From Pseudobdellovibrionaceae bacterium (lineage in GTDB: Bacteria; Bdellovibrionota; Bdellovibrionia; Bdellovibrionales; Bdellovibrionaceae), in the NCBI GenBank assembly GCA_021731025.1, contig JAKFYD010000026.1, positions 1 through 40,999 on the forward strand: 40,999 bases of DNA. The letters run 5' to 3'. The translations under genes were made by a program, and so were the position numbers. Numbering within the stretch: position 1 is the first letter of the stretch; each line of letters starts with the position of its first letter. Positions 1-40,999 of the stretch are shown here, piece after piece. Under the pieces are notes generated by a model, which did not search any database, was not told the origin of the DNA, and saw only the letters and a program-made list of their open reading frames with translations.

Positions 1-924
1 GCGGCACCTTCTCCTGAGGAGGTGGTGGCGCCGCCGCCTCCACCAAAGGTTCCTGAAAAAGCGAAGGTTGAAGATAAAAGTCGTGAGCGACAGGTGAAGG
101 GTGCACCAACCAACCAGCCAAAAGCACAACAAGCTTCCCAAGCGGCTCGTGCCAATGAAGTGGCGCCAATTCCTAACTCACAAAATCGTCCTAAAAAATT
201 CACGTCCACGAAACAAGGTGGGGCAGTGAAGTTGGGAAATCAAGCGGGCGCCAATGCGCAAAGTGCTCAACCTAAAGACGTTTCCAAAATTGGTTTATTC
301 GGAGCTTTCGGGGGCGGAGGAATCCGTTCGAAATTGGATCAAGCTTATCAAGGAGCTGGCGGAATTTTAGGCCAGGCTGAGAAAGCGACGGGGAGTTCTG
401 GATTTGCCGAAGATCGCGAAGGCGATGACGTCGGTTCAAAATTTAAAGACACCGGAGCTGGTGGTAAAGGAACGGCGACTCAGGGAATTGCGGGAATTGG
501 GACTAAGGGACGATCGAGTGGAATGAGTGCCTATGGTGGAACTGAAGGTTTCGGAGACAGAACAGCAGTAGCCATCGAAGCCGGCGGATCAGAAATAGGT
601 TGGGAAGGCACCATCGATAAAGAAGCCGTACGTCGCCGCATTCGTCATAACCTCAATTTAATTCGTGGTTGTTACGAAACAGAATTGCGTAAATTGGATC
701 AGGCAGGCCGAAGAAGTTTTGAAGGTCGAGTTACTTTGCAGTGGACCATCATTGCTAATGGAGTTGCGCGTGACGTGAAAGTCCTACAAGGTTCATCAAC
801 GCTAAAAAACGGTGCCGTGGAAAACTGTGTAGCTATGCGAATGGCTACTATCGTTTTCCCTGACCCACCCCAAGGAATGGAAGCTACTGTGACCTATCCT
901 TTTGTATTTAAATCAGGACTATAA
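1..924 (+). CDS. AgmX/PglI C-terminal-domain protein, GltG/TonB-like (5' end outside window)
   Basis: The reading frame is open from base 1, so the gene starts upstream; the GTG at 22 is only an internal codon. The visible part is a low-complexity, Pro/Ala/Gln/Gly-rich periplasmic-type linker followed by a folded C-terminal domain of about 100 residues. That domain has the hallmarks of the AgmX/PglI C-terminal family: a helix with RxxxxNLNLIRGCYE, a beta strand with GRVTLQWTI, a paired Cys in VENCV, and a YPFVF end. The protein at 12828-14672 ends in the same domain, so the two are paralogues, and this one may also carry an FHA domain and one membrane segment in the missing part. In Myxococcus such proteins (GltG, GltJ) link the inner-membrane AglRQS motor to the outer envelope. 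The downstream TolQ/TolR-like genes support that role here. The N-terminal architecture cannot be seen. Confidence 0.85.
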   Translation, partial: AAPSPEEVVAPPPPPKVPEKAKVEDKSRERQVKGAPTNQPKAQQASQAARANEVAPIPNSQNRPKKFTSTKQGGAVKLGNQAGANAQSAQPKDVSKIGLFGAFGGGGIRSKLDQAYQGAGGILGQAEKATGSSGFAEDREGDDVGSKFKDTGAGGKGTATQGIAGIGTKGRSSGMSAYGGTEGFGDRTAVAIEAGGSEIGWEGTIDKEAVRRRIRHNLNLIRGCYETELRKLDQAGRRSFEGRVTLQWTIIANGVARDVKVLQGSSTLKNGAVENCVAMRMATIVFPDPPQGMEATVTYPFVFKSGL

Positions 925-941
925 TTTTAAGGAGGAATATC

Positions 942-1622
942 GTGGACCCAACAGTGCAAGCAGCAGCGCAAGCGGCGGACAACACAAACTTTATATTACG
1001 CGCCTTTCATGAGGGCGGACCGGTGATGATTATCATCGCGATCTTCGCGGTGATGACGATCTTTTTGGTCATTGAAAGGTTTCTGAAATTGCGTGAAATT
1101 TCTGTGGATAAAAAAGAATTCACGGATCAAGTTTATCGCTTAGTGGTTGCAGGGGATTTGCGAGGAGCTGTGTCTTTTTGTGATGCTCGTCCTTCTCCAT
1201 TAACGAACACGGTGAAAGCAGGACTTATTCAAGCGATGAATAAAAGACCTGATGAAGAAATTCAAGTCGCGATGGATGCCGCTGTTTTGCGTGAAATGCC
1301 AAAAGTCGAAGGGGCAACTTCCTTCTTAGCTGTTTTTGGTAACGTTGCGGTTTTAGCAGGACTCCTAGGAACCATCATGGGGATGATCAGTTCATTCCGA
1401 GCGGTGGCAAAAGCAGATAATGCCACCAAAGCCGAAGAGTTATCTAAAGGTATTTCTCATGCCCTGAACTGTACAGCCTTTGGACTTTTTGTGGCGATCG
1501 TAGCAATCGTTGCTTACGGGGTTTACCAACACGTTATTCAAAAACGCGAAAATGAAATTGTCGAAACCAGTATGACGCTTTTAAATTTGGTTGTCGCTAA
1601 TCGTGAAAAAGTGCGCGAATAA
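942..1622 (+). CDS. MotA/TolQ/ExbB-type proton channel protein, AglR-like (module 1)
   Basis: This 226-residue inner-membrane protein has the TolQ/ExbB layout. One membrane helix lies near residues 28-47 after a short periplasmic N-terminus. A cytoplasmic segment follows, then two closely spaced helices containing GLLGTIMGM and a final helix starting LNCTAFGLFVAIVAIVA. The start is GTG at 942, chosen because AAGGAGG lies a few bases upstream and the gene begins 17 nt after the previous stop. Two TolR/ExbD-like genes follow directly, so the three should form a channel complex that converts proton motive force into movement of the periplasmic AgmX-domain partner encoded upstream. AglR is the Myxococcus gliding-motor counterpart; TolQ or ExbB function cannot be excluded on sequence alone, but the AgmX neighbour favours a motility-type complex. 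Confidence 0.88.
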   Translation: MDPTVQAAAQAADNTNFILRAFHEGGPVMIIIAIFAVMTIFLVIERFLKLREISVDKKEFTDQVYRLVVAGDLRGAVSFCDARPSPLTNTVKAGLIQAMNKRPDEEIQVAMDAAVLREMPKVEGATSFLAVFGNVAVLAGLLGTIMGMISSFRAVAKADNATKAEELSKGISHALNCTAFGLFVAIVAIVAYGVYQHVIQKRENEIVETSMTLLNLVVANREKVRE

Positions 1623-1634
1623 AGGGAGATTTAA

Positions 1635-2108
1635 ATGGCTCAAATAGAATCCAGTAAGTCGGGACGTAAAGTTGATGTCGAACTCAACTTAGTTCCTATT
1701 ATTGATTTGATGAGCGTTTTGATCACCTTCCTGCTGATCACTGCGGTATGGACCCAAGTTTCAATGATCCAAATTGGCAGTTCCCTGTATGCAAAGAAGC
1801 TTGATGATCAACCGCCACCCAAACCACCGCCTCACGCTGATTACGTTCTTAAAGTTGACGTCAAAGCCACAGGTTATATTTTAACTTCGGGGAAACAGAT
1901 TATTTCACTGCCGAAAATTCAAAATGAATATGACGATGCAGGTTTGTCGGCTCAGCTGCAAAGAATCAAACAAGTTTATCCCGAAAAAATTGATGCCGTT
2001 GTCAGCGTCGCGGATGAGATTGCCTACGACAATTTAATTCGTGCGATGGACCATCTTTTGGTTTCAGGATTTTCAAATATTTCTGTAGCAACAGGAGGGC
2101 CGAACTGA
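1635..2108 (+). CDS. ExbD/TolR-family protein, AglQ/AglS-like (module 1, first copy)
   Basis: This is a 157-residue protein with a short cytoplasmic N-terminus, one membrane helix, and a periplasmic C-terminal domain. The helix carries the family's essential proton-binding aspartate in LVPIIDLMSVL (Asp24). A Pro-rich stretch (about residues 60-67) follows the helix, then a compact domain ending in a TolR-like VSVADEIAYDNLIRAMD segment, typical of the family. GGGAG upstream of ATG 1635 supports the start. Its stop overlaps the start of the next ExbD-like gene (TGATG), which implies translational coupling and a fixed stoichiometry of the two TolR-like subunits. Paired, non-identical TolR proteins are characteristic of the Agl gliding motor (AglQ and AglS); which of the two this is cannot be decided here. 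Confidence 0.88.
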   Translation: MAQIESSKSGRKVDVELNLVPIIDLMSVLITFLLITAVWTQVSMIQIGSSLYAKKLDDQPPPKPPPHADYVLKVDVKATGYILTSGKQIISLPKIQNEYDDAGLSAQLQRIKQVYPEKIDAVVSVADEIAYDNLIRAMDHLLVSGFSNISVATGGPN

Positions 2109-2704
2109 TGGCGATTTTTCAGCCAGGTGTTCGTCACCGCTATCACAATATTTTAAAACGACGTAAAGGAAAACGTTCGACCACAGCTGTGCTGTCTTTG
2201 ACGGCCATGGTGGATATGTTTACGGTTTTGGCGATCTTTCTTTTACAAAATTACGACGTCAAAGATTTCATTGTTTATACTCCGAAAGAAGTTGTTCTGC
2301 CGAAAGCGAATAGCATTAAAGAATTAAAGCCGGCTTTTGTTGTTACAATTTCAAACAAAGAGATTCTTTTAGATAAAGACCCTGTGGCCACTTTTCAGGA
2401 AGTCAAAGCAATGAGGCCATCTGACTGGATGTTGCAAAGCCTTCACGACAAACTCAAAGAAGGTTTGATCCGTTCTAAACAGGAATTTGAAGCAAAGAGT
2501 AAAAATCGCCTTCGCGAAGTGGTTGACCCCAATGCTGTTGTCGAAGTGGAAGACCCTAATGCATGGAGAAAAATAACCATTCAATCCGATAAGGATATTG
2601 ATTTTTTGACGGTTAAAAAGATAATGTACACGGTTTCAGAGGCTGGAGCCGGGGAAATTAATTTTGCTGTGACAAAAAAACCTAATGATACTCAAAGTCA
2701 ATAA
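2108..2704 (+). CDS. ExbD/TolR-family protein, AglQ/AglS-like (module 1, second copy)
   Basis: This is a 198-residue second TolR/ExbD paralogue. A basic cytoplasmic N-terminus (residues 9-23 rich in Arg/Lys/His) precedes the single membrane helix with LTAMVDMFTVLAIFLL. Asp36 is the predicted proton-carrying residue. The periplasmic region is longer than in the preceding protein and contains a charged, possibly helical insertion (about residues 95-150) before the final beta-alpha unit. It starts in a TGATG overlap with the previous gene and ends in a TAATG overlap with the LptC-like gene. The motor module and LPS-transport genes are therefore probably translated from one transcript. It is unlikely to be TolR of a Tol-Pal system, because no tolA, tolB or pal is nearby. 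Confidence 0.87.
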   Translation: MAIFQPGVRHRYHNILKRRKGKRSTTAVLSLTAMVDMFTVLAIFLLQNYDVKDFIVYTPKEVVLPKANSIKELKPAFVVTISNKEILLDKDPVATFQEVKAMRPSDWMLQSLHDKLKEGLIRSKQEFEAKSKNRLREVVDPNAVVEVEDPNAWRKITIQSDKDIDFLTVKKIMYTVSEAGAGEINFAVTKKPNDTQSQ

Positions 2705-3654
2705 TGCCCCGATGGAAGAATTATCTCTTTTTCTCGCTACTCCTTGTTCTGTTCGTTGAAATTCTCATTATATTTCCCAATCAACTTGAAAAAAAGGAGG
2801 CTGAAAAACCTCCTGAACTTCCTGCCGTAACTCCTCTTCAGAAAATGGGGGGAATCCATCTTGTTGAAAGCCAAAAAGGCAGTCGAGATTGGGAGCTTTT
2901 TGCAGAAAATGCCACGGGAACTCCTGAACAGGGCAGTTGGAATCTTAAAAAAGTTAAAGTTCAATATTACAACAAAGATCACATGGATTTTACCGTTGTT
3001 GGCGATACTGGAGTGATTGAGGGAAAAACCAAGGACATGCAGATCTCTGGGAATGTGGTGACAGAATCTGCCAATGGCTATGTCTTTCAAACGGAAACAG
3101 TTCTGTACGAATCTGCGGCCCGAAGGATTTCGTCTCCGGGAAAAATTAAAATGACAGGGCCTAAAGATGCCGAGGGTTCTGGCCTTTCTTTGACCGGTGA
3201 AAAAATGACCGTCCTTGTTGACGAAAATCAGATGAGGATCGATCAAAAAGTATTTGCCCAAAAACAATTGAAAGATAACAAAATATTAATGATTAAGAGT
3301 GAAGAAGCGCAATTCAGTGGAAAAAGCAATGAAGCGAACTTTTACAAAAATGTGCAAATCAAATACGGTGACTTAATCATTTACGGACCTGCGGCTAACT
3401 TTGTTTACAACCCAGGTAGTCAATTTTTAGACTCGATTCAAGTTAAAGGTGGAATCAAAGTTACAGGTCAGGATAAGGTGGCCACGAGTGAAAATTTGAA
3501 TATAGATTTAACAAAGAATCTTTTTCGCTTCATCGGAAGACCCAAAGTGGTGCAAAATGAAGACGAATTAACCGGAGAAGAAATTATTTTTTTGGATGGT
3601 GGGAAACAAGTTAAAGTTCAGAAGGTTCGCGCTAGGGTGGAGAGCCAAAAGTGA
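2704..3654 (+). CDS. lptC: LPS export protein: LptC domain fused to LptA/OstA-like domain
   Basis: The 316-residue protein starts with one membrane anchor (about residues 7-24) followed by a periplasmic domain typical of LptC (about residues 45-190). That domain has repeating short beta strands, as in [14 protein letters not shown] and the segment around ISGNVVTES. The C-terminal part (about 195-310) looks like a second beta-jellyroll of the LptA/OstA type, with [19 protein letters not shown] and later [15 protein letters not shown]. Ordinary LptC is about 190 residues, so this length fits an LptC-LptA fusion. It would bridge the inner-membrane LptBFG exporter to LptD across the periplasm. 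The gene overlaps lptB by four bases (GTGA), and no separate lptA lies between it and lptB or rpoN. The domain boundaries are my reading, not a profile search. Confidence 0.82.
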
Positions 3655-4373
3655 GTTTGCTCAAGATCGAAGATATTTCAAAATCATTTAAAAAACGTCG
3701 GGTCGTCGACGGAGTTTCTTTTCACGTCGAGTCGGGTCAGGTCGTCGGTTTACTAGGCCCGAATGGGGCAGGTAAAACAACTTCATTTTATATGGTGGTG
3801 GGTTTAGTAGCACCCGATCATGGACAAATTTTGATTGATGGATTGTCGATCACCCAGGAGCCCATGTACCGTCGCGCTCGAGTTGGACTGAGCTATCTTG
3901 CCCAAGAGCCGAGCATTTTTAGAAAACTCACCGTTGCAGCAAATATTTTGGTGGCCCTCGAGGCTCATGGATATGATTCAGCCAAGCAAGCTGAAAAACT
4001 TGAAAGCTTACTGAATGATTTCCGTATAAATCACATCCGTGACAATTACGGCTACTCGCTTTCTGGGGGCGAAAGGCGACGTGTTGAAATTGCCCGCGCC
4101 CTTGCCGGTTCACCCAAATTTTTGTTATTAGATGAGCCATTCGCGGGTATTGATCCCATTGCCGTGGCCGATATCCAAAATATTATTCGTGACCTTAAGG
4201 CCAAAGGTATAGGAGTTTTGATTACGGATCATAACGTGCGTGAGACTTTGGGCATTTGCGATTATGCTTATATATTGAAGGACGGGAAGATCCAGGTCAG
4301 TGGCAGCGCTGATGAAGTTGCAAATTCCGATTTGGCCCGTCGGTTTTATTTGGGTGAGAACTTTAGACTTTAA
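3651..4373 (+). CDS. lptB: LPS export ABC transporter ATP-binding protein LptB
   Basis: This 240-residue ATPase matches the usual LptB length. Walker A is GPNGAGKTT (residues 36-44), the Q-loop region reads [15 protein letters not shown], the ABC signature is [15 protein letters not shown], and Walker B is [12 protein letters not shown] followed by the H-loop in [10 protein letters not shown]. These are the characteristic LptB variants of the ABC motifs. LptB powers extraction of LPS from the inner membrane with LptF and LptG, which are not in this window. The start is GTG at 3651, overlapping the stop of the LptC-LptA gene; rpoN follows 21 nt downstream. The lptC-lptA-lptB-rpoN order is the classic proteobacterial arrangement. 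Confidence 0.95.
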
Positions 4374-4394
4374 ACGTCCAGGAGATTTACAGAT

Positions 4395-5828
4395 ATGGCT
4401 CTCAGACAGACAATGAACCTGAGCCAAAACTTAGTGATTACGCCTCAGTTGCAGCAAGCGATTAAGCTTCTGCAAATGTCTCGTTTAGAGCTTGAATCTG
4501 CCGTGCACGCTGAACTTGAAGAAAATCCTATCTTAGAAGAAGCGGCCGATCTTAAAGAAGAAGATCTGATTCGTACTAAAGAAGCCGCAGCTGAATTAGA
4601 AAATAAAGAAGTCGAACAAAATAGCGAAGCTAGCCAGGATCCTCAAAAGCAGGATGAGTTCGAATGGGAAAGTTATCTCGATGCGAACCAGAAGCCACCC
4701 CCTTCAGGTATGGCTGGCAGCGAAGAGATCATGAACTACGAGAACCTCATCTCGACCAGCCAAACTTTGCACGAGTACCTGCATTGGCAAGTGAAGATGA
4801 GTGGATTCAGTGAATTGGAAGAGCAAATTGCTGACGTCTTGATCAGCTACATCGACGATGATGGCTATCTTAAAACTCCTTTGACACAAATTGCTGAAGA
4901 GGAAAAATTTGATATCGCTGATGTTGAAGACACTTTAAGTCTTATTCATGATTTTGATCCCCCCGGTGTCGGAGCACGCGATTTAAAAGAGTGCTTATTG
5001 ATTCAGGCAAAACATTTGGAAGAAGACACCCAAGATTTAGTTTACCTCATCAACCATCATATCAAGGATCTGGAAAAGAAAAACTTCGAAGCGATTTCAA
5101 AGGCCTTGAATAAAGATATTCGAGAAATTGCAGAAATTTGTAAGATCATTTACACCATGGAGCCCAAGCCAGGTCGAGCTTACGTTGTTAATGACACTCA
5201 ATATGTGACCCCTGATGTTTATGTTTACAAAGTCGGTGATGACTATGTTGTCTCGTTGAACGAAGACGGGCTGCCGCGGTTAAAAATTTCAAATTTTTAT
5301 AAAAACATGCTTAGTGGTGGTACGACTAAAAAAGAAGAACAAGTTTATATTCAAGAAAAGTTAAAATCGGCGGTGTGGTTAATTAAATCAATCCATCAGC
5401 GGCAGCGAACGATTTACAAAGTGAGCGAGAGCATTGTTAAACACCAGCGAGAATTTTTTGAAAAAGGCCCGGGCTTTCTGAAACCCATGGTCTTGCGTGA
5501 TATTGCGAATGACATTGGAATGCACGAATCAACGGTTAGTCGGGTGACTACAGCAAAATATGTTCACACTCCGCAGGGGATTTATGAACTGAAATATTTT
5601 TTCAATTCAGGGATCAGCTCGAGTGATGGCGATGCTTTGGCCAGTGAATCTGTAAAATTAAAGATCAAAGACATGGTTGCGCGCGAAAACACGAAGAATC
5701 CTCTGTCGGATCAAAAAATTGCGGAAATTCTTTCGAAAGAAGGAATTCAAATCGCGCGAAGAACGGTTGCTAAATACCGTGAAATGCTGAAAATCCTTCC
5801 GTCAAGCCAAAGAAAAAAGTTTTTCTAA
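4395..5828 (+). CDS. rpoN: RNA polymerase sigma-54 factor RpoN
   Basis: This 477-residue sigma-54 is complete. The N-terminal activator-interaction region starts MALRQTMNLSQNLVITPQLQQ and is Gln/Leu-rich (residues 1-50). An acidic, variable region II follows (about 55-105), then the core-binding domain, a helix-turn-helix around LRDIANDIGMHESTVSRV, and the diagnostic RpoN box ARRTVAKYRE (about residues 454-463) that contacts the -24 promoter element. SD-like AGGAG lies just before ATG 4395. It is probably the last gene of the lptCA-lptB transcript. In many proteobacteria hpf follows rpoN directly; here it is found about 11 kb downstream at 16990, after a large motility block. No enhancer-binding activator is encoded in the window. 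Confidence 0.97.
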   Translation: MALRQTMNLSQNLVITPQLQQAIKLLQMSRLELESAVHAELEENPILEEAADLKEEDLIRTKEAAAELENKEVEQNSEASQDPQKQDEFEWESYLDANQKPPPSGMAGSEEIMNYENLISTSQTLHEYLHWQVKMSGFSELEEQIADVLISYIDDDGYLKTPLTQIAEEEKFDIADVEDTLSLIHDFDPPGVGARDLKECLLIQAKHLEEDTQDLVYLINHHIKDLEKKNFEAISKALNKDIREIAEICKIIYTMEPKPGRAYVVNDTQYVTPDVYVYKVGDDYVVSLNEDGLPRLKISNFYKNMLSGGTTKKEEQVYIQEKLKSAVWLIKSIHQRQRTIYKVSESIVKHQREFFEKGPGFLKPMVLRDIANDIGMHESTVSRVTTAKYVHTPQGIYELKYFFNSGISSSDGDALASESVKLKIKDMVARENTKNPLSDQKIAEILSKEGIQIARRTVAKYREMLKILPSSQRKKFF

Positions 5829-5963
5829 ACATAATTCTCTTAATTTTTATTAAATTTAATGAATCACCTCGATGGATGTCTAGGTTGTGTCAATAAACAC
5901 TTAAACTTTTTCTAAACTCACTTCAAAATAGTAAAGATTGTAAAAACGATACGGAGTATAAAA

Positions 5964-6701
5964 ATGCTTGATCGAAAAAGCTTTGGCATCTTGATTTCAA
6001 TTTTTATTTTTGCGACATCCTTAGTGGCCAACGCACAAACAGCAGCGCCCGCAAATGCAGGACGCACAGGACTTGATCGCAGTTTAGAACCATCAAACCA
6101 AGACGAGATCAGTGCTCTCTTCGAGAATGTCATCGCTGTTCAACGAAAAGCTAAAGTGAAATCAGGAAAATTTTTGCTGAGCCCTATTTTGTCTTTCGAT
6201 TTTTCGGATGCTGTTTACACTATGTACGGAATAAATTTAAGTTTTGGTTATGCATTGAGTGAATTTTGGGAAGTGTATTTTACTTACACTCCTAGCTTTA
6301 CTTCGAACGAGCGAAGCATCTCTAAAAAAGTGCGCGAGCTACCTGCTTATGCGGATGGTTCTAAGCCGGCTATCGTCGCCGAAAAAGCAAAGTCAGCCAT
6401 GGGGATCGATATCAATTGGATTCCTATTTATGGAAAAGATTCATGGGGACCTTTCGGTATTATTCGCAGTGATACATTCTTTAATCTTCACGTGGGACAA
6501 ATCAAGTACGAGCAGAATTCGGGCTTGAAATATAAATTTGCTTTAGGAAAAACATTCTTCCTGACTCCGGTGTTGAATTTGCGCGTGCAAGCTGGGGGCG
6601 CCCTGATCGAAGCTTTTTCAACTTCGGACGCGGCGATCGCCCCCAAAAAGGAAAGCGTTACCATCGGACTTCTTGAAGGCGGATTTGTCTTTTATTTTTA
6701 A
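5964..6701 (+). CDS. Exported outer-membrane beta-barrel protein next to the motility motor
   Basis: This 245-residue protein has a signal peptide (residues 1-25, cleavage likely after ANA before Gln) followed by a short linker. The rest is alternating amphipathic strands rich in Tyr/Phe, such as INLSFGYALSEFWEVYFTY, and the chain ends EGGFVFYF. A terminal aromatic residue is the usual BAM signal of outer-membrane barrels. The size suggests about 8 strands. GGAG at 5954-5957 supports ATG 5964. The gene is 32 nt upstream of the second TolQ-like gene, so it probably belongs to that operon. Myxococcus Glt machinery includes outer-membrane barrels (GltA, GltB, GltH); I infer this is a functional counterpart, but I cannot assign one. 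The 135-nt gap after rpoN is AT-rich and shows no promoter I can defend. Confidence 0.72.
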   Translation: MLDRKSFGILISIFIFATSLVANAQTAAPANAGRTGLDRSLEPSNQDEISALFENVIAVQRKAKVKSGKFLLSPILSFDFSDAVYTMYGINLSFGYALSEFWEVYFTYTPSFTSNERSISKKVRELPAYADGSKPAIVAEKAKSAMGIDINWIPIYGKDSWGPFGIIRSDTFFNLHVGQIKYEQNSGLKYKFALGKTFFLTPVLNLRVQAGGALIEAFSTSDAAIAPKKESVTIGLLEGGFVFYF

Positions 6702-6733
6702 AAAATTTTATTTAGAGGACTGGGAGGTTCTTA

Positions 6734-7366
6734 ATGGGTATGATTGAGTTTCTGAAAAAGTTTTTAGCAGAAGGTGGATTTACGGCCTATCTGTTAATCG
6801 GTACTGGCTTAGTGCTGATCGTTGTTTCGATCACTCGTCTGTACTATTTGTATTTTGTTCTTCGACCTGCCGGAGATCAAGCCTTGCAGAATTTAGGCAA
6901 GCAAGTTCTCAAAAAAGAATACACGGCAGCGATCCAAGTTTGTAACTCGACATCGAATGTTCCTGAATTCGAAGTGATCAAGTCCGGCTTGATGGCTGTT
7001 GATAGCGGTCGTGAAGCGATGAAATCTTCCTTAGGTGCAGCGATTGTTGATATCATGAAAAATTGTGAAAAAAATATTCAGTTGATTTCATTGATCGCCA
7101 GTGTGGCAACCCTGTTGGGCTTGTTAGGGACAATTTCGGGTCTGATTAAAACATTTGCTGCGATTGCTGCTGATCCTGCAAAAAAAGCAGAGATGTTAGG
7201 TATCGGTATTTCGGAAGCGATGAATGCCACTGCCGCGGGTTTAGTTATCGGTATCAGTGCGATGGTTGTACATACACTATGCACGCAAAAGATCGATCAA
7301 ATCATCGGGCAAGCTCGTAAGACCGGTTATAATTTAATTACTCTCATCGAGCAAAGCGAAAGATAG
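6734..7366 (+). CDS. MotA/TolQ/ExbB-type proton channel protein, AglR-like (module 2)
   Basis: This 210-residue protein has three predicted membrane helices: residues 17-42 (TAYLLIGTGLVLIVVS), a pair of helices including LIASVATLLGLLGTISGL, and ATAAGLVIGISAMVVH. This is the TolQ/ExbB arrangement, with the short periplasmic N-terminus and a cytoplasmic loop holding the CNS-containing segment. GGGAGG six bases before ATG 6734 fixes the start. It is clearly a paralogue of the protein at 942-1622 but diverged from it. It leads a run of genes (TolR, TolR, TPR, TPR, small exported, FHA-AgmX) whose order matches the Myxococcus gliding motor plus Glt platform. I therefore read it as AglR-like rather than TolQ. 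Confidence 0.88.
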   Translation: MGMIEFLKKFLAEGGFTAYLLIGTGLVLIVVSITRLYYLYFVLRPAGDQALQNLGKQVLKKEYTAAIQVCNSTSNVPEFEVIKSGLMAVDSGREAMKSSLGAAIVDIMKNCEKNIQLISLIASVATLLGLLGTISGLIKTFAAIAADPAKKAEMLGIGISEAMNATAAGLVIGISAMVVHTLCTQKIDQIIGQARKTGYNLITLIEQSER

Positions 7367-7375
7367 TAGGTTCAA

Positions 7376-7876
7376 ATGGAATTTGAAGAGCATATAAGGA
7401 AAGAAACGCCCGAGCCAGATCTAGTTCCCATTGTGGACTGTCTGGTCAGTGTTATTTTCTTCCTCTTATTCTCAACGACATTTATCGAGTTAACCAAGTT
7501 GGAAGTGCCTCCCGCTGCCATTTCGAATGCAGCACCAACGGATAATAAGTTACCATTGTCGCCAAAGTTTTATGTTGATGTGAATGGATCAAATTTAAAT
7601 TTATTATTAACTTGGTCCGGAAGATCTCCTGGTTCCATCAAAGAATCTATTGCAAGGGCAGACAGCAAAAACCCTTCGCAGGATTTAGAGCTTAAGGTCA
7701 AAAAGATGGCTGAAGAATTTATGAAGAGCCACAGTGAAGAAAAATCAATTCAGATCGCACTTGCAGGCGAGGCTAATTATCAAGAATTGATCACGGTTAT
7801 GGATGGTTTGCGAAAAACCATTCAAGATATTGTGTTGATGTCGCCTGATGAAGTGAAGCAAAAGGATGTTCATTAA
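7376..7876 (+). CDS. ExbD/TolR-family protein, AglQ/AglS-like (module 2, first copy)
   Basis: This is a 166-residue TolR/ExbD-type protein. The acidic N-terminus is only about 14 residues long and is followed by a membrane helix with DLVPIVDCLVSVIFFLL; Asp21 is the conserved proton-binding residue. The periplasmic part contains a Ser/Lys-rich charged stretch and ends with the familiar ANYQELITVMDGLRK segment of the family. It begins 9 nt after the TolQ-like gene and overlaps the next TolR-like gene (TAATG), so all three subunits are probably co-translated. It should form the proton-driven channel of the second motor module with its two neighbours. Confidence 0.86.
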   Translation: MEFEEHIRKETPEPDLVPIVDCLVSVIFFLLFSTTFIELTKLEVPPAAISNAAPTDNKLPLSPKFYVDVNGSNLNLLLTWSGRSPGSIKESIARADSKNPSQDLELKVKKMAEEFMKSHSEEKSIQIALAGEANYQELITVMDGLRKTIQDIVLMSPDEVKQKDVH

Positions 7877-8349
7877 TGGATTTAGAAAGCATCACTTTCC
7901 GAAGACGAGGCCCATTGCGCTTGCAGTTGGCACCCATGATCGATATTTTTACTTTATTGATCGTGTTTCTTTTGAAATCGACAGTTGTCGCTGATATTTC
8001 AATTATCTTTCCCAGTGAATTAGAAGCGCCGAAAAGCTTCAGTAAAGAGTCTCTGGAAACTTTTCCAGAAGTTCTTGTTTACACCGATCGTGTTGAAATG
8101 CCTTTTATCGGTGAAAAGTTTCAGTTGTCTCAGCTTGGTGAATTGAACGAAGGCCAGCTCAATAAAATTCGGGGAAAAGTGCAAGCCTATATTCGTTCAG
8201 CCGTAGGGGAAAGTAAACAGAACGTTATTAACATCAATATTCTTTCTTCCCGCGAGAACAGTTACAAAAATATTTTTGAGTCCGTTAAGTTTTTACGCCA
8301 GATCGGCTTTCAATCCGTTCTCTTCATAGCTGAAGGTGAGAGCATATAA
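7876..8349 (+). CDS. ExbD/TolR-family protein, AglQ/AglS-like (module 2, second copy)
   Basis: This is a 157-residue second TolR-like subunit. It has a basic N-terminal patch (FRRRGPLRLQ), then the membrane helix LAPMIDIFTLLIVFLL with the essential aspartate at Asp23, then a periplasmic domain ending with an NSYKNIFESVKFLRQIGF helix and a short strand. The basic-then-aspartate layout resembles the second TolR copy of module 1 (2108-2704), so the gene order first copy then second copy is conserved between the two modules. Its stop overlaps the start of the following TPR gene (TAATG). It acts in the inner membrane as a motor subunit; AglS is the nearest named model. Confidence 0.86.
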   Translation: MDLESITFRRRGPLRLQLAPMIDIFTLLIVFLLKSTVVADISIIFPSELEAPKSFSKESLETFPEVLVYTDRVEMPFIGEKFQLSQLGELNEGQLNKIRGKVQAYIRSAVGESKQNVININILSSRENSYKNIFESVKFLRQIGFQSVLFIAEGESI

Positions 8350-9488
8350 TGAAAGTTTTATTTTTTTTAACAGTTCTAACTTTTGGGTGTGCGGCGAATG
8401 CCAGCTTCATCGGCAATTTGAAAGAGCTCGAGTCCACAAATGATGATCTAGGATTGCGAGTCTTTTTGCGAAAAGAATTTAAAAAGAAAAAATCAGTTGG
8501 TGAATGGTTCGAAGCTCGAAAAGTTTTGACTCGGAGACCTAAAATTGGGTTTGATGTCGTAGCCGCCTGGGACCGACAAGTCACTTTAAAAGAAAGCCCC
8601 CTCGAAAAAGACGCCAGCAGTGTTGCTGTATTTCTTGATAAAGCGGATGAATATTCATTCAACAAGCAGTTCGATAAAAGCTTTGATATGTATCAACGTG
8701 CGGCTAAGTTTATTAAAAAAAATAATCGCAATCGGGTTCCAAAGGGAAATCAGCTCATTTACTTGAATGTTCTTCATCAAATGGCGCGCAGTCTTTACGC
8801 CCAAAAAAGGTTTGTCGAAGCTTTAGATGTTTATGATTGGATTCCAGCAAGCTACCCGCAGATTCGACAAGTGCTTTTCGAGAAAATGTGGTCGGCCTTT
8901 CGCGCGGACAAATATGATATGGCTTTGGGTGCGATTGCTTCCCAACAGTCAGGATATTTTTCGCAGTATCTGGATCCCGAAAGTTACTTAATTAAAATTT
9001 ATATCTTCAAGCGCTTGTGCCGCAAAAAAGATTTGAATTTTACTCTGAAGGGCATCAAGGAATTTTTAGCCAATTTGAAAAATGGGAAATTAACTTATTT
9101 AGATTGGGCAAAATCAGATCTTTACTACATGTCATTGGCTCAGCTGATTGAATCAGCTGGAAAAGAAAATCCGGATCTTCGCATTGATATTGTTTCCCAG
9201 CGTGAACGTCAGGAAGAGCTCAAAAAGGTTCATCTCGCCCTGAAGCAAAAATTCCAAGTGTTTAAACCTCTATTGCAAATGAAGTTGGAGAGGGTTTTAG
9301 GTTACGCGGCTTTAGCATCGGCCCAGGATCAAGATTTTTTGAAACCAGTGAAGAGCTTGCCTGAAGCCTCGGTCTTAGAAAGTCGTGGTTATGAATTGTG
9401 GCCAGCCAATGATGCTGAAGAATGGCTCGATGAAATTGGCACTCACGTGTTTATTGGAGACTCGCAATGCGCGCCCAAAGAGCAATAG
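8349..9488 (+). CDS. Exported TPR-type protein, GltE/AglT-like
   Basis: This 379-residue protein has a cleavable signal peptide (about residues 1-18, ending ANA before Ser). The mature part is mostly helical with TPR-like pairs, for example YSFNKQFDKSFDMYQRAAKF and HQMARSLYAQKRFVEALDVY, which scaffold protein complexes. Near the C-terminus is a distinctive ELWPANDAEEWLDEIG segment. It lies immediately after the AglRQS-like genes and overlaps the next, larger TPR gene by 22 nt. In Myxococcus the TPR protein GltE (AglT) occupies the same neighbourhood next to GltD, so I infer a periplasmic or outer-membrane-associated subunit of the gliding and adhesion platform. The match to GltE rests on order, size and TPR character; direct homology needs a profile comparison. 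Confidence 0.7.
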   Translation: MKVLFFLTVLTFGCAANASFIGNLKELESTNDDLGLRVFLRKEFKKKKSVGEWFEARKVLTRRPKIGFDVVAAWDRQVTLKESPLEKDASSVAVFLDKADEYSFNKQFDKSFDMYQRAAKFIKKNNRNRVPKGNQLIYLNVLHQMARSLYAQKRFVEALDVYDWIPASYPQIRQVLFEKMWSAFRADKYDMALGAIASQQSGYFSQYLDPESYLIKIYIFKRLCRKKDLNFTLKGIKEFLANLKNGKLTYLDWAKSDLYYMSLAQLIESAGKENPDLRIDIVSQRERQEELKKVHLALKQKFQVFKPLLQMKLERVLGYAALASAQDQDFLKPVKSLPEASVLESRGYELWPANDAEEWLDEIGTHVFIGDSQCAPKEQ

Positions 9489-12481
9489 GATTTGCACTTA
9501 CCAGTTTATCGCTTTCCTTTGGCTTACTTGCTGTAGCTAAGTTTGATAATTCTGAATTGAACCAAGTCCAAAAGAAGGATGAAAAAGCGAAAGAGGTCAT
9601 CAAGCCCGTTACAAAACCAAACCGGGCAAGACTGGATTTAACTTTAAAGGATGATCCGAAAAAATTGGAAACTCAAATTAAGGCTTTGAACCTGATCATC
9701 AAAACAGAGCCGGATCGTAAGAAGAAAATCGATTTGTACCTGCGAAAAAGTTATTTGCATGTATCGGTCGCAAAAATGTTTGGTCTCAGTCGTGACAAGT
9801 CAAGTGGCCTCGCCGGACCTGAAAAATTCCATTTGGATGAAGCGGAAAAAATTCTCAGCTTCCTGATCAAAAACATTAAAAACGACAAAGATGCGCTGGG
9901 TGCGATCTACAATGTCATGGGACTGGTTGAATACGAAAAAGATCAAACCGGAAAAGCCGTTGAGTTATTTAAAAAATCAATTGAATTGAATTCAAAAAGT
10001 GCCCAATCAGAAACAATGGCCATTTTTATCGCCGAATACTATTTCGAAGAAGATCAATATGAAGAGGCGATTAAATTTTACCGTTTGCTTTATAAACAAA
10101 TGAATCCTTATCAAAGAGCGCTTTCTGATTATAAAGTGGCTTGGTGTAATATTAATTTAAGACGTTATGACTTGGCCGAGCAAGGTTTCGTCCAGATTGC
10201 TAAAGAAAATTTAGATAAGGGAATCGTTGAAGACAGTTACAAAGATTTCGCCTTTATCGTCACCCGCGAAAAAGACGAGCGACTGGTGTTAGAGCGAGCC
10301 CGCACAGCATTTCCCCAACCTCAATTGCGAGTTAAGTTCCTTTATTACTGTTTATTGTTTTATCTTCAGCAATCCAAAGATAATCCTCGGGACATTTTAT
10401 TCCGCGAAGCTTTTGCGATCCAAGATGATCCTTATGAGCGCAGTCGTCTTTTTGCGCTTAAAGTCAGTTTCGAAAAGCGCGACTATCCGACCATGGGTGT
10501 TTACAAAGCTTTATCAGATTTGAATCAACATCTAAAATCCACCGATCCTAAAACCCGTCAAAAATTCCTGGCCGGCGAGTCGATGCAACTGGAAGAAGAC
10601 TCTGAAATCATTATCCGCTTATTCGTCGACGCCTATACAGGCAAAGTGCGAACAAAAGAGAATTTGCCAAAAAGCTATCTTGGGAAATCCATGGTGACTT
10701 TGATTGCCAATCATTTAAGTTGGTTCCCGCAAACAAAAAAATATCTGGCGCTTTACAATTTATGGATCGATGCCTGCGCTGATCTTAAAGATTCGGCCTG
10801 TTTGTTGGGATTGGAAAAGGATCTTAAACCTAAGGTCACAGAACGAAAAGAAATTGCCGAAGCCTATCGCCGAGTAAAATTGGAAGTTCTAACCCTATAT
10901 GACGCCGTCTATGTTGCTGATCCTATTAAGCACGAAGGTGCCTTTATGTTCCGTCTTCGCGAATACGTCGACGCTTACCCAAATGATCCTAATACATTGC
11001 GAATTCAAAAAAGAATTTTTTCGATCGACTTTAAAAATAAAAAATTCAAAGAGGCTCTTACATGGGCACAAAAAATATACGCAGCAGAGCCTAACGCCGA
11101 AAATTTGCAGAAACTTTGGTTCACTCATTTCGAGTTAGGAAGCTACAAAGAAATTTTGGAGAGTCCTGAAGCTGCGAAGTTTAAAACACCCGAGCTGATG
11201 GATATTCGTCGGGAAGCCAGTTTGAAATCCGCACAAGCCAATGCAACAGCTGGTAATTTTGCGCAGTATGAAGCCGATCTTAAGATTTATTTGGGCTCCA
11301 ATCCGTCCGAGGAAAAATCGGTTGTGGTGTATTTGGATTATTTCAATCGCTTGCTCGATCAAAAGAAATGGGATGCAATCAGCAATGAATGGACTCATCT
11401 TCCCGAAAAAGTGAGAAACCGTAAAGAGTTCTATAATTTTCGCAGTCGTGCGCTAGAGCAAATGACGGCTCAGGGTTTATTTATAAAAATTCCTGGCTTC
11501 TGGGCGCCAACAACCGACAAAGATCTTAATTTTCAAATTTTCTTAAACCGTCGTGCCCTCAGCGAAAGAATCACCACAGATGAATGGAAAATGATTCGGG
11601 AATTATCATCAACACGAAAAAATTACGTCATGAACCTGCTGGTGTTAACGAATCCCATCGATGTCAATCTTTGGCTGGCAACTCAAAAAAATCTCACCAG
11701 TGACGAAAAGAAAATTCTTTACTTAAGCTTGTTGCTTGAGAAAAAAGTTTCAAACTTTGTTTTAACAGAAAAAGAAATGGCGCCAATTAAGGAATTAATT
11801 CCGGAAAGTCGTCGACCTGATTCGCCTGCGAAAATCGAGAAAGAGCTCACTAAGTTAGTCTTTCCGACCTCGACAATGAAAGCGGAACGCTACAATAAAG
11901 TGGTTGAGCAGTTAGTGAAAGATATCAAAGTTGTTCGCGCCCGTGGCTTCAACAGCATTGGTAAATTGACTCGAAATCAGAAAGTCCGTGTCCTTGCGCA
12001 GTTGATGCACAATGAAACTGATACATCGCGAGCCATTGTTAATTCACCAATCCCTGCGGGACTTAGCGAAGAGCAAATTAATGAATATAAAGCGGGTTTG
12101 GCCGAATTAGCTAAAGAATATGATCTGCAAGCTTCCGAATTTATGAAAGCTAAGGCCGAACTTGAAGGGCAACATCTCAAAGAAACCGACCCGGCTAATA
12201 CTTTGCCGGAAATTCAAGTTGATCAGTGGGATTTGCCATCAGTAACCGCCAAAGACGTAGCCTTGAGTTTGTTTAGCAAAGTTTCGCCGATGGCCTCATT
12301 GATTTATTTAGACAATCAATTGTCTCTGAAGGCTCTTACGCCGGAAGATTATTATAAAATTCGTGCGAGTTTGCTGCTGAGAATTTCAAATTCAGAAGCC
12401 ATGAGAAAAGTAATTCATGACGAATGGGCCGACGCAAAGCAAGTGGCCTTGATAGCAAAATGGCGAGGTATCCAAAAATGA
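9467..12481 (+). CDS. Large exported TPR protein, GltD/AgmU-like
   Basis: This 1004-residue protein has an N-terminal signal sequence (about residues 1-24, ALTSLSLSFGLLAVA) followed by a Lys-rich segment and long arrays of TPR-like helical repeats through about residue 650. Examples are AIYNVMGLVEYEKDQTGKAVELF and AEYYFEEDQYEEAIKFYRLLY. The C-terminal third is helical and charged without clear repeats. The size, periplasmic TPR character and position before a small exported protein and the FHA-AgmX protein match GltD (AgmU) of Myxococcus, a periplasmic component that connects the inner-membrane motor to the outer membrane. ATG 9467 lies inside the end of the previous gene with GGAG upstream. 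The stop overlaps the next start as ATGA at 12478. The assignment is by context plus architecture. Confidence 0.72.
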   Translation: MRAQRAIGFALTSLSLSFGLLAVAKFDNSELNQVQKKDEKAKEVIKPVTKPNRARLDLTLKDDPKKLETQIKALNLIIKTEPDRKKKIDLYLRKSYLHVSVAKMFGLSRDKSSGLAGPEKFHLDEAEKILSFLIKNIKNDKDALGAIYNVMGLVEYEKDQTGKAVELFKKSIELNSKSAQSETMAIFIAEYYFEEDQYEEAIKFYRLLYKQMNPYQRALSDYKVAWCNINLRRYDLAEQGFVQIAKENLDKGIVEDSYKDFAFIVTREKDERLVLERARTAFPQPQLRVKFLYYCLLFYLQQSKDNPRDILFREAFAIQDDPYERSRLFALKVSFEKRDYPTMGVYKALSDLNQHLKSTDPKTRQKFLAGESMQLEEDSEIIIRLFVDAYTGKVRTKENLPKSYLGKSMVTLIANHLSWFPQTKKYLALYNLWIDACADLKDSACLLGLEKDLKPKVTERKEIAEAYRRVKLEVLTLYDAVYVADPIKHEGAFMFRLREYVDAYPNDPNTLRIQKRIFSIDFKNKKFKEALTWAQKIYAAEPNAENLQKLWFTHFELGSYKEILESPEAAKFKTPELMDIRREASLKSAQANATAGNFAQYEADLKIYLGSNPSEEKSVVVYLDYFNRLLDQKKWDAISNEWTHLPEKVRNRKEFYNFRSRALEQMTAQGLFIKIPGFWAPTTDKDLNFQIFLNRRALSERITTDEWKMIRELSSTRKNYVMNLLVLTNPIDVNLWLATQKNLTSDEKKILYLSLLLEKKVSNFVLTEKEMAPIKELIPESRRPDSPAKIEKELTKLVFPTSTMKAERYNKVVEQLVKDIKVVRARGFNSIGKLTRNQKVRVLAQLMHNETDTSRAIVNSPIPAGLSEEQINEYKAGLAELAKEYDLQASEFMKAKAELEGQHLKETDPANTLPEIQVDQWDLPSVTAKDVALSLFSKVSPMASLIYLDNQLSLKALTPEDYYKIRASLLLRISNSEAMRKVIHDEWADAKQVALIAKWRGIQK

Positions 12482-12822
12482 TAAAACCTTTTAATGCAGT
12501 TTTAGCTTTATTAATGGTGGCCAGTGGTTTTGGTGCAAGGGCACAGACGGACACTCTAACCAATGAAGGTGTTCAATCGGCGCAACCTGCAGTGAAAGCT
12601 CCAGCGCCGCGAGCCGCAGCTCCTGCTAAAAAAGGGGGAGCGACGAACGTCCTGGATTTCGAAGGGGAAGTGATCGAAGGGGAAAGACGTCGCCCAGATT
12701 TGTTCTTGCAGATGTCGATTGATAACGTCAAATTTGACTCTTTGATTTACCAAAGAGATGATTTTAATGATTACTTAGAAGTGGATCGAAAAAGTCGAAC
12801 ACGCTACTTGAAGTTGAAGTGA
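12478..12822 (+). CDS. Small exported protein of the Glt cluster (GltF position)
   Basis: This 114-residue protein starts at ATG 12478, overlapping the preceding stop as ATGA; an upstream in-frame ATG at 12424 is rejected because it would bury the signal peptide. Residues 1-22 are a clean signal peptide (LLMVASGFGARA before Gln). An Ala/Pro-rich low-complexity spacer follows, then a conserved-looking core VLDFEGEVIEGERRRPDLF and a charged C-terminus. I do not recognise a catalytic domain. Its position between the GltD-like and GltG-like genes matches gltF in the Myxococcus cluster, and the small size is compatible. A role as a periplasmic linker of the motility complex is an inference from context only. 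Confidence 0.68.
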   Translation: MIKPFNAVLALLMVASGFGARAQTDTLTNEGVQSAQPAVKAPAPRAAAPAKKGGATNVLDFEGEVIEGERRRPDLFLQMSIDNVKFDSLIYQRDDFNDYLEVDRKSRTRYLKLK

Positions 12823-12827
12823 TGTAA

Positions 12828-14672
12828 ATGGATGTTATAGTTATACGAAAAAATAATAAAGAAATTGGGCGCTTGGTTCCGTCAAAGCGGACTCTATTGA
12901 TTGGTCGTTCGCCAATTTGTGATTTGATTTTGCGAACGCCAGAGATGCGACCCATGCATTTTCTTATTGAGTGGGTTGGCGAGGGTGATTTTAAACCCAA
13001 TGAAGGCTTTTGGTCTTTGGTGGATATTTCGAAATCAACTGATACCCAAGGAAAAGACTTCAGCGGTGAAGCCACTATTTTACACAAAGATCCAACAGGC
13101 TTTGAAGGATTTGAATTTTTGATTGCGAAGGATGATCTGGCAGAAACTGCAGTTTCTAAAGGGGTTATCTCTCGCAGTATGGATTTCGAAGCGGATAAAC
13201 AAAAAACGACGACTTCGGGTCGAGCCATGGTGCTTGAGCTCATTACTTATGATCGCCGTAATGATGTTGTTACAAATGTAAATCATTTTGATCGTGAGCT
13301 GTTGGCTCGGGGCTTACGAATTTTAGCACTGGCTAAATTATCATTTAGTTTAATCCCAAATCAGAACAATGTTTTGATGGTCGAAAATCTGGGTGAAACC
13401 AATCTGTTGGAAGCTTTCAATCGCTCGGAAAAAATTTCGAACACTTTTAAAGGTTATGGAAAGAAAATTGAAATCGCTCCGGGTGATTTCATTTCTTTCA
13501 TAACGACAGAGACAACTTTTTATTTGCGTTGGGTTCCTAAAGTTGAGTTTGTGCCACCACCTCGAGTATGGACCAAAGATCCAGCCATTCTGACTTTGTT
13601 AGGTGTTTTCTTTTTTATCGGTATCACCGCAACTTTGATGTCTCAAATAAAAGTCCCCGAACCTGAAGAAATTCCTGAACCGACTCGAGTCGCCCGAATT
13701 GAAATTGTAGCTCCTGCGCAGGCCGAAAAACCACCGCCTCCGCCACCTCCACCATCAGCGCCGGCGGAAGAACAGGTTGAAAAGCCAGAGCCACAACCCG
13801 TGGTTCAGGAAGAGCCAAAGCCCATAGTTAAAAATACAAGTGCGAACGAAGAGAAATCTAAAAAGAATGAGCCCGCGGCTACAGAGAAAACAGTGACTCC
13901 GCCTAAGGGTGACCCTAAACAGGCCACCGTTAAAAATACGGATAAAAAACAAACACGCCCTGGTTTAGATCAACCAGCGCCAGTGAAAGACGTGAATACT
14001 GTTGGCTTACTTTCTAAACTCAAAGGCGGGAAAAAATCCAATGACCGCTTGAGTGCCGAACAAGTCGTGAATCGCGGAAGACCAACAGACGCTTCCGTTG
14101 GCGATTCGGGACGGGTGACCTTGAACCAAGCGCCGATTGGACAAATTGGTGCCAGCAAAAACAAGGGGCCTGGTGGCGGTGACGATAGCCCGGGACTTGC
14201 TGCTGCATCGACAACTTTGAAATCTAACAAAGCGGCTGAAGGCCCCAGTGTGGGCGGCTTAGCTGGCCCACGAGGTAAAGGAAAATTTGGTGGAGAAGGG
14301 ACATTAGGAAATCCACGGGGTGGCGGAGGTTCGGGAGGATTAGGTCTTGATGCTCAAGCCATGGAAGTTTCCGGGGGATTAACTAAAGAAGATATTCGTA
14401 AAGCTCTGCGCGATAATCAGCGTGCAATTCGTAACTGTTACGAGCGTGCTCTTCTTTCGAAAAGTCAATTGGAAGGCCGCTTGGGGTTAAGATGGAAAAT
14501 CAGTCCGAATGGAAATGTGGAATCAATTTCAATTCAGAGCACAACAGTGGGAATGCCGTCTTTAGAAAATTGTGTCTTGGAAGTGGTTCACAAAATCATT
14601 TTCCCGCAAGCACCGAATAAGATGCCAACGATGGTTATTTATCCCTTCGTCTTTACGCCGAAAAGAAATTAG
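12828..14672 (+). CDS. gltG: FHA-domain, single-pass membrane protein with AgmX/PglI C-terminal domain, GltG-like
   Basis: The 614-residue protein has four parts. A cytoplasmic FHA-like domain at about residues 5-90 contains TLLIGRSPICDLIL and RPMHFLIEW; the usual Ser before the His is not obvious. A second uncharacterised cytoplasmic region follows. One membrane helix lies at about 254-271 (ILTLLGVFFFIGITATLM). The periplasmic part is a long linker rich in Pro, Glu, Lys and Gly ending in an AgmX/PglI C-terminal domain (about 520-612), with IRNCYERALL, a second Cys in LENCVLEV and a terminal YPFVF. This is the architecture of Myxococcus GltG, which couples the motor to periplasmic and outer-membrane Glt proteins in a TonB-like manner. 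FHA domains bind phosphothreonine, so assembly may be phospho-regulated. It is the last gene of the block and a paralogue of the partial gene at 1-924. Confidence 0.85.
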   Translation: MDVIVIRKNNKEIGRLVPSKRTLLIGRSPICDLILRTPEMRPMHFLIEWVGEGDFKPNEGFWSLVDISKSTDTQGKDFSGEATILHKDPTGFEGFEFLIAKDDLAETAVSKGVISRSMDFEADKQKTTTSGRAMVLELITYDRRNDVVTNVNHFDRELLARGLRILALAKLSFSLIPNQNNVLMVENLGETNLLEAFNRSEKISNTFKGYGKKIEIAPGDFISFITTETTFYLRWVPKVEFVPPPRVWTKDPAILTLLGVFFFIGITATLMSQIKVPEPEEIPEPTRVARIEIVAPAQAEKPPPPPPPPSAPAEEQVEKPEPQPVVQEEPKPIVKNTSANEEKSKKNEPAATEKTVTPPKGDPKQATVKNTDKKQTRPGLDQPAPVKDVNTVGLLSKLKGGKKSNDRLSAEQVVNRGRPTDASVGDSGRVTLNQAPIGQIGASKNKGPGGGDDSPGLAAASTTLKSNKAAEGPSVGGLAGPRGKGKFGGEGTLGNPRGGGGSGGLGLDAQAMEVSGGLTKEDIRKALRDNQRAIRNCYERALLSKSQLEGRLGLRWKISPNGNVESISIQSTTVGMPSLENCVLEVVHKIIFPQAPNKMPTMVIYPFVFTPKRN

Positions 14673-14695
14673 AGCGCTCCTTTTCAGAGGCGCTC
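14672..14695. terminator. Candidate bidirectional terminator between convergent genes
   Basis: A GAGCGC...GCGCTC stem (14672-14677 with 14690-14695, 12-nt loop) begins at the stop codon of the FHA-AgmX gene and lies between it and the convergent PilZ gene. A second AT-rich dyad, ATAAAATT-C-AATTTTAT, follows at about 14698-14714. Neither strand has a perfect T-run; the minus-strand read-out TAATTTCTTTTC is the better of the two. Position and stem support termination, but weakly. Confidence 0.4.
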
Positions 14696-14731
14696 GCGAT
14701 AAAATTCAATTTTATGTGTTTAATTTAGGGT

Positions 14732-15496
14732 TTAAGAAGCTTTACCACGGCTCAATTCATCTAACCAGGTGGTGAGCTTCGTCAGTTGTTTTTCGTCGGT
14801 CTTCGAGAAGGTAAAACGATTTGCGTCGGTGCTACTCTCAACAGGATTGCAGACAAAAACAACGCTGCGTTTTCCTGTGGGATCTGAAATGTACACTTCA
14901 ACTTCCCCTTGAAGAATTTCTTTTGGAATCCCGTGTTCCACGGAAATTCCTCCTAAAGAAATATCCCGAGAATAAGTGATAAAGGCTTTGGCTTTATTTG
15001 TTAAAATTGTGCGCAAGCGACCTTTGATGCGAGGATGTTTGCGTTTGTCTTTGAATAAGCTTGGTTTTTCATTCGGTAAAACTTCAAACTCGACAGTCAT
15101 GCTTTCGCCGCCGTCAGCTTGAGCATCCACGATGATGGTTGGATCATCGGGAAGAACTTCAACTCGAGCCGTTACTGTTTCTTCGCGGACAGGCGGAGGG
15201 GTTGGAATCACGGGTTTATGAGCTGGAGCTTCAAAAAATGAAGGGGCTTCTTTGGCTGATTTAGTAAGAAGGTATTCTTCGGGGATGGCAGGAGCCTCAT
15301 CCTTTTCCGTCCAGTTGTGTTTCACCCACTGCAAAAAGTCAGGGCAGGATTCTAACTTTTTCCAGCCCGCAAAGCCAGGTGTCCAGCAGAGCCAATCTGT
15401 AAAAGGAACTCCCTGGCGAAGGGCTTGAACAAATTGGGTCTTGGATAGTTTCGGATGTTGAGCGCCAGTCGAAATTTGAAAAAGATAAAAGTCCAT
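14732..15496 (-). CDS. PilZ-domain c-di-GMP receptor with N-terminal GYF_2-like domain
   Basis: The start is the ATG at 15496 rather than the upstream ATG at 15577, because AGAGGAG lies seven bases before it and the conserved domain begins at once; this gives 254 residues. Residues 1-62 look like a GYF_2 (DUF4339) domain: MDFYLFQISTGAQ then FTDWLCWTPGFAGWKKL. A Pro/Glu-rich linker covers about 63-145. A PilZ domain occupies about 147-245 with both c-di-GMP motifs intact: R152xxxR156 in KRKHPRIKGR and D178xSxxG183 in RDISLGGISV. It is therefore predicted to bind c-di-GMP. It is convergent with the gliding cluster and divergent from apt (86 nt apart). PilZ proteins commonly link c-di-GMP to motility; which machine this one controls cannot be told from sequence. 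Confidence 0.87.
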   Translation of the reverse strand: MDFYLFQISTGAQHPKLSKTQFVQALRQGVPFTDWLCWTPGFAGWKKLESCPDFLQWVKHNWTEKDEAPAIPEEYLLTKSAKEAPSFFEAPAHKPVIPTPPPVREETVTARVEVLPDDPTIIVDAQADGGESMTVEFEVLPNEKPSLFKDKRKHPRIKGRLRTILTNKAKAFITYSRDISLGGISVEHGIPKEILQGEVEVYISDPTGKRSVVFVCNPVESSTDANRFTFSKTDEKQLTKLTTWLDELSRGKAS

Positions 15497-15507
15497 AGCA
15501 ACTCCTC

Positions 15508-15537
15508 TTGAGTCTATCGGCAAAGCTCGGCTAGACT
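15508..15537 (+). promoter_or_regulatory. Weak candidate sigma-70 promoter for apt
   Basis: TTGAGT (15508-15513), an 18-nt spacer and TAGACT (15532-15537) lie in the 86-nt divergent gap between the PilZ gene and apt. The distance to the apt start at 15583 is reasonable. The -10 box matches consensus at four of six positions, so this is only a candidate. Confidence 0.3.
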
Positions 15538-15582
15538 TAACAAAAACTTCGACTGAAGATAAAACTTCTTCAAGCATAGACC

Positions 15583-16098
15583 ATGGTCCAGGGAGCGCGT
15601 ATTCTAAAGCAACTCATCAAAGAGGTACCCGATTTTCCAAAACCGGGAGTAAGCTTCAAAGACATTAGTCCACTGTTACGCTCGCCTTCAGCCCTGCGAG
15701 AAATTTGCGACACTTTCGAAAAAAAAGTAAATCTTAGTGAAATAGAATTGATCGCCGGCATCGAATCGCGAGGATTTATTTTGGGCATGCTCCTAGCGAC
15801 TCATTTTGGTAAGGGTTTTATTCCATTGCGCAAAGCCGGTAAACTTCCTCCCCCAGTTTGTCAGAAATCCTATTCTCTCGAGTATGGAGCAGCAACTTTA
15901 GAGTGTCAGCCAGGGCAAGGAAAAATTCTAATTATTGACGATGTGCTGGCGACCGGAGGAACACTGCAGGCAGCCATCGCTCTTGCTCAGCAAGCGGGCT
16001 ATGAAGTTGTTGATGTCGCCGTTTTGATCAACCTTAAGTTCTTAAACAAAATGAAGTTTAGTGATCGTGAAATCATCTCTTTAATCGAGTACACATGA
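15583..16098 (+). CDS. apt: Adenine phosphoribosyltransferase
   Basis: The 171-residue protein has the normal Apt length. It has DFPKPGVSFKDISPLL near the N-terminus, a family hallmark, then AGIESRGFILG and the PRPP-binding loop ILIIDDVLATGGTLQAA (Asp119 and Asp120, with ATGGT at residues 123-127). It converts adenine and PRPP to AMP plus pyrophosphate in the cytoplasm. The ATG at 15583 has no strong SD just upstream. The stop overlaps the start of the next gene as ATGA, coupling it to an MTA/SAH-nucleosidase-like enzyme that would release adenine. The pair therefore forms a short adenine-salvage route, fittingly close to metK. Confidence 0.96.
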   Translation: MVQGARILKQLIKEVPDFPKPGVSFKDISPLLRSPSALREICDTFEKKVNLSEIELIAGIESRGFILGMLLATHFGKGFIPLRKAGKLPPPVCQKSYSLEYGAATLECQPGQGKILIIDDVLATGGTLQAAIALAQQAGYEVVDVAVLINLKFLNKMKFSDREIISLIEYT

Positions 16099-16688
16099 TA
16101 ACAACAAAGTGGAAGCCTTCCGACATTTTAATCATTATGGCCTTGCCCTCAGAATCCCAAGGGCTTTTTGAGGCGGAAAATATTGAAGTCAACTATTGCG
16201 GTATCGGAAAAGTAAACGCCGCCTTTCGCGCCACAGAACTAATTTTGAAACACCAACCTTCACGCATTCTAAACCTAGGCACAGCCGGCAGTCACAAATT
16301 TAAAACTCACGAAATGATCGAGTGCAAATCCTTCGTGCAAAAAGATATGGATATCACTCCACTAGGATTCCCCTTGGGCCAAACTCCACTCGATGACATT
16401 CCAGGAGCCATCGATGTACAGACTTTTACCGAATTAAAAAAAGGAATCTGCGGAACCGGCGACGTCTTCGAAGTAGGCACCCCACGCCTACCCTGCGACC
16501 TAGTCGACATGGAAGCCTACGCCATGGCCAAAGTGTGCAAAAAATTAAAAGTAGATTTCACAGCCATAAAATACATAACCGACGGCTCAGACCCCCACTC
16601 AAAAGATGATTGGATAAAAAATCTCAAGCCCGCAGCCGAAAATTTGTTAAAAATTTACCAGCAAATCGTCAGCGCAAATTCCAAGTAG
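16095..16688 (+). CDS. MTA/SAH nucleosidase-like (PNP/UDP phosphorylase superfamily) enzyme
   Basis: This 197-residue protein has the purine nucleoside phosphorylase/nucleosidase fold signatures. An N-terminal IIMALPSESQGL resembles the AMxxE catalytic strand of MTA/SAH nucleosidases (Glu20). The glycine-rich ILNLGTAGSH, the substrate-binding VDMEAYAMAKVC, and a late TDGSDP containing the conserved catalytic Asp follow. At 197 residues it is shorter than typical nucleosidases (about 230), with a reduced central region. It would hydrolyse 5'-methylthioadenosine or S-adenosylhomocysteine to adenine plus a thioribose or homocysteine product. Translational coupling to apt supports an adenine product. 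Other superfamily members, such as futalosine hydrolase, remain possible. Confidence 0.75.
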   Translation: MITTKWKPSDILIIMALPSESQGLFEAENIEVNYCGIGKVNAAFRATELILKHQPSRILNLGTAGSHKFKTHEMIECKSFVQKDMDITPLGFPLGQTPLDDIPGAIDVQTFTELKKGICGTGDVFEVGTPRLPCDLVDMEAYAMAKVCKKLKVDFTAIKYITDGSDPHSKDDWIKNLKPAAENLLKIYQQIVSANSK

Positions 16689-16710
16689 ATAAAATTCCAA
16701 AAATCAAGTT

Positions 16711-16822
16711 TTCCAAGAAAGTGCCTTCTCCCGCACGGCAGGCCTTTGCGGCCCAGGAAGGGCTCAAGCAAGAGCCCATGGATGGGCGAGCCTGCCGTGC
16801 GGGAGAAGGCACTTTCTTGGAA
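16711..16822. repeat. 112-nt palindromic element with perfect 33-nt inverted arms
   Basis: Bases 16711-16743 and 16790-16822 are exact reverse complements over 33 nt, with a GC-rich core (CCTTCTCCCGCACGGCAGG). The 46-nt centre holds two alternative small hairpins: GGGCTC/GAGCCC (16760-16765 with 16772-16777) and GCCCA/TGGGC (16774-16778 with 16783-16787). The element starts 22 nt after the nucleosidase gene. It has no T-run on either side, so it is not a standard terminator, and its composition differs from the AT-rich surroundings. It resembles a dispersed palindromic (REP- or MITE-like) element; copy number cannot be seen here. The rest of the 301-nt gap (16689-16989) shows only a TATAAA at 16895-16900 without a clear -35 and a small CGCC/GGCG hairpin near 16872-16884. 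Confidence 0.85.
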
Positions 16823-16989
16823 GGAGTTGAGTTTCGTAATGAGACAATCACTATTTCATTTTGAAATTCGACGCCGATTTGGCGAAATCACTTTTATAAA
16901 TTTCAATCACAGCCGAAACTAAATAAAGGGAGAGCTCACGGTATGACCTCTCATTCACTTAGGGATGATTATTCTCATTCGGAGGACTC

Positions 16990-17361
16990 ATGAAACTGAC
17001 TTTTGCTTTTATTCATCTTGATCACTCGGATTCATTGCAAAACTACATTCAAAGCCATATGGACCGAATCGCTATGTTTTTACTTAAAGGAGGTTCGGGG
17101 CAAGTGAATATCAGCAAGAAAAAGAAGCTCTTTCACGTCGATATTTCGATCCAGACACCTTTAAAATACTACCGGGCGCAGTCTTCTCATTTTGATATTT
17201 ATTCGGCGACAGATCAGATAGTCACAAAATTGGAAAAACAATTTTTAAGAACCCGCAAGCTCAACCAAAACCATAAAAAATTCGAACTTTCAAAATCGGG
17301 TCGGTTAAACCAAATGAACGAGCGCTTCGAGATTAAAGCGCGTTACCGAAAAGCCGCATAA
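16990..17361 (+). CDS. hpf: Ribosome hibernation-promoting factor (short HPF/RaiA family)
   Basis: This 123-residue protein has the HPF/RaiA beta-alpha-beta-beta-beta-alpha fold. It opens MKLTFAFIHLDHSDSLQNYI, a strand and helix as in HPF. A central strand pair follows, with KKKLFHVDISIQTPL, then the basic second helix YSATDQIVTKLEKQFLRTR that contacts 16S rRNA. The C-terminal dimerisation domain of long HPF is absent, so it is the short type. GGAGG at 16980-16984 supports ATG 16990. Short HPF binds the 30S decoding region in stationary phase. In many proteobacteria it sits right after rpoN; here it is far downstream as a single-gene unit ended by a strong terminator. Confidence 0.87.
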   Translation: MKLTFAFIHLDHSDSLQNYIQSHMDRIAMFLLKGGSGQVNISKKKKLFHVDISIQTPLKYYRAQSSHFDIYSATDQIVTKLEKQFLRTRKLNQNHKKFELSKSGRLNQMNERFEIKARYRKAA

Positions 17362-17389
17362 ATCCATTAAAAACAATTAAATTAAGCCA

Positions 17390-17415
17390 GGGCGCTCTTC
17401 AAAGCGCCCTTTTTT
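17390..17415 (+). terminator. Rho-independent terminator after hpf
   Basis: A GGGCGCT stem (17390-17396) pairs exactly with AGCGCCC (17403-17409) around a CTTCAA loop. Six Ts follow at 17410-17415. It lies 28 nt after the hpf stop and should insulate metK transcription from hpf. Confidence 0.92.
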
Positions 17416-17427
17416 ATTGAAGCTTCA

Positions 17428-17456
17428 TTGACCCTTTCACCAAGGTTTGTTAGCTT
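17428..17456 (+). promoter_or_regulatory. Candidate promoter upstream of the metK leader element
   Basis: TTGACC (17428-17433), a 17-nt spacer and TAGCTT (17451-17456) follow the hpf terminator. The -35 box is good and the -10 box poor. The same TAGCTT box at the same spacing occurs upstream of pyrB (22865-22870), which slightly strengthens both. Transcription starting near 17463 would place almost the whole stem-loop at 17461-17582 in the metK 5' leader. Confidence 0.35.
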
Positions 17457-17460
17457 CTTT

Positions 17461-17582
17461 GAGCTCGCCTAAAAATTTAAATCTCTGCGTTCTCCTCCCT
17501 CGAGCTCCCTGCGACTTGCTGTTAGCAAGCCTCAGTCGCTCTCGGTCGTGCGGCCTTGATCTTTAAATTTTTAGACAAGCTC
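17461..17582 (+). promoter_or_regulatory. Large structured leader (21-bp outer stem) before metK
   Basis: Bases 17461-17481 pair with 17562-17582 over 21 positions with only two mismatches, including an uninterrupted CCTAAAAATTTAAA-type block. Inside, GCGACT (17511-17516) can pair with AGTCGC (17534-17539), and CTTGCT-GTT-AGCAAG (17515-17529) forms a tight hairpin; the two overlap, so they may be alternatives. The structure ends 30 nt before the GTG start of metK, and no T-run follows. It could be a 5'-leader regulatory RNA or a palindromic insertion. I do not recognise it as a known SAM riboswitch class. Confidence 0.55.
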
Positions 17583-17612
17583 TAGACCCACTTTAAACGA
17601 AAGGCTTTTTCC

Positions 17613-18788
17613 GTGAAAAATTATCTCTTCACAAGTGAATCTGTTTCTGAAGGACATCCCGATAAAATGGCCGATCAAATCAGCGATGCTGTATTAGATG
17701 CTATTCTTGCCCAAGATCCCAAAGGGCGAGTCGCTTGCGAAACTTTACTCACGACAGGTCTTATTGTTGTCGCCGGAGAAATCACCACAAAGGCCCAAGT
17801 TAACCTGGCGCAAATCGCCCGCGAGACCGTTAAAAAAATTGGTTACGATGATTCAGAAAAAGGCTTCGATTACAAAACTTGCGGAGTCACCGTAGCTGTT
17901 GGTCAGCAAAGTCCTGATATCAGCATGGGGGTAAAGGAAACTCTCAGTGACGAACAAGGGGCTGGGGACCAAGGATTGATGTTTGGTTACGCGGTCAATG
18001 AAACTCCGGAAATGATGCCGCTTTCAATCTCAATGTCCCACAAATTGGTGCGTGATTTAGCTCACCTTCGAAAATCCAACAAAGTGAATTGGCTCCGACC
18101 CGATGCTAAATCGCAAGTAACAGTTCAGTATGAAAATGGAATCGCAAAACGCATCGACACTATCGTTATTTCTACTCAGCACGCTGAAGATGTGACTCTC
18201 CCGCAAATTAAAGAATTCATCATGGACGAGCTCATCAAAAAATCTATCCCTAAAGAGTGGATGGATAATAAAACAAAATTTCATATCAATCCCACCGGTC
18301 GTTTTGTCACGGGCGGCCCTATGGGGGATGCGGGTTTAACTGGCCGTAAAATTATCGTTGATACCTACGGAGGCCATGGAGCTCATGGTGGAGGAGCTTT
18401 CTCTGGAAAAGATCCCTCAAAAGTGGATCGCTCAGCTGCCTATGCTGCGCGTCACGTCGCTAAGAACATCGTTGCTGCCGGTTTAGCTGAGCGATGTTTG
18501 GTGCAAGTTGCTTACGCCATCGGAGTTGCTGAACCTGTTAGCATCACCGTGAATGAGTACGGCACTTCGAAATACAGTTCAGAAACTTTAGAAAAAGCGG
18601 TTCGACAAATCTGGAATTTACGTCCAGCTGTGATCACAAAAGAGTTTGATTTGCTTCGTCCGATTTACAGTCCAACAGCAGCTTACGGTCACTTTGGCCG
18701 CTCTGAAGAAAACGCCAATGGGGCATTTTCTTGGGAACGATTGAACAAAGTTGACCAAATAAAGGATGTCGTCAAGACTCTGAGTTAA
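17613..18788 (+). CDS. metK: S-adenosylmethionine synthetase
   Basis: The 391-residue protein is complete, starting with GTG at 17613 (upstream AAGG is a modest SD). The ATP and metal motifs are present: [17 protein letters not shown] (from residue 14), [12 protein letters not shown] (116-127), and [21 protein letters not shown] in the C-terminal domain with the Lys/Asp residues of the active site. It makes SAM from methionine and ATP in the cytoplasm and acts as a tetramer in known cases. Its stop overlaps the lepA start (TAATG), so lepA is probably co-transcribed. The stem-loop just upstream suggests leader control. The SAM product links it to the adenine-salvage pair at 15583-16688. Confidence 0.97.
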
Positions 18789-20587
18789 TGGATCCTAAAT
18801 ACATTCGAAATTTTTCAATTATCGCCCATATCGATCATGGGAAATCCACACTTGCCGATGGTTTGCTCAGTGCGACGGGTGCTCTATCGGCACGAGAAGA
18901 GAAAGCTCAATTTCTAGACAATATGGAATTGGAGCGCGAGCGTGGAATAACCATCAAAGCGCAAACGGTCTGTTTAAATTTTAAATCTAAAGATGGTCAC
19001 GAATATCAAATGAATTTAATCGATACGCCGGGACACGTGGATTTCAGCTATGAAGTTTCGCGAAGTCTTGCGGCCTGTGAAGGCGCGGTCTTGGTGGTTG
19101 ATGCGGCTCAAGGGGTTGAAGCGCAGACTTTAGCCAACGTTTATTTAGCTTTAGGCAACAATCTTACGATTATTCCTGTTTTAAATAAAATCGATTTACC
19201 ATCGGCAGATCCCGAAGGTGTACGCAAACAAATCGAAGACACTATTGGCTTGGATTGCACCGGGATTATTCATGCCTCTGCGAAAGAAAAAATTGGTATT
19301 ACTGAAATTTTGGAAGCTGTGATTGAAAAGGTTCCTCCACCCACAGCAGACCGAACATTGCCCTTAAGATCACTGATTTTTGATTCATGGTTTGATGCTT
19401 ATCAAGGTGTCGTTATCCTCGTTCGCGTGGTCGATGGCACCCTCAAAAAGGGCGAGAAAATTAAATTCTTATCCAATGATCGCAGCTATGAAGTTTTACG
19501 TATGGGAAAATTTGCACCGTTTCCAACACCTGTTGAAGTCTTAGAAGCCGGGGAAGTGGGATTCATCGTTTGCGGAATTAAAGATATTCGCGACGTTGTC
19601 GTTGGCGATACCCTAACTTCTTTTAAAAATTCGGCGACTGAAATTTTGCCGGGCTTTCAACGAATAAAGCCAATGGTTTTCGCCGGTATATTTCCTGTCG
19701 ATGCAACGGACTATGAAAATCTCAAAGTGGCATTGGATAAATTGGCCTTGAATGATTCCAGTCTGACTTTCGAAGTTGAAAAGTCAATGGCTCTTGGTTT
19801 TGGTTATCGTTGTGGCTTTTTAGGTTTGTTGCATATGGAAATTGTGCAAGAGCGTCTTGAGCGGGAATTCAATCTTAATCTCATTACAACAGCACCCACG
19901 GTGGTCTACAGAATTCACATGACCGACGGCGAAGTGAAGATGCTGGAAAATCCAGCACAGATGCCTCCTGAAACAAAAATTTTAAAGATGGAAGAGCCCT
20001 TCGTAAAGGTCACCATCCACACGCCAACCGAATACATCGGCTCAATCTTAAAACTTTGCGAGGACAAGCGGGGCCATCAATTAAAAATGGATTACGTGAA
20101 TGAAAAGAAAGTGATCATTGAATATAAATTACCCTTAAATGAGATGGTGATGGATTTTTATGATCGTTTAAAATCGATTACCAAAGGCTACGCTTCGCTC
20201 GAATATGAATTTATGGATTTTGAGGAATCTGATCTCGTGAAAATGGATATCATGATCAACAATGAACCTGTTGATGCTTTATCCCTCATCGTCCATCGGT
20301 CAAAATCACAAACGCGGGGTCGCAATCTCGCTGAAAAGATGAAGGAGCTCATTCCGCGGCAACAGTACCAAATTGCGATTCAAGCCACCATTGGGGCTAA
20401 AATTATTGCTCGTGAAACTTTAGGCGCACTTCGAAAAGACGTGACGGCGAAGTGCTATGGTGGTGATATTTCTAGGAAGAGGAAATTACTCGAGAGACAA
20501 AAAGAAGGTAAAAAACGCATGAAGCAAATCGGCACGGTCGATGTGCCTCAAGAAGCGTTTTTAGCCATTCTGAAAGTTCAAGACTAA
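18788..20587 (+). CDS. lepA: Elongation factor 4 (LepA)
   Basis: At 599 residues this is a full-length LepA. The GTPase domain starts right after the short N-terminus with AHIDHGKST (P-loop, residues 13-21), then [14 protein letters not shown] (G3) and LNKIDLP (G4). Domains II-III and an EF-G-like domain V follow, then the LepA-specific C-terminal region with [18 protein letters not shown]. LepA is a ribosome-binding GTPase implicated in back-translocation or 30S biogenesis. It overlaps metK by one base and is followed 41 nt later by the first signal peptidase gene. That lepA-lepB adjacency is also seen in E. coli. Confidence 0.97.
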
Positions 20588-20628
20588 GCTGATCGGCATA
20601 AAGCTGATTCATGCATTGAGGAGTTCCG

Positions 20629-21396
20629 ATGTTGAACGATTTAAAAAAGGCGAATTGGAGAACTAAAGTTTTTTGGACCGATGGTTGGGGCTCCCTGGCT
20701 TTGGCTGTCCTCATCGCACTTTTTATTCGTTGGGCCTTTATCGAAGCCTACGTAATCCCTTCGGGAAGTATGTTGCCTTCTCTGTTGATTCACGATCATA
20801 TTTTCGTGAATAAATTAACCTATGGCTTGCGAGTTCCTTTCAGCGAAAATTGGATGTTCAAATTCAATGAACCAAAATCGGGCGAAGTTGTTGTCTTCAA
20901 ATACCCTAAAGACATGAGCACTTTTTTTATTAAGAGGATTGTCGGTCTTCCCGGAGATAAAATTTATTATCAAAACGGAACTCTTTACATCAATGATAAA
21001 CCCATGGCTAAGAATGTGCCAGCATCTGACGCAGACTTTCGCTGGCTCCGAGACGCCGATTTCCAACGTGACGGAAATTTTGGCGATGAAAAATCGAACT
21101 ACACCCATTTTACTGAAGTTTTAGCTAACAACTCAGAGCACAGTATTCTGCTTCGTAAAGGGGATATTTTTGAAGAGTATGGTCCCGTTATCGTCCCTGA
21201 AGATCAACTCTTCGTTATGGGAGATAACCGCAATAATTCTTCAGACAGTCGTGTGTGGGGATTTCTGCCAAAGAAAAATATTTTAGGTCGAGCTATGTTT
21301 GTTTGGCTAAGTTGTGATGAAACAATTCCGTATTTACCTTTCCTTTGTAATCCGCTGGAAATTCGTTGGGGTCGATTTTTTCATCAAGTGAATTGA
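20629..21396 (+). CDS. lepB: Signal peptidase I, first of three tandem paralogues
   Basis: This 255-residue type I signal peptidase has one N-terminal membrane helix (about residues 22-41). The catalytic serine is in IPSGSM (Ser47), and the general-base lysine is in FFIKRIVGLPGDKI (Lys102). The box E motif is MGDNRNNSSDSRVWGF. It cuts signal peptides of exported proteins at the outer face of the inner membrane. GAGGAG five bases before ATG 20629 supports the start. A roughly 45-residue insertion (about 125-175) between boxes D and E, rich in charged and aromatic residues, distinguishes it from paralogue 3. The next paralogue begins 10 nt downstream. Confidence 0.95.
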   Translation: MLNDLKKANWRTKVFWTDGWGSLALAVLIALFIRWAFIEAYVIPSGSMLPSLLIHDHIFVNKLTYGLRVPFSENWMFKFNEPKSGEVVVFKYPKDMSTFFIKRIVGLPGDKIYYQNGTLYINDKPMAKNVPASDADFRWLRDADFQRDGNFGDEKSNYTHFTEVLANNSEHSILLRKGDIFEEYGPVIVPEDQLFVMGDNRNNSSDSRVWGFLPKKNILGRAMFVWLSCDETIPYLPFLCNPLEIRWGRFFHQVN

Positions 21397-21406
21397 GTTT
21401 AAACCC

Positions 21407-22129
21407 ATGAAAAAAAATCAAAAGGGAACATGGCGACAGGCGCTGCTGACTTTTTTTGGTCCCGTCCTTTTGGTTTTTGTCTTTCGTTTTTTTATCCTTG
21501 AGCCCTTTGTTATTCCCTCGGGAAGTATGATTCCTAATCTTCTTATCCATGACCACTTGATGGTGTTGAAGGGAAGTTACGGAATAAAATCCCCCTTTAA
21601 AGATATTTGGTGGGTCCGCTGGAATGAGCCTCGCCATGGCGATATTGTCGTGTTTCGTTATCCCGAAAATCCTAAGGTTTTTTATATTAAGAGAGTCATT
21701 GGCTTGCCCGGTGACAAAATTACTTTTGAAAATCATCGACTGAAGGTCAACGGTACAGAGTGGCCTGTGAAGAGGTGGGTCCAACCCAACGAACAGGATG
21801 AAGAGGAGTTTGATGTTTTCTTAGAGAAAGGTCCCATTAAGACTTACTTTGTTCGCTACATGCGAGGCGATGGCGAGCCTGATGCTCATACGCGGTTCGA
21901 GATTACAGTTCCGGCAAAAAAATATTTTATGATGGGAGATAATCGCGACCAATCCTCTGATAGCCGCATCTGGGGCTTTGTTCCTGAGGCGTTTTTGGTA
22001 GGAAGAGCTTGGTTCATCTGGCTCAGCTGCGAAAATACTTTAGTGTCGGCGCAAATGGTTTGCGATCCCTTTCAAATTCGCTGGAACCGCTTATTTAAGT
22101 CGGTGGATAAAACAATAGACTTCAAATAG
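21407..22129 (+). CDS. lepB: Signal peptidase I, second tandem paralogue
   Basis: This 240-residue protein has one membrane helix (about residues 11-31). The Ser/Lys dyad is intact: IPSGSM (Ser40) and FYIKRVIGLPGDKI (Lys95). Box E is MMGDNRDQSSDSRIWGF. It shares with the first copy the IHDH motif after the serine, the acidic insertion before box E, and a Cys pair near the C-terminus (WLSCENT, VCDPFQIRW, compared with WLSCDET, LCNPLEIRW). Copies 1 and 2 are thus the closer pair, by tandem duplication. The SD is weak. The C-terminal pair may form a periplasmic disulfide; this is inference. Substrate specialisation among the three copies cannot be read from sequence. Confidence 0.94.
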   Translation: MKKNQKGTWRQALLTFFGPVLLVFVFRFFILEPFVIPSGSMIPNLLIHDHLMVLKGSYGIKSPFKDIWWVRWNEPRHGDIVVFRYPENPKVFYIKRVIGLPGDKITFENHRLKVNGTEWPVKRWVQPNEQDEEEFDVFLEKGPIKTYFVRYMRGDGEPDAHTRFEITVPAKKYFMMGDNRDQSSDSRIWGFVPEAFLVGRAWFIWLSCENTLVSAQMVCDPFQIRWNRLFKSVDKTIDFK

Positions 22130-22153
22130 ACATCCTGTTGAAATATCTTTTGG

Positions 22154-22834
22154 ATGAAGAAAAATTTCTTAAAAAGTTACCTCATTCTTATTTCTTTAGC
22201 TGTTCTGTTTGCGGTATTAACTCGGGTTTTTCTTGTGACTGCTTACAAAGTTCCTACGGGTTCAATGCAACCCACTTTAAAGCCCGGTGATTTTATATTT
22301 GCAACAAAAGTCTCCTATGGACTTTCCAAGTTCAGTTCAGGTTGGATCCTAAGATGGGCCTCGCCCCAAAGAAATGAAGTCGTTGTTTTCACCTATCCCG
22401 ATCAACCCGGAGTTAAGTACGTCAAAAGAGTTGTGGCCTTAGCGGGTGATGAAGTTAAGATTGAAAAAGATCAACTTTGGATCAATGGGCAAAAAATGGA
22501 GTACAGTGAGTTGCCAGATCAAACAGACAGTCCAAACCTTGAAAACTTTGCTGTCCAGCGTGAATCCAGCTTAAACCATTCCCACGAGATCATTGTGCTG
22601 AAATCTTCCAAGGCAAAATCTTTTGGACCGTTAAAAGTGCCCGAAGGGCAGGTTTTTCTTCTTGGTGACAATCGTGATGCGAGTGATGACTCGCGCAACT
22701 GGGGCACCGTACCAACAGCAAACGTCTTTGCTAAGGTTCAATGGATTTGGCTTTCTTTGGATTGGCAAAAAAAGTGGGCACAAAATCGGCTGCCGCAGGT
22801 GCGATGGTCACGGATTTTTTCATCAGTTCACTGA
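22154..22834 (+). CDS. lepB: Signal peptidase I, third tandem paralogue
   Basis: This 226-residue protein has one membrane helix (about residues 8-28). The catalytic serine is in VPTGSM (Ser37), with Thr in place of Ser before the Gly, and the lysine is in KYVKRVVALAGDEV (Lys91). Box E is LLGDNRDASDDSRNWGTV. It lacks the Cys pair and the IHDH motif of the two upstream copies and has the more standard LKPGD after the serine, so it is the most diverged of the three. It starts 24 nt after copy 2 with a poor SD. It retains all catalytic residues and should be active, perhaps on different substrates. Confidence 0.94.
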   Translation: MKKNFLKSYLILISLAVLFAVLTRVFLVTAYKVPTGSMQPTLKPGDFIFATKVSYGLSKFSSGWILRWASPQRNEVVVFTYPDQPGVKYVKRVVALAGDEVKIEKDQLWINGQKMEYSELPDQTDSPNLENFAVQRESSLNHSHEIIVLKSSKAKSFGPLKVPEGQVFLLGDNRDASDDSRNWGTVPTANVFAKVQWIWLSLDWQKKWAQNRLPQVRWSRIFSSVH

Positions 22835-22841
22835 GCGGGAA

Positions 22842-22870
22842 TTGACAGGGGAAATCGGCGCGGTTAGCTT
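22842..22870 (+). promoter_or_regulatory. Candidate promoter for pyrB, possibly giving a leaderless mRNA
   Basis: A perfect -35 box TTGACA (22842-22847), a 17-nt spacer and TAGCTT (22865-22870) end only 7 nt before the pyrB ATG at 22878. Initiation about 7 nt after the -10 box would start the transcript at or next to the ATG. No SD sequence precedes that ATG, which agrees with leaderless initiation. The -10 box is poor, so the call is tentative. Confidence 0.4.
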
Positions 22871-22877
22871 GGTGTGA

Positions 22878-23795
22878 ATGTCCAAAATTCCTGCCCTTAT
22901 CGACCTCAAAGAGCTTACAGAAAATAAAATTTTGAAGCTTTTTGATCTGGCCTCTGCCATTGAAAAGAAAAATCAAATTGAATCGGTAAGGTTAGCGCCG
23001 GTGGGATTACTTTTCTTTGAGCCGAGCACAAGAACCAGAATGAGTTTCGAAATGGCCTGCGGAAGGTTGGGATTGCCGACTCTTTTGCTCAGCGGAAAAT
23101 GGGGAACAAGTTTAGAAAAGGGCGAGACTCTCGAGGATACAATTCTCAATATCGCGGCGATGAAACCCAGTGTCCTGATCGTCCGTGCTCACGACGAGCT
23201 TTCGATGAAAAAAATGGCCGAAGAAGTTTCTGTTCCATGGATTAATGCCGGCTGGGGAAAACAAGGGCATCCAACTCAAGCCCTTTTAGATGCTCAGACC
23301 ATTCGCAAATTCGTAGGCAAGCTGGGCGGGAAGAAAATACTTTTTGTTGGCGATGTTCGACATAGCCGTGTTGTCGCTTCACATCTGGAGTTGTCGCAAA
23401 AATTAAATTATCAAATTGGAGTCTGTGGGCCTCCCGAGTTTTTATTTTCACCTGAATCACATCAAGTGCGAACGACGCAAACATTCGATGATTTGGAAAA
23501 GGGTTTAGCTTGGGCCGATGTGGTCATTGCTCTTCGTGTTCAAAGTGAAAGACACGAGCACCAACACCACTTGAACCAATATCATCAAGAGTGGGGCCTG
23601 AATGAAAAGAAGCTTATGGCTTTGAATAAACAGGGCTTGCTCCTTCATCCCGGCCCAATCAATCACGGCGTTGAGCTTGATCCTCAAACTTTGAAAGACC
23701 CTCGCTGCCAGGTGCTCGAGCAGGTCACCCAAGGAATTTATTTGCGCCAAGCTCTTATAAAAACTCTTTTGCAAAGTCCTGGAGATTTATCATGA
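22878..23795 (+). CDS. pyrB: Aspartate carbamoyltransferase catalytic subunit
   Basis: This 305-residue enzyme has the carbamoyl-phosphate loop FFEPSTRTRMSFE (Ser50 to Arg54 carry the signature STRTR). It also has the HPTQALLDAQTI segment, the aspartate-binding VVIALRVQSER in domain 2, and LLHPGPINHGVEL near the end. These are the catalytic-chain hallmarks. It joins carbamoyl phosphate and aspartate to give N-carbamoyl-aspartate, the committed step of pyrimidine synthesis. No pyrI regulatory chain or dihydroorotase is in the window. It overlaps carA as ATGA, so the two are translationally coupled. There is no clear SD before ATG 22878. Confidence 0.97.
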   Translation: MSKIPALIDLKELTENKILKLFDLASAIEKKNQIESVRLAPVGLLFFEPSTRTRMSFEMACGRLGLPTLLLSGKWGTSLEKGETLEDTILNIAAMKPSVLIVRAHDELSMKKMAEEVSVPWINAGWGKQGHPTQALLDAQTIRKFVGKLGGKKILFVGDVRHSRVVASHLELSQKLNYQIGVCGPPEFLFSPESHQVRTTQTFDDLEKGLAWADVVIALRVQSERHEHQHHLNQYHQEWGLNEKKLMALNKQGLLLHPGPINHGVELDPQTLKDPRCQVLEQVTQGIYLRQALIKTLLQSPGDLS

Positions 23796-24859
23796 AGGCT
23801 TTTTTAGTTTTGGAGTCGGGTGAAATGTATCAGGGAGTTTGGCATGGGGGGAAAGATCGTGCCGGTGAAGTTGTGTTTAATACTTCTCATTCGGGTTACG
23901 AAGAAATTGCCACTGATCCTTCTTACTTTTCACAGATCGTTGTAATGACGGCGCCCATGCAGGGGAATTACTCGACAGACCCCCTGGCTTGGGAATCTCA
24001 GCGAATTTGGATCGAAGGGTTTATTTGCATGCAGATCCAAAAATCAACCCGGGATCAGGGTTGGATAAAAACTTTGACAGAAAACCAAGTTCCAATAGCC
24101 AGTGAAATCGATACGCGCCGTCTGGTCCTCCGCTTGCGTGAAGGGGGAACTCCTTGGGGTGCTTTAGTTCAGGCCGAGAATGAAAAGCAAGCTCAAGAAA
24201 AAGCGCGCCTTTTGATTGATGAAAAGAAAAAAATTGAAAAAGACTGGGTGTGGTTGGCTTCCCGTCGGCAAAAAGAAGTTCGGCAGGGAGAAAATTTTGT
24301 TGGCCCTCGCATTGCCGTTCTTGATTTCGGGACCAAAGAAAATATTCTTAAGGAATTGCTTCATCATTGTCGTGAGCTGCATATATTTCCTTCGCGTGCG
24401 AGCACGAGTGAAATTTTGGCCTGTCAACCTGATGCGATCATGTTGACAAATGGACCCGGCGATCCCGCCGATGTTCAGGTCGCTATCGATACAGTTAAAA
24501 ATTTGGTTGGGCAAAAACCTGTTTTTGGAATTTGTATGGGTCACCAGATTCTGGCCTTAGCGGTGGGTGCAAAAACCTACAAGCTCAAGTTTGGACACCG
24601 AGGAAGCAATCATCCTATTAAAGATGATTTACTTCAAAAAATTTACGTCAGCAGTCAAAACCACGGTTATGCTGTGGACGCAGAAACATTACCTCGAGAT
24701 GTAAAGATCACTCAAAGAAATTTGAACGATGGCACTGTGGCTGGATTTTTAAGTACGGAAAGAAAATTTTTAGGGATTCAGTATCATCCTGAAGCTTGTC
24801 CTGGTCCCCATGAAGCGCGACAACTTTTTCAATATTTTTTAACAAAGTTATTACTTTGA
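23792..24859 (+). CDS. carA: Carbamoyl-phosphate synthase small (glutaminase) subunit
   Basis: The 355-residue subunit has the N-terminal CarA domain with VVFNTSHSGYEEIATDPSYF. Its C-terminal class I glutamine amidotransferase carries the nucleophile in VFGICMGHQ (Cys248) and the His/Glu of the triad in YHPEACPG (His332, Glu334). It releases ammonia from glutamine for CarB. It lies between pyrB (ATGA overlap) and a small unknown gene, with carB beyond, so carbamoyl phosphate is made beside the enzyme that uses it. The length is slightly below the usual 375-380, but no motif is missing. Confidence 0.97.
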   Translation: MKAFLVLESGEMYQGVWHGGKDRAGEVVFNTSHSGYEEIATDPSYFSQIVVMTAPMQGNYSTDPLAWESQRIWIEGFICMQIQKSTRDQGWIKTLTENQVPIASEIDTRRLVLRLREGGTPWGALVQAENEKQAQEKARLLIDEKKKIEKDWVWLASRRQKEVRQGENFVGPRIAVLDFGTKENILKELLHHCRELHIFPSRASTSEILACQPDAIMLTNGPGDPADVQVAIDTVKNLVGQKPVFGICMGHQILALAVGAKTYKLKFGHRGSNHPIKDDLLQKIYVSSQNHGYAVDAETLPRDVKITQRNLNDGTVAGFLSTERKFLGIQYHPEACPGPHEARQLFQYFLTKLLL

Positions 24860-24874
24860 TAACAGGTGGTGTGT

Positions 24875-25522
24875 GTGAACGAGTTTGAGAAACTGATTGA
24901 AAAAATTCTTCATTACTTTGCGGGTGATGATTTCAAGAACGAACTTATCAAAGCTAAGAAAGAATTTTTTGATACGACGACGCTTAATGAAGAGCAATCC
25001 GATCAGTACGAGCTCAGGATGTCACAATTTTACGATTGGTATTTTTTCTCTCGAGAGCTTAGCGGCTATGGGCAAACTCCACTGGAAGTTTGTCATTTAG
25101 CACGCGAGTTGCGTTTCACTGAAGAAGAAGAAAAGAACATCGCAATTCTCAAGGAGCATCGGCACTCCCTGTTTGAGTTTATAAAGATTAAGGATCGCGA
25201 CATCACGATCAAAGATCTCATGCTGAATAAAAAATTGGTTGTGAAAAACTCTTCTTTGGTTTTTGGTTTTAATCCTGAAGAACTTTTCGAAGCTCGCTTA
25301 ATTCCATTCGGTGACACTTGGATTTTTACCCGAGGCTTTTGCTTTCACCCCGAAAACGCGAAAAAATTCATTCTTAGCGAAGTGAAAATTCACCGTAAGA
25401 ATCCAGATTTGGATCCTGAAGCCATGATGTTAAGATTAATTCGTATGCGCTACAAGTACGAGCAGTATAAGCACGTACGCCCAGAAGTAATTTATTCGAA
25501 TGATGGCAAGCTGGGCATGTAG
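24875..25522 (+). CDS. Uncharacterised protein inserted between carA and carB
   Basis: The likely start is GTG at 24875, because AGGTGG ends five bases upstream; in-frame GTGs at 24866 and 24869 would fall inside that SD. The product has 215 residues, no signal peptide and no membrane segment. It is mostly helical and highly charged in the first half (HYFAGDDFKNELIKAKKEFF), with a notable aromatic cluster QFYDWYFFSRELSG. A central helical acidic region and a beta-rich second half (FGFNPEELFEARLIPFGD then WIFTRGFCFHP) follow. I do not recognise the family. Spacing of 15 nt to carA and 21 nt to carB puts it firmly in the pyrimidine operon. That suggests a linked role, but no function can be named. 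Confidence 0.85.
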   Translation: MNEFEKLIEKILHYFAGDDFKNELIKAKKEFFDTTTLNEEQSDQYELRMSQFYDWYFFSRELSGYGQTPLEVCHLARELRFTEEEEKNIAILKEHRHSLFEFIKIKDRDITIKDLMLNKKLVVKNSSLVFGFNPEELFEARLIPFGDTWIFTRGFCFHPENAKKFILSEVKIHRKNPDLDPEAMMLRLIRMRYKYEQYKHVRPEVIYSNDGKLGM

Positions 25523-25543
25523 GTTTTTAATAAGGAGCTCTTT

Positions 25544-28500
25544 GTGCCTAAGAAAAAAGATCTAAAACGAGTTCTCATCATTGGCAGTGGACCTATCGTC
25601 ATTGGTCAAGCTTGCGAGTTTGACTACTCAGGAACTCAGGCTTGTAAAGCGCTCATGAGCGAAGGGCTCGAAGTCATCTTGGTGAATTCCAACCCGGCAA
25701 CGATTATGACTGATCCAGAAATTGCAACTCGGGTTTACGTCGAGCCTCTTAAAGTTGAATTCCTAGAAAAAATTATTGAAAAAGAAAAGCCTCAAGCGGT
25801 CATTCCAACCCTTGGTGGGCAAACAGCATTAAATTTAGCTCTCGAGCTTCACCGCACCGGAGTTTTGGAAAAACACAATGTGCAACTTTTAGGAGCGACT
25901 CCGGAAGTGATCAAAGCTGCCGAAGATCGAGAAATTTTTCGCAGCATCTTAGATAAAGTCGGAGCGAAATATCCTAAAAGTCATTTAGTTCGAACTTTTG
26001 AACAAGGTCTCATGGTTGCTGAAGAGTTAGGTTATCCTTTGATTTTGCGACCCAACTACACCTTAGGTGGTGGTGGCGGAGGAATCGCTTACTCTCCTGA
26101 AGAGTACAAACGGATGCTTGTGCAAGCTTTGCATGAAAGCCCGACCTCTGAAGTTCTAGTTGAAGAAAGCATTTTAGGTTGGAAAGAATTTGAGCTTGAG
26201 GTCATGCGAGATGCTGCCGGCACTTTCGTTGTGATTTGTTCCATCGAAAACTTGGATCCCTGTGGAGTGCATACCGGCGACAGTATTACTGTGGCTCCTC
26301 AACAGACGTTGACGGATCGTGAGTACCAAGCCATGCGTGATGAAGCTTGCAAAATCCTCAATGAAGTCGGAGTGCAAACGGGTGGCGCAAATATTCAGTT
26401 TGCGACTCATCCCAAAACAGGCGAGCGAGTGGTGATCGAAATGAATCCACGGGTATCACGTTCTTCGGCCCTTGCTAGCAAAGCAACAGGGTTTCCTATT
26501 GCGAAGATTGCGGCTCTGCTTGCTATTGGTTATCACCTTGATGAAATTAAAAATGACATCACGAAGGTGACTCCATCTTGTTATGAACCGGCCCTTGATT
26601 ATGTCGTCACAAAAATCCCGCGCTTTGCTTTTGAGAAATTTCAAGGAGCCAAAGACTTACTGACAACACAAATGAAAAGTGTTGGCGAAGTGATGGCCCT
26701 GGGAAGAACTTTTCAAGAGTCTCTGATGAAGGCGCTTCTTGCGTTGGAATTTCACAACGAGGGAATACCCGAAGTGAGCCTATCGATTGATAAAATTTCT
26801 TATCCCAACTCTCAGCGGATTTTTCATTTGTTCCAAGCTTTCCGTGAACACACGCCCATCGATGAACTCTTCAGATTAAGTTCCATCACACCATGGTTTC
26901 TCGAGCAGATTGAAGAGATCTGTCTTTTTGAAAATGAGTTGCGTGGAGCAAAGGGTTTAGATGAAGCTTTGATGTGGGCAGCGAAACGACGCGGTTTTTC
27001 AGATGCCCGAATTGCACAATTGACACAGGTTGAAGAAAAAGAAATTAGGGCTTATCGCGAAAAACATCAAATTCTGCCTGGCTATTTGCAAGTGGACACT
27101 TGCGCCGGAGAATTCGAATCTTCGACTCCCTATTATTATTCTTCTTACTGGTCGACAAGCTCTCGTCCAACTGTTTTAGCTCAAGATCAAGCCGTTGTAA
27201 TTATTGGCAGTGGACCGAATCGCATCGGCCAAGGAATTGAATTCGATTATTCCTGCGTGCGCGGAGTAAAAGCCTTTCAGAAGTATGGCTATTCCGTGGC
27301 TATGGTCAATTCTAATCCCGAAACGGTTTCGACAGATTACGACACTTCGAATATTCTGTTTTTTGAACCACTGACTTTAGAATCACTTCATGAAGTGATG
27401 CGCTACTTGAAACCCTATGGTTTTGTGGCCCAATTGGGTGGTCAGACTCCCATCAACTTAGCGAAGAAACTTGTCGAGTCAGGTTTTCGTCTTTTAGGTT
27501 CATCCTTAGAAGCCATCGATCTGTCTGAAGACCGCGGACTTTTCAGCAAAATTTGTCGCGAACTCGATTTGAAAATTCCTAACTCGGGAATGGCAGGCAT
27601 GTGGTCTGAAGCTGAAAAAATTGCCGGTGATGTGGGTTACCCGATGATTTGTCGTCCCAGCTACGTTCTTGGGGGAAGGCGAATGGAAGTCATTGAAAAT
27701 CATGACGAGCTGATTTCTTACTTTGAACGCCACCGAGATTTTATTTCTCCAGATCAACCTTGTCTGATGGATCAGTTCCTCGAGGGAGCACTTGAAGTGG
27801 ATGTGGATTTAGTTCGTGGTCTCGATTGGACGGTGATTGGTGGAATTGTCGAGCATATCGAAGCGGCAGGAGTTCACTCTGGTGACAGCATGGGAGTTCT
27901 GCCTCCTCAGCGTCTTAAAGAAGACACCTGTGATCGCATTGAAAAACTCAGCCAAAAATTAGCTGATCGCATTGGTGTCATTGGCCATCTCAATTTGCAA
28001 TTAGCGATTAAATCTGACGTTGTTTATGTCCTCGAAGCGAATCCACGATCTTCGCGTTCTGTTCCCTTCGTTGCAAAAGCCACCGGGATTCCTTTGATCG
28101 ACCTAGGCGTTGCCGCTTCTTTAGGGAAAAAGGCCAATGATTTACCTTTGTCCAAACTGCGATGGCGAAATAATAAAACGGTCTCAGTTAAGGGCGTTGT
28201 TTTTCCGTTTAAAAAATTTCCAGAATCGGATTCGATCTTAGGACCTGAAATGAAATCCACAGGTGAAAGCATGGGTCGAGGACAAACCTATTCCGAAGCC
28301 TTGATGAAGGCTTTTATTTCGAGCAACATGACTTTTCCGCAAGGAGGAGAAGTTTTCTTTTCACTGCGCGAAAAAGATAAAGAAGAACTTAGAAGTTTGG
28401 CTCAAGAGCTCGCGAAAATGGGCTATAATCTTTCAGCAACTGCAGGTACAGCAAAATATTTTAACGAGAATGGCCTACAATGCACACCTCTCAAAAAGGT

Positions 28501-28747
28501 GCATGAAGGTCGCCCTAACTGCGTTGATCGCATTCGCTCTGGTGAAGTTTCCTTCGTGATTAACACGACAGTAGGACGCACCTCCATCGAGGCCAGCTTT
28601 GATATCCGGCGTGCATGCACTGATTACAGCATTCCTTGCCTCACGGAAAGTGATGCGGCCGAAGCCTTTGTGTTGGCTCTGAAAAAAACTCGGGATGGAC
28701 AAGTTCAAGTGTCTTCGTTAGCCTCATTAGAGACTCTTAACAGGTGA
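25544..28747 (+). CDS. carB: Carbamoyl-phosphate synthase large subunit
   Basis: The 1067-residue enzyme is full length with two homologous halves. Each half begins with a VLIIGSGP-type or [14 protein letters not shown] motif (residue 9 and about residue 550) and contains an ATP-grasp domain. The first half has the Gly-rich [13 protein letters not shown] loop and the second [12 protein letters not shown]. The last ~130 residues form the MGS-like allosteric domain with [15 protein letters not shown]. It makes carbamoyl phosphate from bicarbonate, ammonia and 2 ATP. The start is GTG 25544 with AAGGAG six bases upstream. The stop lies just before, and touches, the SD of the PhnD-like gene. Confidence 0.98.
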
Positions 28748-28752
28748 TATTT

Positions 28753-29649
28753 ATGTTTAAAAAAGTTTTGCCCTCTTTACTCATTGTTGTTTCGGCGCTT
28801 TGCTTCAATCTTGCTTGGGGAAAGTCCAACGCTGAAGCACTACCCAAAAAAATTACCATTGGTTTAACTCCGGGTGGTAAACCCGAAGTTATCCGAGAAC
28901 AAGCCATTGCCATGGCTAAAGAAATACAAACTGAATTTGGTTTACCAGTAGAAATATTCATGTCGACGGATTATTCCGGTTTGATTGAGGCCATGAAAAA
29001 CAAAAAAGTCGACTTTGCTTTCTTTTCGTCTTTGACCTTTGTTCAGGCTGAAGATGTGGCTGGTGCTAAAGTCTTATTAAAGAGAGTATGGTCTGAGCCA
29101 TTTTATTTTTCAGCCTTGGTCGTACGTCAGGATTCAAAAATCAAATCGGTGGATCAGCTCAAAGGAAAAAAAGTTGCCTTTGTCGACAAAAATTCGACCT
29201 CAGGTTATCTTTACCCTCAGGTGATGTTAAAAAAGAAAAACATATCTGAAGCCCAATTTGGAGAAGTTGTTTTTAGCGGCAATCATGCTCAGTCTATCGA
29301 GATGCTCGAGCAGAAAAAAACCGATGCCGTCGCTGTTTTCGCTGATGATGAAAAAGGAAAAACGGGGGCTTGGACTAAATTTTCTAAAAATAAAAATTTA
29401 AAGTTTAAACCTCTTTGGATCAGTGATCCCATTCCCACAGATCCTTTCTGCGTGCAAAAAGATTTTTATGAGACTTATCCTAAATTCACTCACAGCCTTA
29501 TGTTTTTGCTGATCGATCTTTTTACCCAAAATAAAAATTCTAGGAAATACGCGGAAGTTTTAGGAACTCACGATCTTCTTCCCGCAACCTCAAAACAGTA
29601 TGATCCCGTCCGAGAAATGGTTAAAAGCCTTAATCTCGAGGTCAAATAG
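28753..29649 (+). CDS. PhnD-like periplasmic binding protein at the pilG position
   Basis: The start is ATG 28753 (AGGTGA ends five bases upstream) rather than GTG 28744, giving 298 residues. A signal peptide covers about residues 1-23 (LIVVSALCFNLAWG). The mature part is a type II periplasmic binding fold of the phosphate/phosphite/phosphonate (PhnD) family: ITIGLTPGGKPEVI, then VDFAFFSSLTFVQAE, VRQDSKIKSVDQLKGKKVAFVD and STSGYLYPQVML. It is followed within a few bases by an ABC ATPase and an ABC-2 permease and then pilD. A true phosphonate importer would have PhnC/PhnE-type partners, which these are not. In Myxococcus the order is pilG-H-I-D-M-N-O-P-Q, so this gene stands where pilG does. 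Whether it binds a ligand or is a repurposed scaffold is open. Confidence 0.78.
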   Translation: MFKKVLPSLLIVVSALCFNLAWGKSNAEALPKKITIGLTPGGKPEVIREQAIAMAKEIQTEFGLPVEIFMSTDYSGLIEAMKNKKVDFAFFSSLTFVQAEDVAGAKVLLKRVWSEPFYFSALVVRQDSKIKSVDQLKGKKVAFVDKNSTSGYLYPQVMLKKKNISEAQFGEVVFSGNHAQSIEMLEQKKTDAVAVFADDEKGKTGAWTKFSKNKNLKFKPLWISDPIPTDPFCVQKDFYETYPKFTHSLMFLLIDLFTQNKNSRKYAEVLGTHDLLPATSKQYDPVREMVKSLNLEVK

Positions 29650-29652
29650 GGT

Positions 29653-30387
29653 ATGGATGTCTTAAGGATCCAGAATCTTAACAAGTCATTCAAAAGATCC
29701 TTTTACGAAAAAAAAAGACAAATCCTTTATGACGTTAACTTTAGCGTTCCAGCCCAAAAAAGCACTGGTTTTGTTGGAAACAATGGCTCGGGCAAAACAA
29801 CGACGATAAAATGCTTGTTTGATTTCATCAAGAAAGACTCTGGACAAATTTTTTTCTTTGACCAAACGTTATCTTCGGAAATTAAAAAAAAAATTGGCTA
29901 TTTGCCCGAGCGCCCTTACCTGTATGAGTTTCTTACAGGAATGGAATTTTTAAAATTTCATTGGCAGCTGACTCAGGCAGGAAGCCAAGCCCGTTTTTTA
30001 GAAAAGGCTCACTCGACCCTTAAATTAGTTGGTCTTTATGAAGCTCGAGAGCGAAGCCTAAGAAATTACTCCAAGGGCATGCTCCAGCGAATTGGTTTAG
30101 CTCAGGCTTTGTTGCACGAACCCGAATTTTTAATCTTAGACGAACCGATGTCGGGATTGGATCCCGATGGCCGCTTAATGGTGAAAGACATTTTAAAAGC
30201 CGAACAAAAAAAAGGTGTGAGCATCTTCTTCAGCAGCCACCTGCTGCAAGACATGGAAGAGCTTTGTCAGTCGCTCGTCGTTATCCATCATGGAAAAATC
30301 CTTTATAATGGAGAATTAAAATCCTTCATGAATCAATTCGCGACCCTTGAAGAAGCTTTTCGCTCGACCCAAAGAGAGAGCTTATGA
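29653..30387 (+). CDS. pilH: ABC transporter ATP-binding protein, PilH-like
   Basis: This 244-residue ATPase has Walker A GNNGSGKTT (residues 42-50), a KKIGYLPERPYLYEFLTG region containing the Q-loop equivalent, signature YSKGMLQRIGLAQAL, Walker B FLILDEPMSGLDP and the switch His in FFSSHLLQD. The motifs resemble ABC-2/NosF-type exporters rather than phosphonate importers. It overlaps the permease gene by four bases (ATGA at 30384). Position and gene order match pilH of the Myxococcus pilGHI locus, an ABC transporter needed for pilus assembly or export of PilA-related material. Function in pilus assembly is inferred from synteny. Confidence 0.82.
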   Translation: MDVLRIQNLNKSFKRSFYEKKRQILYDVNFSVPAQKSTGFVGNNGSGKTTTIKCLFDFIKKDSGQIFFFDQTLSSEIKKKIGYLPERPYLYEFLTGMEFLKFHWQLTQAGSQARFLEKAHSTLKLVGLYEARERSLRNYSKGMLQRIGLAQALLHEPEFLILDEPMSGLDPDGRLMVKDILKAEQKKGVSIFFSSHLLQDMEELCQSLVVIHHGKILYNGELKSFMNQFATLEEAFRSTQRESL

Positions 30388-31145
30388 AAAGCGTCTTAAT
30401 TTTGGCTAAAATTACTTTCCAAGAAATGATTCGCGAAAAATTTTTCCTGGTTGTTGTGTTTATTTCCATCTTGCTGTTAGCCATCAGCTTGCTCTTAGGA
30501 TCCTTGTCCTTTGCTGAACAACAGCGGATTCTTGTTGATCTGGGCTTTGGTGCCATCGAGATCAGCAATTTAGGCATCGTCCTTTTTTCTGGCGCATTTA
30601 TTATTTCTAAAGAGATTGAAAAGCAAACTTGCCTTTTGCTTTTGGCAAAGCCCTTATCTCGAGATCAGTTTTTTATTGGGAAGTGGTTGGGTTTAGCTGC
30701 TCTGATGACGGTTACTCATTTTATTTTGTCAGGAATTCTTTTTTTTCTGCTGCAGCAGCCGCAACTTTTGGTCTCATTCTTTTTTGCCAGTTTGTCGGTA
30801 TGGCTAAAAATTCTTGTCATTCTTTCCCTGGTGTTTCTGGTGAGTGGTTTGGTGCGGCCCATATTTTCGCTTCTCTTCGGAATGACTATTTACATGTTGG
30901 GACATTGGTTGCATGACCTGGGATTTTTCGCGAAAAAATCCCAAGATCAGCTGTTGCAAAATCTTTTTCGGATTGTTCACGAAATAACTCCTCAGTTCTA
31001 TAGGTTTAATTGGAAGTCTTACGTTTTTCTAGAAAAAGGGATTTCTTTTCAAGAGCTTTGGTCGATGATCTTTTATCTAACATCATGGACGATTTTCCTT
31101 TTAGTTCTCGCGGTTGCTGTTTTCAGGAGAAAAGACATTGTTTGA
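30384..31145 (+). CDS. pilI: ABC-2 type permease, PilI-like
   Basis: This 253-residue integral membrane protein has about six hydrophobic segments: around residues 20-40, 55-75, 95-120, 125-160, 165-175 and 225-248. The N-terminal MKSVLILAKITFQEMIREKF is typical of ABC-2/NosY permeases, and the SKEIEKQTCLLLLAKPLSR loop is the conserved cytoplasmic coupling region that meets the ATPase. It overlaps pilH at ATGA and is itself overlapped by the pilD start (TTG at 31138). In Myxococcus, PilI is the membrane partner of PilH. The substrate is unknown; PilG, PilH and PilI deletion stops social motility in that organism (established work). Confidence 0.8.
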   Translation: MKSVLILAKITFQEMIREKFFLVVVFISILLLAISLLLGSLSFAEQQRILVDLGFGAIEISNLGIVLFSGAFIISKEIEKQTCLLLLAKPLSRDQFFIGKWLGLAALMTVTHFILSGILFFLLQQPQLLVSFFFASLSVWLKILVILSLVFLVSGLVRPIFSLLFGMTIYMLGHWLHDLGFFAKKSQDQLLQNLFRIVHEITPQFYRFNWKSYVFLEKGISFQELWSMIFYLTSWTIFLLVLAVAVFRRKDIV

Positions 31146-31926
31146 AATTGAATTTCTTAATTATTTTTATTTTTTGATTCTTGGATCTATTTTTGGCAGT
31201 TTCGGCAATGTACTGATTTACCGGATGCCGCGTGAAGAAAGCATCATTTCGCCTCGATCTCACTGTTTTCGGTGTAAGACGCAAGTCGCTTGGTACGACA
31301 ATATTCCACTTATTTCCTGGTTTGTTCTTCGAGGCCGTTGTCGCAAATGTAAAGCTCCGTTCTCATTCCGTTACGTTCTCGTTGAGTACCTCATGGCAAT
31401 CGCTTTTGCTTTTTGTTATCATCAATTTGGATTTTCTTGGTTTTTACTTGAGGCTCTCATTTTTGTATTTGGTCTTATTATTTCTTCTTTCATTGATATG
31501 GATCATATGATTTTGCCCGATGAATTTACTTTGGGAGGTCTAGCTTTAGGTTTAGCCGGAGCTCTTCTTAATCCCGAGCGAGAATTTATGCCGGCATTGA
31601 TCGGCGCCTTAATCGGCGGAGGATTTTTATGGCTGATGGCTTATATTTATTTTTTACTCACTCACGTTGAAGGGATGGGCGGAGGAGATATTAAACTTCT
31701 TGCCTGGATAGGTGCTCTCTTGGGATGGAAAGCCATTCCCTTTGTCATCATGACCGCCGCTATCGTGGGAAGTACGGTTGGTCTGGGTCTAGCTTGGAAA
31801 CAAAAGAAGGGGCTTAAAACCATAATTCCCTTCGGTCCTTACCTGGCATTAGGTGCACTGATTTATCTTTTCGGCGGCCAGACTATTGGCGAGTGGTATT
31901 TTCATCTCTTTCTTCCCGAGTTCTAA
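31138..31926 (+). CDS. pilD: Prepilin peptidase / N-methyltransferase
   Basis: The start is most likely TTG at 31138, with AGGAG eight bases upstream; an earlier in-frame TTG at 31114 has no SD. The 262-residue protein has the prepilin peptidase N-terminal domain with two CxxC pairs (Cys43/Cys46 and Cys68/Cys71 in CFRCKTQ and CRKCKAPF). The aspartyl protease motifs are FIDMDHMILPD (Asp120/Asp122) and GMGGGDIKLL (Asp184), and there are about seven further membrane helices. It cleaves and methylates type IV prepilins and pseudopilins at the inner membrane. It overlaps pilI by 8 nt and precedes pilM after a 120-nt promoter region. Confidence 0.95.
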   Translation: MFEIEFLNYFYFLILGSIFGSFGNVLIYRMPREESIISPRSHCFRCKTQVAWYDNIPLISWFVLRGRCRKCKAPFSFRYVLVEYLMAIAFAFCYHQFGFSWFLLEALIFVFGLIISSFIDMDHMILPDEFTLGGLALGLAGALLNPEREFMPALIGALIGGGFLWLMAYIYFLLTHVEGMGGGDIKLLAWIGALLGWKAIPFVIMTAAIVGSTVGLGLAWKQKKGLKTIIPFGPYLALGALIYLFGGQTIGEWYFHLFLPEF

Positions 31927-31940
31927 AACTAGACCGGTCA

Positions 31941-31969
31941 TTGACTCACATTGAGTCCACTTTGATAAT
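31941..31969 (+). promoter_or_regulatory. Sigma-70-type promoter of pilM
   Basis: TTGACT (31941-31946), exactly 17 nt, then GATAAT (31964-31969) gives a five-of-six -35 and a five-of-six -10 match. Expected initiation near 31976 lies about 70 nt before the pilM ATG. The palindrome GACCGGTC (31932-31939) abuts the -35 box. This is the best promoter match in the window outside the rRNA region. Confidence 0.75.
31943..31957. promoter_or_regulatory. Candidate operator overlapping the pilM -35 box
   Basis: GACTCA-CAT-TGAGTC is a perfect 6-bp dyad with a 3-nt centre. It overlaps the last four bases of the -35 box and the start of the spacer, where a bound repressor would block RNA polymerase. No regulator can be named. 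Confidence 0.4.
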
Positions 31970-31979
31970 AGTAAAGACC

Positions 31980-32013
31980 TGCATTCACTTTGGTTTGTGC
32001 CAAAGTGAATGCA
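31980..32013 (+). promoter_or_regulatory. Perfect 14-bp hairpin at the 5' end of the pilM transcript
   Basis: TGCATTCACTTTGG (31980-31993) pairs with CCAAAGTGAATGCA (32000-32013) around a TTTGTG loop. No T-run follows, and it lies just after the predicted transcription start. It is better read as a 5'-protective or translation-modulating leader stem than as a pilD terminator. Confidence 0.6.
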
Positions 32014-32046
32014 ATTATTTAAGTTAACTCGACGGAAGTGGTAAGA

Positions 32047-33102
32047 ATGTTATTCAGCTCAAAAAAAGTTATTGGACTCGACATTGGAACGAGCTCGATA
32101 AAAATGGCAGAAATGGAAATTTCAAAAGCTGGAGCTACTCTTCAAGGTTTTGTTTTAGCGCCTACACCTGTTAACTCTATGGCCACTGGTGAAATCACCA
32201 ATTCGAATCTTGTTGGTGGTGTGATTAATGGATTACTGTCTGAACTTAAGAGTAAAAGAAAAAGTGTTTCCACGGGCTTGTGGGGCACGGCCGTCATCGT
32301 AAAAAAAATCACTATACCTAAAATGGAAAAAAAGCTGATCCGTGATCAAATCCGTTTCGAGGCGGAACAGTATATCCCTTTTGACGTAAACAATATTTCT
32401 TTGGACTATGCTCTTCTTTCTACCAGCAGCAGCCCCGACACATTGGACGTGCTTCTTGTCGCCGCACAAAACGAAGTTGTGAATCAATACATCTCGACGA
32501 TTTCATTGGCGGGATTAAAGACTTCAGTTATTGATGTGAGCGGTTTTGCCTTAGCAAATATTTTCGAAATGAATTACGGTCGATTTCGAAATGAAAATAT
32601 TGGCGTGTTTAACTTTGGTGCTTCCATCACAAATTTTGTGGTGATCAATCAAGGCCAAGTTATCTTTTGTCGTGATATTCCTATCGGTGGCTCTAACTAC
32701 ACCAACGAGATCTCTAAAAATCTTGGTGTGTCTTTGAATGAGGCCGAATCTTTGAAGATCAGTGCTTCCTTAAGACGAGAAGTTCCCGAGGAAGTCCATA
32801 GCATTATTGGTTCCACTTCAGAAGCTGTTATTGAAGAAATCAGAAACAGCTTAGATTTCTTAAGCGCAACAACCAATGGATTAAGCCTGAGTCGGTGCTT
32901 CTACACGGGGGGCGGCGCCGCCACTTCAGGAATGATCGACAGTTTAATTAAAGCCACAGGTTTGGGTTTTGAGCCTATGAATTGTTTCCGCAAGATTAAG
33001 TACAGCTCAAAGAAAATATCTCCCGCGTTTTTACAGCAGGTTGGAAATTACTCGGCTGTGGCTATTGGACTTGCACTTCGTCATGAGGGCGACAATGGTT
33101 AG
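32047..33102 (+). CDS. pilM: Type IV pilus assembly protein PilM
   Basis: The start is ATG 32047, with GGAAG about ten bases upstream, rather than the in-frame GTG 32038, which falls inside the SD. The 351-residue protein has the actin/FtsA-like fold of PilM. It opens with VIGLDIGTSSIKMAEM (nucleotide-binding phosphate-1 strand). It then has a 1C-like domain with MEKKLIRDQIRFEAEQYIPFD, a second phosphate motif around GVFNFGASITNFVVI, and the late CFYTGGGAATSG adenosine motif. PilM sits on the cytoplasmic face of the inner membrane and binds the N-terminus of PilN. It leads the pilMNOPQ operon, whose promoter is at 31941-31969, and overlaps pilN by 8 nt. Confidence 0.95.
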   Translation: MLFSSKKVIGLDIGTSSIKMAEMEISKAGATLQGFVLAPTPVNSMATGEITNSNLVGGVINGLLSELKSKRKSVSTGLWGTAVIVKKITIPKMEKKLIRDQIRFEAEQYIPFDVNNISLDYALLSTSSSPDTLDVLLVAAQNEVVNQYISTISLAGLKTSVIDVSGFALANIFEMNYGRFRNENIGVFNFGASITNFVVINQGQVIFCRDIPIGGSNYTNEISKNLGVSLNEAESLKISASLRREVPEEVHSIIGSTSEAVIEEIRNSLDFLSATTNGLSLSRCFYTGGGAATSGMIDSLIKATGLGFEPMNCFRKIKYSSKKISPAFLQQVGNYSAVAIGLALRHEGDNG

Positions 33103-33718
33103 AATTAATCTTGTCAACAAATCAACAGTTCAAGTTCAGCAAGGACCTATTATCTCGGATATGGGCGAGGTCATTCTCACTCGCGATGAACTCATCAAGC
33201 AGGCGGGACTGCGCATTTTCGTGATGTTGATTTTTCCTGTAGCACTTTATCTTTACGAAGATCACTTTCTAATCCCTGACATGAATAACGCGATCAATGC
33301 AAAGACCAGAGAGCTTGCTGAACTTCGCGCTTATAACCAGAAACGTGAACCCTCTGTCAGTGAAATTAAAAAATACGGGGATGAAAAGATAAAAATCGAA
33401 CGTAAAATTGAAATTTTAAATAAAATTGCTCGTGAACGAGGCCGTGAATTAGCTCTGCATAAATTTTTTCAAAAGGCGATTCCCGACAAGACTTGGTTAA
33501 CGGAATTTAATTATGATCAAGGCCGAGATCGTATCACTTTGAAGGGCAGTGCTTTCTTCGCCAGTGATATCCCTAAACTTCGTCAAGAGATTCAATCTGA
33601 CGTTATGTTTAAGGCCGTCGAAGTTGGAGCACAAAAAGAAGGTAAATTTCAGGGGCAAAGTACAGAGGATTTTGAAATGGTTATTAACTTGGAGAAAATC
33701 AATGAACCAAGTCCTTAA
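33095..33718 (+). CDS. pilN: Type IV pilus assembly protein PilN
   Basis: The ATG at 33095 gives MVRINLV, the equivalent of the (I)NLLP motif of PilN that docks into PilM; a longer frame from 33041 is rejected. The 207-residue protein has an unusually long cytoplasmic N-terminus (about 45 residues, including the GEVILTRDELIKQAG stretch) before the membrane helix at about 47-64. A coiled-coil region with many Lys/Glu follows (about 80-130), then the ferredoxin-like domain with TWLTEFNYDQGRDRITLKG. It forms the inner-membrane alignment complex with PilO and PilM. It overlaps both pilM and pilO. Confidence 0.92.
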   Translation: MVRINLVNKSTVQVQQGPIISDMGEVILTRDELIKQAGLRIFVMLIFPVALYLYEDHFLIPDMNNAINAKTRELAELRAYNQKREPSVSEIKKYGDEKIKIERKIEILNKIARERGRELALHKFFQKAIPDKTWLTEFNYDQGRDRITLKGSAFFASDIPKLRQEIQSDVMFKAVEVGAQKEGKFQGQSTEDFEMVINLEKINEPSP

Positions 33719-34286
33719 CCGAATTATCGAACTGACCATGCAAAAGGTATTATTCTTTGGCCTCGTGCTGGCAGGCTCTTATTATTTCTTTTTTACTTAC
33801 GACACCTATAATAATTTGAATGCGCGCCAAGAAGCTTTGTTGAGAGATATCGTTAAAGAAAAAGAAATCCAAAAAGACACGGATATGACCTTGAAAAAGG
33901 AACTTGAAGTTAAAGACTCGGTGGCGGCGCTGTCTCAGCAATTCGAAAAAATTGCGAAGAGCTTGCCGACCGTGCTGACTCAATCGGATATTATGGCTTT
34001 CGTTGATGTTTTCGCAAAAGAAGCTGCAGTTAAAGTTACAGCAAAATCCCCATTGCCCTCGGCGAAGATGGAAGTGATTGAAATTCTTCCCGTCAACGTG
34101 ACTTTGAAGGGAACTTACTTCGAGATCGGTCGTTTCATCCAACGTGTTTCTGTCTTCGAGCCGATCACTCGTGTTTCAGATTATAAAATCACGAAAGACT
34201 CTACGAATTCAGGAATTTATCAATTTGAAGGTCGAATTTTAGGGTATCGCTCGCTGGATCTTAAACAAGAAGAGGTTAAGAAATGA
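33702..34286 (+). CDS. pilO: Type IV pilus assembly protein PilO
   Basis: The ATG at 33702 with TTGGAG upstream is chosen over the earlier frame start at 33549, which lies deep inside pilN. The 194-residue protein has a membrane helix at about residues 14-33 (VLFFGLVLAGSYYFFF). A coiled coil of about 50 residues follows (RQEALLRDIVKEKEIQKD), then a small beta-alpha domain containing LPVNVTLKGTYFEIGRFIQ, which is the PilO core. It pairs with PilN in the periplasm and binds PilP. It overlaps pilN at the start and pilP at the end (ATGA), as in compact pil operons. Confidence 0.93.
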   Translation: MNQVLNRIIELTMQKVLFFGLVLAGSYYFFFTYDTYNNLNARQEALLRDIVKEKEIQKDTDMTLKKELEVKDSVAALSQQFEKIAKSLPTVLTQSDIMAFVDVFAKEAAVKVTAKSPLPSAKMEVIEILPVNVTLKGTYFEIGRFIQRVSVFEPITRVSDYKITKDSTNSGIYQFEGRILGYRSLDLKQEEVKK

Positions 34287-34897
34287 AACTTATGTTTCTT
34301 CTTTTCACTCTTCTCTCTGGATTTGTTCTGTGGGCGCAAACCCCGCAAGACCCTTCAATGGCATCTCCACCGCCAGATCCGTCTGGAACGCAGGCCCCTG
34401 CGATGACAATTCCCTCGAGCATTCCGGTAAATATGGATATGCCCGCACCACCACCTCCAACGGCATCCATCGAGAATCAGGCAACGGTTCTTCCACCCGA
34501 TGCAAATAAGGATAAGTTTTTTTATGATCCTACCATTGGGCGTGATCCATTTAAAATTCCTATGATCAATGTTGGACCATTAAATCGCGCCGAACCTATT
34601 ATCAATGAGGACAGTCTCGAGGGTGTATCCATTCCTGAAGGAGTCAGAGTTCTAGCGATTATTTATGATTCTAAGAGGCCGCGAGCTCTGGTCGAAAAGC
34701 TTTCCAATAAAAAAAGTTATTTGGTCTTTATGAAAAGCCGTTTGGGTATTGGCGGTGGTGTCGTCTCCGAGATCCGCGAAGACGAAATCGTTGTCGTCCG
34801 TTCTATAGAAACCGAAGGGCAAACGAATGTGGAACACATCGTTCTGAGATTAAACGATAAAAAAAGAAAAACTGATACGAAATCGGGTCAAAACTGA
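34283..34897 (+). CDS. pilP: Type IV pilus protein PilP, non-lipoprotein form
   Basis: The 204-residue protein starts with a signal peptide (LFTLLSGFVLWA before Gln19). No cysteine occurs anywhere in the protein, so it cannot be lipidated, although PilP is usually an inner-membrane lipoprotein. A Pro/Met/Ala-rich linker (about 20-75) follows, then the PilP domain with the typical FYDPTIGRDPFKIP entry. Beta strands such as VRVLAIIYDSKRPRALVE and SYLVFMKSRLGIGGGVV follow. PilP connects the PilNO complex to the PilQ secretin. Anchoring would have to rely on the uncleaved N-terminal segment or protein contacts. Confidence 0.9.
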   Translation: MKLMFLLFTLLSGFVLWAQTPQDPSMASPPPDPSGTQAPAMTIPSSIPVNMDMPAPPPPTASIENQATVLPPDANKDKFFYDPTIGRDPFKIPMINVGPLNRAEPIINEDSLEGVSIPEGVRVLAIIYDSKRPRALVEKLSNKKSYLVFMKSRLGIGGGVVSEIREDEIVVVRSIETEGQTNVEHIVLRLNDKKRKTDTKSGQN

Positions 34898-34918
34898 ACA
34901 TGAAGTTCGGAGGACAGT

Positions 34919-37087
34919 ATGAAAAGGATATTTCAAAACGCAACGATGCTGCTTATGGTATTGATGCTTGTTTCTTGCGTCTCTCAGCAGTCGAGCGATA
35001 ACGAAGATTTTGCCAGCCCAGATTCAGCAGCTTCTTCCGAGGAAGCTTCCGCTGATACATCTGCAGCTGATCCCCTCGACGAATCGGCAGGGACTCCCGA
35101 AGAATCAGCCCCGGCGCCCGAGACACAAGCCGAGGGTGGTGATGAACTTTTATTGGATGACCCAGGCACTGAAACTGCTCAGCAGGCGCCACCGCCCGCA
35201 GCAGAGCCCCAAGCTGAACCCGAACCTTCCCTCGAGCAAGAATTGCAAGCGCAGCCAGACACATTGGCAGCGCCTCAAGAGCTAACTCCGGCAGCGAACC
35301 CTCTGGTTGAAATTAAGAATGTTCAGTACAAGGGGAACGATACTGGTGGAACACTGGTGATTGAAGCGACCGGTCCCTTCACTTACAGCACGCGGTCTAA
35401 CGTTGATTTAAAACAGTTCATCATTGAAGTTCCCAATTCCGTTTTACCAAAAAAATTAAAACGCCCTTTGAATACAAAAGATTTTAAAGGCGCCATTGGC
35501 TCCATTGATTCTTATCAAAATGAAGGTTCCAATGTTTCCCGCTTTGTTCTTCAGCTCAGGAATGGAGCGCAAGATCCCGTTTTGCAAATGGAAGGAAACA
35601 GTCTTTTAGTCGTCAGTAACGACACCGCTCTGCCAGAAAATATTCAGGCTGAGCTTCCGAGTTCGCCACCTCCCACAGATGTAGTTCCTCCTCGCACCGA
35701 AGAGGAAGCTGAAGCTCGTCGTGAAGGTTTAGCTTCAGGCACCGGAGCAACTCAGGAAGATAAAGCGCTCATCACCAACCAAAACTTAGAAGAGTTTATG
35801 GCTGCAAATAAAAAATTCTACGGACGAAAGGTTTCTTGTTCTTTCGACGATGTCAAAACTCGGGACGCCATCGAATTCATCATGTTGGATTCGGGCCTGA
35901 ATTTAATCTTGGATGATCTTCAAGATATTGGAAACGTCAATGTTCGTATTCGTGAAGTCCCTTGGGATCAATGTTTGGTCTTAATCATGAAAGTAAAAAA
36001 GTTGGGTTACACGCGGATGGGAAATGTCCTTCGTATTTCGAAGCTTGAAGATATTGCCAAAGAAGAAGATGATGCCATTAAGCGTGCTGAAGCTCGTAAA
36101 AAAATCGAGCCTGTTCGCGTTCGTATCTACCCTGTTTCGTACGCCCAAGCTAAAGATCTCGAAGGCCAAGTTAAAAACTTTCTAACCAAAGACCGAGGCA
36201 GTGTCGGCAGTGATGCCCGAACAAACTCGTTGATCGTCACTGATACCGAGGAAAATTTAGAAAGAGTCGCTAAAATGCTTGCGAACCTAGACACCCCGCC
36301 ACCCCAAGTGCTTATCGAAGGAAAAATTGTCGAGGCCGCAGATTCCTTTCAAAAATCTTTGGGAATCAACTGGGGTTTTGGTGGTCAAGATATCGCTTTA
36401 GGCACAAACAAAGTCACTGGGGCTCCCATCAATATGCGACCATCTTTTGGTTTTGGAACCGTGGCCGCGAGTGGCTCTTCTGGAGGAGCCGGTTTCGGCT
36501 TAAGCATTGGGACCCTAGATATTTTGGGTGATCTCAGCGCCACTTTATCTTTGTTCGAAATTGAAAATCGTGTGAAGGTGCTTTCGTCGCCAAGAATTAT
36601 TACAATGAACAACGAAGCTGCATCCATCAGCCAAACTACAAATCAACCTCAAGCAACCGTGACAACGAGCACAACAGCCACTCAGAAAACCTACACCAGT
36701 ATGCCCGTGACTTTGCAATTAAATGTAACTCCGCAAATCACCAACGACGCTTCGATCATTATGAAAGTTGGAGTCACACGGGAATTTATTGGTGCCCCTG
36801 TCGATCAAGCTGACCCGACTTCCGTGCCTAAATTCAGCCGTAAAGCTGATACAAAAGTTATCGTGAAAAATGGCCAAACCACAGTGATTGGTGGGATTTA
36901 TCAAAATGATACAGCTGAAGGATCGAACGGGATTTCTGGACTGAAAGACATTCCTATATTAGGATATTTATTTAAGGGCCAGACCACCAAAAAAGAAAAA
37001 AATGAGCTCCTGATTTTCTTAACGCCTAGAATAGTCTCGAACAGCAACTCCGATTCGGGCCAACAAAATGTTTCCAAAGGATTGTGA
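34919..37087 (+). CDS. pilQ: Type IV pilus secretin PilQ, predicted lipoprotein
   Basis: This 722-residue secretin has an N-terminal lipoprotein signal peptide, LMLVSC, with the lipobox Cys at residue 20 followed by Val-Ser (no Asp at +2, so outer-membrane sorting). A long acidic, Pro/Ala/Glu/Gln-rich region (about 24-120) follows, then one AMIN domain (about 125-235). A secretin N0/STN segment comes next (about 295-365, FYGRKVSCSFDDVKTRDAIEF), then an N1/NolW domain (about 390-460, VRIYPVSYAQAKDLEGQV). The secretin channel domain (about 465-715) carries VLIEGKIVEAADSFQKSLG and the closing VIGGIYQ...LKDIPILGYLFK. It forms the outer-membrane pore for the pilus. The Thr-rich TTNQPQATVTTSTT loop is in the channel part. 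Confidence 0.95.
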   Translation: MKRIFQNATMLLMVLMLVSCVSQQSSDNEDFASPDSAASSEEASADTSAADPLDESAGTPEESAPAPETQAEGGDELLLDDPGTETAQQAPPPAAEPQAEPEPSLEQELQAQPDTLAAPQELTPAANPLVEIKNVQYKGNDTGGTLVIEATGPFTYSTRSNVDLKQFIIEVPNSVLPKKLKRPLNTKDFKGAIGSIDSYQNEGSNVSRFVLQLRNGAQDPVLQMEGNSLLVVSNDTALPENIQAELPSSPPPTDVVPPRTEEEAEARREGLASGTGATQEDKALITNQNLEEFMAANKKFYGRKVSCSFDDVKTRDAIEFIMLDSGLNLILDDLQDIGNVNVRIREVPWDQCLVLIMKVKKLGYTRMGNVLRISKLEDIAKEEDDAIKRAEARKKIEPVRVRIYPVSYAQAKDLEGQVKNFLTKDRGSVGSDARTNSLIVTDTEENLERVAKMLANLDTPPPQVLIEGKIVEAADSFQKSLGINWGFGGQDIALGTNKVTGAPINMRPSFGFGTVAASGSSGGAGFGLSIGTLDILGDLSATLSLFEIENRVKVLSSPRIITMNNEAASISQTTNQPQATVTTSTTATQKTYTSMPVTLQLNVTPQITNDASIIMKVGVTREFIGAPVDQADPTSVPKFSRKADTKVIVKNGQTTVIGGIYQNDTAEGSNGISGLKDIPILGYLFKGQTTKKEKNELLIFLTPRIVSNSNSDSGQQNVSKGL

Positions 37088-37094
37088 GGCCAAC

Positions 37095-37787
37095 ATGACG
37101 AAACTAAAGATTTTCATTCGATTACTGAGTATCAGCCTAATAACTTTTTCAGTCCTCAGCTGCGGAAAAGAAAAAAAACTTCCTGTTACTTTTAATGTGC
37201 GAGCCAACAAAAAGTTTTTTGTTCCCTCGACTACTCGAAGTTGTAAAGACGCTTCTTTAGGTGTCACTACTGAAACCATCGCGAAAAATTACGTGGCTTT
37301 TGAATATCCTGAAATTGAAATCGACAGGGCTCGTTTGGAAGAGATTTATCCGGAACTTGATTTCAACACTTTAGCGACAAATCCTACTAAGCTGACTTTC
37401 AATATTGTTGGCATTAATGTTAAGATCGATTCCCCCAATATTAACGGAGGCCGCGTTCGTTGTGTGATCGCTGGTGAAGAATTGCAGTATTTATTTTACA
37501 ATAGCACCACGGGGCTTCAGTGGACGCCGGCGGCATTGACTTACGATCCAGCATACGATCGCAATGGCGATAGTAAAGGTGATTTTCGGGGAACCGCCTA
37601 TTACCAAGCTAATGGTTACACTTCTTGCCCAATTAAATGTGGAGGCATTGCCACAAAAGACACAGCATTTACAGCTCCGGTAAGTTTTGAAGTTATTGTA
37701 ATTTCAAGTTTGAAAAATGATGACGGAACTCAAAGTGATGTCCCTTACAAAATCACGACGACGGGCACAGTCCAGAATGCGTTCTAA
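37095..37787 (+). CDS. Predicted outer-membrane lipoprotein next to pilQ (unknown family)
   Basis: The ATG at 37095 (GTGAGG upstream) is chosen because it yields a proper lipoprotein signal, LITFSVLSC, with Cys23 followed by Gly-Lys; an earlier in-frame ATG at 37068 lies in pilQ. The 230-residue mature protein is beta-rich with scattered cysteines (for example RSCKDA, VRCVIAG, and SCPIKCGG). It contains YDRNGDSKGD, a short acidic loop that resembles a Ca2+-binding or dockerin-like segment. The gene follows pilQ by 7 nt, and its stop overlaps rarA (TAATG). A lipoprotein right after a secretin is reminiscent of pilotin or Tgl-type assembly factors, but I see no TPR repeats, so any such role is only a suggestion. 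Confidence 0.8.
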   Translation: MTKLKIFIRLLSISLITFSVLSCGKEKKLPVTFNVRANKKFFVPSTTRSCKDASLGVTTETIAKNYVAFEYPEIEIDRARLEEIYPELDFNTLATNPTKLTFNIVGINVKIDSPNINGGRVRCVIAGEELQYLFYNSTTGLQWTPAALTYDPAYDRNGDSKGDFRGTAYYQANGYTSCPIKCGGIATKDTAFTAPVSFEVIVISSLKNDDGTQSDVPYKITTTGTVQNAF

Positions 37788-39088
37788 TGGATTTATTCAA
37801 AAGCATGCAGGGAAACTTTGGTCTTACGTTGTCCGAGCAGCTAAGGCCAAAATCTCTCGGCGACCTCAAAGGCCAAAAGAAAATTCTTTCGCCAAACTCC
37901 CAGCTTCGAAAGATGATCGAGAAGGGGCAAATTCCCAACCTCATCCTCTGGGGACCTCCCGGAACTGGTAAGACAACATTTGCAAAAGCACTCTCCGAAA
38001 AGACCAATGCCTTTTTTGTCGAGATGAATGCCGTCGACGCCGGGGCCAAAGCCCTTCGCGAAGCAGGTGTCGCTGGCGCCGAACGCAGAATCACTCAACA
38101 GCAAAAAACTCTACTGTTTGTCGATGAAATTCATCGTCTCAATAAAGGTCAACAAGATGTGCTCTTACCCTTTATCGAAAAAGGAGATTTGATCCTCGTC
38201 GGCGCGACCACGGAAAATCCCAGTTATGAATTGAACAAAGCCTTGCTCAGTCGCAGTCGGCTTGTAGTTTTCGAGAAACTCACCTTCGAAGATCTCGAGC
38301 AAATTCTTGATCGCGCCGCTCATATCACTGGCACCGTATTTCGGGATTTGCTCACCGAGGACGCCTTCAAAGCTCTGCTCGAGCTTGCCGATGGCGATGC
38401 CCGTCGCCTCATAAATTCACTTGAGATTCTCCAACAAGCCCAATTCACAGAGCTACTCACTCGCACTCAGCTCACAGAAGTTTTACAAGCGCCAGGCCTC
38501 AGTTACGACAAAGACTCCGAGATGCACTACGATCTGATTTCCGCAATGATTAAGAGTGTTCGTGGAAGCGATCCCGATGCGGCACTTTATTATATGACCC
38601 GCATGCTCGAAGGTGGAGAAGATCCGATTTTTATTTGTCGCCGTCTTATCATTCTTGCCTCTGAAGATATCGGCAACGCAGATCCTCGAGCTCTCACTCT
38701 CGCCACCAGTTGCCTCGCCGCCGTAGAGGCCATCGGGCTTCCCGAAGCTACAATTCCCCTCTCGCAGACTCTTCTGTATCTCGCCACTTGTCCAAAATCC
38801 AACAAAGCCTACATGGCTATGAAAGCCGCTCAAGAGTTTGTCCAAAAAACTCGTTCCACTCCAGTTCCCCTGAAACTGCGCAGTTCAAAAACCTCAATGT
38901 CAAAGAGTCTTGGTTACGGAAAAGATTACCAATACCCTCATGATTTCCCTCGAGCATGGCTCGAAGAAAACTATTGGCCCGACGAACTTGAACCGCAAAA
39001 ATTTTACGAGCCCTCGTCGCGCGGTTTTGAAAAAAATATTGTCGATTATCAAAATTGGCTTAAAAAGAAAGATACCGAAACTAAATAG
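37787..39088 (+). CDS. rarA: AAA+ replication-associated recombination protein RarA (MgsA)
   Basis: The 433-residue protein has an AAA+ core with Walker A GPPGTGKTT (residues 56-64), Walker B LLFVDEIHRLN (Asp113-Glu114), a sensor-1 VGATTENPSYELN and an arginine-finger-type ALLSRSRLVVFEKL. The RarA-specific C-terminal oligomerisation region carries AMIKSVRGSDPDAALYYMTRML and a final basic patch with QYPHDFPRAW. These make it a clear RarA rather than RuvB or a clamp loader. It acts at stalled replication forks. It overlaps the preceding lipoprotein gene by one base and the convergent cupin gene by 8 bp. I see no link to the pilus beyond co-location. Confidence 0.96.
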   Translation: MDLFKSMQGNFGLTLSEQLRPKSLGDLKGQKKILSPNSQLRKMIEKGQIPNLILWGPPGTGKTTFAKALSEKTNAFFVEMNAVDAGAKALREAGVAGAERRITQQQKTLLFVDEIHRLNKGQQDVLLPFIEKGDLILVGATTENPSYELNKALLSRSRLVVFEKLTFEDLEQILDRAAHITGTVFRDLLTEDAFKALLELADGDARRLINSLEILQQAQFTELLTRTQLTEVLQAPGLSYDKDSEMHYDLISAMIKSVRGSDPDAALYYMTRMLEGGEDPIFICRRLIILASEDIGNADPRALTLATSCLAAVEAIGLPEATIPLSQTLLYLATCPKSNKAYMAMKAAQEFVQKTRSTPVPLKLRSSKTSMSKSLGYGKDYQYPHDFPRAWLEENYWPDELEPQKFYEPSSRGFEKNIVDYQNWLKKKDTETK

Positions 39089-39386
39089 CTCGGTAAGCGC
39101 AAAGGCTAATACAATTCTCATTTCCCTGAGCCAAATAAGAGTGCTTCGTATTCGCAGGAATTTCTACGCGATCTCCTTCGCGCAAAAGAAATTGGTTTCC
39201 AGCAATATTGAAAAGCATTTCTCCTTTGACGATCATACGGACTTCACAAAAAGGATGACGATGCTCAGAGATTTTTTTATGAGGTTCAAAACTTTCTTCA
39301 AGTACATCAAGCCCTTCATTTTCGAAAATGAACTTCATTAATGACTTATTAGGAACTTGAGGAGCTTGCCAACGTGTAATGATCAT
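39081..39386 (-). CDS. Small cupin-domain protein
   Basis: This 101-residue protein is a single cupin barrel. Motif 1 is SEHRHPFCEVRMIVKGEM with metal ligands His42, His44 and Glu48, and motif 2 is the segment PANTKHSYLAQG with His82 as the fourth ligand. An intact 3-His/1-Glu set suggests a bound metal. Small stand-alone cupins of this type vary widely in function (isomerases, dioxygenases, sensors), so no substrate is given. It is convergent with rarA, and its stop lies inside rarA's last codons. No strong SD or promoter is visible upstream on the minus strand. Confidence 0.85.
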   Translation of the reverse strand: MIITRWQAPQVPNKSLMKFIFENEGLDVLEESFEPHKKISEHRHPFCEVRMIVKGEMLFNIAGNQFLLREGDRVEIPANTKHSYLAQGNENCISLCAYRAI

Positions 39387-39521
39387 GAATCCAAGTTCTC
39401 AATTTCAGACAAAAAAATCAAGTACCGTGGCTCAGTGTTTAACTTTGATACAACTTTGCCGAGTTCTTAAGAAACTATCGATTTTTTTTGCAGGATGGAT
39501 GGCCGGACTTACAAACTTAGT

Positions 39522-39551
39522 TTGAAAACCATTAAGTCTTGTCATTATAAG
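39522..39551 (+). promoter_or_regulatory. Candidate sigma-70 promoter for the 39596 gene
   Basis: TTGAAA (39522-39527), an 18-nt spacer and TATAAG (39546-39551) lie upstream of the unknown gene. Just after is a short direct repeat AGGGCACA at 39561-39568 and 39572-39579, before the SD GGGAGG at 39585-39590. The rest of the 39387-39595 gap, including an A-run and a T8 tract, shows nothing I can name. Confidence 0.4.
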
Positions 39552-39595
39552 ACGATAGATAGGGCACATACAGGGCACAATTTTGGGAGGCCTCG

Positions 39596-40108
39596 TTGAG
39601 CAACATCAGAGCGAAAACTACTAAGTCAGATATTGATATCCTTCTGAATTTTGTAGAGCGCTCCCAAGGTCTACGCATTCTCTCGATTGACACTAATGAA
39701 ATTAAAATTGTCCAATCCGTCGATCATAAAATTTTCACATTTTCCTCTCTAGAAATTATCGAAATTCTTCATCGCAACGATTCAGATTCTCGCGCCTTTC
39801 TTCAAGTGAACTTTCAGAATTCAAACAAAGTTTTGTTGACTGAAACTCTTGTGGGCTTCAAGCCTCAGCAGACGCTAGGCCTTGACATGAGCAAGCTTCC
39901 TAAAGTTGTAACGACCCCTGACCTCATGAGCGTCTACGAGGCTATCGAAGAAGCTCTTGGCTCCGACCAAATCGATCACGAAACTGAGATCCTCAAAAAA
40001 GTTTACATTTCAATTATTAGTGGTGGTGAAAAGGTCGGCTTTGAACTTGTTGAAGAACGACAATGGATCAACCGTCTTCTCGGTTCGCGTTTACGCGCTT
40101 CTGCTTAA
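39596..40108 (+). CDS. Uncharacterised 170-residue protein upstream of the rRNA region
   Basis: The start is TTG at 39596, with GGGAGG five bases upstream. The protein has no signal peptide or membrane segment. It is a mixed alpha/beta protein with a basic N-terminus (KTTKSDIDILLNFVERSQG). A beta-rich centre follows (RILSIDTNEIKIVQSVDHK, FLQVNFQNSNKVLL), then a helical middle (LMSVYEAIEEALGSD) and a C-terminal strand-helix ending in a basic tail (RLLGSRLRASA). I do not recognise the family. The coding pattern, SD and upstream promoter candidate support it as a real gene. It stands alone, 128 nt before tRNA-Ala. Confidence 0.72.
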   Translation: MSNIRAKTTKSDIDILLNFVERSQGLRILSIDTNEIKIVQSVDHKIFTFSSLEIIEILHRNDSDSRAFLQVNFQNSNKVLLTETLVGFKPQQTLGLDMSKLPKVVTTPDLMSVYEAIEEALGSDQIDHETEILKKVYISIISGGEKVGFELVEERQWINRLLGSRLRASA

Positions 40109-40193
40109 ATTTCAAATTTTTTAAAGATTCGTGATTCATTTCAACAGCTTGCCTATGGCGACTTTGCCAACAAAATCTGCGTTAAAAAAAGCA

Positions 40194-40222
40194 TTGACCT
40201 TCTTTTCAATATCAGCGAGATT
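40194..40222 (+). promoter_or_regulatory. Candidate promoter for tRNA-Ala
   Basis: TTGACC (40194-40199), a 17-nt spacer and GAGATT (40217-40222) would start transcription a few bases before the tRNA at 40237. The -35 is good and the -10 weak. A CTGCCC discriminator-like stretch follows. The remainder of 40109-40193 shows no gene. Confidence 0.4.
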
Positions 40223-40236
40223 CTGCCCACTTAAAT

Positions 40237-40312
<76 letters not shown>

Positions 40313-40319
40313 AAGTTGC

Positions 40320-40377
40320 TATCTTTTTGCGCATTTTTAGGAAAATTTTCCGAAAAAAGAAAATGCAAAAAAAGATA
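40320..40377. repeat. AT-rich inverted repeat between tRNA-Ala and the rrn promoter
   Basis: An 18-nt arm at 40320-40337 pairs with 40360-40377 with two mismatches. Its centre holds the perfect palindrome GGAAAATTTTCC at 40340-40351. No clean T-run follows the stem. It may separate the tRNA and rrn transcripts or be a processing stem for the tRNA 3' end. The right arm is also part of the A-rich upstream element of the rrn promoter. Confidence 0.6.
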
Positions 40378-40415
40378 AAAAAGTAGTTGACGGTTTGAAA
40401 GGTATCACTTAAAAC
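40367..40415 (+). promoter_or_regulatory. rRNA promoter with A-rich UP-like element
   Basis: TTGACG (40387-40392), a 17-nt spacer and TAAAAC (40410-40415) form a good core promoter. Immediately upstream, 40367-40386 is almost all A (AAAAAAAGATAAAAAAGTAG), as in UP elements that bind the RNA polymerase alpha C-terminal domains. Predicted initiation is near 40422, leaving a leader of about 147 nt before 16S. Confidence 0.7.
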
Positions 40416-40434
40416 TAACGACCTCTTAGCAAAT

Positions 40435-40447
40435 CGCTCTTTGAAAA
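40435..40447 (+). promoter_or_regulatory. boxA-like rRNA antitermination site
   Basis: CGCTCTTTGAAAA in the 16S leader resembles the boxA consensus TGCTCTTTAACA recognised by NusB/NusE. It lies just downstream of the predicted rrn transcription start, which is the standard place. Confidence 0.65.
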
Positions 40448-40482
40448 CTGAATAGCTAGAAATAAGATTTTTTGGGCTTCTA

Positions 40483-40503
40483 GCAGAGAATATTTTTCTC
40501 TGC
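40483..40503 (+). other. 8-bp hairpin in the 16S leader
   Basis: GCAGAGAA and TTCTCTGC form a perfect 8-bp stem with a TATTT loop. An overlapping GCTAGA/TCTAGC stem (40455-40460 with 40479-40484) could compete with it. Leader folding of this kind commonly helps pre-16S processing; the partner strand downstream of 16S is outside the window. Confidence 0.5.
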
Positions 40504-40568
40504 ACAATTTCTAAGAAAAAATAATTGAACAAAGCTTTAAAAAGCTAGGTTTGATTTTGGACAGAATT

Positions 40569-40999
<431 letters not shown>

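Follow-up and report, generated by a model that had tools for sequence, protein, structure and literature searches.

Long RNA hairpins dispersed through intergenic DNA are known from the Correia/NEMIS, ERIC/RU-1 and YPAL/RU-2 elements, which are non-coding, measure about 100–170 bp and show empty sites (PMC2229807). The elements described here share these general features. In the known groups, however, either the whole element or its inverted ends are conserved, whereas the present elements keep their centre and vary in their arms from copy to copy. NEMIS hairpins have been proposed as RNase III substrates (PMC2229807). A comparable resemblance exists to REP/BIME sequences and to the GTAG/CGTC-tagged REPs, which are dispersed extragenic palindromes forming stem-loop families (PMC3733652). 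REPs are 20–40 bp long with a conserved end tag, in contrast to the present elements, which are untagged, about 110–190 bp long and built on copy-specific stems.

Two further systems are relevant. CsrB/RsmY-type RNAs likewise display A(N)GGA motifs in the loops of small hairpins (PMC7652899), but each copy of the element considered here has only two such motifs, carried on a long perfect stalk and scattered over the genome, and its binding is predicted. Families of stem-loop containing sequences have been described as a systematic class of repeated sequences (PMC2267715, PMC1590033), and the present elements are similar in that sense; the families in PMC2267715 are presented with no mention of Bdellovibrio or of conserved loops, and the conservation pattern reported here is the opposite one. 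A description of a fixed head on variable arms was not found in the open-access literature.

The window element and its genomic setting

The window is the whole stretch of DNA analysed, 40,999 nt from a Pseudobdellovibrionaceae bacterium. Within it, two 33-nt arms at positions 16711–16743 and 16790–16822 (TTCCAAGAAAGTGCCTTCTCCCGCACGGCAGGC) are exact reverse complements on either side of a 46-nt loop, or head (16744–16789), as the original prediction had stated. Complementarity breaks off exactly at both arm limits, on either side. GC content is 61% in the arms and 63% in the loop compared with 43% over the whole window, in agreement with the earlier description of GC-rich arms in AT-rich DNA. 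The segment 16690–16840 folds as RNA at −95.7 kcal/mol, versus −47.2 for shuffled sequences (z −12.8).

All features of the locus lie on the plus strand. The element begins 22 nt past the stop codon of a PNP_UDP_1 family nucleosidase gene (MTA/SAH nucleosidase-like; 16095–16688; Pfam PF01048, E=6e-18) and ends 167 nt ahead of the start of a gene for a ribosome hibernation factor of the S30AE/HPF family (16990–17361; Pfam PF02482, E=2.7e-12), which is followed by metK. No T-run follows the arms on either strand (flanks AAGTT and GGAGTTGAG), as had also been noted at the outset, and no promoter clearly belonging to the element was found. Rfam returned nothing above the gathering threshold for the window element; lenient scans gave only spurious matches to eukaryotic miRNA hairpins, and neither TwoAYGGAY nor CsrB was among their results. 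Searches of plasmids, phages and viral contigs produced no significant match. The integron attC ends (RYYYAAC / GTTRRRY) are not present, the window arm starting with TTCCAAG.

Conserved heads on copy-specific arms

For the genome that contains the window, 1.55 Mb (about 45%) was scanned letter by letter for inverted repeats and the remainder was covered by head similarity only. Counting inverted repeats whose arms measure 18 bp or more and whose loops span 20–150 nt, the scanned portion holds 16, where a second-order Markov model predicts none; long inverted repeats of this size are not chance occurrences in this genome. Four head families emerged from the scan and from the HMM and whole-genome searches that followed it. 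Family A has five copies: the window element, C5:17484 and C5:74931, which are HMM matches to its head, and two more on another contig (C29:34025 and C29:34441). Its heads are 44–46 nt and its arms 27–34 bp long. Family B comprises 15 full copies and some fragments, with heads of 76–80 nt and arms of 20–23 bp. Arms of about 21 bp are found in family C (about 8–10 copies) and in family D (4 copies, one with shorter arms). The window itself contains a second hairpin element, a family B copy on the minus strand (17461–17582; HMM E=8.7e-20) that sits between the HPF terminator and metK and has 21-bp arms with two G.U mismatches and an 80-nt head.

The repeated unit is the loop. Neither the whole window element nor its 33-nt arm has a second copy elsewhere in its own genome, and a 16-mer of the arm gave 120 chance matches in the genome contigs, none of them within a hairpin. 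The arm as repeat unit was rejected because it is single copy. The reading as a dispersed palindromic element is right, with five family A copies in this genome, once the loop is taken as the repeat in place of the arm. A search for the arm had been offered as the test of dispersal; since the loop is repeated and the arm unique, it would wrongly have spoken against a dispersed element.

Arms of family A pair at 97% of positions with their own partner and at 39% with the arms of other copies. Because the MAFFT alignment of the A copies places gaps in the arms, a script was used to obtain these values, and family B served for the formal pair count. Arms of families B and C are partly conserved in their inner half (cross-pairing 74–85%) and free in their outer half. 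Families A–D thus share one design: the head is common to the copies, and the arms are specific to each copy yet match themselves. Exact arm identity had been taken as a sign of recent formation or of selection on both arms; exact or near-exact arms turn out to be the rule for whole families rather than a mark of this copy. A shared head on differing, self-matching stems suggests that the elements work as folded RNA and that the window element is not a one-off oddity. Arm lengths in this genome and in G021, few as the data are, group near 21–23, 33, 44, 56 and 68 bp, approximately whole A-form turns.

The design extends to relatives. A 14-mer from the window loop, GCCCATGGATGGGC, has several copies there, and its reversed control was never found. 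In G021, a genome from the same taxonomic family, the 14-mer copies fall within the loops of a second, longer type of hairpin: conserved loops of 48–52 nt are borne on perfect arms that differ in sequence and measure 56, 68 and 44 bp, and the loops show compensatory changes (CTCTGTGG/CCACAG versus CTCCGCGA/TCGCGG). A related head with 46-bp perfect arms is present in G002, another genome of this taxonomic family, and G041 has related hairpins with imperfect arms. Other hairpins were seen in the course of these searches. About 100 bp from the 56-bp hairpin of G021 lies a member of a different head family (L194:1111–1315), with 58-bp perfect arms and an 89-nt loop. Related hairpins in G041 (L294:6482–6596) and G050 (L356:1312–1482) are located just upstream of the same gene, apparently a flagellar hook-associated one; their arms are partly similar and altered on both sides, and they may be an ortholog pair. 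A four-copy repeat in G039 (L197, L200, L202 and L204) contains two CATGGATG hairpins in another architecture, and in G031 (L142:1485–1550) ACCCATGGATGGGC is found next to a AACAGGATGTT hairpin, close to the CsrA SELEX consensus.

The elements also appear to move. The empty site in relatives, looked for on the suggestion of the original prediction, was found at other copies: when the same-genus genome G001 was searched with the flanks of the A–D copies, eight comparable sites without the element were found (A, B, C and D sites). At the clearest of these (L232/L337), convergent genes abut at GGCTAGTTG in G001 and are split by a B element in G000. The nucleosidase–HPF gene pair of the window is present in G006 and G024 with a short gap and no long hairpin. 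At L301:14880–15110, a family C element is nested within a B head and the B apical hairpin has been lost. The empty sites in G001 and this nested copy indicate that the elements are dispersed and have recently been mobile. Filled and empty sites in relatives are a property of MITEs, and to this extent the MITE-like reading holds, if only loosely. The elements differ from MITEs in that one copy does not share its terminal inverted repeats with the next, as the family A pairing values show, and in that no direct repeat that would represent a target-site duplication was seen when the five A copies were inspected at their borders.

The folding strand and the origin of the arms

When a transition hits a paired site, one strand is left with G.U and the other with A.C; a mismatch bias therefore marks the strand that folds. 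Pooled over families A–D of the window's genome, the arms contain 666 Watson–Crick pairs, 16 G.U, 1 A.C, 12 transversions and 2 indels, and the excess of G.U over A.C on the sense strand gives a two-sided p of 2.7e-4, with the qualification that the counts come from related copies and the events are not independent. The bias is seen whichever way the neighbouring genes run. The window copy has no arm mismatches, so that the evidence on the strand is supplied by its relatives, and family A contributes only two of the G.U pairs. In the family B alignment, 97.8% of positions are paired and 20 pairs have changed on both sides; the covariation score is 0.438, against 0.146 for shuffled alignments (0/500) and 0.045–0.124 for slid partners, again among related copies. 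The predicted B fold resembles a ladder, made of single pairs with tandem G.A mismatches, beneath a covarying apical stem. The 16 to 1 ratio and the covariation in family B argue that a single strand is selected to fold, and that strand is most likely RNA. The locus had originally been compared both to a DNA cruciform and to an RNA processing signal; the RNA signal fits better, because the arm mismatches are nearly all G.U on one strand.

The same strand-specific pairing would be expected if the selected strand were single-stranded DNA, for example a folded transposition intermediate used by a Y1 transposase (IS200/IS605 or RAYT-like) acting on a non-autonomous substrate. G.T would be tolerated as G.U is, and an asymmetry independent of flanking-gene orientation is what selection for mobility would produce; REP elements are thought to be substrates of TnpA_REP (PMC8266576). 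The ends of the present elements nevertheless vary among copies and lack the constant GTAG or CGTC tag, and we regard a single-stranded DNA intermediate as improbable. Far less probable still is an ordinary bidirectional terminator or a structure in the HPF leader. Such a structure would suit a position between two same-strand genes, 22 nt past a stop codon, but neither side has a T-run, a terminator scan gave only a weak match on the opposite strand and within the head, Rfam offered only the spurious miRNA hairpins, and the same gene pair occurs in G006 and G024 without such a hairpin. The related idea that the arms are old terminator stems with a head inserted in the loop was rejected because T-runs are absent and arms reach 68 bp. 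A chimeric inverted repeat made during assembly or amplification is the least probable explanation of all: long perfect inverted repeats are a known class of artefact, but these heads recur with covarying changes in several independent genomes, near-complete single-contig ones included.

A more serious alternative places the origin of the palindrome in DNA. A mobile head would acquire its arms when it inserts or when a replication fork stalls, through fold-back or template-switch synthesis, the template for one arm being either the opposite arm or the target; the arms would then be perfect because they are re-made, and no function would require it. The main support comes from the arm borders. 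In families B, C and D, many copies meet at their right end the stop codon of an opposite-strand gene, which falls 2–6 nt outside the arm in seven and inside it in four of the 21 copies listed. At one B element (L319:11985–12107), convergent genes both end within the arms in the same ..SKPL*, as though the end of one gene were a copy of the other's, and one D element (L300:14597–14773) has an arm starting within the CCA terminus of a tRNA-Arg gene. These gene-end contacts suggest that one arm can be copied onto the other at the DNA level. Arms of up to 68 bp are moreover free of mismatches and different in every copy, and perfect arms of 56–68 bp and differing length would be hard to keep by point-by-point selection on RNA, a further hint of copying in DNA. 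Against this, a 16 to 1 preference for G.U over A.C is unexpected for double-stranded DNA, the inner arms of families B and C are inherited with the element, as their cross-pairing shows, and the C arms nested in the B head are not derived from B sequence. The nested copy and the inherited inner arms likewise weaken the view that each insertion copies its arms from the target. A purely DNA-level palindrome is therefore possible, though on balance doubtful.

Predicted roles of the folded RNA

The window loop can form two mutually exclusive sets of stems, GGGCTC/GAGCCC with GCCC/GGGC on the one hand and GCCCAGGAAGGGC with GCCCATGGATGGGC on the other, as had been recognized from the start. Two small hairpins on the plus strand of the head are of interest for protein binding. 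Hairpin 1 (16750–16763; GGCCC-AGGAA-GGGC) places AGGA in its loop, within CAGGAAG, and hairpin 2 (16774–16787; GCCC-AUGGAU-GGGC) presents an ANGGAN hexaloop on a stem that covaries in the alignment of the five A copies. ANGGAN is the high-affinity loop of RsmE/CsrA, and CAGGA(U/A/C)G is the CsrB repeat (PMC7652899). Two A(N)GGA motifs occur in 5/5 A copies of this genome; loop 1 reads CAGGA(A/U/G)G and loop 2 is an ANGGAN hexaloop. In their alignment, the columns CCAGGA.GGC and CCA.GGA.GG are invariant, and the stem letters flanking the second motif vary from GCC/GGC to ACC/GGU and GCCC/GGGC. All five copies can adopt the two-hairpin fold, and the minimum-energy fold puts both GGA motifs in hairpin loops in only two of them. 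The window copy is not one of these: its minimum-energy fold adopts the alternative inner stems, in which the two GGA loops are not displayed, so their joint presentation there is a prediction.

The csrA gene (PF02599) is present in this genome and in 40/40 relatives; its presence is necessary but, being common to every genome checked, does not discriminate. GGA loops are limited to family A, being absent from families B and C. Because family B instead forms its G.A ladder, CsrA binding cannot explain all four families, and we propose it, as a prediction from motif and fold, for the family A heads alone.

The window element is probably a non-autonomous, dispersed structured-RNA element, with a putative role as RNase III substrate and CsrA-binding platform. 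Its plus-strand RNA would consist of a 33-bp stalk, free in sequence and maintained in its pairing, topped by a conserved head that can fold into hairpins 1 and 2, each with an A(N)GGA loop. The element would be transcribed between the nucleosidase and HPF genes, where the stalk could supply double-stranded RNA of sufficient length for RNase III and may protect or separate the two messages. The head would bind CsrA/RsmA through its A(N)GGA loops, and the scattered copies could titrate CsrA or bring it to particular transcripts. For the observations as a whole, we consider the best explanation, and a reasonably likely one, to be an intergenic element that is dispersed and non-autonomous and gives rise to a folded RNA with predicted RNase III and CsrA roles. 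A bolder extension, tentative and in our judgement unlikely, would be a class of mobile structured RNAs with inverted conservation, in which the recognition head is fixed and a self-complementary stalk is remade or exchanged in each copy at lengths near whole A-form turns (about 21–23, 33, 44, 56 and 68 bp); family A would then spread CsrA decoys, and RNA might even be the mobile intermediate.

Repeat finders look for repeated sequence and only the short head repeats here, so most of the length of such an element stays hidden; similar families with a short repeated head may be overlooked in other genomes. The elements constitute a natural experiment in the upkeep or renewal of long, perfect double-stranded RNA stems, and their scattered copies may be an instance of repeats that titrate or recruit a global RNA-binding regulator.
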